A stretch of DNA of 64,000 nt, taken from NCBI RefSeq assembly GCF_016906535.1, contig NC_057381.1, positions 1,302,001 to 1,366,000 on the forward strand. The letters run 5' to 3'. The notes under the pieces are model-generated. The model made no database searches. It had not been told where the DNA came from and worked only from the letters and a program-made list of their open reading frames with translations. Made by a program: the position numbers and the translations under genes. Below are positions 1 to 64,000 of the stretch, one piece after another. The DNA comes from Rhizoctonia solani. Lineage: Eukaryota > Basidiomycota > Agaricomycetes > Cantharellales > Ceratobasidiaceae. How positions within the stretch are numbered: position 1 is the stretch's first letter; each line of letters begins with the position of its first letter.

Positions 1-2187
1 AACAGACGCTGAAATCGAAGCTGGGTTGAGAGAGATTATGTTGGATCAGGCTTTCGGAAGCGCTGGTACGATATGAAGGGACCTTGTTTATGCGCCGAAA
101 ACTTATTGTATTTTGTAGGAGACGAAGTGGTAATTGAAGAGTGCCTTACTGGGCCCGAAATATCTGTTCTCGCTTTCTCAGATGGGTACACCATTATTCC
201 TCTTCCTGCTGCTCAGGACCATAAGAGGATTGGAGAGGGCGACACGGGCCCAAACACAGGAGGAATGGGAGCATATGCCCCCGCCCCAGTGGCGACGCCT
301 GATGTCATGTCATTGATTATGAAGGAGACGTTGCAGCCTACGATTGATGGAATGCGTAGAGATGGTAATTTACGCCTCACTTAAATTGATCGTTTTGTGG
401 TACTCACCGTAAATCTACTAGGTTTCCCATTCGTTGGGATGCTTTTTACTGGGTTCATACTCACGTCCTCTGGTCCCAAGGTCCTCGAGTACAACGTCCG
501 TTTCGGCGATCCTGAGACTGAAGCTTTAATGTTACTCCTCTCGGATGACACTGACCTTGCCGAGGTGTTGTTGGTGAGTTCCAGCCTATTTTACATATTT
601 TTAGTGTTTACGTCACTTTCAGGCGTGCGTCGAACACCGATTGGATAGCGTAAAGATTTCTGCACGCCCTGGAGTTGCTGTCTCTGTGATCTTGGCTTCT
701 AAGGGATACCCTGGCAGCTATCCCAAGGGCAGGGCCATTACCACAGGATCGGTCCCAGAGAGTGAGTTTCGCGATGCTTTCTGCCAACCTTTCTTTTGTT
801 AAGACTATCCCTGCTCGTAGACACTGTTATATTCCATGCTGGGACATCCAAAAAAGACTCCCAAGTTGTGACTTCTGGTGGACGAGTAATCGCAGTCGCT
901 GCCTACGGCGAGACCATCCGCGACGCATTAGACAAAGCGTACAAAGGAGTGGATGCAGTTGAGTTTGAAGGCAAAACTTTCAGGCGAGATATAGCGCACA
1001 GGTAGGACGCATATATCCGACCCCTTTCTTCACTTATATCAAAACATAACAATAGGGCGCTGGCTCCACAAAACGGGTCCGGTCTCACATACGCCCAAGC
1101 TGGTGTTTCAGTCGATGCAGGAAACGCGCTTGTTGAAGCCATCAAGCCTTATACTCGTCAAACTCGCCGGGCGGGTGCCGATGGTTCGCTCGGTGGATTT
1201 GGAGGCGTATTTGACTTGAAAGCTGCTGGGTTTGGCGGGATGCGCGACCCTGTGTTAGTTAGTGGAACTGATGGCGTTGGTACCAAGTTGAGAATCGCCC
1301 TCGACTCTGGAGTACACGATACCGTTGGTATGGCTCTTGCCATCCTACATGGAATTAACGCTGATATATTATCTAGGAATTGATCTTGTCGCGATGTCGG
1401 TCAACGACCTTGTGGTCCAAGGAGCCGAACCTCTCTACTTCCTAGATTACTATGGGTGCAGCAAATTGGATGTTCCCGTAGCTGCACAAGTGATCAAAGG
1501 CATCGCCGACGGTTGCTTGGAGGCCGGATGTGCACTCATCGGAGGCGAGACTGCTGAAATGCCGGGCATGTATCATGAAGGCAAGCGCTTCCTCCTGTAT
1601 CTCGGTTTAGCGTCTTACATCATGAACAGGGGACTATGATCTCGCTGGATTTGCTGTCGGAGTAGTTGACCGACACTTACTTCTCCCCAAGCCAAATATT
1701 GCTCCTGGAGATGTCATTCTCGGCCTTGCTTCATCAGGCATTCACTCCAACGGTTTCTCTCTTGTTCGCAAAATCATCGCCCGCGCCGGCCTGAGCTATT
1801 CTTCTCCCTGCCCATGGGACTTTTCGAAAAACCTTGGATCTTCGCTCCTGACACCTACCAAAATATACATCAAACCATTGCTCCCTGCCGTTCGGGCTTC
1901 TGCTCTGAAAGGGTTGGCGCATATAACCGGCGGAGGCTTTGTCGAAAATATCCCACGAGTTTTGCCAAAGGGTACCGCTGCGCGTATCGACGTGTCGACA
2001 TATCCTTACCCCCCGGTTTTCCGGTGGCTCGCGAAGAAGGGGGCGTGGAGCCGCTCGAGATGGCGCGGACATTCAACTGCGGGATCGGTATGGTTATCAT
2101 AGTCGAAAAGAAGATGTTGAGAGGGCGAAAGGATTGATTGATGGAGAAGTGTACCAGATTGGCGAGGTTGTGAGTGGGGAAGGGTAG
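1..2187 (+). CDS. ADE5,7: Bifunctional GARS-AIRS purine biosynthesis enzyme, 3' part
   Basis: The protein joins phosphoribosylamine-glycine ligase (GARS, an ATP-grasp enzyme) to phosphoribosylformylglycinamidine cyclo-ligase (AIRS), two cytosolic steps of de novo IMP synthesis. The window opens inside GARS; visible landmarks are [22 protein letters not shown] and [11 protein letters not shown], then the AIRS landmarks [46 protein letters not shown] and NCGIGMVII. Introns inferred from GT-AG borders and reading phase: 66-118, 365-421, 574-622, 762-820, 1002-1055, 1328-1376, and 1581-1629, the last with a GC donor. The stop is TAG at 2185-2187. The last exon breaks frame twice, near 2040 (G run) and 2107 (A run). 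Each break is accounted for by one missing base, so it is either a sequence error or recent decay. Family assignment is certain; the 5' end lies outside the window. Confidence 0.93.
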
Positions 2188-2443
2188 AGCTGGTTGGTCT
2201 GGATGCATGGCTGTAAATGAGGAAATACTTAATATACATGTAAATCTAAGGTGAATAAAAAAATGAATTATTTTGATTCAGGTCCGACCCAACCATCGAT
2301 TTATCCTATGGATATTTCTCAGCATGTGCTATCGATGCGCAATTGTAAGCACTTCGTTTCGAGTTTTGGTATCACATATATTATATTATTTCATCAAAGC
2401 AGGCAACATTTACTTCTCAAAGCCAAATAAGATACAAACTTCC
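2188..2443. other. Convergent intergenic region ADE5,7 / AKR1
   Basis: This 256-bp AT-rich gap lies between the stop codons of two convergent genes and presumably holds both 3' UTRs. I see no gene in it. Confidence 0.6.
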
Positions 2444-5033
2444 TTACACACCCTCACTCATCCTCACAGGCTCGTACCCTCTCGATACGGCTCCCTGACC
2501 CATCATAGCTCTCAACCGCCCCATCAACTTGCCGCCTCCTGCACCCGAGTTCCAATCCTCGTGATCATCCCCTCGTCTCCTCTTAGCCTCTAGGAAGCCC
2601 TCGGGTGGGACATCCCACACATTCCTATAATCCACCCGAGTGTCTTTCCCGCGGTCCAAAAGTCTGTGCAGTTGCCACAACACCCAACGAAAACGGGTTT
2701 CGCGCCGATTTGGCGCGTTTGAGGCCCTCGCCGGCTCGGAATTTGGTATATCGCTCGAGTCCGGTCAAAGACATGACGGCAGATACGATACCTCCACAGC
2801 ATCCTCCTAGTTTGTGCTTATGACCATGACCCCGGCACGTGTGAATGACTGTGGTTGTGTGAATGACCATGTTGCTCCGAGAGACTGGTTCCGCCCTTTC
2901 CGCCCATGAATCCGTATCGTCCTAGGTTGGAGACTTCAGCGTGGTCATTGTCGCGTGATTTGCCATAGTTGGCCGGCTAAGAATGACTGTCCAGGAAAGT
3001 TGGAGAGTGGCCCATAGGGCGAGCGATAGGATGAATGTATGTGCGGCAGTCAGGGCGCAGAGTTCGGTTGGGAGGATGCAGGAGGGTGAAGGTGGACGAG
3101 TGGGAGTTGGAGTCTGTGTATCTAATGCGAAGTCTACGTCGGGTTAGCCAGGTGTTATTCATATAGGAAATAAGAAATCACTTACATTGCCAGGTTAAAT
3201 AATTGAACCAGAAGATGCCAGATACAAGTGTCGAAACAAAGATTATGAATTGTCGGTGGTTATTCACTCCCACTATTAATATCGCCTTAGTATACGCGCT
3301 TGGACAGAACAACTATATCTACTTACCACAATTCCACACCCAGGGGCAATGGCTACATCCTCAATTAGGCTCGTTCAAAAGCAAGGGCAGAGTAGAACTT
3401 ACTGGTCAAACCTTGCGACGCACTTGTCACATACTCGACAGTGTTTTGATCTGAGGGGTTTTCTAGCCATGCAGGTGATGCAGAACGTTTGGCCGTTGAG
3501 TTTTCCCTCTCCCGCAAGTTTTTCTATGATCTGTAATCCAAGACGTTAGCGGAAATCAACAGGAGTAAGAGGACAACTTGCAGCTTTCATTTCCCCCGCG
3601 CTCCCAGGTCGGGCACATGTCCCAGGGTCAAGAGTGATAGAGCGGAAGAAGTTGTATGCACATAAAGACGCGGATACGAAGTATAGGAGGTGAGCTAGTG
3701 AATGATCTGGAAGAGCTAAATAACCGTGTTCGCTTTAGTATAACTTGGTTGAGATGGGGCGAGCGTGACGTACCATGCACGAGGATGGTTGCCCACCCCC
3801 AAGTTACCCAGACCAAACTACCAAGGATGATTCCAGCAAAGTAAGGCGAGCCGGTTAGCGGCTCGGAATAAGACTGGTGGTTCAGAAGGACACGGGAGAT
3901 GATCTGGAGGCGTAATTAGGCAAAAGGTTGATTGGCAAAGGAACGATAATCTTACATGATGCATTCCAAAGAATTCAGCCATGGCGAGCGGGATGCCAGA
4001 GTACCAGGGTAGCATGTCAATAGTTTTGAATATGAGATAGAGGAAGGCGGTGGGCGTAAGTAAGACAGCGAGTTTCGTGTTTCGCTGGAAGAACGATCAG
4101 CATGATTTGATTTGGCGAATCGGTTAGGATACCCACTTCATTGAGTGGCTTGGCACTTTTCCTTCCATCTTCTTCGAACCCTCCCTCTTCAAGCGCTTTT
4201 CGCCATGCACCAATGCTCTTGAGTTCAACAGCCATATCTCGCGCAGTCTTCCCGTCTTGACTTCGAGCATTAAGGTCGGCTCCTGATTCGACCAAGCGCC
4301 TGATACACATTCTATTCCCTCGTACGACGGACCAATGCAGTGGAGTAAGGCCGACGGCATCCACTGCCGAAACCTTCGCGCCATGCTTCAGTAACAAGTC
4401 GACCGATAGAGCATCGCCTTGGTAAGCAGCCCACATGAGCGCAGTGTGTCCAGCACTATCCTGCGAGTCGATAGGAACTTTGTCCAAATGCTGAAGCATG
4501 TAGAGAACAGCCATGACTCCACTAGAGTGTGTGACGAGATGAAGAGTATTGTATCCCTGCGCGTCGCAGATCGAGGGGTCCGCGCCATGCTGAAGGAGCA
4601 ATTGGATAATATAGATGTATCCATTGCGTGCGGCCCATTGCAAGGGTGTGCTAACGAGTTCACCTCCGACAGCATCGACTTCTGCACCTGCCTGGATGAG
4701 ATATTCGCATGCTGCCAGTTGGGCATTGATCGCCGCCCAGTGTAACGGCGTTACGTTTTGTGAATCACGATCTGCGGCACTCGCCAATCCTCGACTGATC
4801 AGCGACTGCAAGAGAGGTACGTCTCCCCTCTGTGCAGCCAAAAAGATGTTTGTCTACAAGACAGTTAGTCACATGGTCATGGGTAATCCAAGATTGGGGC
4901 GCACCTCATCCCCTTCTTCAGGCACTTGGATCGTCGCCGTTGGGTTGTGAGCAACGTCAGCCGCGCTGGCGTTGTCTGCAGTTACCGCTGTCACTGCTGT
5001 CCCCTTGCTCGAGAAACCGGCAAGCTCGCTCAT
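2444..5033 (-). CDS. AKR1: Ankyrin-repeat DHHC protein S-palmitoyltransferase (Akr1 type)
   Basis: Akr1-type enzymes are Golgi/endosomal membrane proteins that S-acylate cysteines through a DHHC active site. The ATG at 5031-5033 opens a short acidic N-terminus; exon 2 (4853-4137) carries several ankyrin repeats ([37 protein letters not shown]). Exons 3 and 4 carry hydrophobic segments and the family phrase [19 protein letters not shown]. Exon 5 (3530-3403) has the Cys-rich stretch [19 protein letters not shown]. The [10 protein letters not shown] centre is formed across a 26-nt microexon (3352-3327), followed by VGVNNHRQF and further hydrophobic segments. Exon 8 (3133-2444) ends in GMSEGV and stop TAA. 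Four single-base frame breaks lie in exon 8, near 2935, 2830, 2675 and 2635; homology continues across each. The family call is strong, but whether the C-terminal half is really intact is uncertain. Confidence 0.88.
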
Positions 5034-6431
5034 GGTTGTCTAGTTTGCTTCGGAATTGGGGAAGCCGAGCCACGTACAGTAACGTTAGTTCACGTGAGTC
5101 GCACAGCCACGCCAGGGGAAGCGGATGAACTTTGATAAATCGACCCAATTATAGTTCCGAGCTTAATGTCGCGCGCCCAACGACGAATCTATCTCCGGTT
5201 GCACCAGACCTATTACATTTTGTTCAGAGTGAGCACTTTATCTTCAGTGCTTGTCGTTCAACTTGCTCGTGAACTACTTTATATTCTATACCTCGTCTCT
5301 GGTCCTCTCATGATACACTGCCGCCGGCATCTGACGTGATCTTGACATACCGCGATCGTAGGAACTCCGAGGGCCGACAAACGTGCACCTGGCTTTCGGC
5401 TGCGAGGTCAGTTTCCAAATCACTTCATCCCTCATGTCATGAATATGACTGTCACAGTACTCATACACCTACACATATATATTGATCCCACACGAAGTAA
5501 CCGAATAGATATGCATCCTTCATAGCCCCCTGTGTCACGCCGTGCTACATCATCTTATTGAACCTCTTTCGTTTACAGCTGGACTACTAGCACTCATGTA
5601 CAAGAACCCAGACCGATACACTTGACTTGGAAACATCTCTTGCATTTCATCTACTACAGTCGCTTCTGTAAGGAGCTGGCTGACCTCGTTCAGTGCCAAG
5701 ATAGAAAGTCTTCGTTAATGTGCGCGCGATAGGTTAGCCAGTGTCTTATACGCTTCTGAAGCCCCATTTCACACTTCGTTGAAGCCCGGGACGAACCGGT
5801 ATGAAACTGAAGTGATGGATCAGGATTGCCGGCGAACGGTCCTTATACGATACAACAATCACAACCATCCACGACGAACCCCCTGAGTTAGGAGCAGCTT
5901 TGGATGGGATCAGAACCCCATCATCTCCAGACATAACCATACGCGACAACGAAGGAAAGTAATGTGTGGCTGCTATCCTAATTTAGTTGTAAGTCTTTCG
6001 GCTATGTCGTGCACATGGATTGGAGGGACGGTGAGACCATCACATTCAGTAGCAAAAGCAATTTCATCAACAGAGGCATGACGTACATGAGGTACATATA
6101 TTGCCAATCGGCAAAATTGAGAATGGTTACATCGCCGTGGACCGCGTTGCAGCCATCACTCAACACTGCGGAAGTGCTTCTTCGGACTTCATATAGCTCC
6201 ACTTATGGAAAGGATACATGGGAATGCTTATGTTAAACCCACGGCGAGGCCTATGACCGTCGATCGGGTGACCCTCGCTGTGCTAAAGTAGCACCCAGCT
6301 CCACAGCCAACAATAGCTCCCAATTGACTATTGCCTACGCCAAGCAAATGGCGAGGACGGAGGCAGGAAAAGTGAACATATAAAACCGACATGCTAAGCT
6401 TCAGACTTCGTATCAAGTCAAGCTTTGTACT
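5034..6431. other. Divergent intergenic region AKR1 / hydrolase 1
   Basis: This 1.4 kb stretch separates two divergently transcribed genes and should contain both promoters. The part from about 5765 onward belongs to the left arm of the inverted duplication and recurs, inverted, near 13200-14125. I found no convincing coding region. Confidence 0.5.
6379..6385 (+). promoter_or_regulatory. TATA box of hydrolase copy 1
   Basis: TATAAAA lies about 47 bp upstream of the ATG at 6432. The same box is kept at the equivalent place before the inverted copy (13245-13238, minus), which supports its role. Confidence 0.55.
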
Positions 6432-8909
6432 ATGTGGAACCAGCTCACCATCGCAAGCGCTGCCCTATGGGGACTAACCGTCAGTTTATACTCTTTCAGT
6501 CCTACATCCCCCAGCCACCCGTCTGACATCTTTCTGTCCTTCAGATATCCGCTGTCAAGGCTACCTATGCGCCTACGATTCACTCGCGACAGAGCTCTAA
6601 CGCGAGCACTATCTCATGGTCTGCATGTCCTGATAGCAGCAACACGCAGTGCGCGATCTTTGACGTTCCTATGGACGTATGTCCTGCTCTTTTCCGTTTT
6701 CGTACGTCTTCATCAGCATGTTGAATGTAGTACACGAATCCGGAGAACGGCAAGACGGTGTCGATATTCATGCGCAAGTATGCTGCCACGGCTCCGGAAG
6801 ACCAGCGACTGGGATCGATTCTGGTCAACCCAGGCGTACGTTCCACGTCTACCACTTGCCTCTGTATACTTACTATCGTACCAGGGTCCTGGAGGGTCGG
6901 GGACGGCCTATCTCGCAATCCGAGGAGAAGATATAAGCATAATGGTTGACGGCAGATACGATATTATTAGCTTCGACCCTAGGTACGCTCACTATAACTC
7001 CGGCAATAGTTGTACTAAACATCCATCGCAGAGGCGTAAACCTCACCGGGCCGCCCACCGCATGTTATGATACCGAATACAAGTTTGCTCAGAGGATGTA
7101 TCAACTTAATGCGTAAGTCAAGTAGCCAGGCATGAATAGCGTGTACTTGTTTTACTCAAAACCATGGTATAACAGACAAGAAGCACCGTTCCCGCATATC
7201 GGCGGTGCAGGCGAGATCGCCCATGTCGCAAAGCTCTCCGCCATCCAGTCCACCCATCCAAAAGCATGCACTGAGAACGGAAACCATGACATGCTTACGA
7301 ACTCGGGGACTGTCGCCGTTGCGAAAGACATGGAGAGGATCGTCCAGGCTCTAGGCGAGGATGGGTTAAACTTCCTTGGGTATTCCTATGGGTCTATTCT
7401 AGGTGCTACGTTCGCTGCCATGCGACCGCATCTCGTGAAGCGCATGGTGCTGGACGGCATCTCGGATGCAGAGGTATACTACAAAAATGTCCTTGAGTGG
7501 GGGAGAACATGTATACAAGATACTCACAAGGTTTGCCCAGTCTGACGATAGCCCCTCGAGCCATGTCTGATATAGACCCACAGACGATCGCAGGCTTTGT
7601 GTCTACGTGCATCGAAGCCGGGCCAACAGAGTGCGCGCTGGCTTCAAGGAAGGACAACAAGACCGAGACAGTGGAAGGTCTGACGAAGCGGATCGACGCG
7701 CTGTACACGAAGCTGGGAAAGGAGCCGCTGGTTGTTGGGGACTCGGTGACTGGGCCTGGTATCATACAAGCCAACAGCGTGCAGTCTGTGGTATTTTCCT
7801 ATGCATATACCCCCGTATTGTGGAAACAGCTAGCCACAGGTAGGTAACATACAATGTGATAGGGTGGCCACGGCTGGGCTAATACGTCGAGCCAGAGCTC
7901 GCCCTTTTGGAGCAAGGGGATGGACGTGATTTTTATCCCCTACTTAATAGCTTTATTTATGGGGTTTTACCGGAACCTTACACACAGGTCGAGCTTTTAC
8001 TTCTATCGGTTATATGCAACACTTATCATTTGTTCAGAACGTATTCAACCGCTCGATGCAAAGGTTAGGTGGGACCGGGGAGGCACAGTATCCGGTGCTA
8101 TGTGGTGACTCTCCACGACTAAACGTTACGGTCGAAGAGTATGCCGACTAGTATGTTTCTAGATCAGGCTTGCTATGCCTCGGCTTACAAGAGTTTATAG
8201 CTTTCGTGACATGGGAAAGAATAACTCCACGGGTGAGCCAGTGGCACTCATAGTAGGGGGATGTCGCGACTGGCCGTTTCGCGCAACCGAGAGATATACG
8301 GGCCCGTGGTCTGTCGACAAGGGACTCAATAAGACAAGGTACAGCATCGATTTTTTCCTTCTCTGGCGTGCATATACCTATGTTTTTGCAGATTCCCGAT
8401 CTTGCTTGTTAGCACGGATGCGGATCCTGTGACACCACTGCCATCGGCACTAAAGATGAACCGGGCATTTGGGAGCGAGTCTAGCACTTTATTGATTCAA
8501 CACGGGTAAGCCCTCTTGCCGAACTACGCTGTTAAATAATTTTTCATGTAATTTTAAGGTTCGGACATCCCTCGTAAGTGGAATTTGAATAATAAAGACA
8601 TCCCGACTAGAATCTTGATTTCTTAGGTATTCGCACCCGTCTCTCTGCACGGTCAAAAACGTTCACGACTACTTTGTCAACGGCATTGTACCCAAGAACG
8701 GAACTCACTGCACGTCAGAGTACGTACCATGTACTTGCTTCTTTCCTTCTACTGAGATTCGACTGTAACCCAGGCCGGGGTATATCTACCCAACGAACAG
8801 CACACGGTCGAAGCGCTCAGCGCTGAGCAAGCGAGATGCCAAGCTGCTGGAAGCTGTGGAGAGGCTGGGGCTGAGACATGCTAAGTCTGGAATGATACCT
8901 GGTATCTGA
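6432..8909 (+). CDS. Secreted alpha/beta hydrolase, TAP/S33-peptidase-like, copy 1
   Basis: Fourteen exons with GT-AG introns join into an open frame of about 591 residues: 6432-6479, 6545-6676, 6731-6835, 6885-6982, 7032-7112, 7176-7530, 7584-7839, 7896-7987, 8038-8150, 8201-8338, 8392-8505, 8559-8573, 8627-8719 and 8774-8909. A hydrophobic start (MWNQLTIASAALWGL) looks like a secretion signal. NPGGPGGSG is the oxyanion-hole motif, GYSYGSILG the nucleophile elbow, and DADPVTP is likely to hold the acid. HGFGHPS probably supplies the catalytic His, on a 15-nt microexon. The C-terminal layout fits the TAP-like C-terminal domain of tripeptidyl-aminopeptidase-like S33 enzymes, which release short N-terminal peptides. 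The substrate cannot be told from sequence. Its twin lies inverted downstream. Confidence 0.85.
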
Positions 8910-8980
8910 AGGAAGTGGTGACAGAGCGAATCGAGTGACCTACAAGTCGAGCCTTCAAACAGGTTGTATAGTAATATGCA

Positions 8981-10671
8981 ATTATAATAAGACTCCGTGT
9001 AATATGAATGCGCCGCCGTACAACGCCTTACTGGGCCCCGGGCCGGCATACAAATAAGGTGAAGGGAGAAGTACGAGTACAATAAATCAAAGGGAAAACG
9101 CGCATATGACCAGGACCGGCAGACGGATGGGGGTGGGGGTCGGAGAGGCGGTACGCTGAACCAGGGTATCACCAAGGCCAAGCCACGGAGCGAGCTGGGT
9201 GGGGAGCCAAACCGCACCGTATGCCCGTATAAGAGGTGCGGACGGGTGGGGCTCGCGGGAAAAAAGGGGAAATGTGTAAGGGAAAATTCTCCTGCGAGCA
9301 CGTTGTGCTTGTCGTACGTAGTACGAAAGAGAAGGAACATGGGGCGCAAGCGCCGAACCGAAGTATTACAAACGGTGCGCAAACACCACACACACCGAGT
9401 GGTACAGGTATATGCTTCGGCCTGGTCGGCTCAGTATAAATTTTGCGTCCTCCACAGACTCCGTCGCAAAACTCCAGATACTCAATACGTCACGTACGGT
9501 TCGAGTTTGTTTCCAAACAATGAACACAGGGAAGATCCAGATAGCCATGCATGCATTGGCTTATCCGATGTTGAGTATCTCCTGGAACATCTTGTTCGTA
9601 TCGCTATCTGGGAAGTACCCGAACGCAGCTCTCACTTGCACGGTGGGAGTTCCAAACATAAGGACGCTCTGTGAGGCAACAAGATACTCAAGATTTGTAC
9701 GCTCCTTCAAGTTGAATTCGGTCTAAGAGCCAGCGTAATTCGCAATGGTGCTTAGTACCCATACCAATATGTACCAATACATCAGTTTATTGACAGTTTA
9801 AATAGTGCTGGAAGTGATTATTTATCAAGCATCATGATAAATTTTAGCGTCTTGCTTGTATATGTTTGTGGCCTTGGCGGTGGTCTAACGCCCGGCCAGA
9901 GGCTGGCCGCAACGTAAGAAGGCGCATATATTTGATTTTTCCTTTCTCCTTTTCTCTTTCTCTGCCGTCTCCGAGCGTTTTATCCTGTCTCCGCACTTGT
10001 CCCGCCTGACTTTCCTCCTATTTATAAACCGCTACGCAGAGCCCAAATCCTCAGCCACCACAACCGCGCGACTGAGTTTTATTTGATTCCTTTCCTCGCC
10101 AGATGTTATACCGGCCGAATAGACGGTCCCTTACACGTTCAGACCTCGTACTCGCTCCCCCCGTGGGATATACAAGTGAGATCCGCCCCTCCCGTCAGTG
10201 TTACCTGGCTCTCGTTCTCAGCGCGCTACTCACGACACGTCGTGCGCAACCACGACCTCCGTTCCCGCCTCGTGTCTGCTCCTATTCGCTCCTATTCGCT
10301 CCTATTCACTCGTGTTCGCCTGCAGTTCTCTCGACTCTGCTCATCTCGTCTTGTTCTCGCCGCATACACCCCTCGCCTGTTCGAACTCGTTGATTCGTGT
10401 CCCGCCTCGTCACACTCCCGCTGGTCGACTCTTACCGTCCATCCCCCTCGCGACCGGTGCGCCTTTCAGTGGTCCAAGAGAACCGGCCCTAGTATCTCTT
10501 GCAGTTGTATGAGGGGTTGTGTTAGACCACGAATCGACTGTTATTTTTATCGTCCATGTGCCTATTGTTTGGAGATAAATTGTATGCGATGTATTGAATT
10601 TGCAGATTTACAGACGACACGTTTATGTTGGGCTGAGACACATTACAACCACACAGTATAATACTACTTGC
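8981..10671. other. Spacer between the inverted arms
   Basis: This 1.7 kb stretch has no counterpart in either arm. It holds pyrimidine-rich tracts (9900-10020 and 10180-10460) and a short tandem repeat. Open frames here lack family motifs, splice signals with matching phase, or plausible composition. I see no gene I can support. Confidence 0.5.
10279..10308. repeat. Decamer tandem repeat, three copies
   Basis: The 10-bp unit CTCCTATTCG occurs three times in tandem, the last copy imperfect (CTCCTATTCA), inside a C/T-rich stretch of the spacer. Confidence 0.7.
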
Positions 10672-10720
10672 TTGGAGGCTTGACTTGTAGGTCACTCGAT
10701 TCGCTCTGTCACCACTTCCT

Positions 10721-13192
10721 TCAGATACCAGGTATCATTCCAGACTTAGCATGTCTCAGCCCCAGCCTCTCCACAGCTTCCAGCAGCTTGGCATCTCGCT
10801 TGCTCAGCGCTGAGCGCTTCGACCGTGTGCTGTTCGTTGGGTAGATATACCCCGGCCTGGGTTGCAGCCGAGTCTCAGTACAAGGAAAGAAAGAGATATA
10901 CGATGCGTACTCGGGCGTGCAGTGAGTTCCGTTCTTGGGTACAATGCCGTTGACAAAGTAGTCGTGAACGTTTTTGACCGTGCAGAGAGACGGGTGTGAA
11001 ATGCTGGGGAATACATTTGTGACATAGAATTTCTTTCCGCAAAAAATTACTCACGATGGGTGTCCAAAGCTTGAAGCTGAGTCAGATCGGATTTCTCGAT
11101 CATTGGTAGGATTAGGCTTACCCTTTCTGGACTAGTAGGGTACTGGAATCATTTCCAAACGCCTTATTCATCTTTACTGCTGACGAGAGCGGTGTGACTG
11201 GATCCGCGTCTTGGCCGACAAGCAAGATAGGAAACCTGACTGTATGTGAGCATGTTCCTGAGAAGGACATATGAATATAACGTACCTAGTCTTTTTAAGC
11301 CCCTTCTCGATAGACCACGGCCCAGTATATCTCTCAGTTGCACGGAATGGCCAGCCGCGGCACCCCCCAACAAGGAGAGCCCACTGTTCGGCGACTGAGT
11401 TTATCTGGCTCATTTCGCGGAAACTGTGAAACATGATGGGCGGAGGCATAATTAAATTTTATTGGGAACTTACTATCCAGCATACTCCTCAACTGTAAAA
11501 TTCAGCGGCGACGAATCGCCACACAAAATTGGGTACAATGTCTCTCTGGACCCTGACCTTTGCATGGAGCGATTGAACACGTTCTGAATATAAATAAGCT
11601 TTAAAGGTGAATAATGAAGCTGTGGAACTTGCCTGGTTATATGGCTCTGGCAGAGCTCCATAAACCTGGCTGTTTAGCACGGGATAGTAGTCACGCCCAT
11701 CCCCATTCTCTAGAGCGGCAAGCACTGTCTCGAGACTTTAGCACAAAATTTGTACCCTTATCAGGTTCTGTAATAACTTACTTTGGCCCTGCGATTTCCA
11801 GTACTTGGGAGAGTAAGCCAAAGAGAATATCATAGATTGTAGATCGTTGCCTCGTATGATCCCAGGTCCCGTCGCCGAGTCCCCAACAACCAGCGGCTCC
11901 TTTCCCAGCTTCGTGTACAGCGCGTCGATTCGCTTCGTCAGACCTTCCACAGTCTCCGTCTTGTTGTCTTTCCCTACAGCTAGTGCGCATTCTGTTGGCC
12001 CGGCTTCGATGCACGTAGACACAAAGCCTGCGATCGCCTGCAAGTCTATGTCAGACATGGCTCGATAGTGGGAAACTATCGTCAGACTGGACAAACCTTG
12101 TGAGTGCCCTGCATACTTGACCTTCCCCACTCGAGAACATTGTTGTAGTATGCCTCTGCATCCGAGACGCCGTCCAGCACCATGCGCTTCACGAGATGCG
12201 GTCGCATGGCAGCGAACGTAGCACCTAGAATAGACCCATACGAGAATCCAAGATAGTTAAGCCCATCCTCGCCTAGGGCTTGGACGATCCTCTCCATGTC
12301 TTTCACGACGGCGACGGTTCCTGAGTTAGTAAGCATGTCATGGTTTCCATTCTGAGTGCAGGCCTTTGGATGGGTGGACTGGATGGCGGAGAGCTTTGCG
12401 ACATGGGCGACCTCGCCTGCACCACCGACGTGAGGGAATGGTGCTCCTTGCCTGTTTGAAGACAGAGTTAAGCTAAATAAATACTTGTTATTCATGCACG
12501 AATAAACTTACGATGCTATTTGGTATGCACTCTGCAGAAACTTGTACTCGGTGTCATGACAGGCAGTGGGCGGCCCAGTCAAGTTTACACCCCTGCCCTG
12601 GATGATTAGTAGGGTTATCTTCATAGTGCATTAAACGCACCTGGGGTCGAAGCCGATAATATCGTATCTACCATCAACCAGTGTGCTCACGTCCTCTCCC
12701 TGCTCTGCAATGGTGACCGTTCCTGATCCTCCAGGACCCTGTAGTAATAGTAAGATCATGTTACTAATCAATGGGTATGGAACGTACGCCTGGATTAACC
12801 AGAATCGATCCCAGTCGCTGGTCTTCCGGAGCCGTGGCAGCATACTTGCGCATGAATATCGACACCGTCTTGCCGTTCTCCGGATTCGTGTACTGCATTC
12901 AACAAGCTGGGTTAGAACGTACGCAAACGGAAAAGGACAGGACATACGTCCATAGGAACGTCAAAGATCGCGCACTGCGTGTTGCTGATATCAGGACATG
13001 CAGACCATGAGATAGTGCTCGCGTTAGAGCTCTGTCGCGAGTGAACAGAAGGCGTATAGGTCGCCTTGACAGCGGGTATCTGAAAGACGGAAAGACGTCA
13101 GATGAATGGCTGGGGGATGTAGGACTGAAAGAGTATAAACTGACGGTTAGTCCCCATAGGGCAGCGCTTGCGATAGTGAGCTGGTTCCACAT
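10721..13192 (-). CDS. Secreted alpha/beta hydrolase, TAP/S33-peptidase-like, copy 2
   Basis: This is the paralogue of the gene at 6432-8909, with the same start peptide, exon order and stop (TGA at 10721-10723). Kept features are the signal-like N-terminus, the GPGGSG oxyanion motif (near 12740), GFSYGSILG as nucleophile elbow (near 12235), DADPVTP (near 11200), and GFGHPS on a 15-nt microexon (11069-11055). One intron, at about 11630, has a GC donor where copy 1 has GT. The residue before the microexon junction is Lys instead of His, but the GHPS His is kept. All exon joins I checked keep frame, so it reads as a functional gene. Both copies point toward the spacer, so read-through would give antisense RNA to the other. 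Confidence 0.82.
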
Positions 13193-13237
13193 AGTACAAA
13201 GCTTGACTTGATACGAAGTCTGAAGCCTAGCATGTTG

Positions 13238-13245
13238 TTTTTATA
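13238..13245 (-). promoter_or_regulatory. TATA box of hydrolase copy 2
   Basis: TATAAAAA on the minus strand lies about 46 bp upstream of the ATG at 13192, at the place matching the TATA box of copy 1. Confidence 0.55.
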
Positions 13246-14164
13246 TGTTCGCGTTTCCCGCTGCCTCCGTCCTCGCCGTTTGCTTGGCGTAGGTAATAGT
13301 CAATTGCAAGGTATTGTTGGCCATGGAGCTGGGCGCTACTTTAGCACCGCGAGGGTCGCCTGATCGACAGTCATAGGCCTCGCCGTGGAGTTTAACATAA
13401 TTACTCCTATGTCCTCTTACTCTTCCCATAAATGCAGTTATATGAAATCCGAAGAAGCACTTCCGCAGTGTCGAGTGATGGCTACAGAGCGTATCCCGTA
13501 GGTCCACGGTGATACAATCATTCCCAATTCTGCCGATTGGCAATATGTGTGCCTGATTAACGTTATGTCTATGTCGATGAAATGGGCTTTTGCCGCCGAA
13601 CGTGGTGGCCTCACCGTCCCTCCAATCCATGTGCACAACATAGCCGAAAGATTTATAACTGACTCAGGGCACCAGTCACACATCACTCCCTTGGTCGTGT
13701 GTGGTTCTGAATACCACCACTCTGACGATTTATCATCCGCACCCAAACCCACGAAACAGCCAGGAAGAGAGCTCTCCACCCGAAAAGCGCGTTAAAGCTG
13801 TGAGTAGGCAGCAATGCCGATGTATGCGACACGCTGCTGCGTCTGCTGCGTCGGCAAGGATCTTACAGCACACGGGGTCAACAGGATTGCCCCTGCCGCG
13901 GGAATGGGCTATGTTGCTGCGGCATGCTCATCTGGTCGAGGTCTTGTCGCATATGGCCATGTCTGAAGATGATGGAGTCCTGTTCTCACCCAAAGCTGCT
14001 TGTAACTCAGGGGGTTCGTCGTGGATGGTTGCAACTGTTGTATTGTATAAGAACCGTTGACTGGCAATCCTAATCCATTGCTTCAGTCTCATACCCGTTT
14101 GCCCCAGGGTTCAACAAAGCATAATTGGGCCTTTATAAGCCGGTCAACCTATTGAACATGTATA

Positions 14165-14310
14165 CCCCCCTCACCAGCCTAAGGCCCTTCTTCATTGTAG
14201 TTAGTAATTCCTGCACTGCCATAAGTGGTTTAGATTCCAGTAGTTAGCCTTAGTTAGTAGTTTGCATTGTTGTAGTACAGCCACAAGCACCCATCACTAG
14301 CACATCACCA
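14165..14310 (+). repeat. Degraded fragment resembling the 3' part of LTR-B
   Basis: Short blocks (CCAGCCTAAGG, CCATAAG, AGTAGTTAGCCTTAG, GCCACAAGCACC) occur in the same order as in the downstream half of the LTR-B copies at 45335 and 51195. No termini or TSD can be seen, so this is a low-confidence relic. Confidence 0.35.
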
Positions 14311-14866
14311 AAACGGAGGCTGGCGGGGGATGGTAAGGCCTGATAATGGCAATATGGCTTAGAATGGCTAGAAGGCTTACGTAGGCCTTGCCAGGCCTTG
14401 TAATTAACCGGCCATTTTGGTCATGATTAGGTATGTTCTCAATCCTGTGGCAGCCTTGCACCCAAAGTCAGCCTGCATATAATTGAAATGATTCTGTATT
14501 ATTGGGAATGAATTACAATTGTAATTGTCAGGATTGCACACTAAGTCTGGATTGCCAAGTTTGGCTTGGATTACAATTGCCGCAACAGGCATGCAGTCGA
14601 TGTCTTGATTACCAAGGCAGCGACACCTTGCAATTGGGGAACATCCTGACGAAATGGGCACGGCTGGCAATACATGTCCGGCATTAGAATTGTTAAAAAG
14701 CCTTGCCGAAATCGAAATCGATAACTAAAATCAACATGCGTATGGGTGTTCATCGGGCATATATATTAAGCAATCAATTCCAGCAAGACAGATGTTCGTG
14801 TATCGGTTTGGGTAGATTCAAATAGTATTTTATATCGAATTACATCAAAGCTATGTGTGCATCGTC
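14311..14866. other. Stretch without recognisable gene
   Basis: AT-rich sequence with a 14-bp palindrome (ATTACAATTGTAAT, near 14512). I see no coding region or element termini here. Its last part is downstream of the DUF6698-like gene and may hold the terminator of that gene. Confidence 0.4.
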
Positions 14867-15412
14867 TTATTCCTCATCTTCAGAGCCCCCCATGTCGCCT
14901 TGCTCCCTCTCTATCTCCGCATCAAGGAGCGATAACATGCCAGTAGGCTCGTCCCCACCTGTAGCATCGTTGCGGCTCTGTACCGAGTTCGGAAAAATTT
15001 TCCTAAGAGGGGGAAGTTAGACTCTTTCGGCAAACGATGAATTCAGATAAGGTAACGTACTTATTCCACCAAGCAAGAAGTATCTTGTTGGTTTTCTGAT
15101 ACTTCGGAGACTCTAGATAGCGTCGAATTTGGTTATAAAAGTCGATATAATTAAATGTCCCGCCTGTATCGTTGAAATGGGTCTCCGAAGACAGGGAAAA
15201 TCGAAGCTGTGAACGTAGCTTCAGATAAGCAAACAGGCATAAGAGAAATTACAAATACTTACAACTACCGCCGCGTATGCCAGGAGCGCAGGTGTGATCA
15301 CGACAAGTTGGTACTTGTGTGCAATCCCCTTACGACCTTGTTTGGCTGCGTCTGGCCTAGCCGAAGTCGACGGTAGAGCGGACAAAGGTGAGTCGAGGAT
15401 TGCTTTTACGGT
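14867..15412 (-). CDS. DUF6698-like protein, 3' exons (gene continues at 33195-33870)
   Basis: Three exons on the minus strand, 15412-15263, 15206-15061 and 15002-14867, are joined by GT-AG introns and end in TAA. Translation runs TVKAILDSPLSALPST, GRKGIAHKYQLVVITPALLAYAAVV, LRFSLSSETHFND and the acidic tail GSEDEE. It continues exactly where the exon at 33330-33195 stops (WPRALYLD...KGLLQGNLLY). This order (WPxxLY, KGLL, a phrase like HIFTSPSSA, then xRFxLSS) is what I recall of DUF6698, a basidiomycete family of unknown function; the assignment is from memory and not searched. The intron before this exon now holds a 17.7 kb retroelement nest. Confidence 0.6.
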
Positions 15413-15459
15413 CTACGGACTTGGGGTAAGCCCTCAACCAGAGTTTGCTTGTCAAAACT

Positions 15460-15761
15460 TGTTGTAATATCAGTATCATAACTAGATAACCTGTATACGT
15501 GTCCACGTGACGCGTTTGTATCTGTTTGTACTATTCGCATATATGCTCATGGAATTTTTGTAAACCTCAGTTCGGTAAACCTCAGTTCGCTATATCATAG
15601 TCAAAGCTGAGGTAAAGTACGGATTATTTTCTATCTTTTCATGTTATCTCACAAGTACCTGTAGTATACATTACATCTAGGTACATTGAATTCAGTTCGC
15701 TATATCATAGTCAAAGCTGAGTATACATTACATCTAGCATCGACACACCTGCGCTTCAACA
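15460..15761 (+). repeat. Copia 5' LTR
   Basis: 302 bp, TG...CA. It contains an internal duplication: the block CAGTTCGCTATATCATAG with the following CAAAGCTGAG occurs twice, as does GTATACATTACATCTAG. The 3' copy (290 bp) has CAGTTTGC where this one has CAGTTCGC, again a CpG to TpG change. Confidence 0.88.
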
Positions 15762-15773
15762 GGTTATGAGCCC
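15762..15773 (+). other. Primer-binding site matching initiator-tRNA anticodon arm
   Basis: GGTTATGAGCCC follows the 5' LTR directly. It is complementary to the GGGCTCATAACC anticodon stem-loop region of eukaryotic initiator tRNA-Met, as expected for copia-type elements primed by a cleaved half-tRNA rather than the tRNA 3' end. Confidence 0.65.
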
Positions 15774-15828
15774 CCCGCACTGGCAAATTAACCAAGAAGA
15801 CAAAATACATGCACGTTAGCCGCACAAC

Positions 15829-16625
15829 ATGTCAACAAGTGAGAATAAGAACACGAAAATCTACAAACTCCCAAAGTTGAAGGACGATGGGTCCAACTAC
15901 AACGCGTGGAAGTTTCGTCAAACGACAGTTTTGAAACTGTGTGGATTATTTGGCGTAGCAAACGGAACCAATAACTTGCCCAACTCACCCACCGAAGCTG
16001 AACTAAAAGACAACGCAAAAGTCTCAAACTATAAAGAGTCAATTGCTAAGTGGACAAAACAGGATGAGGACGCGTTTGTGCAAATCACGCTGAACATGGA
16101 AGATGGAGCTATGGCGGACGTAATGGACACGACTACGGCTAAGCAAGCATGGACTCGAATAGTCAAACGCTGGGAAGGAAAAGGCGTCCAATCGCTATCT
16201 TTCTTATATCAGCAGCTTACCTTGACAAAATTTTGGAAGATGACAACATTGCTACTGGTTTAAACAACCTATTGTCGATTGCTTCCAAGATGAAAACACT
16301 TGGGGAACCTGTCAGCGACCTAATGATGGCACAAATCATGATGAATGCGTTGCCACCCACCTATGCAATTGTTAACACCGTCATCCAAACCACAAACCAG
16401 GCAAGCGCTGTTACACCTCTGATGGTCAAGGAAGTCGCTCTAAAGGAGGAAGAACATTGTAAAAACAGCACTGGTCTCACGGCAATGTTCTTGCACTTAC
16501 CAAACAAGTCCAAAACATTGAATGCAAAATTGTTGAGCTTGAACTCAAAAAACCGCAAAAGAAAAACAAAGGACCCGCATGTCTTAACTGCGGTAAACCC
16601 AGTCATTTGAAGCAAGAATGTTGGG
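15829..16625 (+). pseudogene. Copia gag, frameshifted
   Basis: MSTSENKNTKIYKLPKL, followed by DGSNYNAWKFR, opens a copia-type gag (UBN2-like, with NMEDGAMADVMDTTTAKQAW). Similarity passes to a second frame around 16225-16245 (AAYLDKILEDDNIATGLNNL) and a third around 16560, where CX2CX4HX4C (CLNCGKPSHLKQEC) forms the nucleocapsid knuckle. Two frame breaks make it non-functional as it stands. Confidence 0.75.
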
Positions 16626-16739
16626 CAGCGGGAGGCGGCGCCAAAGGAACGGGACCAAGGCAGAAGAACGTGTGCCAACAAGCAACCAAAGGACAAGGGC
16701 AAAGAGACGTCAACAAAAACTGAATCAGCAAAGGTTGCA

Positions 16740-17440
16740 GTTACAACAACAACTTACCTGCAGTCCTATATGCGTTACCGGCAGTCAACAGTGAACCAGC
16801 CAATAACTCATGGCTACCAATTTGGGTGCATCGAAGCACATGACACCCAATTGACACTGGTTTGCCACATATTGTCCACTTACATTGCCCATCCACGTTT
16901 GAGTTGGAAACGGGAAGCAAATCCTGGCTGCAGGCATTGGTTGTGTTTTTATTGTGATGCAAAACTGTCAAGGAACTGAGCGAAGCAGTAATAAAAGAAG
17001 TCCTACACATACCCAAGCTACAAGCAAACCTCATGTTGGTCCAAGAACTTGTAAACAACAGGACGGAGGTTGCATTTGGAAAGGACTATGGCGCGGTCCT
17101 TGTGCAAATAAGGGACAAGGTCCCAAGATTGGTTATGCTTGTCAAACTGATTGACTCTACAAACTAAATGCACAAGTGAAATGTACCAAAGAAACCGCAC
17201 ACGCTGGATTGGTTGAACCAGACAATGAGAACAAACGCAATGATGCCAAGGCACACAATTTTGTTGCCTATGCTGCACTGCTATTGCAAGAGCCATTTGA
17301 CCACTTGGCATTGACAATTAGGCCATATGAACTACAAATACGTCCTAGAAATGGTCAGAAAGGCGCAGTTAAAGGCATGGATATAATAGGAAGTTGCTCA
17401 CCTCCCAAATTGATCTGCAGCCCATGTATACAAGGCAAAC
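16740..17440 (+). pseudogene. Copia protease/GAG-pre-integrase remnant
   Basis: Heavily broken. The phrase LHIPKLQANLMLVQELV (about 17001-17052) is the usual copia stretch between protease and integrase, and a cysteine-bearing SPCIQGKL before 17440 fits the integrase zinc-binding region. No continuous frame remains. Confidence 0.55.
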
Positions 17441-17736
17441 TGTCGTAGACACACTCAATACCAGGGAATTTATTCCTATTTTCTCGATTTTAAACAAAGG
17501 CAAACGGACACATTTTCGATCACGTGACTTCGGCGCTTATATCTACGCTAAGCGCCAAGCCACGTCCCCATCCGCGCTTACCTCAGCACACGTAGCCACC
17601 TCCACCTGATGACATCACTATGACACGTCAGTGACACGTATGCATGAGTAAGGCCAACTACAGATTGGGGTTCTTATTGGTATGGTATTGCATATCTTGT
17701 ATTTGTAATAAGTTCTCCTCTGTAATATATAAGGAG
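17441..17736 (+). repeat. Truncated LTR-A inside copia integrase
   Basis: It starts TGTCGTAGACACACTC like the other A-family LTRs. It follows them as far as the ATATATAAGGAG promoter region, then stops abruptly, so about half is missing. The DNA then resumes in copia integrase (NGVAERAICTINN). No matching TSD can be seen, so a deletion removed its 3' half together with part of the integrase core. Confidence 0.75.
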
Positions 17737-19740
17737 TGGTGTGGCTGAAAGAGCCATTTGTACCATAAACAATTGTCAGCAAACAATTCAAATCAACATG
17801 AACATGGCGGATCAATTCTGGGGATATGCGGTCATTTATGCATACCTATGGAATATTACTCCAAAACAATTCCTAAATGGGCGGACCCCTCAAAATCTTC
17901 ACCAGAAAGGTCCCCAACGTATTGCAAATCCGCATATTTGGTTGCAAGGCATGGGCACGCATACCCGACAATAACAAACCAAGCTACAAGCAAGGTCAAT
18001 TGAATGCCAATTTTAGGGTTTGCGCCAAATCAAAAGGCACACACTAGAGCGGTCAAGCGGGAAGATCCTCACCTCACAAGATGTTGTATTGACAAGGGCG
18101 GTGAATCACGTCAACAAATTATCATTGAGGATTTTGAAAAGCCCAAATGGAACGCCAAGCAAGTGGGCAACAAAAAGAATTGAAAACACACCAGGGAAGT
18201 CAAAATTTCAGTCTTGAAAACAGATGAGAAAATTCAAAGAGACGGACCTATGGTCAAAATCAATTTGGAGTCCAAAGCTCTACACATTGCCTCACCAATT
18301 GCGCGCACAGTCCCCAGAGACTTGCAAACCAATGCCTGAACCTCCTGCTTGACCTTGTCATTTGACTTGACGCATTTGCCTGCCGGAACGGTACGGTGCT
18401 AGGACAAACAAACACGCCAAGTACGCCTATATGTCAGTAATTGACAAACCACCCAAGACGTTCAAAGAAGCAATGGAAAGGCCAGATTTTCACCTCTGGT
18501 TAGCTGCAATGATTGACAAAATCAACTCAATTGCCAAACACGGAGTCTGGAAACAAGCAAATTGTCCAACAGATAAGAATGTCGTGGAATGTCAATGGGT
18601 TCTCACATATAAACGTGGACCCAATGGCAAAATTGTTCAATACAAAGCCCAACTGGTTGCAAAAGGATATTCTCAGCGCCTGGGCATTGATTTCAACAAA
18701 GTTTCCTCACCTGTAGCTGCGTCCAACTCATATCAAGTGCTCCTAAGCAAAGTTGCTAACCAAAACCTCAAGCTCCTTCAACTCAACATCAAGACTGCAT
18801 TCTTACACGGCAATTTAGACAAGGAGATATATATGGAGCAGCCTGAGGGTTTTGCAACAACAATAACAACAATAAGTCAGTATGGCAACTTGTGAAGGCA
18901 TTATACGGGTTGAAACAAGCGGCAAGAGCGTTTTACCTATGTTTTGCGCAAGGTACTCACAAGAATCAGATTCACCCAATGCAAGACCAACCATGCCGTT
19001 TTTTGGCAAAGGGAAGACAATAAACTAGCAATAATATTAGCGCATGTCAACAATATGTTGCTTGCAGGCACACCAAGATCATACCTTGAAGACATAAAGG
19101 CAATTTGGCTAAATCTTTCAACATAGTGGATCTAGGGGAGGCACAAATGTTTGTCAGAGTCAAGATAACAAGGGATCAAAAGGCGGGAACGCTAAAAATT
19201 TCCCAACGTCAATACATTGACAACGTTCTTAAACGTTTTGGGATGGAAGACTGCAAACCATGCATTACCCCAATGGCAGAATTGTTAAGCCTTCCAAAAT
19301 ACAACTCACCAAGCGTGGACCGCACTCTCTACCAACAAGGTGTTGGCTCACTTATGTACGGAATGATCTCAACTTGGCCTGACATTGCATACGCAACAGG
19401 ACTGCTTGCTCAACATGCCGCAAATCCTGGGAAGGAGCATTGGTCAGCATTGCTACAAGTTCTACAGTACTTACAAGCCACAAAAGATCTTGGAATTGTG
19501 TACAACAGCTCTAAGAATTCAGAGCTCATTGGGTTTGTTGATGCAGATTATGCTGGAGATCCGCATACAAGTTGGTCCACAACTGGTTGGACATTCATTC
19601 TGGCAGGAGGTGCTATTGCATGGTCATTGAGAAAACAGCCGACAATATCTTTATTGAGTACTGAGGCCAAATACGTTGCGGCCGCAAGCGCGGCACAAGA
19701 AATTCTTTGGATTCGAAGTTTCCTATCCAAATTAGGTTTT
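17737..19740 (+). pseudogene. Copia integrase C-terminus, reverse transcriptase and RNase H, inactive
   Basis: In order: integrase GVAERAICTINNCQQ and FWGYAVIYAYLWNITP (17741-17970); RT from 18431 (FKEAMERPDFHLW, VAKGYSQRLGIDF, LNIKTAFLHG); a thumb/connection part; then RNase H (19105-19740) with SLMYGMISTWPDIAYA, GFVDADYAGD and STEAKYVAA. Catalytic sites are lost: the LDVKTAF-type Asp is Asn (LNIKTAF), and the YVDD box reads HVNN (near 19050). Several frame breaks exist. RNase H is cut at 19740 by element A1 and resumes at 32599. Confidence 0.8.
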
Positions 19741-20313
19741 TGTTGTAGACACACTCAATACCAGGGAATTTATTCCCATTTTCTCGGATTTAAACAAAGG
19801 CTAACGGACAACATTTTCGATCACGTGACTTCGGCGCTTATATCATACGCTAAGCGCCGAGCCACGTCTCCTTCCGCGCTTACCTCAGCACACGTAGCCA
19901 CCTCCACCTGATGACATCACTATGACACGTCAGTGACACGTACGCATGAGTAAGGCCGACTGCGGAGCGGGGTTCTTATTGGATTAGATATTGGATATTA
20001 TGTATTTGTAATTAGTCGTACTGTAGAATATATAAGGAGGCCAACCAACCATGGTAACACCCAGGTCAATTACCTCTTGTCGCATCCCCACTTGTACAAG
20101 GCCTTACAGCCAGATCACTAAGTAGCACTACCACGCCTTAAGTGTCAACTCCACTGTACATACGTAGCTTGCCACCGCCCATACGGCCTTGGCCATCGTA
20201 GTTTAGTAGTTAGACGTTGTAGGGTAGACCTTGCCGCCTTAAGTGGTACCTGCTGTACATCCACATGGCCACAAGCGCCCGCGCCCTTGACGTCCTTACA
20301 GACGTCTAGGACA
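19741..20313 (+). repeat. A1 5' LTR (LTR-A family)
   Basis: 573 bp, TGTTGTAGAC...GTCTAGGACA. Contains TCACGTGA (19821-19828), the inverted repeat GGCGCTTA (19833-19840) / TAAGCGCC (19851-19858), and a TATATAAGGAGG core promoter near 20031. Its end holds the palindrome GACGTCCTTACAGACGTC. Confidence 0.92.
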
Positions 20314-20796
20314 CTAGGTAATCAACCTTAAGTTGGTTGCAAACCGTGCCCACCAGCACACCCACTCAGCTCAACAACGAGAAGGCCCCTAGTACTAGCA
20401 CAAGGGAAATCAGGTGATCAGGATTGCCTTTCGCTGTCAATAATCAAACCAGCGTCGTCCCCACCTAGTACCGAATTGCTATAAGGCTAACAGGTTCTAA
20501 TCGTCCGCATACCACTGGTTGCCGCACCTTTTGTTAGCGACCCTAGACAGCCAATCCACCCGCTTGCAGAAGCACTGCCCCGCATCACGCCCGTCCACGG
20601 CAGCTGATCAGGGTAAGAACTGTCCAACGCTAGGCCGGTTGAGGCAAGGGTTTAGCGTACACATACAATAAAGCGCTCATAAGTCCTGATACAGGCACCA
20701 CTAGTCCCCACACTCTCCACCATTACCTCCCGCACTCCCCCACGTTCTTCCTCCCGGGCATCCACCCACGCTGGCCAGTCTTACCCCACACACCCC
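20314..20796 (+). other. A1 untranslated leader
   Basis: 483 bp between LTR and gag. It begins CTAGGTAATCAACC, where a primer-binding site is expected; A2 has the same start. I could not match it to a particular tRNA. Confidence 0.5.
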
Positions 20797-22152
20797 ATGG
20801 CAACCCGCTCCCGGCCGCCCTCTCAAGCCCGCTCCCCTATCAATCAGGGAGAGCTGGGATCCTTCATTCCGCCAGCCTCCCCTGAGCTCGGCAAAGTCTC
20901 ACTCAAGCGGGTCATCCGCCTTCTCTGGGGGCTCCAATCCCAAGTCGACCGCATTGAGCGGACCCTCTTGGAACAAGCCAAAGTTAGTCAAGAGGTTCAA
21001 ACCAATGTCAAGAATATCTTGCAAACAGTCGATGTTGTCAAGGATGGGCTTGCTCAGCTCCAATCAGCCCTGGGTCCCCATACCCCAGAAGAACAAAAAC
21101 CCCCTGCGGTCAAGGAAACTCCCAGGGCTGCGCCCAAAGCCGAGCCTGTTGGCAAGGCTCAACCATTCCTTGGGGCCCCAGCCCCCATCATCTCCACAGG
21201 GGCCCCTAGGCGCGACCCCCTCTCCCTATTCAATCCATACCCTTCCTCCTCCTTCCCTTCGGGACCGGCTCCAGCCCCCCAAGGACCTCCACCAGTGCCT
21301 ATCATTACCCTGGCGCAGCCTCCAGCTCCCTCCACTGTAAAAGTGGACCATCCAGATGCCTTCAAAGGCAAGATTGGCTTGGAGGCCAAACAATGGTTAA
21401 CACGCATGTTAGCCTGGGTATGCCTGAATCAAAGGCAATTCCCCTTGGACCTGGAGGTCCTAAGTTTCCTCCTCATGAACATGACGGAGGCCGGCGGAGC
21501 TTGGGCTCACCCCCATTTGGACCAACTAGGGTCCCACCGCGCACTCATCCAAACCGTGGATGAATTCAAGATTGAGTTCCTGGCCGCTTTTGGCAACCCA
21601 GATGCAACCAGAGCAGCGGAGCGGAAGATTACTTCCCTCACCCAGACCGGCACTTGTGCCAAATACATTACCAAGTTCCGCACGCTGCAAATGGAGCTTG
21701 ATTGGAATGACGCCGCGCTTTGCGGCCAGTTTGCGCGTGGACTTCACTGGGAGGTCCAAAGACAAATTGCCACAAGGGAGAGACAACCCAGAACCCTGAG
21801 GGAGCTACAGGACGCTGCCCTCATTATCAACAACGCCCTCTGGGAGGAGCGTGCTAGCCACCTGCAACAGGGGAATAAGCCTAGCAAGACCACCACAACC
21901 CCCAACCGGGGGACAAGTACTGGCCAACAGGCCACCAAAACCGGTCCCCTCTCCTCCAATCCCAACTACGTCTCGGAGGAAGAACGCAACCGCCGCCGCA
22001 CAGAAGGTCTTTGCGTGAAATGCGGAAGGGCTGGACACAAGTTTGCCGAGTGTTGGACCGGATGGAAGGCTACCCCAAAGGAGGATAAGGGGAAGGCCAA
22101 AGAAATCGCCAAGATCGGCAAAGACTCTGAGTACCAATTGGGAAAAGAGTAA
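20797..22152 (+). CDS. A1 Gag
   Basis: 451 residues, intact. The Pro/Ala-rich N-terminal third includes a coiled-coil-like segment (SQVDRIERTLLEQ...). The central part is a retrotransposon capsid-type domain (DHPDAFKGKIGLEAKQW, GGAWAHPHLDQLG, FKIEFLAAFGNPD, YITKFRTLQMELDWND). The C-terminal nucleocapsid has one CCHC knuckle, CVKCGRAGHKFAEC. The ATG is preferred because A2 gag starts with the same MATRSR. It would form the particle in which reverse transcription occurs. Confidence 0.88.
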   Translation: MATRSRPPSQARSPINQGELGSFIPPASPELGKVSLKRVIRLLWGLQSQVDRIERTLLEQAKVSQEVQTNVKNILQTVDVVKDGLAQLQSALGPHTPEEQKPPAVKETPRAAPKAEPVGKAQPFLGAPAPIISTGAPRRDPLSLFNPYPSSSFPSGPAPAPQGPPPVPIITLAQPPAPSTVKVDHPDAFKGKIGLEAKQWLTRMLAWVCLNQRQFPLDLEVLSFLLMNMTEAGGAWAHPHLDQLGSHRALIQTVDEFKIEFLAAFGNPDATRAAERKITSLTQTGTCAKYITKFRTLQMELDWNDAALCGQFARGLHWEVQRQIATRERQPRTLRELQDAALIINNALWEERASHLQQGNKPSKTTTTPNRGTSTGQQATKTGPLSSNPNYVSEEERNRRRTEGLCVKCGRAGHKFAECWTGWKATPKEDKGKAKEIAKIGKDSEYQLGKE

Positions 22153-22199
22153 GGGTACCTGCTGCCGCGCGCAAGGACCCCAAGGACTCTGGTATTGTT

Positions 22200-23341
22200 T
22201 TGGAACTATGTAATATATCTGCGTCTCATAAAAATCAACCCCTGTTTACTATTCCAATCAAACCAGAAAAAGCGGAACATTTAGAAGTCCTGATTGACTC
22301 AGGCGCCACATCCTCTTTCATGCACCCTTGCACCGCGGAATCACTCCGCCTTCCACTCATTGACCTCCCTATACCCCGCACCGTCACAATGCTCAATGGG
22401 TCGAGCCCCCAGGCTGGTAAAATCTGGAAGAAGGCTACTCTAACTTTCTCCCTAGATGGCAAACAAATGACTGAGACCTTCCTAATCTGCAATACAGGAT
22501 CTCACGCCGCCATCTTGGGATTGAAGTGGTTAGACGCCCACAATCCGGAAATCGATTGGAACCTGCGCACACTCTCCTTCCCTCACACAACCCCTGAACA
22601 CGTGGCAATTGCTGAGGAAGAGGAAGCAGATAAGAACCCCCTTGAAGGAGTACCCCCCGAGTACCACCAATACGCTAAAGTATTCGGGGAAGAAGAATTC
22701 AACAAGCTTCCCCCCCACCGGCATTACGACATTGGGATTGAACTGACGGAAGAAGGCCCCTTGAACTCTCCATTATACAGCATGACTGACGCCAAATCCG
22801 CTACGCTCAAAGATTGGCTCAGGGACAAGCTCAAGGCAGGCAAGATCCGCCCCAGCAAGTCTTCTATCAGCTTGCCAGTCATGTTTGTTCCCAAAAAGGA
22901 TGGCTCCCGCCAATTGGTTGTTGATTACCGCCGCCTGAACAACCAAACCAAGAAGAATGTTTACCCGCTACCCCGTCCTGATGACCTCATGGCCCAGCTC
23001 CGCGGCGCCAAAGTATTCACCAAATTAGATCTAAGATGGGGTTACAACAACGTCCGTGTTAAGGAGGGTGACGAGTGGAAAACCGCCTTCCAAACAAAGT
23101 ACGGCCTTTACAAGTCCCTGGTGATGACCTTTGGTTTAACAAATGCCCCTGCCGCCTTCCAGCATTTCATGAATGAGCTGTTCAAGGATTTATTGGATGT
23201 ATGCGTCATCATCTATCTTGATGATATCCTAATTTACTCTAAGGATGACGCTTCCCACACCCAGCACATCCATGAAGTCTTACGGCGCCTTATGGAAAAT
23301 CAACTATTCTGTAAAGCCTCGAAGTGCACCTTCCACGTGAC
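22200..23341 (+). pseudogene. A1 Pol, first part: protease and RT fingers/palm
   Basis: The frame runs from a retropepsin (EVLIDSGATSSF, with DSG as active site; ILGLKWLD) into RT (VDYRRLNN, FTKLDLRWGYNN, FGLTNAPAAFQHFMN, and an intact YLDD at about 23217). It is cut at 23341 in the phrase CTFHVT by A2 and continues at 29790 in the same sense. The frame beyond 23342 is A2 LTR sequence and not real protein. Confidence 0.88.
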
Positions 23342-23925
23342 TGTCCTAGACGTCTGTAAGGACGTCGAGGAGGGAGGCGCTTGCGGCCGGATGTATCTAA
23401 GTAGAGAACCGCGTAAGGCGGCGGCAAGCTATCCTACGGCGACGACCAGCTATACTACAATGACCAAGGCCGTAAGGGCAATGACCAGCTATGTAATTAC
23501 AGCGAGAAAGCCGCTTAAGGCGGTGTGGGCTAAGTAGCTAAGTGGGTTACTGGGCTTAAGGCCCTCGTACAGTAATGGGGATGCAACAAGAGGTAATCGA
23601 CCTGGGTGTTACCATGGTTGGTTGGCCTCCTTATATATTCTACAGACAAGCTATTTACAAATACGTTATATGCAATTCCGTATCAAATAAGAACCCCGCT
23701 CCGCAGTCGGCCTTACTCATGCATACGTGTCACTGACGTGTCATAGTGATGTCATCAGGTGGAGGTGGCTACGTGTGCTGAGGTAAGCGCGGAAGGGGAC
23801 GTGGCTCGGCGCTTAGCGTATGATATAAGCGCCGATGTCACGTGATTGAAAATGTTCTCCGATTGCCTTTGTTCAAAATCGAGAAATTGGGAATAAATTC
23901 CTTGGTATCGATTGTGTCTACGACA
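23342..23925 (-). repeat. A2 3' LTR
   Basis: 584 bp. On the minus strand it starts TGTCGTAGACAC and ends GACGTCTAGGACA, the same family as the A1 LTRs. The polypurine tract AGAGGGGGGGCAG immediately precedes it and is still part of the pol reading frame. Confidence 0.9.
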
Positions 23926-26900
23926 CTGCCCCCCCTCTAAGGGCCTTGGCAGCGCCAAGGGCCTTCTTTTTCATTTCCTTTTCGTATTTTTCTAAAATTT
24001 TTTTGGCGTTTTTTAAGTTTTCTTGAGGCTCCCATGTATTTTCTTCTGATCCGTAGCCCTTCCATTTGACTCGGAAGAACCATTTCCCGTTCCTTTCTTC
24101 AGCATCAGTGATCCCCTCCACCTCGTATTCTTCTTCCCCATCCACGGTGACTGGTGGTGGGCGGTTCTCAAAGGCGCGTTTGTTGTCCCTTTTGACCTTA
24201 GATAGAAGCCCCACGTAGAAGACGTTGTGAATGCGCATTGTTGGGGGTAGTTCAAGCCGGTAAGCGCGGTCGGAGATTTTCTTGGTAACCTTAAACGGGC
24301 CCAAACGTTGTTCTGTTAGCTTGGGGCTTAAGGTTTTGAGGTTGACATTCTTGGCGTCGAGCCAAGCTTCTTCTCCGACTTTGAATTCCGTTGGGCTTCC
24401 GCTTTCTCCGGCTGTCATCCGTTGCTTGGCTTGCCGGAGGGCCAATTCTACTTCCTTCCATTGTGCTTCCATTGTTTGGGCAAGTTCATCCGCTTCTGGG
24501 ACATCTGTGGGTACGTTGGACGGGGTTAAGGTGGGTTCCCATCCGTATAAGGCCTTGAAAGGAGTTTTCCCAGTACTACTGTGCATGGCATTGTTGTATG
24601 CAAATTCCGCCATTGGCAGCCACTTAGTCCAGTCCCGTTGGTTGACCCCCGAATAGGCCCTTAGGAAGTGTTCAATGGAAGGGTTGACTCGCTCTGTCTG
24701 TCCGTCGCTCTGGGGATGATACGCCGAGGAGAAGTGGGGGTCTATTCCCAGGCGTTTGTACAGCGCCTTTAGGAACTTGTTGTTGAACACTCTCCCTCTA
24801 TCTGAGACTGTTTTCTCGGGCATGCCGTGCCGTTTCCATACGTGTTCCAGGAATAGTTCCGCTAGTTCCGGGGCTCTCAGCTTTTTGGAGCATTTGACAA
24901 ATATCCCGTACTTGGTGAAGCTATCAATGATGACCAGGATTGAGTTGTAGTTTCCGTCCTTTGGTAAGTCCACGATCATGTTGTAAGAAACGTGTTGCCA
25001 GGGTCTAGTCGGAAGTTCTAGAGGCTGAGGTGGGATAGACGCATACTTGGGCTTCCTGATTTGTTGACAAGTTTCACAGGAGTCCACGTGCCAATAGGTG
25101 TCCGCACGGATGCCAGGCCAGTAGTGGTTGCGCAAGACCAATTCCAGGGTTTGTTGTCTACCAGGATGTCCAGCTAAGGGGCTATTGTGGAATATTTGTA
25201 GCAAGTCCGTCCTTAGGGTGCCTACATCTGGTACTACAATTTGTCCTTGGTAGAATAACAACCCGGCTTCCATTTCATAATCCTTGAATGCTCGTTTGAT
25301 GGAAGGTGGTGCCTTTGATTTGTTTTGGAGGAATTGGAGGATTTCCTCCAAAGACTCATCTTGGTCTAGGGATTGCTCAATCTGGCGTTGTAACTCTTTT
25401 TCTGGCAAGACCAGTGCAACGTTGGCAAAGACAGGGTCTGGGAGCATGGTTTGGTCAGCTGGAGGAATGTTGGCGTGATCTGAACGGCGTGAAAGGGCAT
25501 CCGGTTTCCCTGATTGTTTTCCGGGGCAATAGACAATCTGGAAGTTGTAACCGGCTAGTAGAAGGTGCCATTGTGCGTGGCGACGGTTGAAGGTTCTTGA
25601 CTCCTTCCAGTACTCCAGATTGCGGTGATTGGTAAACACGGTGATTGGGTGTGCAGTTCCTTCCAGGAATATACGCCAGTATTCAAAAGATCGTATGATA
25701 GCCAGTAGTTCTTTGTTGTGGGTATCATAGTTTTGTTCCGCTCCCTTGAACGATTCTGACAGGAATCCTAAGGGGTGTAATTGTCTGTCTTCCTGGCGTT
25801 GACTGAGTATAGACCCTAAGGCCGCACCTGAGGCGTCCGTTTCCAGGAAATAAGGTTTGGCAGGATTGGCGTGGCATAGTACTGGTGCGTTGGTAATGGC
25901 GTCTTTTAACCCTTGGAATGCTTCTTGCTCCCTAGTATCCCATTTCCATGGTATGTCCTTTTTGACCAGGTTATGTAATGGCCTGGCCATATGGCTAAAG
26001 TTGGCAACAAAGCGGCGTAGGAAATTGGCAAAACCCAGGAACAATTGTACTTCTTTGACCTTAGTGGGTGTAGGCCATTCTTGGATCACCTGGATTTTGA
26101 GCTTATCCAGACTGAATCCCTTATCCAATACAATTATTCCTAGATACTCCACTGAGGTGACGTGGAAAGTACACTTGGATGCCTTACAGAACAATTGGTT
26201 CTCCATTAAGCGCCGTAGGACTTCATGAACGTGCTGGGTGTGTGTTGCGTCATCCTTAGAGTAGATTAGGATGTCATCAAGGTAAATGATGACGCATACA
26301 TCCAGGAGGTCCTTGAACAAGTCGTTCATGAAATGCTGAAAGGCGGCAGGGGCGTTTGTCAAACCAAAAGTCATCACCAGGGATTCATAGAGGCCGTACT
26401 TGGTTTGGAATGCGGTCTTCCACTCATCACCTTCTTTAACTCGCACATTGTTGTAACCCCATCGTAAGTCTAGTTTGGTAAAGATCTTGGCGCCACGGAG
26501 CTGGGCCATAAGATCATCTGGGCGGGGAAGCGGATAAATGTTTTTCTTGGTGCGATTGTTAAGGCGACGGTAGTCAACAACCAGGCGGCAGGAACCATCC
26601 TTTTTTGGGACAAACATTATGGGGGAACTGATGGAAGATTTGCTAGGGCGGATCTTCCCAGCTTTCAACTCATCCCTGAGCCAGTCCTTGAGTGTGGCGG
26701 ACTCGGCGTCTGTCATACTGTAAAGAGGGGAGTTAAGGGGGCCTTCTTCCGTGAGTTCTATTCCAATATTGTAATGCCGGTGTGGAGGGAGCTTGTTGAA
26801 TTCTTCTTCCCCGAATACCTTGGCGTATTGATGGTACTTGGAGGGTACTCCTTCAAGGGGGTTCTTATCTGCTTCCTCTTCCTCGGCAATGGCCACATGT

Positions 26901-27268
26901 TCAGGGGTTGTATGAGGGAAGGTAAGGGTGCGCCTGTTCCAATCAATCTCTGGGTTGTGGGCATCCAACCATTTCAATCCTAAGATAGCAGCATGAGACC
27001 CTGTGTTACATATAAGGAAGGTCTCTGTCATCTTCTTGCCATCAAAGGAGAAGGTTAGAACTGCCTTCTTCCAGATCTTGCCTGCCTGGGGGCTTGACCC
27101 ATCAAGCATAGTGACGGTACGGGGTGTAGGGAGGTCAATGAGTGGAAGGCGGAGTAGTTCCGCGGTACGGGGGTGGAGGAAGGATGAGGTGGCGCCTGAA
27201 TCTATCAGGACTTCTAGGGGTTCCGCTTTTTTCTCTGGTTTGATCAAAATGGTGAACAGGGGTGACAT
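23918..27268 (-). CDS. A2 Pol polyprotein (PR-RT-RH-IN-chromodomain)
   Basis: 1116 residues, uninterrupted. Domains: retropepsin IDSGA (22-26); RT with VDYRRLNN (near 231), FTKLDLRWGYNN (near 264) and YLDD (329-332); RNase H with TDAS (477-480); the H-H-C-C zinc finger (about 694-734); integrase with SDRGRVF (near 823) and QTERVN (near 857); and a chromodomain (EYEVEGITD...WFFRVKWKGYGSEENTWEP, about 1045-1090) that would steer insertion to marked chromatin. The first integrase Asp is replaced: SYNMIVDLP here (codon 24982-24980) against YDMIVDLP in A1, so strand transfer is probably lost. The stop codon TAG lies a few bases inside the 3' LTR. Confidence 0.92.
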   Translation of the reverse strand: MSPLFTILIKPEKKAEPLEVLIDSGATSSFLHPRTAELLRLPLIDLPTPRTVTMLDGSSPQAGKIWKKAVLTFSFDGKKMTETFLICNTGSHAAILGLKWLDAHNPEIDWNRRTLTFPHTTPEHVAIAEEEEADKNPLEGVPSKYHQYAKVFGEEEFNKLPPHRHYNIGIELTEEGPLNSPLYSMTDAESATLKDWLRDELKAGKIRPSKSSISSPIMFVPKKDGSCRLVVDYRRLNNRTKKNIYPLPRPDDLMAQLRGAKIFTKLDLRWGYNNVRVKEGDEWKTAFQTKYGLYESLVMTFGLTNAPAAFQHFMNDLFKDLLDVCVIIYLDDILIYSKDDATHTQHVHEVLRRLMENQLFCKASKCTFHVTSVEYLGIIVLDKGFSLDKLKIQVIQEWPTPTKVKEVQLFLGFANFLRRFVANFSHMARPLHNLVKKDIPWKWDTREQEAFQGLKDAITNAPVLCHANPAKPYFLETDASGAALGSILSQRQEDRQLHPLGFLSESFKGAEQNYDTHNKELLAIIRSFEYWRIFLEGTAHPITVFTNHRNLEYWKESRTFNRRHAQWHLLLAGYNFQIVYCPGKQSGKPDALSRRSDHANIPPADQTMLPDPVFANVALVLPEKELQRQIEQSLDQDESLEEILQFLQNKSKAPPSIKRAFKDYEMEAGLLFYQGQIVVPDVGTLRTDLLQIFHNSPLAGHPGRQQTLELVLRNHYWPGIRADTYWHVDSCETCQQIRKPKYASIPPQPLELPTRPWQHVSYNMIVDLPKDGNYNSILVIIDSFTKYGIFVKCSKKLRAPELAELFLEHVWKRHGMPEKTVSDRGRVFNNKFLKALYKRLGIDPHFSSAYHPQSDGQTERVNPSIEHFLRAYSGVNQRDWTKWLPMAEFAYNNAMHSSTGKTPFKALYGWEPTLTPSNVPTDVPEADELAQTMEAQWKEVELALRQAKQRMTAGESGSPTEFKVGEEAWLDAKNVNLKTLSPKLTEQRLGPFKVTKKISDRAYRLELPPTMRIHNVFYVGLLSKVKRDNKRAFENRPPPVTVDGEEEYEVEGITDAEERNGKWFFRVKWKGYGSEENTWEPQENLKNAKKILEKYEKEMKKKALGAAKALRGGAVS

Positions 27269-27345
27269 TTTACTACTAGATATATTACAAATTTTGATAC
27301 ATGAGCCAGAGTCCTTGGGGCCCTTGCGCGCGGCGGCAGGTGCCC

Positions 27346-28698
27346 TTAATCTTTTCCCAATTCGGGTCCAGATTCTTCGCCAACCTTGGCGGCTTCCTTC
27401 TTGACACTTTCCTCCTTAGGCGTGGCTTTCCAGCCAGTGCGGCATTCCGCAAACTTGTGGCCCAACTTGCCGCATTTGATGCATAGGCCTTTGGCCCGGC
27501 GGCGGTTTTGCTCCTCCTTGGAGACAAAATTGGGATTGCTAGAGAGGCGTCCTGGTCTTGTGGCCTGTTGGCCGGTGCTTGCCCCCCTATTGGGGGTGGA
27601 GGAAGTTCCAGGCTTACTACCCTTGGGCGGGTGGCTGGCACGCTCCTCTTGGAGGGCGTTGTCAATGACCAGGGCCGCGTTCTGCAGCTCCAGGAGGGTG
27701 GTTGGGCGCCGTTCTCGAGTGGCAATGAGGCGGCTGACCTCCCAGTGGAGGCCTTGTGCGAATTGCCCACGGAGGGCGGCATTGTTCCAATCCAGGTCCA
27801 TGGCAATGGTCCTGAATTTTGTAATATACTCAGCACAGGTACCTGTCTGAGTAAGGTGGGTGATTTGCCGCTCCGCGGCCCTTGTGGCGTCCGGGTTCCC
27901 AAATGCAGCCAGGAATTCCCTCCTGAAGTCCTTGACCGTTTGGATAATGGCCCTGTGGGACCCTAGTTGGTCAAGGTGGGGGTGCGCCCACGCTCCTGCC
28001 GTGTCCTTCATGTTCATTAGGAGGAACAAAAGTACCTCCTGATCTGTTGGGAACATGCGCTGATTAAGGCGGACCCATGCCATCATTCTTGTGAGCCATT
28101 GTTGTGACTCATTCCCAATCTTTCCCATGTAGGCGTCAGGATGATCCACCTTGACAGGGGCTTGGTATGTGGCTACAGGAGCCGCTGGCTGAGGGGCAAC
28201 GGGGGAGCGGAGTCTGATAGGCAAAGATGGAGGGGGAGTATGGACTCTTGGGGGAGCCCGGACAGGGGTTGGTTGGGCAAAGGTGATGGGGGGCTTGGTA
28301 GGGTTCGCCCAGGCAATGAGGGGCGCACTAGGCGCTGGAAAAGGGTCGGTTTTGGATAGGGGCCTGGGCGTGGCCTCGATTGCCGGGGGTTTCCGGTCTT
28401 CTGGTGTGTGTGGGCTTCCACCCCTAGCCTTGACGCAAGCAAGGGTTTGATTGACTGCTCCCATCCAGTCTTGGGCTTCCTTTGTGGCTTCTTTTTGTTC
28501 CTTGAGTTCCCGTTCAAGCCAGAGGACATGGTTTTGCAATCCCAGGAGGAGGGAGATTGCGCGGCTGAGGGAAACTTCCCCATAGACCTTGGGTTCGAGG
28601 CTTGTTGGCTCATTGGTGGTTGCTGAAATAGCGGGTCCCAACTCTCCTTGATCAAGAGGGGACGGGGGACGAGCGGTGCTCCGGGAGCGGGTTGCCAT
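27346..28698 (-). CDS. A2 Gag
   Basis: 450 residues starting MATRSRSTARPPSPLDQGELG, collinear with A1 Gag. It has the Pro-rich N-terminal region, the capsid-type domain (DHPDAYMGKIGNESQQW, TAGAWAHPHLDQLG) and one CCHC knuckle, CIKCGKLGHKFAEC. The frame is open further upstream to 28881, but the start shared with A1 is preferred. Pol begins 77 bases downstream in another frame. Confidence 0.88.
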   Translation of the reverse strand: MATRSRSTARPPSPLDQGELGPAISATTNEPTSLEPKVYGEVSLSRAISLLLGLQNHVLWLERELKEQKEATKEAQDWMGAVNQTLACVKARGGSPHTPEDRKPPAIEATPRPLSKTDPFPAPSAPLIAWANPTKPPITFAQPTPVRAPPRVHTPPPSLPIRLRSPVAPQPAAPVATYQAPVKVDHPDAYMGKIGNESQQWLTRMMAWVRLNQRMFPTDQEVLLFLLMNMKDTAGAWAHPHLDQLGSHRAIIQTVKDFRREFLAAFGNPDATRAAERQITHLTQTGTCAEYITKFRTIAMDLDWNNAALRGQFAQGLHWEVSRLIATRERRPTTLLELQNAALVIDNALQEERASHPPKGSKPGTSSTPNRGASTGQQATRPGRLSSNPNFVSKEEQNRRRAKGLCIKCGKLGHKFAECRTGWKATPKEESVKKEAAKVGEESGPELGKD

Positions 28699-29205
28699 TT
28701 CATGAGGGTAGGAATGGCCTTGGTGGGAAGCGGTGCGCTGGGAGGCGTGGGAGGAAGCGCGAGAGGGAGTGCGGGAGGTAATGATGGGCAATGTGGGGAA
28801 AGTGGGGGCTATGTAGCCAAGGGTGCCTATATCAGGGCTTATAGGTTGCTTTACTACTCGAACGCTAAACCTTTGTCTCAACCAACCTAGCGTTGGACAG
28901 TCCTTTCAACCAATCAGCAGCCGTGAGCGGGCGTGATGTGGAGCAGGTTTTCTGCAAGCGGGTGGATTGACTGTCTAAGGTCGCAGGTAGAGGGTGCAGT
29001 GACTGGGGTATGCGGACAATTAAGACCTGTCTGCCTTGTAGTAATTTGGTACTAGGTGGGACCGACGCTGGTTTGATTATTAACAGCAAAAGGCGAGTCC
29101 GATCACCTGATTTCCCTTGTACTAGTACAGGAGGCTCTCTCGTTTGTTGGATCTAAGTGGGGTGGTGCAGAACGGTTTGCAACCGACGTAAGGTTGATTA
29201 CCTAG
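28699..29205 (-). other. A2 untranslated leader
   Basis: About 507 bp between the 5' LTR and gag. It opens CTAGGTAATCAACC, the same as A1, marking the presumed primer-binding site. No gene seen. Confidence 0.5.
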
Positions 29206-29789
29206 TGTCCTAGACGTCTGTAAGGACGTCAAGGAGGGAGGCGCTTGTGGCCGGATGTATCTAAGTAGAGAACCGCGTAAGGCGGCGGCAAGCTATCCTA
29301 CGGTGACGACCAGCTATACTACAATGACCAAGGCCGTAAGGGCAATGACCAGCTATGTAACTACAGCGAGAAAGCCGCTTAAGGCGGTGTGGGCTAAGTA
29401 GCTAAGTGGGTTACTGGGCTTAAGGCCCTCGTACAGTAATGGGGATGCGACAAGAGGTAATCGACCTGGGTGTTACCATGGTCGGTTGGCCTCCTTATAT
29501 ATTCTACAGACAAGCTATTTACAAATACGTTATATGCAATTCTGTATCAAATAAGAACCCCGCTCCACAGTCGGCCTTACTCATGCATACGTGTCACTGA
29601 CGTGTCATAATGATGTCATCAGGTGGAGGTGGCTACGTGTGCTGAGGTAAGCGCGGATGGGGACGTGGCTCGGCGCTTAGCGTATGATATAAGCGCCGAT
29701 GTCACGTGATTGAAAATGTTCTCCGATTGCCTTTGTTCAAAATCAAGAAATTGGGAATAAATTCCTTGGTATCAATTGTGTCTACAACA
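29206..29789 (-). repeat. A2 5' LTR
   Basis: 584 bp, same length as the 3' copy. It carries TCACGTGA and the GGCGCTTA/TAAGCGCC inverted repeat near 29678-29708, and the TATATAAGGAGG promoter box near 29500 on the minus strand. Confidence 0.9.
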
Positions 29790-32033
29790 GTGACATCTGT
29801 GGAATACCTGGGTATTATTGTCTTGGATAAGGGCTTCAGTTTGGATAAGCTCAAAATCCAGGCTGTCCAAGAATGGCCTATTCCTACCAAAATCAAAGAA
29901 GTTCAATCATTCCTGGGATTCGCCAACTTCCTCCGCCGATTTGTTGCCAATTTTAGCCACATGGCCAGGCCATTGCACAACCTAGTCAAGAAGGACACCC
30001 CTTGGAAATGGGATACAAAGGAACAAGAAGCTTTCCAAGGGTTGAAGGACGCAATCACCAACGCCCCTGTCCTTTGCCACGCAGACCCTACCAAACCCTA
30101 CTTCTTGGAAACGGATGCATCCGGCGCGGCCCTTGGTTCTATACTCAGTCAACGGCAGGAAGATGGTCGCCTACACCCCCTCAGTTTCCTCTCTGAATCA
30201 TTCAAAGGAGCTGAGCAGAATTACAACACACACAACAAGGAGCTCCTAGCAATCATTTGCTCCTTTGAGTACTGGCGCATATTCCTGGAAGGGACTCTAC
30301 ACCCCATCACCGTATTCACTGATCACCGTAACCTGGAATACTGGAAGGAATCCCAGACGTTCAACCGCCGCCATGCAAGATGGCATCTTCTACTGGCCGG
30401 ATACAACTTCCAGATAGTATACCGTCCCGGTAAACAATCCGGTAAACCTGATGCCCTGTCACAACAATCCAACCATGCGGACATTCCCCCCGCCAATCAA
30501 ACAATGCTACCCAACCTCGTATTTGCCAACGTTGCCCTGGTCACCCCTGAGAAGGAGCTCCAACGCCAGATCAAAGGCGCCCTTGACCAAGACAAATCGC
30601 TAGAGGAAATATTACAATTCCTCCAAAATGAGTCAAAGGCACCCCCGTCCATCAAACGCGCGTTTAAAGATTACAAAATGGAAGCGGGCCTACTTTTCTA
30701 CCAAGGACAAATTGTGGTCCCTGACGTTGGAACGCTGAGGACGGAACTACTTTGTATCTTCCATGACAGCCCATTGGCCAGACACCCCAGGAGGCAGCAA
30801 ACGTTGGAATTAATCTGCAGGAATTACTATTGGCCCGGCATCCGCGCCGACACCTACTGGCACGTGGATTCTTGCAAAACCTGCCAGCGTATTTGCAAAC
30901 CTAAGTACGCTTCAATTCCCCTGCAGCCCCTAGAACTCCCATCCAGACCCTGGCAACATATCTCCTATGACATGATAGTAGATCTGCCCAAGGACGGGAA
31001 TTTCAACTCAATCCTGGTTATTGTTGACAGCTTCACTAAGTACGGCATCTTCATCTAATGTTCAAAAAAATTGAAAGCGCCCAAACTAGCAGACCTATTC
31101 CTGGAAAATGTCTGGAAACGCCATGGTATGCCAGAAAAGACAATATCGGACAGGGGAAGGGTATTCAACAATAAATTCCTGAAAGCCCTGTACAAACGCT
31201 TAGGAATAGACCCCCACTACTCTTCAGCCTACCACCCCCAAAGCAATGGGCAGACAGAACGAGTAAACCCGTCCATTGAACACTTCTTAAGGGCATACTC
31301 TGGCATCAACCAACAGGACTGGACAAAGTGGCTCCCCATGGCGGAATTTGCTTACAATAACGCCGTACACAGTAGCACCGGAAAAACTCCTTTCAAAGCC
31401 CTGTACAGATGGGAACCCACCTTGACCCCATCCAACGTACCAACAGATGTTCCGGAAGCAGACGACCTTGCCCAGACAATGGAGGCACAATGGAAGGAAG
31501 TAGAATCTGCCTTACAACAATCTAAGCAACGGATGGTAGCCGGAGAAGACGGAAACCCAGTAGAATTCAAGATCAGAGAAGAAGCATGGCTGGACTCCAA
31601 GAACGTAAATCTCAAGACCCTGAGCCCCAAGTTAACCGAGCAACGCTTAGGGCCATTCAAAGTTATTGAGAAGATATCCAACCGCGCCTACCGACTTGAG
31701 CTACCCCCAACTATGCGTATCCACAACGTCTTCTATGTGGGACTCCTATCCAAGGTCAAAAGGGACAAGAAGCGCACCTTCAAAAATTGTCCCCCACCAG
31801 TCACCATAGACGGAGAAGAGGAATATGAAGTGGAGGGGATCACTGATGCCAAAGAAAGGAACAGAGAATGGTTCTTCCAAGTCAAATGGAAGGGTTATGG
31901 GTCAGAAGAAAACACATGGGAACCCCAAGAAAACCTAAAAAATGCCGAAAAGATTTTAGAAAAATACAAAAAAGAGATGAAAAAGAAGGCCCTCGGCGCT
32001 GCCAAGGCCCTTAGAGGGGGGGCAGTGTTGTAG
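29790..32033 (+). pseudogene. A1 Pol, second part: RT end, RNase H, integrase, chromodomain
   Basis: Resumes at the TSD and reads TSVEYLGIIVLDKGF, RNase H with TDASGAALGS and TDHRNLEYW, and the zinc finger. The integrase has YDMIVDLP, SDRGRVF and QTERVN, all three acidic residues kept. The chromodomain has EYEVEGITD and KWKGYGSEENTWEP. A single in-frame TAA at 31056-31058 interrupts integrase after GIFI, where A2 has a Lys codon nearby. Element A1 is therefore broken twice: by A2 and by this stop. Confidence 0.88.
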
Positions 32034-32598
32034 ACACACTCAATACCAGGGAATTTATTCCCATTTTCTCGGATTTAAACAAAGGCTAACAGACAACATT
32101 TTTGATCACGTGACTTCGGCGCTTATATCATACGCTAAGCGCCGAGCCACGTCCCCTTCCGCGCTTACCTCAGCACACGTAGCCACCTCCACCTGATGAC
32201 ATCACTATGACACGTCAGTGACATGTACGCATGAGTAAGGCCGACTGCGGAGCGGGGTTCTTATTGGATTAGATATTGGATATTATGTATTTGTAATTAG
32301 TCGTACTGTAGAATATATAAGGAGGCCAACCAACCATGGTAACACCCAGGTCAATTACCTCTTGTTGCATCCCCACTTGTACGAGGCCTTACAGCCAGAT
32401 CACTAAGTAGCACTACCACGCCTTAAGCGTCAACTCCACTGTACATACGTAGCTTGCCACCACCCATACGGCCTTGGCCATTGTAGTTTAGTAGTTAGAC
32501 GTTGTAGGGTAGACCTTGCCGCCTTAAGCGGTACCTGCTGTACATCCACACGGCCACAAGCGCCCGCGCCCTTGACGTCCTTACAGACGTCTAGGACA
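32026..32598 (+). repeat. A1 3' LTR
   Basis: 573 bp, the same length as the 5' copy, preceded by polypurine AGAGGGGGGGCAG. The pol frame ends in its first bases (TGTTGTAG supplies the stop). Confidence 0.92.
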
Positions 32599-32849
32599 GT
32601 TTTCTTACAAACAGACCAACAGCTCTGTTAACCATTAATCAATTGTCTATTGCACTTGCAAGAAATCCAAGCAATCATCAAAATACAAAACATATACAAG
32701 TGAAGTATCATTTCATTTGCAAATTGATTGCATTCAAGGAGATAGAACTTAAATTTATCCCTACCAATGAACAAGTTGCCGACGTGCTTACAAAGCCCCT
32801 TGGACAACTTAAATTTCCAAAGTTCATTACAGATATGGGTATGGCATAG
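32599..32849 (+). pseudogene. Copia RNase H C-terminal end
   Basis: Continuation of the frame cut at 19740. SIALARNPSNHQNTKHIQVKYHF..., then KFIPTNEQVADVLTKPL is the canonical copia pol terminus (ADxLTKPL). It begins with the second copy of TSD GTTTT. Confidence 0.85.
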
Positions 32850-32896
32850 TTCTCTCTATTTTTTCTCTTTTATTCCGTCATGATTCTGAGTGGGCG

Positions 32897-33186
32897 TGTT
32901 GTAATATCAGTATCATAACTAGATAACCTGTATACGTGTCCACGTGACGCGTTTGTATCTGTTTGTACTATTTGCATATATGCTCATGGAATTTTTCATG
33001 TAAACCTCAGTTTGCTATATCATAGTTGAAGCTGAGGTAAAGTACGGATTATTTTCTATCTTTTCATGTTATCTCACAAGTACCTGTAGTATACATTACA
33101 TCTAGGTACATTGAATTCAGTTTGCTATATCATAGTTGAAGCTGAGTATACATTACATCTAGCATCAACACACCTGCGCTTCAACA
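32897..33186 (+). repeat. Copia 3' LTR
   Basis: 290 bp, TGTTGTAATA...TTCAACA, followed by TSD AAACT. Shorter than the 5' LTR by one internal repeat of about 12-15 bp (GTAAACCTCAGTTCG). Confidence 0.88.
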
Positions 33187-33194
33187 AAACTCAC

Positions 33195-33870
33195 CTTGTA
33201 GAGTAAATTGCCTTGGAGAAGGCCCTTTGAAGGTTGTGTAGGATTGCCGTTGTTGTCTAGATACAATGCACGTGGCCAGTGGCTTGAGATCATAGGCGGG
33301 TTATCACATTCAGTGAATTGACGCCTCTCTCTAGATGTTGTAGTAAGTATTTTGATTCAATGACACAAATATCTTGCTTACTCTTCATCGTCAAAGTCCA
33401 CCGTAATTGGTGCAAGTAGGCGAGCACATTCCAGGTGGGATAGGCCCTGAATGGTTTTTGGCTCGTTTACTAAGGGGGGAGAACCATTCTTGCCAGTGAA
33501 CAATACTGTGTTTCACCTTGTTATTGTCTTCAGCTTTTGCACCACTTTGACCAACACCAAGCTGTAGATAATATTAATTGAATAAAGACACATGAACAAG
33601 GGAAATTACACTTACATCTTGCCGCACATACCTTCTGGAATTGCTCTCCATGGCGCCTAGTTGCTCAAAGAAATCCGGTTGTATGCGCTCCAACTCCTTG
33701 CATATATTGTAACAAATTTTTTCACTATAGTTTTGCAGTAAGAATGCAAGTCATTTATATAATGAAGAACCACTTACGCTGGCAATGCAGTGGTGCGGAG
33801 TGTTGCCTCTGACCCATCCTCAATGGCTTGTTGGAGCTCTGGGTATGCATTCAAGACAGCTTGAGGGGAT
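33195..33870 (-). CDS. DUF6698-like protein, 5' exons
   Basis: Exons on the minus strand with GT-AG introns: one ending at about 33769 (AYPELQQAIEDGSEATLR), then 33696-33616 (ELERIQPDFFEQLGAMESN), 33561-33382 (KTIQGLSHLECARLLAPITV) and 33330-33195 (ECDNPPMISSHWPRALYLD, KGLLQGNLLY). The following intron begins GTGAGT at 33194; the copia insertion lies about 8 bp into it. The next exon is 15412-15263. I cannot place the true start: an in-frame stop lies just upstream of 33870, so another intron or a truncation is likely. Function unknown; the gene may still be spliced if the long intron is tolerated. Confidence 0.55.
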
Positions 33871-34083
33871 CAGAACATTGCAACCATTCAAGTGACTTGG
33901 CGTGCCACTGTAGGAATCAAATTGGAGTTGTTGTCCAACAAGGTGGCAATGGATGCTGCTGCTGCGGGCGATGTGGCAGAAGGGGCAGACGGTGGGCAGT
34001 GGACACGCCGTAGTGTGGTCAAGAGAGATGGATGTATTGGGTCATGTGACCCAGACTATATACAGGATCCAGCCCCTACTACA
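33871..34083. other. Region between DUF6698-like gene and element G; possible LTR-G
   Basis: It contains the palindrome GGGTCATGTGACCC (34040-34053). On the minus strand a polypurine run (GAGGGGGGACC, about 34084-34094) is followed by TGTAGTAGGGG, which would fit the start of the 3' LTR of G. The other LTR end was not found. Confidence 0.3.
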
Positions 34084-34283
34084 GGTCCCCCCTCAAGGCC
34101 AGGTCCGCCCTTGGAACTACTACTACTAGGCTGTACTACACTATACATGTTGTGTGAGGCTATGTAAGCTAATAAATAATTGTCTACTAAGCGTGAATGA
34201 GGGAAGTAGAAGGGGAGAGTAAAGAATAGAAAACAATGCTAAAATAAAGGGAGAGGGTCCAATGCGGATATTGTCGTACTTGT

Positions 34284-37234
34284 TCAGGCACTTTTGTCTG
34301 GTTTGTCAGCTTCCTTGTCTGGGCTTGTGGGTTGCGTCTTGTTGTTTTGTGCTAATGGTATCTTGTCTTCTGGTCTGGGCGTGACTGGTAGCAATGAGTG
34401 GTCTATGGGTGTGGCTGGTTGCGTGGTGTTTGAGTCCAAGCGTTGTGCCAGTGCAAGTGCACAGGTATAGTTGTCTAACGGGGTACCAGGTGAGGGGATA
34501 AATGGACGCAGGAGGCGTGAGTGGGCAGCTGCTGAGAAGGTGTTACCCTCAAGGTCTACAAGAACATAAGAGTTGGTGGCTTTCAAAACTATGCAAACAG
34601 GGCCTGACCATTGTGGGGCAAGTTTGCAGAGAGAGCTATGGGTCTCATCTAGGCATGCATCATATTTCTGTACTAGGTCCCCAGCTTTGAAGTCTGCTGG
34701 CTTAACCTTTTTGTCAAACTGGCGCTTCCGCCTGGTTGCGTGCTGTAGGGCCTTGGCGTATCCATCCATGCGGAGTGCATACGTGAGTGCCATATTGACA
34801 TCTACCTCCTCTTGTGTAGGGTCTTGTATTTGTATACCAATCTTGGCTTTTTGCTTGGGGGATAGGATGCCAGTTAGGAGTTTGCGTGGAGAATATCCAA
34901 GGGATGGTAGTACCCTATTGTTTAGCTGTGCTACTGCTTCATCAAGGTGTTTGGGCCAAGCTGCTGGTGTGGACATGGGGTTGTGGTCAGCGTCTGGGTC
35001 TATGCCAAGATCTGGGGCACAGAGGCGTTTGATCCTGCCTGCAAGGAGCTTTGCGTATCCTTCCGCTGGTCCATTTGTCCAGGGCGCATATGCCGGCGTC
35101 TTAATAAGTTGTGTGTTGCAGCTGCTGGCCCATTGGCGGACCTCCTTGCAGTCAAAGTGACTTCCTCCATTGGTCATAACCAAGCTGGGTTTCATGAGCA
35201 TACTCAATATTCTAGCTAACAAGTCCACAGTGAATTTCCTGGTGCCAGGCTTGTGAGTTGGAAATGCAAATAAGAACCAACTGTACATGTCTGCCACAAG
35301 TAAGATATTCTTGAATCCTCCTTGGCCTTCTGGGAACAAGACATAGTCTGCCACTAGGAGGTCAAAGGGTCAAGCCCTGGTAATTGGTTTGAGCAGGGCT
35401 GATAGCAGCCAGGGTCCAAAGTTCTTGCATCTAGCGCATGTGGTTACTGCCAATGTTGCATCTTGCCTGAGGTGGGGCCAGTGGTAACATTGCTGTAGTG
35501 CAATGACTGTCATGTCTCTGCCAAAATGACCTCCTGCTGCATGGACTGATGCTGCCAACTCTGGTCCTTCCAACTCTGGTATGCATTTGACTCTTGTTCC
35601 TGCTTGTCCATTCTTTCTGCCAACTAGCCATAGCTTCCCATCATTGGCAAAGTATCCTGATGCCTGGTGTGCTCTTTGTTTGCTAGCTGCCACTTTGTCT
35701 GGGTTCTCTGGGGTTGACAATCCAGCCTTGAACAACAGGTGCGTCAGAATTTCTTCAAAGTAGGGGTCCCCTGCAAAGCAATCAAGCAAGTATGCTGAAC
35801 TGTTGTCTGGAGCCAAATGGTATAAATCATTGACAAGCTGCTTCTGTGCCTCCCATCCTGGGTTGACTGTTTCAAGCCTCCCTGGTCCTGTGTTGTTGTC
35901 TCTACAGGGGCCCCAAAAACCCAGGAGCACTCTGGAGTGCTCCAGTTTTGGGAGCCTCCTTGTTAGGATCCAACGGATCTGGATTGCTTGGCAACCACTT
36001 GGGAGCGCTCCACAAGCACTTCCAAGCATCATACCAAACGCTCTGGAATGCTTGCCAACAATAGCAAGTCCCAGAGTGCTCCCAAGATTTTTGGGGCCCT
36101 GTAGAGGTCTCTGCAGCTCTTGTGAACCCTTGACAACGCATTGCAGACTGTGTTGGTGCTCCCTGGTCTGTGTCTGACCGCTTGTATATCTCTTGCAAGG
36201 ACAAATTCCCTCCACTGTTTGTGGGTCAAGTTCAACTTCTTGTTCCCTATGAGGTCTGCCAACACCTTACAGTCTGTCTTGAGTTCAATGATCTGTCCAA
36301 ATATCATACTCTCAAATTTGTTGAAAGCAAACTTGAGAGCAGCAAACTTGAGTAGGAATGGGATGTAGTGTTCTTTGGCCTGGGATGTCTGTTTGGAGGC
36401 AAAGGCAACTGGGTACCTCACTTTCTTGGTTGCACCATTTACTCCCAATTCTTCCCATTCCTGAGCTAGAACTGCACCAAAGCCATATTTAGATCCATCA
36501 GTTGTGACAATAAATGGCCAACCATTGTATACTGGGGCTCTCAGGACCAAATCTGAGGTGAGTATTGTCTTTAGCCTTGCAAACAACTTCTTGGCCTCCT
36601 TGCTCAGTGTGACTTGGGTTTCTTGCAGTGCTCTCCTGTATTCTGCTCTTGGTGAGTCTGCTGATCTCATGCCCCTAGTATAGCCCTGTAGGGGTTGGGC
36701 AATTTGTGCATAGTCTTGGATTTTGGATTGGTAGGCATTGGTGAGCCCAATGAAACTCATGACCTCTAAGACCGTCTGTGGCTCCAGCCATTCTAGAATA
36801 ACCCAAACTTTGGCCAAGTCTGGGCAAATTCCAGCTTATGACACTCTTGCGCCTGCAAATACTGCCTCTGTCATGAATAGGACCATTTTCAATGCCAACA
36901 GGGAGATCTTCTTTTTGCAACACCAGTTGAATATAGTACATATGTTCTGCATGCCCTTGTCAAATGTGTTTGCTGCTGTTGCTAGGTTGTCCATCCAAGC
37001 TTCAAGTATTTTCCCTAGTAGATTGTGGAATGCCAATGCAATCATCTCCTGGAAGACTGTTGGGGCGCTGGTGAGCCCAAAAGGCATCTGTTTGTATATG
37101 TAGTGTCCCCTGCCATCCACATAGAATCCAGTGTATGGGATGCTCTCCACTGCAATTGGGATTGCATGGAACCCTGCCTGTAAGTTCATTACACTGACAA
37201 AGTGGTGCCCTGCCACAGCCCTTTGTTTGGCTGC
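34284..37234 (-). pseudogene. G Pol: RT C-terminal part, RNase H, integrase
   Basis: RT keeps YKQMPFGLTSAPTVFQEM, but motif A reads VMNLQAGF (Asp to Asn) and the active box reads WMDN instead of xMDD. RNase H follows (VTTDGSKYGFGAVLAQE). The zinc finger has HAAGGHFGRD and CARC. Integrase has MADYVLFP, TNGGSHF (Asp to Asn) and GPAEGYAKLL. Frame breaks lie near 36825, 36100 and 35360. Three catalytic Asp to Asn changes and several frameshifts mean it is dead. The integrase belongs to a gypsy lineage distinct from A, D and F (no chromodomain seen). Confidence 0.8.
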
Positions 37235-37658
37235 CAGGTGTCCCAGATGTCCTTAGGGGGCGTCAAGGCAGCGGGTGCTTGCAGCTGTAAGTACTAAGTA
37301 AGATCCGCATAAGGCAGTGGGAGTTGCTACCTGCAACAATGAACTAACTAACTACAGTGGTCACATGCTGTAAGGCAGCAACTAGCTACGTATGTACAGT
37401 AGGGTCAACGCTTAAGGCATGTATCTAAGTGGTTTACTGGCCTAAGGCCTTGTACAGTAAGATGGATGCAACAAGAGGTAATTGACCTGGGTGTTACCAT
37501 GGTTGGTTGGCCTCCTTATATATTACAGGGTGGACTAATTACAAATACAGCGTGTGTGGGAAAGGAAGCTAACTATATGAAATAAGAACCCTGCTCTGCC
37601 AGCAGCCTTACTCATGCATACGTGTCACTGATGATGTCATCAGGTGGAGGTGGCTACA

Positions 37659-38128
37659 TGTCATGACCCACTCCATTCTGTCCATGAGTCCTGACCTTGT
37701 CAAGCCTCCAACACACTCATGTTGCACACCAACATGACCGCAAGCACGCATATACTCGCACATATGCACTCAGAACCTCCAGGTTCCCACATATAAGAGA
37801 CTTATGGTCGACATGGCTGGACTTAGTGATATTCTCTAAGTCCAGGTCACATGACCTCCCCCCCTCCAGTCCTTTATCAAATACTATACTAAACTACTAC
37901 GGATTTGAGGTGGGGGGGGGGGATGACATAATCTCTTCTATAATAATATATTATTCAGACCTTGCCCGCGGGCTCCCTTAACATTGGCCCGCGGCTAGGG
38001 GGGCGGGGGGAGTGCAACGTCCCCCAGCAACTTATATTATTAATATATCACTGTGCATCATATATACTATATATATCTTTGACAGTGGATATATATGGTA
38101 ATAACCCCTCCAGATATGGGTTATGACA
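37659..38128 (+). repeat. Rep-element left terminal repeat (LTR)
   Basis: 470 bp. Contains an ACATATAAG promoter-like box near 37788, the 12-bp palindrome GGTCACATGACC (37845-37856), a G-run of about ten, an AT-rich palindrome (TAATATATTA, near 37944) and a GC hairpin (37966-37994). Confidence 0.9.
37966..37994. other. GC hairpin in left terminal repeat, candidate origin
   Basis: Arms CCGCGGGC (37966-37973) and GCCCGCGG (37987-37994) are perfectly complementary around the 13-nt loop TCCCTTAACATTG. Size and GC-rich stem fit a CRESS origin stem-loop. The loop is not the canonical TAATATTAC-type nonamer, so the role is inference. Confidence 0.5.
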
Positions 38129-39193
38129 TTGAAATCAAGCTGCTTACCTATACCCAGTATATATATACATATATATGTGTATATGTATTGCCTATAGGGG
38201 ATGTAGGGATGACTAATGCCCCTACATCACTGATGCACAACATATTGTCCCAACAACACGACGTCAGATTACCATTTATGGTAACTCACCTTCCTAATTA
38301 GGAAAGAGACATAACTTGAAGAAGACTTTCAAGACAAATAGAGACTAAGCAACCTAGACTTACCAAAAATGGCAATCCCCTTTCCAAATTAGGAAAGAAG
38401 ATGAAATGGATGGATGACTAAGCTTAGTCAGCTGAACTCTGATGAGTCAGCAACCAGATCACATGATCAACTCATTGATAACAAATCAAGTATGACTAAG
38501 CAGGATGACAAATGCTTAGTCAGCAACCAGGTCACATGACCAACTCATGAATGACAAATCAACTATGACCAAGCATAATGACAAATGCTTAGTCATCAAG
38601 TACTACCTGCACTGCCACAATCACATGATGATGGCTGTGCTTGATCTCCGGGTAAAACCGGGCCGGATTGGGGAATAGGATTACCATATATGGAAATTGG
38701 ATGAGTCATACTTATATTGTGGCTGTGCATGCCAAGAGTATGAGTCATACTTAAGCGGTGTTCCACGTGATCATGTGCTAAAAATAGAACCAACTCCGCC
38801 AAGACCTCACCTCACTGGTGTATTTCTTGGCATCTGATTGGCTAATCAAGCACTGCCACATGGTTCTTTGACTCATACTGCTTCTTGAGGCTGTGCTCCG
38901 GCTCCAAGAGGCTGTGCTCCTATTTGAAATATGTATATAGACCCAAGTGATGCCCAGGTATATATAGGGGTGGAACAAGCTGCTTAGAAAGCCAGCTTGA
39001 TTTCCCTTGTCTTACAACCTATAGGGACAAGCAGGTGTTGCTACACCTCAAAAAAAAGCAACTGCGTGATTTATTTGAAATTCAACTATCAACAACTGTC
39101 AACAAAGGATCTCCACTGATCCTTCTATCTGATTTGTGATAAGAAGTACTGTCAGAGTCTTCTCATCACTAGGACCCTAGGTGTCCACTGCTT
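38129..39193 (+). other. Leader between left repeat and repeat array; iteron-like repeats
   Basis: Non-coding. A unit beginning GCTTAGTCA recurs at 38422, 38514 and 38587 (spacing 92 and 73 bp). It carries palindromes GATCACATGATC (38457-38468) and GGTCACATGACC (38530-38541), with TCACATGA again near 38631. No ordinary tRNA-type primer-binding site was recognised after 38128. Confidence 0.5.
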
Positions 39194-39415
39194 TACTTGC
39201 AAATAGCTAAAGACTTCCTCTGTGGGTTGCGCTATTTTGCCTCTTGCTAACTAAGACTTCTTGTCTTCTACTTGCAAATAGCTAAAGACTTCCTTTGTGG
39301 GTTGCGCTATTTTGCTGCTTACTAACTGAGACTTCTTGTCTGCTACTTGCAGATAGCTAAAGACTTCCTTTGTGGGTTGCGCTATTTTGCTTCTTACTGA
39401 CTAAGATAGGTATAT
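39194..39415. repeat. Three tandem 75-bp repeats
   Basis: Copies start at 39194, 39269 and 39344 with TACTTGCAAATAGCTAAAG, followed by GACTTCCTTTGTGGGTTGCG and a CTATTTTGC block. They differ at a few positions. They lie 60 bp upstream of ORF1 and could be Rep-binding iterons or transcription-factor sites. Confidence 0.85.
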
Positions 39416-39474
39416 CTTAGAACTTGCGAGTAATAGAGACTATTATAGTGCTCTATTTGGCCTTTTGCAACAAT

Positions 39475-40710
39475 ATGGGATTTCATAAGATGCAACCTAG
39501 GCGTGTATTTGGGACTTTGCCCCAATTGGATAACCCTGAACATGATCATGTCATGGAGCTGACATCTCCTATGCAAGGCATGGAACAGGGACATCAGGAA
39601 GGAGTAGGAATCACCCCTTCTAAACAGGCTGACCAACCGGATATGGAATCATTTCAACTTGCCACAGCTAGGATCCTAGACCCTAGGCATGAGAATCCAG
39701 GGAATAACACACCCTTGGAGGACCCTGCCACCAGGGAAAAGGAAACCCCTTTGGTAGATAAGGCAACCAGGAATAAGACAGTGAAGGATTTTATTGAAGA
39801 CTTCTTTGCCAAATTCCCTGAGGAAACTCAACCACCAAAAACTGAGGCAAACAGGAAACGGATTACTAATGACCACCTTACAAGTACCCAAAAGGTCTAT
39901 GGATTCTTAATGGAACTAGTAATGGGAGTCAAAAGGTTGGAGAAACATATTGACAACCATCTAAAGATGGAACAGGAAATGCTGGATCGAGGCATTTCTC
40001 AGGAGGTGATTGATGAATTGGATAAAATACTTCCCTTGTCTTCCCTCTGGGAGGCTGAGAACCACAGTGAATCCAATTCCGATAAATCAGGGTTTACTGA
40101 AATCCAATGTGAGGTGTGTGGGAGAACAAACCATGCTACTGAAGAACATAGGAAATCACGTGACCCTAGGGCAAAGGGCAATAAAGGGTCTGACAAGCGG
40201 AAAGATAAGGGTCCTGGCAACCCAGGGTATAAAGGAAGGCATCCCATGCCTGGGAAGTCATCTCAAACCACCACTGGCACCACTACTTTCTTATCCATCC
40301 CCATTACTAAGACATCATGCCTGCCATCAGAACAGAGACCAGGATCTCCAAGGCCACTGGAGATGCCACCTCTTACCACCTTGACAGATCCAGTGAGCAC
40401 AGGACCGAGTTCCCTTGGTCCCAGGACAACCTGGATCAATGGGCACCCCCAGATCCATCCATGGGCTGGGACATGGGGAATGATCAACCCCCTATCACCA
40501 ACATCTATGACTGGCATAAGGTCATCACAAGATGTGACTCCTTCCAACAATCCAAGGCTTATGCCAAACTACTTGATCCCTCAGCAACCCTTGATTACAT
40601 ACCAATGGGTCAACGATGGAAATGCTACTGGATTGGAAGAACCCTACGCTGTCCAATCAGGGGATACCTCCGCTGGGTTGGCAGTGAGCCACCAAAACAA
40701 CCCAAACTAA
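39475..40710 (+). CDS. Rep-element ORF1, gag-like protein of unknown function
   Basis: 411 residues from the ATG at 39475 (MGFHKMQPRRVF). A helical, charge-rich middle segment (QKVYGFLMELVMGVKRLEKH, then NHLKMEQEMLDRG) precedes a zinc-knuckle-like CEVCGRTNHATEEH (CX2CX4HX4H) and a basic tract (RAKGNKGSDKRKDKG). The C-terminus is Pro/Ser/Thr-rich. Coiled segment, knuckle and basic tail are the order seen in retrotransposon Gag, so a nucleic-acid-binding, Gag-like role is plausible. I recognise no family. The last 394 bases overlap ORF2 in another frame. Confidence 0.65.
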   Translation: MGFHKMQPRRVFGTLPQLDNPEHDHVMELTSPMQGMEQGHQEGVGITPSKQADQPDMESFQLATARILDPRHENPGNNTPLEDPATREKETPLVDKATRNKTVKDFIEDFFAKFPEETQPPKTEANRKRITNDHLTSTQKVYGFLMELVMGVKRLEKHIDNHLKMEQEMLDRGISQEVIDELDKILPLSSLWEAENHSESNSDKSGFTEIQCEVCGRTNHATEEHRKSRDPRAKGNKGSDKRKDKGPGNPGYKGRHPMPGKSSQTTTGTTTFLSIPITKTSCLPSEQRPGSPRPLEMPPLTTLTDPVSTGPSSLGPRTTWINGHPQIHPWAGTWGMINPLSPTSMTGIRSSQDVTPSNNPRLMPNYLIPQQPLITYQWVNDGNATGLEEPYAVQSGDTSAGLAVSHQNNPN

Positions 40711-41174
40711 TGCAAAGTACCAAGTTCTTTGTGTGTAGAGGTAATGTGGGTGCCTCTGTGGAGGATGTAGTGAGGGCCCCAGTGCTAAAGCACACAAGGA
40801 AGTTGGCAGAGTGGCATCTAGACATTGAGGAAATTGATCCTGAATGGTGGATACCAATCTCAACAGTAAGGGAATGGCTGGCTGCGGAAATTGAAAACTG
40901 GAAAAACAAACTGCCATCAGGCTTAGGTGGCTATGTGGACAACCTCACTCCTGAGGATGTCTATTACATGATCCTAGAACGCGAAATGAGCATAGAGGAT
41001 CTACATGACTGGCTCAAACAATGGGCCATGCAAGCAGCTCAGAATGATCTGAGCAGAAGTATATCTAACTTAGCAATCCATGAACTAAGTGATGAAGGAG
41101 GACATGAGTCTGACCTTGAAAGTAACAAGGCCATGAACGAATGGAATCCCTTGGATTATGCTGATGGAATGTGA
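40317..41174 (+). CDS. Rep-element ORF2, unknown protein
   Basis: 285 residues, overlapping the end of ORF1 in another frame. It could be made by frameshifting from ORF1, by splicing, or from its own ATG at 40317. Trp-rich with an acidic C-terminus: QRWKCYWIGRTLRCPIRGY, FFVCRGNVGASVEDVVRAP, DPEWWIPISTVREWLAAEI, SIEDLHDWLKQW, LDYADGM. No catalytic motif of protease, RT or integrase is visible. Both overlapping frames stay open for about 394 bp, which suggests that both are under selection. Function unknown. Confidence 0.6.
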   Translation: MPAIRTETRISKATGDATSYHLDRSSEHRTEFPWSQDNLDQWAPPDPSMGWDMGNDQPPITNIYDWHKVITRCDSFQQSKAYAKLLDPSATLDYIPMGQRWKCYWIGRTLRCPIRGYLRWVGSEPPKQPKLMQSTKFFVCRGNVGASVEDVVRAPVLKHTRKLAEWHLDIEEIDPEWWIPISTVREWLAAEIENWKNKLPSGLGGYVDNLTPEDVYYMILEREMSIEDLHDWLKQWAMQAAQNDLSRSISNLAIHELSDEGGHESDLESNKAMNEWNPLDYADGM

Positions 41175-41385
41175 TGAAATATGTAACATTCCATTAGTTA
41201 CCTTACATTCTTCTCTTCTTCCTTTTCTTCCAATGTTTGATCCTTCTTAGTAACCATGTGTCTTATCCGATCTTCCAAGAATCATTTTATCTCTAAATGC
41301 CAAATGGAGGAAGAGAAAGGATGCCTTTATTAAGACAGGAACCAAAACAGACAAGACAAGGAAAGACAAGACAAAGAGGAACTTT
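41175..41385. other. Convergent gap between ORF2 and rep
   Basis: 211 bp between the two opposed stop codons, pyrimidine-rich at 41205-41235. It is the expected place for both polyadenylation regions, as in the small intergenic region of ambisense CRESS genomes. Confidence 0.4.
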
Positions 41386-43064
41386 CTAATACAGCTTATC
41401 ACCAATATACACAAAGGTACAATTGGTGTCAATCCAATTCTTGCCATCAACTGTGGCATAACTACAATCAGCAAATACAGAAGGCTTAGAATTGGAACAT
41501 ATAACAGTAGAACGCCCCCATTGGCAATGGCGCTCTGATCTATAACTAGTGCGGAAGTTGAAGTCTTCCTGCACCCACATCTTCAAAGGAACCTTGGACC
41601 AATCCATATCATCCAGCACTGCATACTGAACCATAGGATGGTCACTAAACTCATCAGAGTTGAGGTTCTGCCTGAACCTAATATGGTGCCCCCAAGAACA
41701 AGCCAGGGCTGACTTCCCTGTTTCTGAGGGCCCCCACAAAACAAGGATCTTACCACGATCAGATTCAGGGTCACGTTCCAATATATTGGAAGCAACCCAC
41801 TCCTGAACACCAGGTGGCAAGTTGACTGTAGCCCTGGTAACAACTTGTCAACATTCTCTTCTATGATGAAAAAGAAGAGGACTTACTTCTTAAGGGCCTT
41901 GGGTTCACATACACCCTGAGGAAGGGCACCCTTGTCCCTGTAGAAGTAACCAGTGAAAGCCTTGAGGTTGTTATACCCCATGGCCATATCACGAGGTTGG
42001 CGCTCCTTTAAGCGACCAAAAAATCCCTCAGCATCCTCTGCCTCCATGGCATAGGCAAAATCTTCATTACGCTGTAATAAGAGAACCATCAGCTGAGAAC
42101 CTCTTTCCATAACCAGGGACTTACATTGGTCTTAGCCTTCAACCCTGCAGGGCACTGGCCTAATAAGAACTCCTCTGTAAGGTTCCCATATCTTGCCTCC
42201 CAGGCATCTGCCTCCTTCTTGAGATACTCATAGGCTGATAAAGGGGCAAACCTTCCCTTATCATCCCTAAGTACAAGAAGACGCTCATGAGGGCGCACTC
42301 CCTTATACTTCCATAGGTTCAGGGCCTCTGATGAGATGAGGGTCCTGGCCCAAACAATAACATGGCAATGCCAATCAGGCTGCCATTCACCTTCCCTCAG
42401 GTCATGGGACTCAGTGACCCCCATGGCATACTCCAAAAGGGAATTTGCCCCACTCCTCAGAGTAAGAAGATGATCTACAAGACTTGAATAATCTTCAGTA
42501 AAAGTAAAAACATCCTGGGTATAACTACTTACTCTTTTATAACCTCATGGCGAGAGGTTTCCCTTGTCTCCTCACTCTTGACATAACAAGCATAAGTGAG
42601 AAGATAACACTTCCCCTTACGACGGAAGCGCCTTCCTTCTTGGGGAAGAACCCCAATGTCCTCCTGCCCTTCAGGGTCTGCAGGAACAATAGATTCCCTT
42701 GACTCCAATGGAGCCATGGATGGGACAATGGAGCTTCCTCCATTTTCTAAGTCTTCCCTGTCGCTGGGCACTGCTAACCAACGCCTGGACAAGGGGGGAA
42801 GCACGCAGGATATCTGTGACTTTACAGTTATCTTTTAGTAAAAAGATTTTGCTAGCAAACAAGGCCACTTACTCCTTCTTCTTGGGAGTCCAGATCCAAC
42901 CTTCTTTTGAGAGTCCTGGGAGTGAGCTGTGACAGAGGCAGCTCTTGACTCTGCCACACAGTAGATGCAATCTGGGAAACATAGGGGGTGGCATCCAACA
43001 GCCCTGAAGGCTGTGAATCCAAGACTGTGGAGGGAGTGGCGCTGGCAGTTGGGCATTGAGACAT
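41386..43064 (-). CDS. rep: Rolling-circle replication initiator (CRESS-type Rep: HUH endonuclease + SF3 helicase), five exons
   Basis: Rep proteins nick a hairpin origin through a Tyr and unwind DNA with an SF3 helicase. Exons 43064-42873, 42813-42533, 42482-42125, 42071-41887 and 41833-41386 have GT-AG borders and sum to 1464 nt, giving 487 residues with consistent phases. The N-terminal 64-residue extension is Ser/Thr/Pro-rich. Motif I is CYLLTYACY (exon 2), motif II is DWHCHVIVWA (HUH, exon 3), and motif III is AYEYLKKE (YxxK nicking Tyr). In exon 5 Walker A is GPSETGKSA, Walker B is AVLDDMDW and motif C is TVICSNSKPS. All six motifs are present and no frame break exists. Closest to geminivirus-like Reps by motif shape; exact affinity needs a tree. 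Spliceosomal introns show adaptation to a fungal nucleus. Confidence 0.9.
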
Positions 43065-43444
43065 GTTGATGACTTATCCCACCTCCCACTGCCCTCTTCT
43101 TTATACCATGGGGGCCAAGAAACTGAATCAGAGGGAAATGACTTACTATACCAATCCTTTCTGAACAATAAAATGGCACCATACAGTAACCAAGCAACCA
43201 TGAAATATGTTGCTAACCAGGAACTTCCAGAAGACTTGAGAAGTTGCTTTACAAAGACTGTAGTGTGGGAACTTTCCCACAGGAAGAAAACAACATTCCA
43301 ATAAGGATCACATGACCAAGAACAAGTCAGGTGACCTCAGAACAACTCATTGCACAATTGTACTTAGGGAAACTTGACACCTAATAAGATATCTATCCAG
43401 ATATCTTTTCTAATGGCACAAGTTCATGTCCCCTAAACTATGTG
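43065..43444. other. rep upstream region
   Basis: 380 bp of non-coding DNA upstream of the rep ATG. It holds a further TCACATGA palindrome (GATCACATGACC, about 43306-43317) and a related GTCAGGTGACCT. Together with the terminal repeat and the 38129-39474 leader it would form one large divergent intergenic region in a circular form. Confidence 0.5.
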
Positions 43445-43459
43445 CAAAAGGGGGGGCAA
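43445..43459 (+). other. Polypurine tract of the Rep element
   Basis: CAAAAGGGGGGGCAA lies directly before the right terminal repeat, where a plus-strand primer of an LTR element is expected. Confidence 0.75.
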
Positions 43460-43928
43460 TGTCATGACCCACTCCATTCTGTCCATGAGTCCTGACCTTG
43501 TCAAGCCTCCAACACACTCATGTTGCACACCAACATGACCGCAAGCACGCATATACTCGCACATATGCACTCAGAACCTCCAGGTTCCCACATATAAGAG
43601 ACTTATGGTCGACATGGCTGGACTTAGTGATATTCTCTAAGTCCAGGTCACATGACCTCCCCCCCTCCAGTCCTTTATCAAATACTATACGAAACTACTA
43701 CGGATTTGAGGTGGGGGGGGGGATGACATAATCTCTTCTATAATAATATATTATTCAGACCTCGCCCGCGGGCTCCCTTAACATTGGCCCGCGGCTAGGG
43801 GGGCGGGGGGAGTGCAACGTCCCCCAGCAACTTATATTATTAATATATCACTGTGCATCATATATACTATATATATCTTTGACAGTGGATATATATGGTA
43901 ATAACCCCTCCAGATATGGGTTATGACA
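43460..43928 (+). repeat. Rep-element right terminal repeat (LTR)
   Basis: 469 bp, nearly identical to 37659-38128. Differences: one T/G, one T/C and one G fewer in the G-run. It carries the same GGTCACATGACC (43645-43656) and the same hairpin (43766-43794). Confidence 0.9.
43766..43794. other. GC hairpin in right terminal repeat, candidate origin
   Basis: Same 8-bp arms and 13-nt loop as at 37966-37994. Two origins flanking a unit-length element is the arrangement from which Rep can release circles. Confidence 0.5.
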
Positions 43929-44089
43929 CTACATGTGCTTTTTGAGTGCGGATGGGGATGTGGCTTGGCGCTTAGCATATGATATAAGCACCAAGGTCAC
44001 ATGACTGAAAATGTAGTTTGTTCTTCTTTGTTTAAATTCGAGAAAATTGGAATAAATTCCGTGGTATTGACTGTGTCTACAACACCAGG

Positions 44090-45329
44090 TCTCTCATTGG
44101 GAACATGTATACCCAGGTCACTTGGTTTACTGATGCAAAGTTCTGGACCAGTTGCCACTTAGCTGGGGGTGGCTGTTCTCTCTGTTGTCCTGGTTTGTGG
44201 AACCCTGCCTTGGGGAATTGGATTGGTATGCCATAACATTGACACTCCAAGTTGGCCAGGCGTTGGAGGTACTCTGTTGTGGGTAGGTTGATGCCTCCTG
44301 GTTTTGGTACTAGGCTGATAGGTGAGACTGCTTTAACCTGATCTTGCATGACCTGTTTGATGACTCCTGCTGCCTCTAGCTTGTCCAACATCCTGTAAAG
44401 TGCTTGCTTCTGCAGCTCAGTCATCTGCCTCTGACCTGCTCTCATAGGGAACACTGCAGCTGCCAGGATATCTAAGCAGAGTTTCAAGAAATTAACTGCA
44501 CAGACTTTGGAAAGGTTAAGTGCAAAGACATCTGCAAACTCCTGGATCACACTCTGTGCTGCAGTTCTCTGGTCTGGTGACAGGTCCAGTCCAATGTGGA
44601 CTTTTTGTAGGATTTCTGCTACTTGTTTGGGGCTAAACAGGTTTGTTTTGTGTTTGGACTTCAGGTTTACTGCTGCAGTTGTAGCCAACTGTGTACCTAA
44701 CTCTGGACCTCTCTTCCTTGCTCTTGTTCTTGTGGCATGTGTGAGTACATCCTCAAGGGGTTGAGTTACAGCTGGTGTAGGCACCTCCTCTTTGGTGAGC
44801 ATGATTGATCTCATTTGCCTGTCCTCTGCCTCTGCTTGTGCCTCTTGCCAATGCCTCTCTGCCCAATTGTTTGGGTTATCAAGTGTTCTCAACTCTGACT
44901 CTTTGCTCTGACTATAGCACTTGTATTCAACCAGGGCCTGTTTGGCCATCCAGCCTCTACTTGTTGAGGTTCTGTTTCCTTTGTTCAGGAGTCTTTTGCT
45001 GCAGCACAGTGGGTGTGGGTGTGGACTTGGGCTTGGGGGTGTTTGCGTTGACTCTGGCCCTGCTGGCAAAGCATGGACCTGCAGTACCACTGGTCTGCTG
45101 TTTGGTCTTGGCCCTTTGGGTTTGACTGGCAGTTGTCTGCCTCTTGGGTTTTTGTTCTCAATGTACCTAGGACCTGTATCTGAGGTCAATGTGATTGCAT
45201 CCACCTTGAATATCTGTTTGGCTTCTGCCTGCCTAAGCCAGTTTTTTCCCAATAAGATCTCAAACAATCCTCCCAAGTCTAAGACTTCAAATTCAATTGG
45301 CCAGGAGCACTTGCAATGGATGATGGTGC
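44090..45329 (-). pseudogene. G Pol: protease C-terminal part and RT N-terminal part
   Basis: The frame begins in the protease (GTIIHCKCSWPIEFEVL, then LGGLFEILLGKNWLRQA), passes a Pro-rich linker and reaches RT (PISLVPKPGG, WQLVQNFASVNQVTW). It is cut at 44090 by the solo LTR-A and resumes at 37234. Upstream it is cut at 45329 by a solo LTR-B; the first protease part is at 45897-46051. Confidence 0.78.
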
Positions 45330-45334
45330 CCATG

Positions 45335-45891
45335 TGTTACACCCTTGAGAACTATACCATTGTAATTGGACAATTTTTCTATTATTTTTAGTATTTTTTA
45401 CGACTTGATATCTTATGTTTTTTTAATCACATGATCTTGGCGCTTATTATGCCAAGATGCCGCGCCAAGATGCTATGCCAAGGGCGCTTAGGAGAAATCC
45501 ATGCTTTGGCGCAGCCTGTAGCACACTTCTCTTTTCACATGTAGTCTTCTTTTCACACACACAGACCACATGTATATAGTTAGTTTGTCTACATAAACAG
45601 CAGGAAAATTGCTTGGAAACCCCAAGTTGATTTTAACTTGTCTCTTACCCATTAGAGGAGGATATCAGAAGCCAGCTGAGTAGCTGGCCTTAGTAGTTCA
45701 GAAGCTAACCCCCTTGCTTCACTTATCACACCTCCCAGGCCTAAGGCCCCCTGTCAACAGTAGATAGTAATAGAGCGCCTTAAGCGCTAGTAGATAGCCC
45801 ATAGTTAGTTTACATAAGTCTTGCTTGTAGTAGTACGGCCTTAAGTGCCCACCTTTGCTAGCATGTACCCACCTTACAGTGGCATACAACA
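45335..45891 (+). repeat. Solo LTR-B in G protease
   Basis: 557 bp, TGTTACACCC...GGCATACAACA, TSD CCATG (45330-45334 and 45892-45896). Same length as the copy at 51195-51751. Compared with the copy at 59421 it has lost several CpGs (for example GCCGTGCC there, GCTATGCC here). Confidence 0.88.
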
Positions 45892-45896
45892 CCATG

Positions 45897-46051
45897 CCTC
45901 TACCCATCAAGGGGACCCAATTTCCATTTGCCATTTGGCACACAATGTTGGAGGGAGTTAGCTTCCTGAATAGGTATTTGATTTGGACCAAGACTACCAT
46001 GTCTACAATGCACAACATGGCTCCTCCATCAATAGTTCCCCACATCTCTGT
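45897..46051 (-). pseudogene. G protease N-terminal remnant
   Basis: MWGTIDGGAMLCIVDM, then LTPSNIVCQMANGNWVPLMGR reads as the first part of the retropepsin domain that continues across the solo LTR-B at 45329. It ends at the LTR-A start at 46052, so gag of this element is lost or lies elsewhere. Confidence 0.65.
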
Positions 46052-46601
46052 TGTTGTAGACACAATTGATACCAGGGAATTTATTCCCATTTTCTCAATT
46101 TTAAACAAAGATAAACAGACAACATTTCCAATCATGTGACCTTGGCACTTATATCATATGCTAAGTGCCAAGCCACATCCCCATCTGCGCTTACCTCATC
46201 ATACGTAGCCACCTCCACTCAATGACATCATCATGACATGTCAGTGACACGTATGCATGAGTAAGGCTGCTAGCAGAGCAGGGTTCTTATTTTATATACA
46301 CAGCTTCCTTTCACACATAGATTGTATTTGTAATTAAGCTTACTTTGTAATATATAAAGAGGCCAACCAACCATGGTAACACCCAGGTCAATTACCTCTT
46401 GTTGTATCCCCAAGAAACTGTACAAGGCCTTAGAGCCAGTAACTACTCAGACACACCCTGTATTTGTTGCCTTAAGCAGCTCTCTCATTGTAGATACATA
46501 GCTTGCCAACGCCCTTAAGGCCTTGGTTGTTGTACTTAGATAGTTAGTTGTTGTAGGTAGCCTCCTCACTGCCTTAAGCAGTTCCTACTCAGTTCCATAC
46601 A
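46052..46601 (+). repeat. LTR-A, 3' truncated
   Basis: Starts TGTTGTAGACACAATTG and follows the A-family LTR, with many CpG to TpG/CpA changes, to within about 50 bp of its end. The LTR-C copy then begins at 46602. Confidence 0.82.
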
Positions 46602-47907
46602 TGTTATAGAGTAGAGTTTTAGGGACTATGTAATTAAGTACAAAATATAATAAAGTGATTAATAGGTCAATTATATATGGGTATGAAAGGCAATTGACTA
46701 GCTATATGAGGGTAAATTAGGTTAGTAATCAGGGTGATCCCTACACTTAACAAGTAATCAAGCAATTAATGCAGATGCAGGTGGTTGGTTATGCTTATAC
46801 CTATTGTATGAAAGTTAGTATTGAGTCTTAGTTACCTACTAGAACTTATCTGGATTTGTTAGTAATTTATTTGACTGAGATTGCACTAAATTAAAGTGTA
46901 TATGCTGCTTTCAAGGCCTTAAACTCTCCCAACTGACTTACTCAAGAGGTTCAGGGTTGCCCTAGAGCCTTTCCTAGCTACCCAGTATCTGTTGGGACCT
47001 TGCTCAAGGCTATATGCGCCAAGATGCTTTACAGGTTAAGTTCAGTGAGCTTAAGAGGCTAAGAAAGCAAAATAAGACACTCTAAACTAAGTAAAGAAGA
47101 TATAATAGATCTTCAGGTTCACACAAGGGATGAAAAGAAGGGTAAAAGGAGGATGTATTCATAGGGTCTCCCTCAGGGGCTTTATATACCCCAGAGGGAG
47201 AACAAATAACTATATACATGATGTACAAAAGAGGAAGTTACATGAGAGGTACAGTCTGAGCTATTTGATACATAAAGACCAATTAGTCCCAATAAGTCCT
47301 AGTGAGATAGACCCAAGGCTATTTACAGAATGTTCTAGAGCATACATGACTAAATTACATTAGTGTGAATGCTAAAAATAGCCTTGAGGCAAGGTAGGAT
47401 CTCATAGAAAAAGCTAGAAACTTAAATGGTTAGTATCTCCATCAATTTGGCTCAGAATCAGACAATTCCTTTTTGGGAACTGAGATGCCGGAGCCTTTGA
47501 TCTATTGGTATTTGTCTGCATAGTAATCTGCCTATTTCTTGCCAAGATATTGGCATTGGCGCGCCCTGCCAACCTTTGGCGCTTATTTGCAATTACTAAG
47601 TGCCAGCGCTTGCATGCTTACTTGCACTTGTTCTATAGTCTGTAAGTACTGTTCCTACATATAAATGTATGATACAAAAAATGCTATAAATCATAGAAAT
47701 GGTAGTATAATCATTCCGCATGATTAAATGAGTATATATGCAAGCGCAATGAGGAAATAAAGTATAAAGGTCTTATAGCACCACCAGTTTCCAAATATAG
47801 TAATGTGCATGCCCATGTTTGGATAGAGCAAGTGTGATTACTCCAGTTTGCACTATTCACTATTGGCAATTAGGGGTGCATATGTCTAAATTAGTCATTC
47901 CATAACA
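46602..47907 (-). repeat. LTR-C copy 1
   Basis: 1306 bp, TGTTATAGAG...CCATAACA, nearly collinear with 61822-63128. The flanking 5-mers (ATACA and GATGT) do not match, so it is a recombinant junction rather than a clean solo LTR. Orientation is taken from copy 2, whose polypurine tract lies to its right. It contains GGCGCTTA and TAAGCGCC-derived sequence near 47578-47606 with eroded CpGs. Confidence 0.8.
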
Positions 47908-50452
47908 GATGTTTACCAAACTTGACCTGCATTGGGGCTATAACAACATCTGGATCAAAGAAGGAGACAAATGGAAAACAGTGTTCTGTACCAAATACAG
48001 CTTGCTTGAGTACCTGGTTATGCCCTTTGGCCTCACAAATGCCCCCGCAGCGTTCCAGCATTTCATGAACAATCTGTTCAGGGATCTCATTGACGTCACT
48101 GTGGTAATTTACTTGGACAACATCCTAATCTTCTCAGAAAACCCTGAAGAACATTTGGTCCATGTAAGGGAAGTTCTGTCCAGGCTAATGAAGAACCAGT
48201 TATTCTGCAAGCTATCAAAATGCCACTTTCATGTCACCACAGTGGACTACCTGGGTATTGTAATATCCCCAAGGGGCTTCTCAATGGATCAGAAGAAGAT
48301 TGAAGCAGTCACAGCATGGCCTCAACCCAAGACAGTTAAACAGGTTCAGGCGTTCTTAGGATTTGTTAACTACCTCTGGAGGTTCATCCCCAACTTCAGC
48401 ACAGTTGCCCAACCTCTACATAACCTAACCAAAAAGGAAACCACTTGGCTATGGGATCAACAGGAGGAACAGGCTTTCCAAGAATTGAAAACTCTTGTCA
48501 CCAGATCACCTGTCCTAATTCACTCCAACCCAGATTTACCATACTATCTGGAGACAGACGCATCAGGAGTTGCCATGGGAGCCATACTGAGTCAGAGAGG
48601 TCCAGACAACCAGCTGCACCCTATTGCGTACATGTCCAAGTTGTTCTCAGGGGCAGAAGCAAATTACAATACCCATGACAAGGAACTCCTAGCCATTATC
48701 AAGGCCCTAGAAGAATGGCGTATTTTCCTGGAGGCAACAGACAGACCAATACAAGTGTTTACCAACCACCAGAATTTAGAGTACTGGATGAAGGCCTGCA
48801 CCTTTAATAGGAGACACGCATGTTGGCAGATATTCCTGAGTGACTTCAACTTTGAAATCCATTATTGCCCAGGGAAACAGTCAGGCAAACCAGATGCCCT
48901 CTCCAGAAGATCCAACTACATAGATACACCCCCAGAACCAGAAGTCATGCTTCCCCCAGATGTCTTTGCAAACACATTGGAGGAGGAATTAGATATTGTC
49001 ACAGAAATCTGTTCCAAAATAAGGGTAGACCCCTCCCTTGAGCCAATCATCCAATTCCTAATTGAAGATGCTGATAACGCCCCTCCTTCCATCCATAAGG
49101 CCTACAGGGACTATGATTGGGAAGAAGACCTACTATGGTATTGCAGAAAACTGGTGGTACTGGACTCAGAAGCCCTCAAAGAGCAATTGTTAAGAGAATT
49201 TCACAACTTGCCCCTTGCAGGACACCCAGGACAGCAGAGAACCCTGGAACTTCTCAGCTGTAACTACTGGTGGCAAGGCATGAAATCTTCAGCAAAAGAA
49301 TGTGTTGAATGCTGCCCAGTATGCCAAGCCAATCAACGCGCACACGCTCCTGTTATCTCCCTAAAACCTTTAGAGGTCCTGCCATTCCCATTTCATACCA
49401 TATTGTACAACTTCATCACTGGATTTCCCAAGTCACAGGGGCACAATGCTATCCTAGTGGTTATAGATTCCTTTTCAAAGTTTGGCCATTTTATTCCTAC
49501 TTCAAAAAAAGTAACTGCAAAGGGACTAGCAGACCTATTTGTCACCCATGTATGGAAACTCCACAGACTACCAGTCAAGACCATATTGGATTGAGGGACA
49601 ACATTCACAGGGAAATTCCTCAGGGCCCTTTACCAACAATTGGGAATCAAACTGTCCTTCTCATCAGCTTACCACCTGGAATCAGATGGTCAAACAGAAA
49701 GGGTGAACCAGTTCATTGAGTTCTACCTTCAATCCTATGTAGCGGCTGATCACTTGGACTGGGCCATGTGGCTGCCCCTGGCGGAATACGCATACAACAA
49801 TGCTAAACACGCCTCCACAGGGAAGTCCCCCTTTGAATTAGTCTACAGGAGGAGTCCAGTAATGAACCCATCCAATGTACTGGCTAACGTCCCTGAAGTG
49901 GATCAAGTAGCAGACACCCTTGCCAAAGAATGGAAGGAAGCTGAAGCAGCCCTCAAGATGAGTAAGGAAAGGATGTCCAGAGATAAGGGAACAATACCAG
50001 AGTACTTGGTTGGCAAGGAAGTCTGGCTAGACAGGAAGAACGTAGAACTCAGGACTAATTCAAACAAATTAGATCCCAAATGGCTAGGCCCCTTTCAGGT
50101 TGTGGAGAAGATCTCTAGCCATGCATACTGTCTGAAACTTCTGGAAACCATGAAAATCCACAATGTGTTCTACATAGGACTACTTTCCAAGAAAAATGAG
50201 TCCCCAAGTCAACCATTCCCAGACAAACCCCCTCTGGAGACAATAGAAGGGGAAGAAGAGTACAAAGTGGAACAAATCATTGACTCAAAGAGACAACAAG
50301 GAAAATGGTTCTACCTCATCAAATGGAAAGGATACAGCCTGGAAGACAACTCATGGGAACCAGAGGAACTTCTGAAACATAGTCAAGAAGAGATCAAATG
50401 CTTCAACAAAGCACAACTGAGAAATGCTTGTGACTCTGCCAAGAGCCTTTAA
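47908..50452 (+). pseudogene. Ty3/gypsy element D Pol: RT to chromodomain, inactivated
   Basis: It starts abruptly inside RT (FTKLDLHWGYNN), then FGLTNAPAAFQHFMN, YLDN in place of YLDD, RNase H (TDASGVAMGA), a zinc-finger region, and integrase (TILYNFITGFP, Asn in place of the first Asp). An in-frame TGA at 49592-49594 replaces the Arg codon of the DRG motif. The second frame 49640-50452 holds QTERVNQF and a chromodomain (EYKVEQIID, WFYLIKWKGYSLEDNSWEP). Many changes are Arg to Cys/Trp/His/Gln, Asp to Asn, Glu to Lys or Ala to Val, as CpG transitions would give. It is dead and 5'-truncated. Confidence 0.88.
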
Positions 50453-50461
50453 AGGGGGGGC

Positions 50462-50786
50462 TGTTATGGATATGACATTTCTTCATTAATCTGTACTTAT
50501 TTTATTTTTTACATTAGTAATCCTACAGTAAACAAATAAGATAAAGATGCAAACTAGGGTTTTCAAGGCCCCTCTATCCAATAGTGACCATTACAAAACC
50601 TATAAACCTCAGGAATACCCTCAATATGCAATGCCTTTTGCATATATGCTGTTTTCTCACTCACTTAAATATGTATAATTTCAGCTGAGTAGATAAACAG
50701 TAACAAGTAATATTTCTCTTGTTTGTAGTATTTATTATTCAAGATTCTATCTTGTGGCTACACACAGAAATATTCAGGGTCCCCCC
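50462..50786 (+). repeat. 3' LTR of element D, partial
   Basis: It follows the polypurine tract AAAGGGGGGGC and begins TGTTATGGATATG. The far end was not identified; it probably stops before or at the next element start near 50787. Confidence 0.55.
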
Positions 50787-52544
50787 TGTTGCATAGGCAA
50801 GTGCTTTGGCGCTTAATCAGTGCTTAAGCGCCGACGCACTAAATGCGCATTTTCTCCATCACCCGGGCATCCCACGCTGCCGAATCGCTTGCGCTTAGGT
50901 GCGCCTGTTTGTCCGCTCCAGAAAGCTGGGTCAAACTCCCAAAACGGACAACATTTGGCAGAGTTATGCCCCATTTACTGTAAGTACCCAATGCAGTGGT
51001 ATCATACCTTTGGGACTGTTTACTCCAAGGATGAAACACTTAGCCTTGGGACATCTAAGGACCCACACAGGTAAATACTGCCTTGGGGCAAACATTGCCT
51101 TGGGACAAATATTAGGAACTGTTGTTTGTTTACTATATACCAAAGTATTGGCTCCCTCAAGTGTTTCAGTTGCCACATGTACCTCCTGTACCCCTGTTGT
51201 ACACCACTGTAAGGTGGGTACTTGCTAGTGAAGACCGGTGCTTGTGGCCATACTACTACACTGGTTTATGTAATCTGACTATCTAAGGCTAACTACTGTC
51301 TAACTAAGTTGCTTATGGCAACAACTAACTATCTACTGCCAATGCAAGGGGACCTTAGGCTGGGAGGAGTGATGAGTGAAGTAAAGGGGATGACGCGTTA
51401 GCAGAACTTCTGGGGGCCGGCTACTTAGCTGGCTGATGCCTCCTCAATGGATATGAGACAAGGTAAAATTGACTTGGGGTCTCCAAGCAATTTCCCTGCT
51501 GTATATATAAGAGAGCGCACTATCTACATGGTCTGTGCGCATGAGAAAAGAAGTTTGTATATGAAATGAGAAGCGTGCTGTGGGCTGTGCAGAAGCATGG
51601 ATTTCTCCTAAGCGCCCTTGGCACAGCATCTTGGCAAAATAAGCGCCAAGATCATGTGATTAAAAAAGTAAAGATAGAGAGTCTGTAAAAAATAGTAGAA
51701 ATATCAGAAAAATCAGGCAAATCTAGTGGTATAATTTGGGGGATTGTAACAACCCCCTCTTGGTATCAATCATGTATATACTTGTTTGTGCGCCTTCTCA
51801 GGGTATAAAAGGACCCTGTGAAGACGCTTCTAATGCATCCTACTTTTACTCTTATATATTGACATATACACACAAGCCTTTAACAGCTTATCTGCGCATT
51901 TACTTTAGTGATTGACTCACTGTAAATAGCATAGGAGGTTATTTGGCGCACTAAGACCATAGGCCAGTCCCAACAGACACAGGGTAACCTATTAGTGTAC
52001 TTACTGCAACCCTGTGCCCCTTGACTGTCACAGTTGTTGAGTTCAACATTGAGTATAGTGCAACAATACTGTAAGGATTGTTGTGATTGAGTGATAGTGT
52101 TTCAATCCACCATACCCCTATATTGTAGATAGCTTTATCTACAATATCTCATAAATCCTAGATATATTTTAGGTACACCCCATAAGTCTTAAGTCTTACT
52201 TAAGCATATATAAGTCCTATACTTATTAGGCAAATCCTATAAATCCTGTACTTTAGTCAGGTAACTCTCTTACTTAAGGTACTATCCCAGAGACCTTAAG
52301 TATACCTACCCTTAGTCACTTAGGCTTAAGTAACATTAGTCTAAGGTACTATACATAACCAACCACCTGCACTTCATAGTTGCTAGACTATTTGTTAGGA
52401 GTTGTTATTCCTGATAACCTAGCCTATATTGTGCATATATTCTGTGCATATATTCTGATTCTTAATACTAGTTCTTAGTTATTCCCATATACATTTTGTA
52501 TATAGTAATTCTTTCTTACTCCTGTACTTACACAACTCTTAACA
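50787..52544 (+). repeat. Candidate 5' LTR of element E, interrupted by solo LTR-B
   Basis: It opens TGTTGCATAGG after a C-run and closes ACTCTTAACA before TTGGTGACC, a plausible primer-binding site. Excluding the LTR-B at 51195-51751 and one TSD copy, it is about 1.2 kb. It carries GGCGCTTA (50808-50815) / TAAGCGCC (50825-50832). The left border is inferred only from the TGTT/AACA termini. Confidence 0.4.
51195..51751 (-). repeat. Solo LTR-B
   Basis: 557 bp; in plus reading TGTTGTACACC...GATTGTAACA, TSD ACCCC (51190-51194 and 51752-51756). Reverse orientation relative to 45335-45891. No internal sequence. Confidence 0.88.
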
Positions 52545-52662
52545 TTGGTGACCACTGCAGGGCCTAGTGTTGGTTATCTTTAATTCTTACCTGTAATCTT
52601 TTGTACAAGCTTTCATACTTTGTAGATACATTCTAATTGTGGTACACTACTAACATTCTTTT

Positions 52663-55600
52663 ATGTCTAGAAGATCAAGTAGACCTGCATCCTCTAGTAG
52701 GACCCCTTGGGACACAAGACTTTCAAGAGAAGGTATGCCTAGACATAGTACCCCTAGAAGCTCTGTGCTTCCTAGAGATAGCATACCTACAGATAGTCCC
52801 AGCAACCCTTTTGGACCTACTAGGTACTCTATTGAACAACCCTCCCCTGAGGAGCTAGTGATTCCCCAACCTATCCAACCCTATGAATCACCCATCAAGC
52901 CACATGCTTCCATGCCAGCCTTGGAAGACCCTCAAGCAGGACCTAGTAGCTCAAGAAGGATATCACCCCACTCTCATAAGTCATCATCCAGACACTCTCC
53001 AAGATTGTCTCCTTTGGAATATGAAGCTATTCAGGAAGCAAACAAGCTAGCTAAGCCAAGTTCTTCTATAAGGAAGCCTTCACCTTTTGGTTATAAGACT
53101 AGCCCAGCTACCTTCCAGAGAATGATACCTGTATTTGGACTTCCAGATATAGAGATGTTGGAACCTTCCTCTAGTAGACCTCAGTCCTCTGAGCCTATTA
53201 ACTCTCATGAGCTTAAGAGATCTAAAGGAAAGACTTCTGAAGCCCACATATCTAAACATAGGGAAACTCAAGCTGCCTTACTGGATCCTAATGATAGGTC
53301 TTTTACTAATGACCCAGCTTTCCAGAAGTACCTACCTTATTCTCCTTCCACTACCTTATACCCTTTAAATGAAGAATTTCTGGGAGAATTTAACTATCAG
53401 CCTGACTGTACACAAATGACCTCTTGGTGCAGGAAGAACCCTCAAGCCAATAGTTTCAGGAAGGCTTACAGGCAGCTAGGAAGAGTATTCTATCATGTGG
53501 AGATACCTCCAGCACATGAGAATTGCTACCCCTCACCTTCTTGTGAGCTATGGGCTTCTCACTACTTCAAACTACTAGATACTGTAGTAACCTTTAGACC
53601 TACATGTTGCATCACTACCAAGTTAGTCCCTGCGCAAGAAATCAACCACTGGCCTGAATATGGTAAGTTACACATAGACCTGAATAAACTGATCAAGAGA
53701 ACTGTTCAGAGCGTCTATGACATGGAAGAGCTATTGCCTATTCCAGAATGGCCAGAACATGACTGTCTATTCACCTCTCATTCCTTTGAGGTAGCTGCAG
53801 TCACTTATAGGGACCAGATGGAGCGTTTCATTCAGAAGCTATATGAGATTCTTGGTAGACAACTTCAGACTGGACCACCTTCCCCAGTCATCTCTGCAGG
53901 ACATCTCAGTGAGGTAGAACCTGGACAAGAACACCTTAGGGATAGGACTCTACAACTTAAGCAAGATATGACCTAATTAGTGCCCAAAAGTTCTAGAGCC
54001 TCTTCTGTCACTCCACAGGAGGCAGCTCAAGAAAACTTACTAAGGAGTCTTATCAAACCCACAAGTCAAGTTACTATTGCTAGTCCTTTACTTCCAGAAC
54101 CTCAAGTTTCTCCTCCAACTGTGACCCTGCATACCTCCAGTAGCACTCCTCCAGGACATCCTCCTAGTAGTCTTCATTCATCCAAAGCCTCTCTTACTGT
54201 TACTATGCAACCTAGGTATTTAGGACCTGATAATGGAACTTTACTCATTCCTTCAGAACCTTTACCACCACCTCCTAGCTCTATTGCTACTTCTTCCTCT
54301 AGATCTATACCCTTAGGAAGAATACCAGAAGAATCACCCTATGTAACATTACAAGTCCCACCTACCTTAGAAAGGACTGAGAGACTTAGAAGAGAAGCTA
54401 CTAGATCTCTAGGACCTAGACCACCTACTCCTAGACCCACTATAGTCCCTTCCACTAGTTCAGAAGAAACCTTACCATCATCTCCTAGAGGTAATACTAG
54501 TGTTCCCATAGCCCAACCTTCAGCCATACCTCCTTTCAATATACAAGCCCTTGAAGACTACATCAACAATCTTTCAAGTGGAAGTATAGATGGCTTAAGT
54601 TCTTCTGAATCATCAACTGGAAGAGACCAAGTAGCCCCTGAACTAATTGCCCCAGCTACTCCTGCTGATTCTATTACTTCTGTCTCAAGTGCTGCTACCC
54701 ACACCATGCAAATTCCAGTAGCCCAATCTACTCCCAGGATTAGGAGCCAAGTAGAAGAGGATAATGTTAGGAATATACCTTATAATCCACCTTTAAGCAA
54801 TGCTGCTAGAAGAGTTAGCCTTGCAGGCCCAAGTATTTCTCTTAGAGATCCACCTCCACATGCTGACTTTATTAATTGCAGATCTTCCTTGGGAGCAAAT
54901 TGGCAATCCTCAGGAAGACCAGCTATACCAGCTGAGTCCTTTACCAGAGTATCTACAATCCCAGAAGAGCGCTCCTCCAGACTAGCTGAAAGTGCACACA
55001 GGAGACCTACCTCCTCTCCTGAATCAAGAAGAACTCCTCTAAGTACTCATACCAATTTACCTTACTTACAGGAGCAGCCAGCACCAGCTACTAGAGAAGA
55101 AGCCAATATGAGTAGGAGAGGAAACTTCTTAGCCCCTCTACTAGCACCTGTCCCACAACTTCAAGTACCTCCAGCACCACCCATTGACAGGACTAGGTTA
55201 CCTCCTCATATTGTAGGACGTATGGTCTCCTCTAGAAGGTTTAGTGAGCTGTTTAATGATCCACCTCCTAGGGATCAACTTAGAGATAGACTAGCTCCCT
55301 TAGCTGAAGGAGGAGGAGGAAATGACCCACCATATGATAGCAATGAGGGAGATTTTGATAACTCTGGTAGAAGAAGGAACAACCCACCTAGAAGGGATGG
55401 AAGAGGACCTCCTAACAACCCAGAAGACCCAGGAAATGAACCATATGCTCAAGCAAATGCAGCTAGAGCTAGACCTTTCAATCCAGCTCCTGTACATTTT
55501 GATACTAAGCTGAAACCTGACATAATCCCAGAATGGGATGGAGATACTAAGAAGCTGTTGCACTGGATGACATCCATCAACAACATAGCTGAGTATAGTA

Positions 55601-57450
55601 GCTACACTGGAATTCAGCTTGGACAGCAGATTCCCCTCAGGTTCACAGGTAGAGCTCTTAGATGGTTCAACGCATTAGATAAGGACTATAGGCAAATTAT
55701 AACTGAAGACTGGCCAGCACTTAGGCAAGCTATCACTATCCACTTCATGAATAGGACCTTCCTGAACAGAAGCAAGAATGAAGCCATGCTCATCAGGTTC
55801 AGGGATAAAGATCATTCAGAAGAGACTCCAGAAGACTATGTCATCAGGAAGATGGAGGCTCTTACTATTGTCAGTGACTGGACTGACTCTGAATTAATCT
55901 TTGAAATCATGAATGGTGCTCCTAAGTCCTGGACCACGCATATAGACACCTCAAGAATAGTCACTTGGGAGGATTTCCTTGACAAGATTGCATGGCATGA
56001 GGAGGACCTTTTGGGAAAAGATTCTTCTCATAACTCTGACATACAGCGTCAGCTACATCAGATGCAATCTACTCTCAAGAGACTAGAAGGAAACAGGCAC
56101 TCTTGGCCAAGTGCGCGCTCACACTTAGCAGGATCTAAACCAGTAGGATGGCATCAAAATAATCCTCCACCAAAATACCCTAAGGATGACTCTACAGTAT
56201 CTAAAGGTAAAACTCCTAAAGACAAGAAAGCTAGACCTTGTAGACACTGTGGAAGTATGATGCACTGGGATAGAGACTATGATGATGAATGGGAAGCCCA
56301 GGAAGCTTATGAAGATCTCTGTGATGAAGCCTACCTTGATGAAACTGAGTATGACACTGAAGGAGAAGAGTCTGTTTCTGAGGAAGAGCAGGATTTTCAT
56401 AAGCCCCTTCAGTCATTAGCTGTTTCTACCTCCAGCGCTAAGCCCAGCTCTGGATCCCAGGAGGAACAGCATGGTCTGGAGGGGACCACTGTCACCCAGG
56501 GTACTAACTCTGCTGACCAGGGCAGTAAGGAATCTGATTCATCTGTATTTTCTGGATATGTACAACCCAAGCTCCCCACTAGGAAGAGCCTTAATAAGAA
56601 ACTGAAAATGGCTAGAAGTCATACAGCTATTACCAAGAATGGAGAAGAAATCACTCTCAAGCAATTAATGTCAAGACCACCAGGAACTGCCTTTTTTGGA
56701 TCTAAAGCCACCATCATCAAAGGTTGGCTTCAGACAAGCAATGGACCTAAGAAGCACATCACCTTTGACTCAGGATCAGAGATCACTCTCATTAATGAGT
56801 CAATACTTAAAACTCTAGATCCATCACCTAGAGTGTGCATTGGACAAAAACTCAAGTTAATTCAAGTTACTGGGAATAGTAGCTTATCACAGTACATTTC
56901 CCTTCCTATCATCTTTGATACCAAACAAGGATTAGTTAAAATGATTGTAGAAGCCTATATAGTTCCTAACATGAACACGCCTTTCATCTTAGGAACAGAC
57001 TTTGCATCTCAGTATCAACTATCATTAGTTAGGAATGGAGATGGAACAAGGATAGTTTTTGGGGATACAGGACGTTCTATTCCTGTGGAAGAATCAGATT
57101 CCAGCCCAAGAATTGACCAACAAGGTAATACCTTTATGGTTGAAGTTGCACAAGGATTCATCAAGAATTCTGAGAAAATCAAGATCTCTAAGAAAGCCTA
57201 CAAGAAGCAACTTCAACATAGGAAATTACCTCCCAATACTGTCAAAGTAAAAGTATATGAGACAGTTACTATCCCAGCGCATACCATCAAGCTCATCAAA
57301 GTCAAGACAACATGGAAGGAAGGTCAAGCCTCTGGTTTTATGGACAGATCTTTCAATTCCCATCAACAAGAAGAACATCTGTTTGCAATAACAGACTGCC
57401 TGATAGATAGGAACTGTCAGAGCCAACAACTACCAAGAGGTAAAACCTAA
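52663..57450 (+). pseudogene. Element E Gag-protease polyprotein with one in-frame stop
   Basis: One frame of about 1596 codons is interrupted once, by TAA at 53974-53976. The first part (52663-53976) is Ser/Pro-rich with a compact middle (FTNDPAFQKYLPYSPSTT, CELWASHYFKLLDTVVTF). The second part has a long Pro/Ser/Thr-rich stretch and then a retrotransposon capsid-type domain (about 55495-56020: RFTGRALRWFNALDKDYRQ, ITIHFMNRTFLNRSKNEA). A damaged knuckle follows (CRHCGSMMHWDRD, fourth ligand missing), then a retropepsin (ITFDSGSEITLINES, FILGTDF). No RT follows: the frame stops at 57450 and a minus-strand LTR begins. The stop could be a readthrough site or a mutation. Confidence 0.78.
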
Positions 57451-57943
57451 CTAGTTATTGCCTAATATAGGACTTATCAACTAGTAGGACCTAACAAAGC
57501 TCAAGGCAATGCCAGGGAAGGGTAGGACAAGACCTATTTAAGTAAAGTGCACTATGCTATTAAGATAGCAGGGCTAAAACCAAGGCAGGGACTATTACAC
57601 TCAAGGTGCACCTGATTGTATGCCAAGGGTAGGTAGTGTTGGAAGGGATAAGAGGTCAAGTTCTGAGGCTTAAGGCTCTCAGAACCCTCCTTATATATTC
57701 AACAAGCAAGGGGAATAGTATATACAGTGACAAACACAATAACAAAGATAAGGTCACATGACCAGAGATAAGAAAACAAGATCACATGACTAAAGGTCAT
57801 GTGATAAGATTACATAATAAGCGCTCAGCGCCTAAATAGCATAAAGATGCATACATCCATAAATCTTCAAGAAAATAGCGCATATATTCACTATTTCTTT
57901 GACTTAGTGGATTCTAAGGTGGTCACGCCTCTAGGGCATGACA
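57451..57943 (-). repeat. 3' LTR of element F (LTR-F), left border uncertain
   Basis: On the minus strand it starts TGTCATGCCCTAGAGG at 57943, after polypurine CAGGGGGGAAG. It shares TTAAGTAAAGTGCACTA with the copy at 61516-61821. It contains TCACATGA palindromes (near 57751 and 57772) and TAAGCGCT/GCGCCTA. The left end is placed only by the end of the E frame. Confidence 0.6.
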
Positions 57944-57954
57944 CTTCCCCCCTG

Positions 57955-59416
57955 TTAAGGTCCAGCTGCCTCTGGATGTTCATGGTGAAACTTAGCCAAT
58001 TTCTCAGGGGCATTGGCTAAGTGGGCCTTGGGTTCCCATGTGTTATCCTCTGGTCCATACCCTTTCCATTTAACCAAGTATTTGACTTGTTGACCCACTT
58101 TCTTGGAGTCTAGGATCCTTTCAACAGTATATTCCTCTTCTCCATCAGCTGTGACAACTGGGGGAAGTGGTACTGGATCACGGTCATATTTGTCTACTGG
58201 CTTTTTGTGTAAAAGGGCAATGTTGAAGACAGGATGGACTTTCATGGATTTAGGGAGATCCAGTTTATAGGAGTTCCTGCCAATTTTCTCCAAGACCTTA
58301 TAGGGCCCCAATTGCTTATGCTCTAGCTTATGGGAAGGCCTTGAAGTTTTGATGTTGGCACTACTCAAATAGACTTTATCACCAACTTCCAGCTTGGTTG
58401 CTTCCCTTCTGTTTAGATCATAGTATTGCGCACTTTGTCTTGCAGCAATTTCTAAAGCAGCTTTTGCTTCTGTTTGGATCTCTTTCAGGAAGTCTGCTAG
58501 GTTGTTGGCTTGGGGGACATGGCTTTCCTTGGTGTTTCCAACTGTGAAGTCTGGATTATAACCATAGCACATGTAGAAGGGGGAGTGTTTGGAGCCTGAG
58601 TGTTTCCCATTATTGTATGCAAATTCCGCAAGTGGTAGTGACGCAACCCAGTCTGTTTGTCTATAGTTGATGTAGTGGCGTAGGTAAATTTCCACAAACT
58701 GGTTTAGGCGTTCACTTTGTCCATCAACTTGTGGTCTGTATGCAGTGGAGAAATGTGGTTCTATCCCCAACCGCTTGTAGACTTGTCTCAAGAATTTTGC
58801 ATTAAATTGGGGGCCTTGGTCCAAAATGGTTTTCCTGGGTAACCCATGTAACTTCCACACAAAGGATACAAAGAGGTTTGCAACATCAACCGCAGTTGCA
58901 TCAGAGTGCGTTGGTATGAAATGAACCATTTTGGATAAGCGGTCCACTACTGTTAATATTGCATTGTATCCTTCTGAGGTGGGGAGTCCTACAATCAAGT
59001 CATACGTTATTTCCTCCCAGGGCTTATTGGGTAAATCTATGTTTTGAAGGAGACCTTCAGGAGCCCAATTGGAGTGTTTGCTATGTATGCATGAATTGCA
59101 TGCTTGGACATATTTTGTTACAGACTGTTTCATCCCTGACCAATAGTAATCCCTTGAAAGGAGGTCTAAGGTTCTGAACTGTCCTGGGTGCCCAGTGGAA
59201 GGGTTATCATGCCTGCTTTCTAAGACGGCTTTCCTGATTTCTGGCTCATTGGGGACATAGATCCAATCATGATAGTATAGTAGGCCATTATCAATCTTCC
59301 ATCCTTTAACAGGTATGTCCTCTTCCAAGGATTTAAGGATTTTGTATACAGCTTTGTTGTCATGCAGAGCATCCCTTATTAGGTCATTAAGGTCACTATC
59401 TGTTTGAATAGCTGCA
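57955..59416 (-). pseudogene. Element F Pol: zinc finger, integrase, chromodomain (5' truncated)
   Basis: 457 residues are open from the first ATG, with the frame continuing upstream to the LTR-B insertion at 59421. The zinc finger has GHPGQFRTLDLL and CNSC. The integrase has all three acidic residues in place (TYDLIVGLP, LDQGPQF, GQSERLNQF). The chromodomain is EEEYTVERILDSKK, YLVKWKGYGPEDNTWEP. No stop or frameshift is seen in this stretch, but RT and gag are cut off. It is a good candidate for the family that supplies integrase to the Rep element, because the LTR ends of the two resemble each other. Confidence 0.85.
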
Positions 59417-59420
59417 ATAA

Positions 59421-59900
59421 TGTTACAACCTCCTTACATATACCATTAGATTTGCCGGATTTTTCTCTTATTTTTAGTATTTTTTCCGAAACCTTTAGCT
59501 TTTGTTTTTCAATCACGTGATCTTGGCGCTTATTATGCCAAGATGCCGCGCCAAGATGCCGTGCCAAGGGCGCTTAGCAGGAATCCACGCTTCTGCGCAG
59601 CCCGCAGCACGCTTCTCTTTTCACATGTAGTCTTCTATTCACACACACAGACCACATGTACTTAGAAGTTTTGTCTATATATACAGCAGGAAAATTGCTT
59701 GGAGACCCCAAGTCAATTTTACCTTGTCTCATACTCATTGAGGAGGATTAAGTCAGCCAGCTAAGTAGCCGGCCCCCAGTTGATCTCAGACGTTAACTAC
59801 CCCTTAACTCACCACACCTCCCAGGCCTAGGGCCCCACCACTAGTAGTAGTCACCATTAGGACGCCTTACGCGTCATTAGTATAGCCTTTAGATAGTAGA
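59421..59900 (+). repeat. LTR-B, cut by A3
   Basis: 480 bp of LTR-B (TGTTACAACCTCC...) inserted in F pol and then interrupted by the A3 LTR. It keeps more CpGs than the copy at 45335. Contains TCACGTGA (59514-59521) and GGCGCTTA twice (near 59525 and 59569). Confidence 0.82.
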
Positions 59901-60473
59901 TGTCCTAGACGTCCGTAAGGGGCGTCGAGGCAGCGGGCGCTTGTGGCCGTGTGTACTGAGTGAGAAACCGCTTAAGGCGGTGGGGGTTCTACCTATGACA
60001 ATGAACTACCTAACTACGATGACCACGCGCTGTAAGGCGGCGGCAAACTACGTACGTACAGTGGACCTGACGCTTAAGGCGTGTATCTAAGTGCTTTCTG
60101 GACTGTAAGGTCCTTGTACAGATTGGGGATGCAACAAGAGGTAATTGACCTGGGTGTTACCATGGTCGGTTGGCCTCCTTATATATTACAAGGGTGAACT
60201 AATTACAAATACAATATATGCAATACTATAACCAATAAGAACCCCAATCCGCAGTTGGTCTTACTCATGCATACGTGTCACTGACGTGTCATAGTGATGT
60301 CATCAGGTGGAGGTGGCTACGTATGCTGAGGTAAGCGCGGATGGGGACGTGGCTTGGCGCTTAGCGTATGATATAAGCGCCAAAGTCACGTGATTGAAAA
60401 TGTTGTCTGTTTGCCTTTGTTTAAATTCGAGAAAATGGGAATAAATTCCCTGGTATCGACTGTGTCTACAACA
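59901..60473 (-). repeat. A3 3' LTR (LTR-A family)
   Basis: 573 bp, complete; in plus reading TGTCCTAGACGTCC...GTGTCTACAACA. It lies next to the A3 pol and its polypurine tract, with TCACGTGA and the GGCGCTTA/TAAGCGCC pair intact (about 60356-60393). Confidence 0.9.
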
Positions 60474-61515
60474 CTGCCCCCCCTCTAAGGGCCTTGGCAG
60501 CGCCAAGGGCCTTCTTTTTCATTTCTTTTTCAAATTTTTCTAGGATTTTTTTGGCGTTTTTGAGGTTTTCCCTTGGTTCCCAGGTGTTCTCCTCTGACCC
60601 ATAGCCCTTCCATTTTACCCTAAAGAACCATTTCCCGTTCCTTTCTTCCATGTCCGTGATTCCTTCCACCTCATATTCTTCTTCCCCATCCACAGTGACT
60701 GGAGGGGGGCAATTTTCAAAGGCGCGTTTGTTATCTCTTTTGACCTTTGACAATAGTCCCACGTAGAAGACATTGTGGATGCGCATAGTTGAAGGAAGTT
60801 TGAGTTGGTAAGCATGGTTGGAGATTTTTTTGGAGACTTTGAACGGTCCCAGACGTTGTTCCGTCAGTTTGGGGCTCAAGGTTTTTAGGTTAACGTTTCT
60901 GGCGTCAAGCCATACTTCTTCCCCTACTTCAAATTTGGTTGGGCTTCCTTCCTTTCCAGCGGTCATTTTTGTCTTGGATTGCCGGAGTGCAGCTTCCACT
61001 TCTCTCCACTGAGATTCCATTGTCTGAGCTAGATCATTGGCTTCCGGTACATCTGTTGGTATGTTGGACGGGGTCAGGGAAGGCTCCCATCCATATAAGG
61101 CTTTGAACGGTGTTTTCCCAGTACTGCTATGTACGGCGTTGTTGTATGCAAATTCCGCCATTGGGAGCCACCTTGTCCAGTCCCGTTGATTGATACCGGA
61201 GTAAGCCCTTAGGAAGTGTTCAATAGAGGGGTTCACTCATTCTGTCTGTCCGTCGCTTTGTGGGTGGTACGCTGAGGAGAAGTGTGGATCAATGCCTAAT
61301 TGTTTGTACAGTGCTTGTATGAACTTGTTGTTGAAGACTCTACCCCTATCCAATATTGTTTTTTCCGGCATTCCATGACGTTTCCACACGTGTTCCAGGA
61401 ACAGTTCCGCTAGCTCAGGTGCTTTGAGCTTCTTGGAACATTTGACAAAGATTCCGTATTTTGTGAAACTGTCTATTATGACCAGTATGGAGTTGTTGTT
61501 CCCGTCCCTTGGTAG
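60474..61515 (-). pseudogene. A3 Pol: integrase and chromodomain fragment
   Basis: A-family pol from LPRDGNNNSILVIIDSF onward: LDRGRVFNNKF, then GQTE and an in-frame TGA at 61236-61238 where A1 and A2 have an Arg codon (QTERVN), so CGA to TGA is likely. The second frame continues MNPSIEHFLRAYSG to the chromodomain (EYEVEGITD, KWKGYGSEENTWEP). It is cut at 61515 by an LTR-F copy; RT and gag are absent. Confidence 0.88.
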
Positions 61516-61821
61516 TGTCACAACTAAGCTTGGACCTATGATACAAGTGGCTTAAAGTCCGTGGCCCTATCACCAATGGACTATGAGAACAAGAGGGGCA
61601 ACAAGGGCCCAGGGGGTATGATTTAGGGTAGAGGGCAACAAAGGCCTGGTAAGTGATGCTTAAGTAAAGTGCACTAGGCTCAACAAGGGAGCAGGGCAAT
61701 GGGTAGGTAAGAACTCAGGTGAATTGACAAAGAGGTCAAGTCTTGCTGTTTTAGCGGCAACTTGACCTGGCTTATATACATGAGGAAAGCCACATCAAAA
61801 ACAACAGTACTAAATAGTGAG
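61516..61821 (-). repeat. LTR-F, partial
   Basis: In plus reading it begins TGTCACAACTAAGC inside A3 integrase and runs to the LTR-C start. Related to 57451-57943 by a shared block (TTAAGTAAAGTGCACTA). Its right half is missing. Confidence 0.6.
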
Positions 61822-63128
61822 TGTTATAGAGTAGGGTTTTAGGGACTAAGTAATTAAGTACAAAATATAATAAAGTGATTAATAGATCAGTTATCTATGG
61901 ATATAAAAGGCAATAGACTAGCTATATAAGGGTAAATTAGGTTAGTAATCAGGGTGATCCCTACACTTAACAAGTAATCAAACGATTACTGCAGATGCAG
62001 GTGGTTGGTTATGCTTATACCTATAGTATGAAAGTTAGTATTGAGTCTTAGTTACCTACTATAATTTATCTGGATTTGTTAGTAATTTATTTGACTGAGA
62101 TCGCACTCAGTTAAGGTGTATATGCCGCTCTCAAGGCCTTAAACTCTCCCAACTGACTTACTCAAGAGGTTCAGGGTCGCCCTAGAGCCTTTCCTAGCTA
62201 CCCAGTATCTGTTGGGACCTTGCTAGAGGCTATATGCGCCGAGATACCTTACAGGTTAAGTTCAGTGAGCTTAAGAGGCTAAGAAAGCGAAATAAGACAC
62301 TCTAAACTAAGTTAAGAAGATCTAATAGATCTTCAAGTTCACACAAGGGGTAAGAATGGGATGAAAAGAAGGTTGTATTCAAAGGGTCTCCCTCAGGGGG
62401 TTTATATACCCCTGAGGGAGAACAAATAACTATATACATGATGTACAAAAGAGGAAGTTACATGAGAGGTACAGTCTGAGCTATTTGATACATAAAGACC
62501 AATTAGTCCCAATAAGTCCTAGTGGGATAGACTCAAGGTTATTTACAGAATGTTCTAGAGCATACATGACTAAATTACATTAGTGTGAATGCTAAAAATA
62601 ACCTTGAGGCAAGGTAGGATCTCATAGAAAAAGCTAGAAACTTAAATGGTTAGTATCTCCATCAATTTGGCTCAGAACCAGACGATTCCTTTTTGGGAAC
62701 TGAGATGCCGGAGCCTCCGACCTATTGGTATTTGTCCGCATAGTAATATGCCTATTTCCCGCCGAGATATCGGCGTCGGCGCGCCCCGCCGACCTTTGGC
62801 GCTTATTTGCAATTACTAAGCGCCGGCGCTTGCATGCTTACTTGCACTTGTTCTATGGTCTGTAAGTACCGTTCCTACATATAAATGTATGATACAAAAA
62901 ATGCTATAAATCATAGAAATAATATTATAATCATTCCGCATGATTAGATGTGTATATATGCAAGCGCAATGAGGAAATAAAGTATAAAAGGTCTTGTAGC
63001 ACCGTCAGTTTCCAAATATAGTAATGCCTATGCCCATATTTGGATAGAGCAAGTAAGATTACTACAGTTCGCACTATTCACTATTGGCAATTAGGGGCGC
63101 ATATGTCTAAATTAGTCATTCCATAACA
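61822..63128 (-). repeat. LTR-C copy 2, 3' LTR of element C
   Basis: 1307 bp, TGTTATAGAG...CCATAACA. To its right, on the minus strand, lies the polypurine tract CTGGGGGGGATA, so this is the 3' LTR of a minus-strand element running off the window. Contains GGCGCTTA (62798-62805) / TAAGCGCC (62817-62824). Confidence 0.82.
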
Positions 63129-63591
63129 TATCCCCCCCAGTTTGGACATATGTGCTTGTGTGAAGTAACTGGGTCACCATTCTGATTCTTAGGATGGGTC
63201 TTGATTCTCTCTTATAGCCATTCCAGGAGGCTAGCTGACCATCTTGCATAGTGGGAGCAGGCAGGAAAGACTTGTATTTCCCATGTCCTTATGTGGTCCT
63301 GTGTTGATATTCATGCATAAAGCTTCATAATGCCTTGCTAAGTAATGCTAGCATCATGAGTTTGGAAGGTGTGGAAAGTTGCACAGCAACTATGGATGCA
63401 TGCAACAAAAATGCAAAGCCTTGCAGAGTTTGAAAAGTAAGGTACAGGCCTTGCAGATTATTAAAAGGAGTATAGGTAAATTAAATGCTAGTAGAGTATT
63501 GGGGAGAGGCATGTTTAAGTATGTTACCAAGATATAGTAGCCAGGCCAGGTTTATTACACCAGTGTGGACACATCAAAAGTGTCAAGGAAC
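63129..63591 (-). other. Element C, untranslated part before the 3' LTR
   Basis: Polypurine tract plus about 450 bp with no coding frame I can support. Confidence 0.5.
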
Positions 63592-64000
63592 TTAGAGTGG
63601 ATTATCTTTAATGGTTCCTTTGAGTGATTTTGATCTTAATCTTAAATCTGGTGCACTCTTGAGTTGTTTCTTTGGTTTGCTACTTAAGTCGCGTCCCAGC
63701 CATTGAATAGGGTGCTGGTAGGTGCATTTATCTCCTAGTTTCATGTATTCTTGTTCCCTTAACATTTCCGCTAAGCTCTTAGACCATTGATTGATCACTA
63801 GGTCTTGCTGATATCTATTAGGACGTCTTCTGAGTTTGTACAAAGGCGCTTTGATGATATCTGAACATGGAACATCTATTAAATTGATAATGGTACGTTG
63901 TCCTGACCAATATGTTAACTTGTCCAGAGGCTGTTGCATTTTCCCTGGATATAAGTGGTTACGCCTGTGAGTTGTTCCGTGTGACCTTGGGTTTGCCGGG
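63592..64000 (-). CDS. Element C, C-terminal end of an unrecognised protein
   Basis: The frame is open from the window edge to a stop at 63592. The visible end is basic (YKLRRRPNRYQQDL, WLGRDLSSKPKKQLKSAP, RLRSKSLKGTIKDNPL) and contains a short hydrophobic stretch (RTIINLIDVP). By position next to the 3' LTR it is probably the pol C-terminus of element C. I recognise no domain. Confidence 0.4.
   Translation of the reverse strand, partial: PANPRSHGTTHRRNHLYPGKMQQPLDKLTYWSGQRTIINLIDVPCSDIIKAPLYKLRRRPNRYQQDLVINQWSKSLAEMLREQEYMKLGDKCTYQHPIQWLGRDLSSKPKKQLKSAPDLRLRSKSLKGTIKDNPL

Follow-up and report, generated by a model that had tools for sequence, protein, structure and literature searches.

How does a gene for a CRESS-type rolling-circle Rep come to lie between the long terminal repeats (LTRs) of a mobile element, and what could it do there? 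The question is raised by an element at positions 37659..43928 of a 64,000-nucleotide stretch of the Rhizoctonia solani genome (the window). The initial annotation had read it as a hybrid that integrates like an LTR element and may also replicate as a circle. The interpretation we favor, and hold to be moderately probable from the sequences compared, is that of a non-autonomous Ty3/gypsy-type family with an antisense CRESS Rep, which a chromovirus would mobilize and whose Rep would amplify circular copies.

The element and its copies in the genome

The following parts were recognized in the window:

37654..37658, no strand: left copy of the target site duplication (TSD), CTACA
37659..38128, + strand: 5' LTR, 470 bp, TG...CA
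37817..37845, + strand: LTR stem-loop CTGGACTTAG-TGATATTCT-CTAAGTCCAG, 10-bp stem and 9-nt loop, candidate origin
38129..38150, + strand: putative primer-binding-site (PBS) region TTGAAATCAAGCTGC..., the same in autonomous gypsy
38129..39244, + strand: leader, 97% identical over 1116 bp to the autonomous chromovirus L071
39194..39418, + strand: three tandem 75-bp repeats at the leader end
39475..40710, + strand: ORF1, 411 aa, with a motif resembling a knuckle (CX2CX4HX4H) recognized by eye; no Pfam family reaches the cut-off
40317..41174, + strand: ORF2, 285 aa, overlapping ORF1 in a different frame, no Pfam family
41386..43064, - strand: rep, five predicted exons, 487 aa, HUH nuclease and helicase motifs
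43446..43459, + strand: polypurine tract AAAAGGGGGGGCAA, common to autonomous gypsy, adjoining the 3' LTR
43460..43928, + strand: 3' LTR, 469 bp
43929..43933, no strand: right copy of the TSD, CTACA

The direct repeats of 470 and 469 bp with TG...CA ends, the 5-bp CTACA duplication and the polypurine tract that had been claimed for this locus were all verified in the window. The LTRs have termini of the TG...CA type (TGTCATGACC...GGTTATGACA), are flanked by CTACA on each side and, when aligned over 469 bases, differ from each other at 2 substituted positions and in 1 gap column. The autonomous element has an identical putative PBS, whose first bases are not TGG. A complementarity search for self-priming between PBS and LTR gave AT-rich matches only, none of them convincing. 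The number of 75-bp tandem repeats differs from element to element. We could also locate the reported Rep motifs (HUH I-III and Walker A/B/C) between the LTRs, with Rep on the minus strand opposed to ORF1 and ORF2 on the plus strand, as had been described. An RT or integrase had not been recognized before, and the seven ORF pieces that we scanned likewise matched no family of either kind (Pfam, E ≤ 1); they do not supply the own gag, RT and integrase that define an autonomous LTR retrotransposon.

At least 42 sites in the genome match the LTR (40 scored out of 278 candidates), and LTR-PBS junctions number 43, whereas a reversed control pattern gave 0. This family signal is far above chance. 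Ten LTR pairs were examined. All enclose matches to ORF1, ORF2 and the rep helicase exon in the order ORF1/ORF2/rep; in the pair at C15:777159 the 5' LTR is interrupted by an insertion. The 5-bp TSDs are perfect in 7 of the 10 pairs, agree at 4 of 5 bp in two and do not match in one, and the seven perfect ones are all different (CTACA, GTATC, AATAT, TGAGC, AGTTC, GCAGA, TATAT). Divergence between the two LTRs of an element (K2P) was 0.004-0.020 in the nine pairs measured, and of the 9 rep elements that were compared, 8 have their own two LTRs as mutual nearest neighbors. The element is a multicopy family. Several copies with repeat ends, different 5-bp TSDs and the same gene order are what the initial annotation had suggested looking for, and far from being unique, the element has many further copies.

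At least 44 sites in the genome match the joined flanks of the element (40 scored out of 1036 candidates); 41 of these cross the joint without the element, and two were aligned. The empty target sites found are paralogous. What they lack is the entire element, which does not bear out the alternative, raised at the outset, that rep had entered a pre-existing LTR element.

A chromovirus partner and the origin of the cargo

The same genome harbors a Ty3/gypsy chromovirus (L071, C9:2102590-2111900) with open frames for gag (PF03732) and for a pol with RT, RNase H, integrase and chromodomain. Its LTRs show 0 substitutions between them, and its TSD is CTTCT. It is 97% identical to the rep element over LTR positions 79-470, as it is over the leader, and the two have LTR positions 79-470, PBS region, leader, polypurine tract and a 5-bp TSD in common. 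They differ in that L071 has gag-pol, lacks rep and has a different U3 start. At least six genome copies carry pol at ≥96%, two of them without stops (41 of 1546 candidates scored). A 4-kb cargo occupies the place of gag-pol in the rep element which, judged by these comparisons, is non-autonomous and derives from a Ty3/gypsy chromovirus. The idea of a hybrid was upheld as far as it concerns an LTR element with a Rep; it had missed the non-autonomous, chromovirus-derived status of the element, the five predicted exons of rep and the purifying selection on it.

Because RT genes are missing between its LTRs, the element likely moves by the enzymes of a related helper. The autonomous chromovirus to which it is related probably provides the proteins that reverse-transcribe its RNA and integrate the product. 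This would amount to mobilization in trans via RNA, with the integrase coming from the chromovirus. The rep introns are retained and lie antisense to the LTR transcript, and such retention is expected if LTR-driven RNA is copied. We also found a rep fragment fused to the pol of another gypsy element, in the orientation expected from template switching.

Elements of the LARD and TR-GAG kind have LTRs, PBS and polypurine tract without pol and are thought to be mobilized in trans, and the capture of genes by LTR elements is already known. Its cargo sets the rep element apart from them: a CRESS-type Rep that is under selection and has introns in antisense orientation. ORF1 is also under purifying selection; the constraint on ORF2 is less clear. 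An origin of ORF1 as a diverged gag was rejected, as it resembles the gag of the partner weakly and over a short length (compared one to one, best E 0.010).

It could also be supposed that an independent geminivirus-like DNA transposon of the truffle type makes up the cargo and is nested by chance in an LTR element. The cargo has a gene arrangement of its own, and 4 of the 18 stretches with cargo pieces that we examined show neither LTR nor leader within the bases covered (C8, C16, C2:2602612 and C3:250212). A transposon of this kind exists: Liu et al. (2011, PMC3198968) describe a multicopy fungal transposon with geminivirus-like Rep genes and terminal inverted repeats (TIRs) in Tuber melanosporum. 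However, the C8, C16 and C2 pieces are fragments, and the stretch at C3:250212 ends close to the end of the cargo. Of the other 14 stretches, 13 have the cargo together with an LTR and/or the leader, and the remaining one is half of an insertion-split element with a 3' LTR. Complete copies are bounded by LTRs and 5-bp TSDs, gag-pol is missing rather than interrupted, and no inverted repeats join the two cargo ends (13 short pairs were found, none of which links them). Chance nesting appears very improbable to us. The truffle transposon itself, unlike the rep element, has 37-bp TIRs, transposase ORFs, an interrupted Rep and no obvious TSD (PMC3198968). Assignment of the element to this type was rejected, as it has no TIRs and its scanned ORF pieces gave no transposase match.

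The rep gene, its relatives and selection

The predicted structure of rep, all on the minus strand, is as follows:

43064-42873, 42813-42533, 42482-42125, 42071-41887, 41833-41386: predicted exons
42814..42872: predicted intron 1, 59 bp, GTAAGT...TCACAG
42483..42532: predicted intron 2, 50 bp
42072..42124: predicted intron 3, 53 bp
41834..41886: predicted intron 4, 53 bp

The GT-AG borders of the predicted introns are in register among related copies, and the transcript would be spliced accordingly to this model. The window copy carries CYLLTY, WHCHV and YxxK as HUH motifs I-III, followed by GPSETGKS, VLDDMDW and TVICSN. The protein is predicted to be a CRESS-type Rep of the geminivirus/genomovirus-like kind. 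With the Reps of Genomoviridae and Geminiviridae it shares the HUH and helicase motifs, a central domain in one relative and matches in a fold library, and it differs from them by a ~130-residue N-terminal extension before motif I and by its four predicted introns. The central domain (Gemini_AL1_M) scored 25.3 bits against a cut-off of 24 in the relative P0011, whereas the rest of the relatives scanned scored under the cut-off or lacked it; the Rep exons of the window copy itself passed no Pfam cut-off.

Fold models of Rep built from 11 and 20 relatives were poor (pLDDT 31 and 38). Queried with the low-confidence model, a viral fold library gave 15 matches at E ≤ 0.001 (best E 4.2e-5), with TM-scores of just 0.12-0.15 of the query, large rmsd and 12-20% identity. 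Seven of the 15 are named; all seven are Reps and five are genomoviral by name. The same model gave no significant match in a PDB fold search, and neither the Rep alignment nor P0036 had a match in PDB by sequence search. In the viral contigs scanned, 22 pattern matches came up and 0 were confirmed as relatives. Two homolog searches for Rep returned the identical 31 proteins, all from Rhizoctonia or Ceratobasidium by name. These homologs, in other R. solani groups and in Ceratobasidium, suggest that Rep has long been present in the lineage.

Rep is under purifying selection. In four pairs spanning its two allele types dN/dS was 0.12-0.17 (Fisher P 1e-27 for one pair). Of 136 pairs, 33 had a dS of 0.05-0.20, and among these dN/dS was 0.05-0.34. 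Intron divergence was 0.37-0.40 versus a dS of 0.31-0.33 in three pairs. One might still ask whether Rep is a dead passenger caught in an LTR element, given that its frame is broken in 9 of 17 aligned copies and that the three youngest pairs have computed dN/dS values of 0.9-1.4. Between older lineages, however, dN/dS lies far below 1, and the frame is unbroken in the other 8 copies, two of which make up a single inverted duplication that has lost the motif III lysine in both halves. We give the idea of a dead passenger hardly any credence.

Possible roles of Rep

All 17 copies compared have the same motif I, HxH motif and Walker B. Motif III is identical in 13; its lysine is changed in both halves of the inverted duplication, and it is deleted in two copies. 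Among the helicase motifs, motif C is changed in 2 copies and the Walker A stretch in 3. An alignment of seven relatives, P0001 and six more that are 53-87% identical to it, shows no variation at the HxH motif or at the tyrosine and lysine of motif III.

It is a substantial possibility, if short of probable, that Rep is selected for another job and that the element never replicates as DNA. Rep could act as a regulator that binds to the LTR or to the promoter of rep itself, change the host cell cycle or silencing, or block an invading DNA virus. Purifying selection is silent on which Rep activity is kept, one otherwise open copy has lost the motif III lysine, and no rep-specific origin was found. 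Nevertheless, the invariance of the nuclease residues, both in the relatives and in the copies, is more than pure DNA binding needs.

Our best guess for the role of Rep is that it copies LTR circles by the rolling-circle mode. It would likely nick circular DNA of the element and so amplify it, and its selected function would be the initiation of rolling circles on this extrachromosomal DNA. LTR circles are usually regarded as dead ends. With a selected HUH nuclease/helicase in a retroelement, their replication becomes testable. The element also offers a tangible route by which ssDNA viruses and retrotransposons could make exchanges.

A more specific version, which we consider rather unlikely, has two cycles: the element would reach the chromosome by retrotransposition with the help of a chromovirus, and from one integration to the next it would multiply as a Rep-driven rolling-circle replicon, with the LTR stem-loop of its circles and its TGATATTCT loop as origin. 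This 9-nt loop resembles a CRESS nonanucleotide. The stem-loop is equally conserved in the LTRs of autonomous, rep-less gypsy elements, so it is not assignable to Rep. If the two-cycle version is true, a retroelement would here have become a DNA replicon, and this may be one way in which ssDNA-virus genes and retroelements come to be fused.

Two other classes of Rep-bearing elements were rejected: a Helitron has no TSD and a very long RepHel, whereas here we see 5-bp TSDs and a predicted Rep of 487 aa; a Terminon has an Athena/Penelope-like RT, whereas LTRs are present here and the scanned ORF pieces gave no RT match. Terminons are not known to have LTRs. The nearest precedents are these Rep-bearing Terminons and the TIR-ended geminivirus-like transposon of truffles. 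The Terminons of bdelloid rotifers are retroelements able to carry a rolling-circle Rep, which for the authors of their description may point at circular intermediates; they differ from the rep element in their Penelope-like RT, telomere attachment and size of up to 40 kb (PMC6431247). Among the literature matches listed (titles and abstract openings, few of them subscription papers or preprints), we found no Rep inside an LTR element, and so no other case of an LTR element without gag-pol that keeps a functional-looking CRESS Rep.

Two further sequence features were considered. A GC stem-loop at 37966 varies among copies and was dropped as a candidate for the origin. The sequence TCACATGA occurs 10 times in the window versus 1.1 expected from base composition; it was set aside as an iteron because it occurs outside the element, too.

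Copies of the element and their target sites

The LTRs, target-site duplication (TSD) and polypurine tract (PPT) claimed for the rep element in the initial annotation are present as described. Between the LTRs, a leader of 1.2–1.3 kb precedes two overlapping plus-strand frames, ORF1 and ORF2, and the minus-strand gene rep. From predicted splicing, rep is best read as a gene of five exons and four introns (59, 50, 53 and 53 bp) that would encode 487 aa; all four predicted introns have the form GTAAGT...AG.

Searching the genome (40.7 Mb, 16 contigs) yielded at least 42 LTR matches (40 of 278 candidates scored), 38 matches to ORF1, 28 to ORF2 and 23 to the last rep exon (91–100% identity), where one copy can account for several LTR, ORF1, ORF2 or rep-exon matches. 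The suggestion that further copies would share the gene order and have different 5-bp TSDs was borne out: matches to ORF1, ORF2 and rep lie, in identical order, inside all ten LTR pairs, and flank comparison revealed perfect TSDs, no two alike, in seven of them. Two pairs agree at four of five bases (C15:1581154, TTCTC/TTCTT; C15:777159, CACCC/TACCC), and at C3:2750841 (CAGCT/CTTCC) this comparison of ten LTR pairs found no TSD match. Later insertions enlarged, or split an LTR of, four of the ten pairs (C6:2302900, C1:119318, C10:368694, C15:777159). The elements at C10:368694 and C1:119318 (loci L088, L089, L081 and L082) thereby reach 12.6 and 13.7 kb, and that at C1:119318 contains another gypsy pol. 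In the nine pairs measured, the LTRs differ by a K2P distance of 0.004–0.020, and paired LTRs are mutual nearest neighbours in all but one of them (C6:2302900). C13:874235 is a solo LTR with a GAATG duplication. Two near-identical rep elements stand in inverted arrangement at C12:239103-249843 (L027-L030, L051, L052).

The joined flanks (window 37464-37658 plus 43934-44085) gave 44 matches (40 of 1036 candidates scored), 41 of which cross the joint; of the remaining three, two are the flanks of the element itself and one is a short piece. The insertion hit a dispersed repeat about 350 bp long. In two copies of this repeat within the window (60127-60474 and 46048-46409) the target stands once, in the sequence GTGGCTACGTATG. 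The minus-strand ORFs flanking the insertion (36836-37189 and 44077-45333) resemble, by eye, pieces of the RT and upstream frame of another retroelement.

Relation to a chromovirus and a proposed RNA route

Two rep-less LTR-PBS junctions were followed downstream. The 7.6-kb element 3' of one of them, L071, is an autonomous Ty3/gypsy chromovirus with a gag frame of 675 aa and a pol frame of 1134 aa. These frames match Pfam models for gag, protease, RT, RNase H, integrase and chromodomain, with the integrase core and some protease matches falling below their cut-offs. Its LTRs differ by 0 substitutions, and CTTCT stands on either side. At least six copies in the genome reach 96% or more in pol, and two of these are free of stops (41 of 1546 candidates scored). 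L071 is 97% identical to the rep element over LTR positions 79-470 and again in the first 1116 leader bases. Since these LTR and leader stretches and the PPT are common to both, the rep element looks, from sequence comparison, like an L071-type chromovirus in which some 4 kb of cargo has taken the place of gag-pol. When complete LTRs are compared, the rep elements group as a subfamily at a K2P distance of about 0.10 from L071, with most of the difference in the first 55-78 bases. The second junction belongs to L070 (C4:528390-537900; 1-3097), a short element of about 3.1 kb without gag-pol or rep between its LTRs; it has LTR positions 184-470, the PBS and parts of the leader in common, and lacks the LTR stem-loop. 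Integration via a retroviral-type integrase provided in trans is strongly supported, with L071 as putative helper.

Since rep runs opposite to the LTR transcript, its introns would be retained in that RNA. Among 22 loci with rep similarity, 17 were complete enough for alignment (C12:1388838-1391243, C14:992551, C16:3531906, C1:127633 and C8:105228 were left out). All four introns are present in all 17, with GT-AG borders save for one acceptor in C3:250460. We infer that rep-element RNA with its introns retained would be the transposition intermediate. At two loci, L057 (C8:103724-107155) and L058 (C16:3530627-3534055), which are 98.5% identical over 3430 bp, rep exon 5, intron 4 and exon 4 are fused to the pol of a different gypsy. 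The rep fragment directly follows pol near residue 510, inside the RNase H domain, in the orientation of the rep element's plus strand (rep antisense). This chimera probably arose by template switching between co-packaged RNAs.

Selection and exchange of rep alleles

Between the two rep allele types, A and B, dS is 0.31–0.33, dN 0.04–0.05 and dN/dS 0.12–0.17 (four pairs; Fisher P 1e-27 for the window against C6:1842267), and intron divergence is 0.37–0.40 (three pairs). The dN/dS ratio is 0.18 for the mosaic copy C3:2750841 against type B, 0.18 and 0.21 when the window rep is compared with C10:369520 and C15:861040, both older copies, and 0.24 (P 3e-7) between the type-B copies C6:1842267 and C12:239344. 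It ranges from 0.05 to 0.34 in 33 of 136 pairs, those with dS of 0.05–0.20; these pairs are non-independent and include broken copies, and in many of them, e.g. every within-type-B pair, introns diverge less than synonymous sites. The three youngest rep pairs computed show ratios of 0.9–1.4, as decay of inserted copies would predict. The Rep frame is open in 8 of the 17 copies; two of the eight are the halves of one inverted duplication on C12, both with motif III Lys changed to Thr. The window Rep differs from all 16 other copies at one residue of its central domain (KERQPRD versus KE[R/H/C]QPC[D/N]).

Outside the overlap, ORF1 shows dS of 0.12–0.17 and dN of 0.035–0.044 against four older copies (the misaligned row C3_252 was excluded), and ORF2 tends in this direction against C15:858, C10:371, C3:1592 and C12:241. 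The opposite holds for ORF2 against C14:993 (dS 0.011, dN 0.019), where changes are few. The overlap is uninformative for selection in both frames.

Divergence between the types is concentrated at about 41.16–42.9 kb of the window, which is most of rep (8.8–25.6% per 250-bp bin, with only 2.8% in the last-exon bin), versus 0.4–3.8% per bin in the rest of the element (two type-B elements compared). The rep of C3:2750841 is type A in its 5' half and type B in its 3' half. The concentration of divergence in the rep patch, together with this mosaic, indicates that rep alleles are swapped within one common LTR backbone.

Rep and its putative role

Some Rep homologues carry the database annotation 'Geminivirus Rep catalytic domain' or 'Replication-associated protein', and the gene is thus already known to databases; we found no paper describing its LTR context. 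The words geminivirus and replication-associated do not occur in two R. solani genome papers (PMC9890813, PMC7926851). Terminons are also Rep-bearing retroelements but of a different class (PMC6431247), the truffle geminivirus-like transposon is of the TIR type (PMC3198968), and bdelloid LTR elements capture other ORFs, a text search of the paper on them having given neither a Rep protein nor a replication initiator (PMC5408684).

The window Rep exons match Pfam weakly (Gemini_AL1_M, E 0.013), and the relative P0011 scores 25.3 bits with this model against a cut-off of 24. Seven aligned relatives (P0001 and six others 53–87% identical to it) all retain both His in motif II, as well as Tyr and Lys in motif III. 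Of the fold models, the better one has low confidence (pLDDT 38), but the strands and helices of its nuclease region follow the order expected for an HUH domain. A viral fold library returned 15 matches at E≤0.001, all with low TM-scores, of which the seven named are all Reps and eight are unnamed. Sequence and fold searches of the PDB with Rep gave nothing significant. The retention of nuclease as well as helicase residues leads us to favor, tentatively and at somewhat less than even weight, a role as rolling-circle initiator: Rep would start rolling-circle replication on circular DNA copies of the element.

A stem-loop in the LTR, a candidate origin, carries the loop TGATATTCT and resembles the CRESS origin, whose sequence is TAATATTAC. 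It hardly varies across 25 LTRs (3 minor-state cells), but 54 of 442 windows of the same size equal or exceed this conservation. The stem-loop is also found in rep-less gypsy LTRs and, allowing up to 3 stem mismatches, at a total of 118 places; its role may therefore be in transcription alone. A palindrome, TCACATGA, occurs six times in the element (window 37847, 38459, 38532, 38621, 43308 and 43648) and ten times across the window, versus about 1.1 expected.
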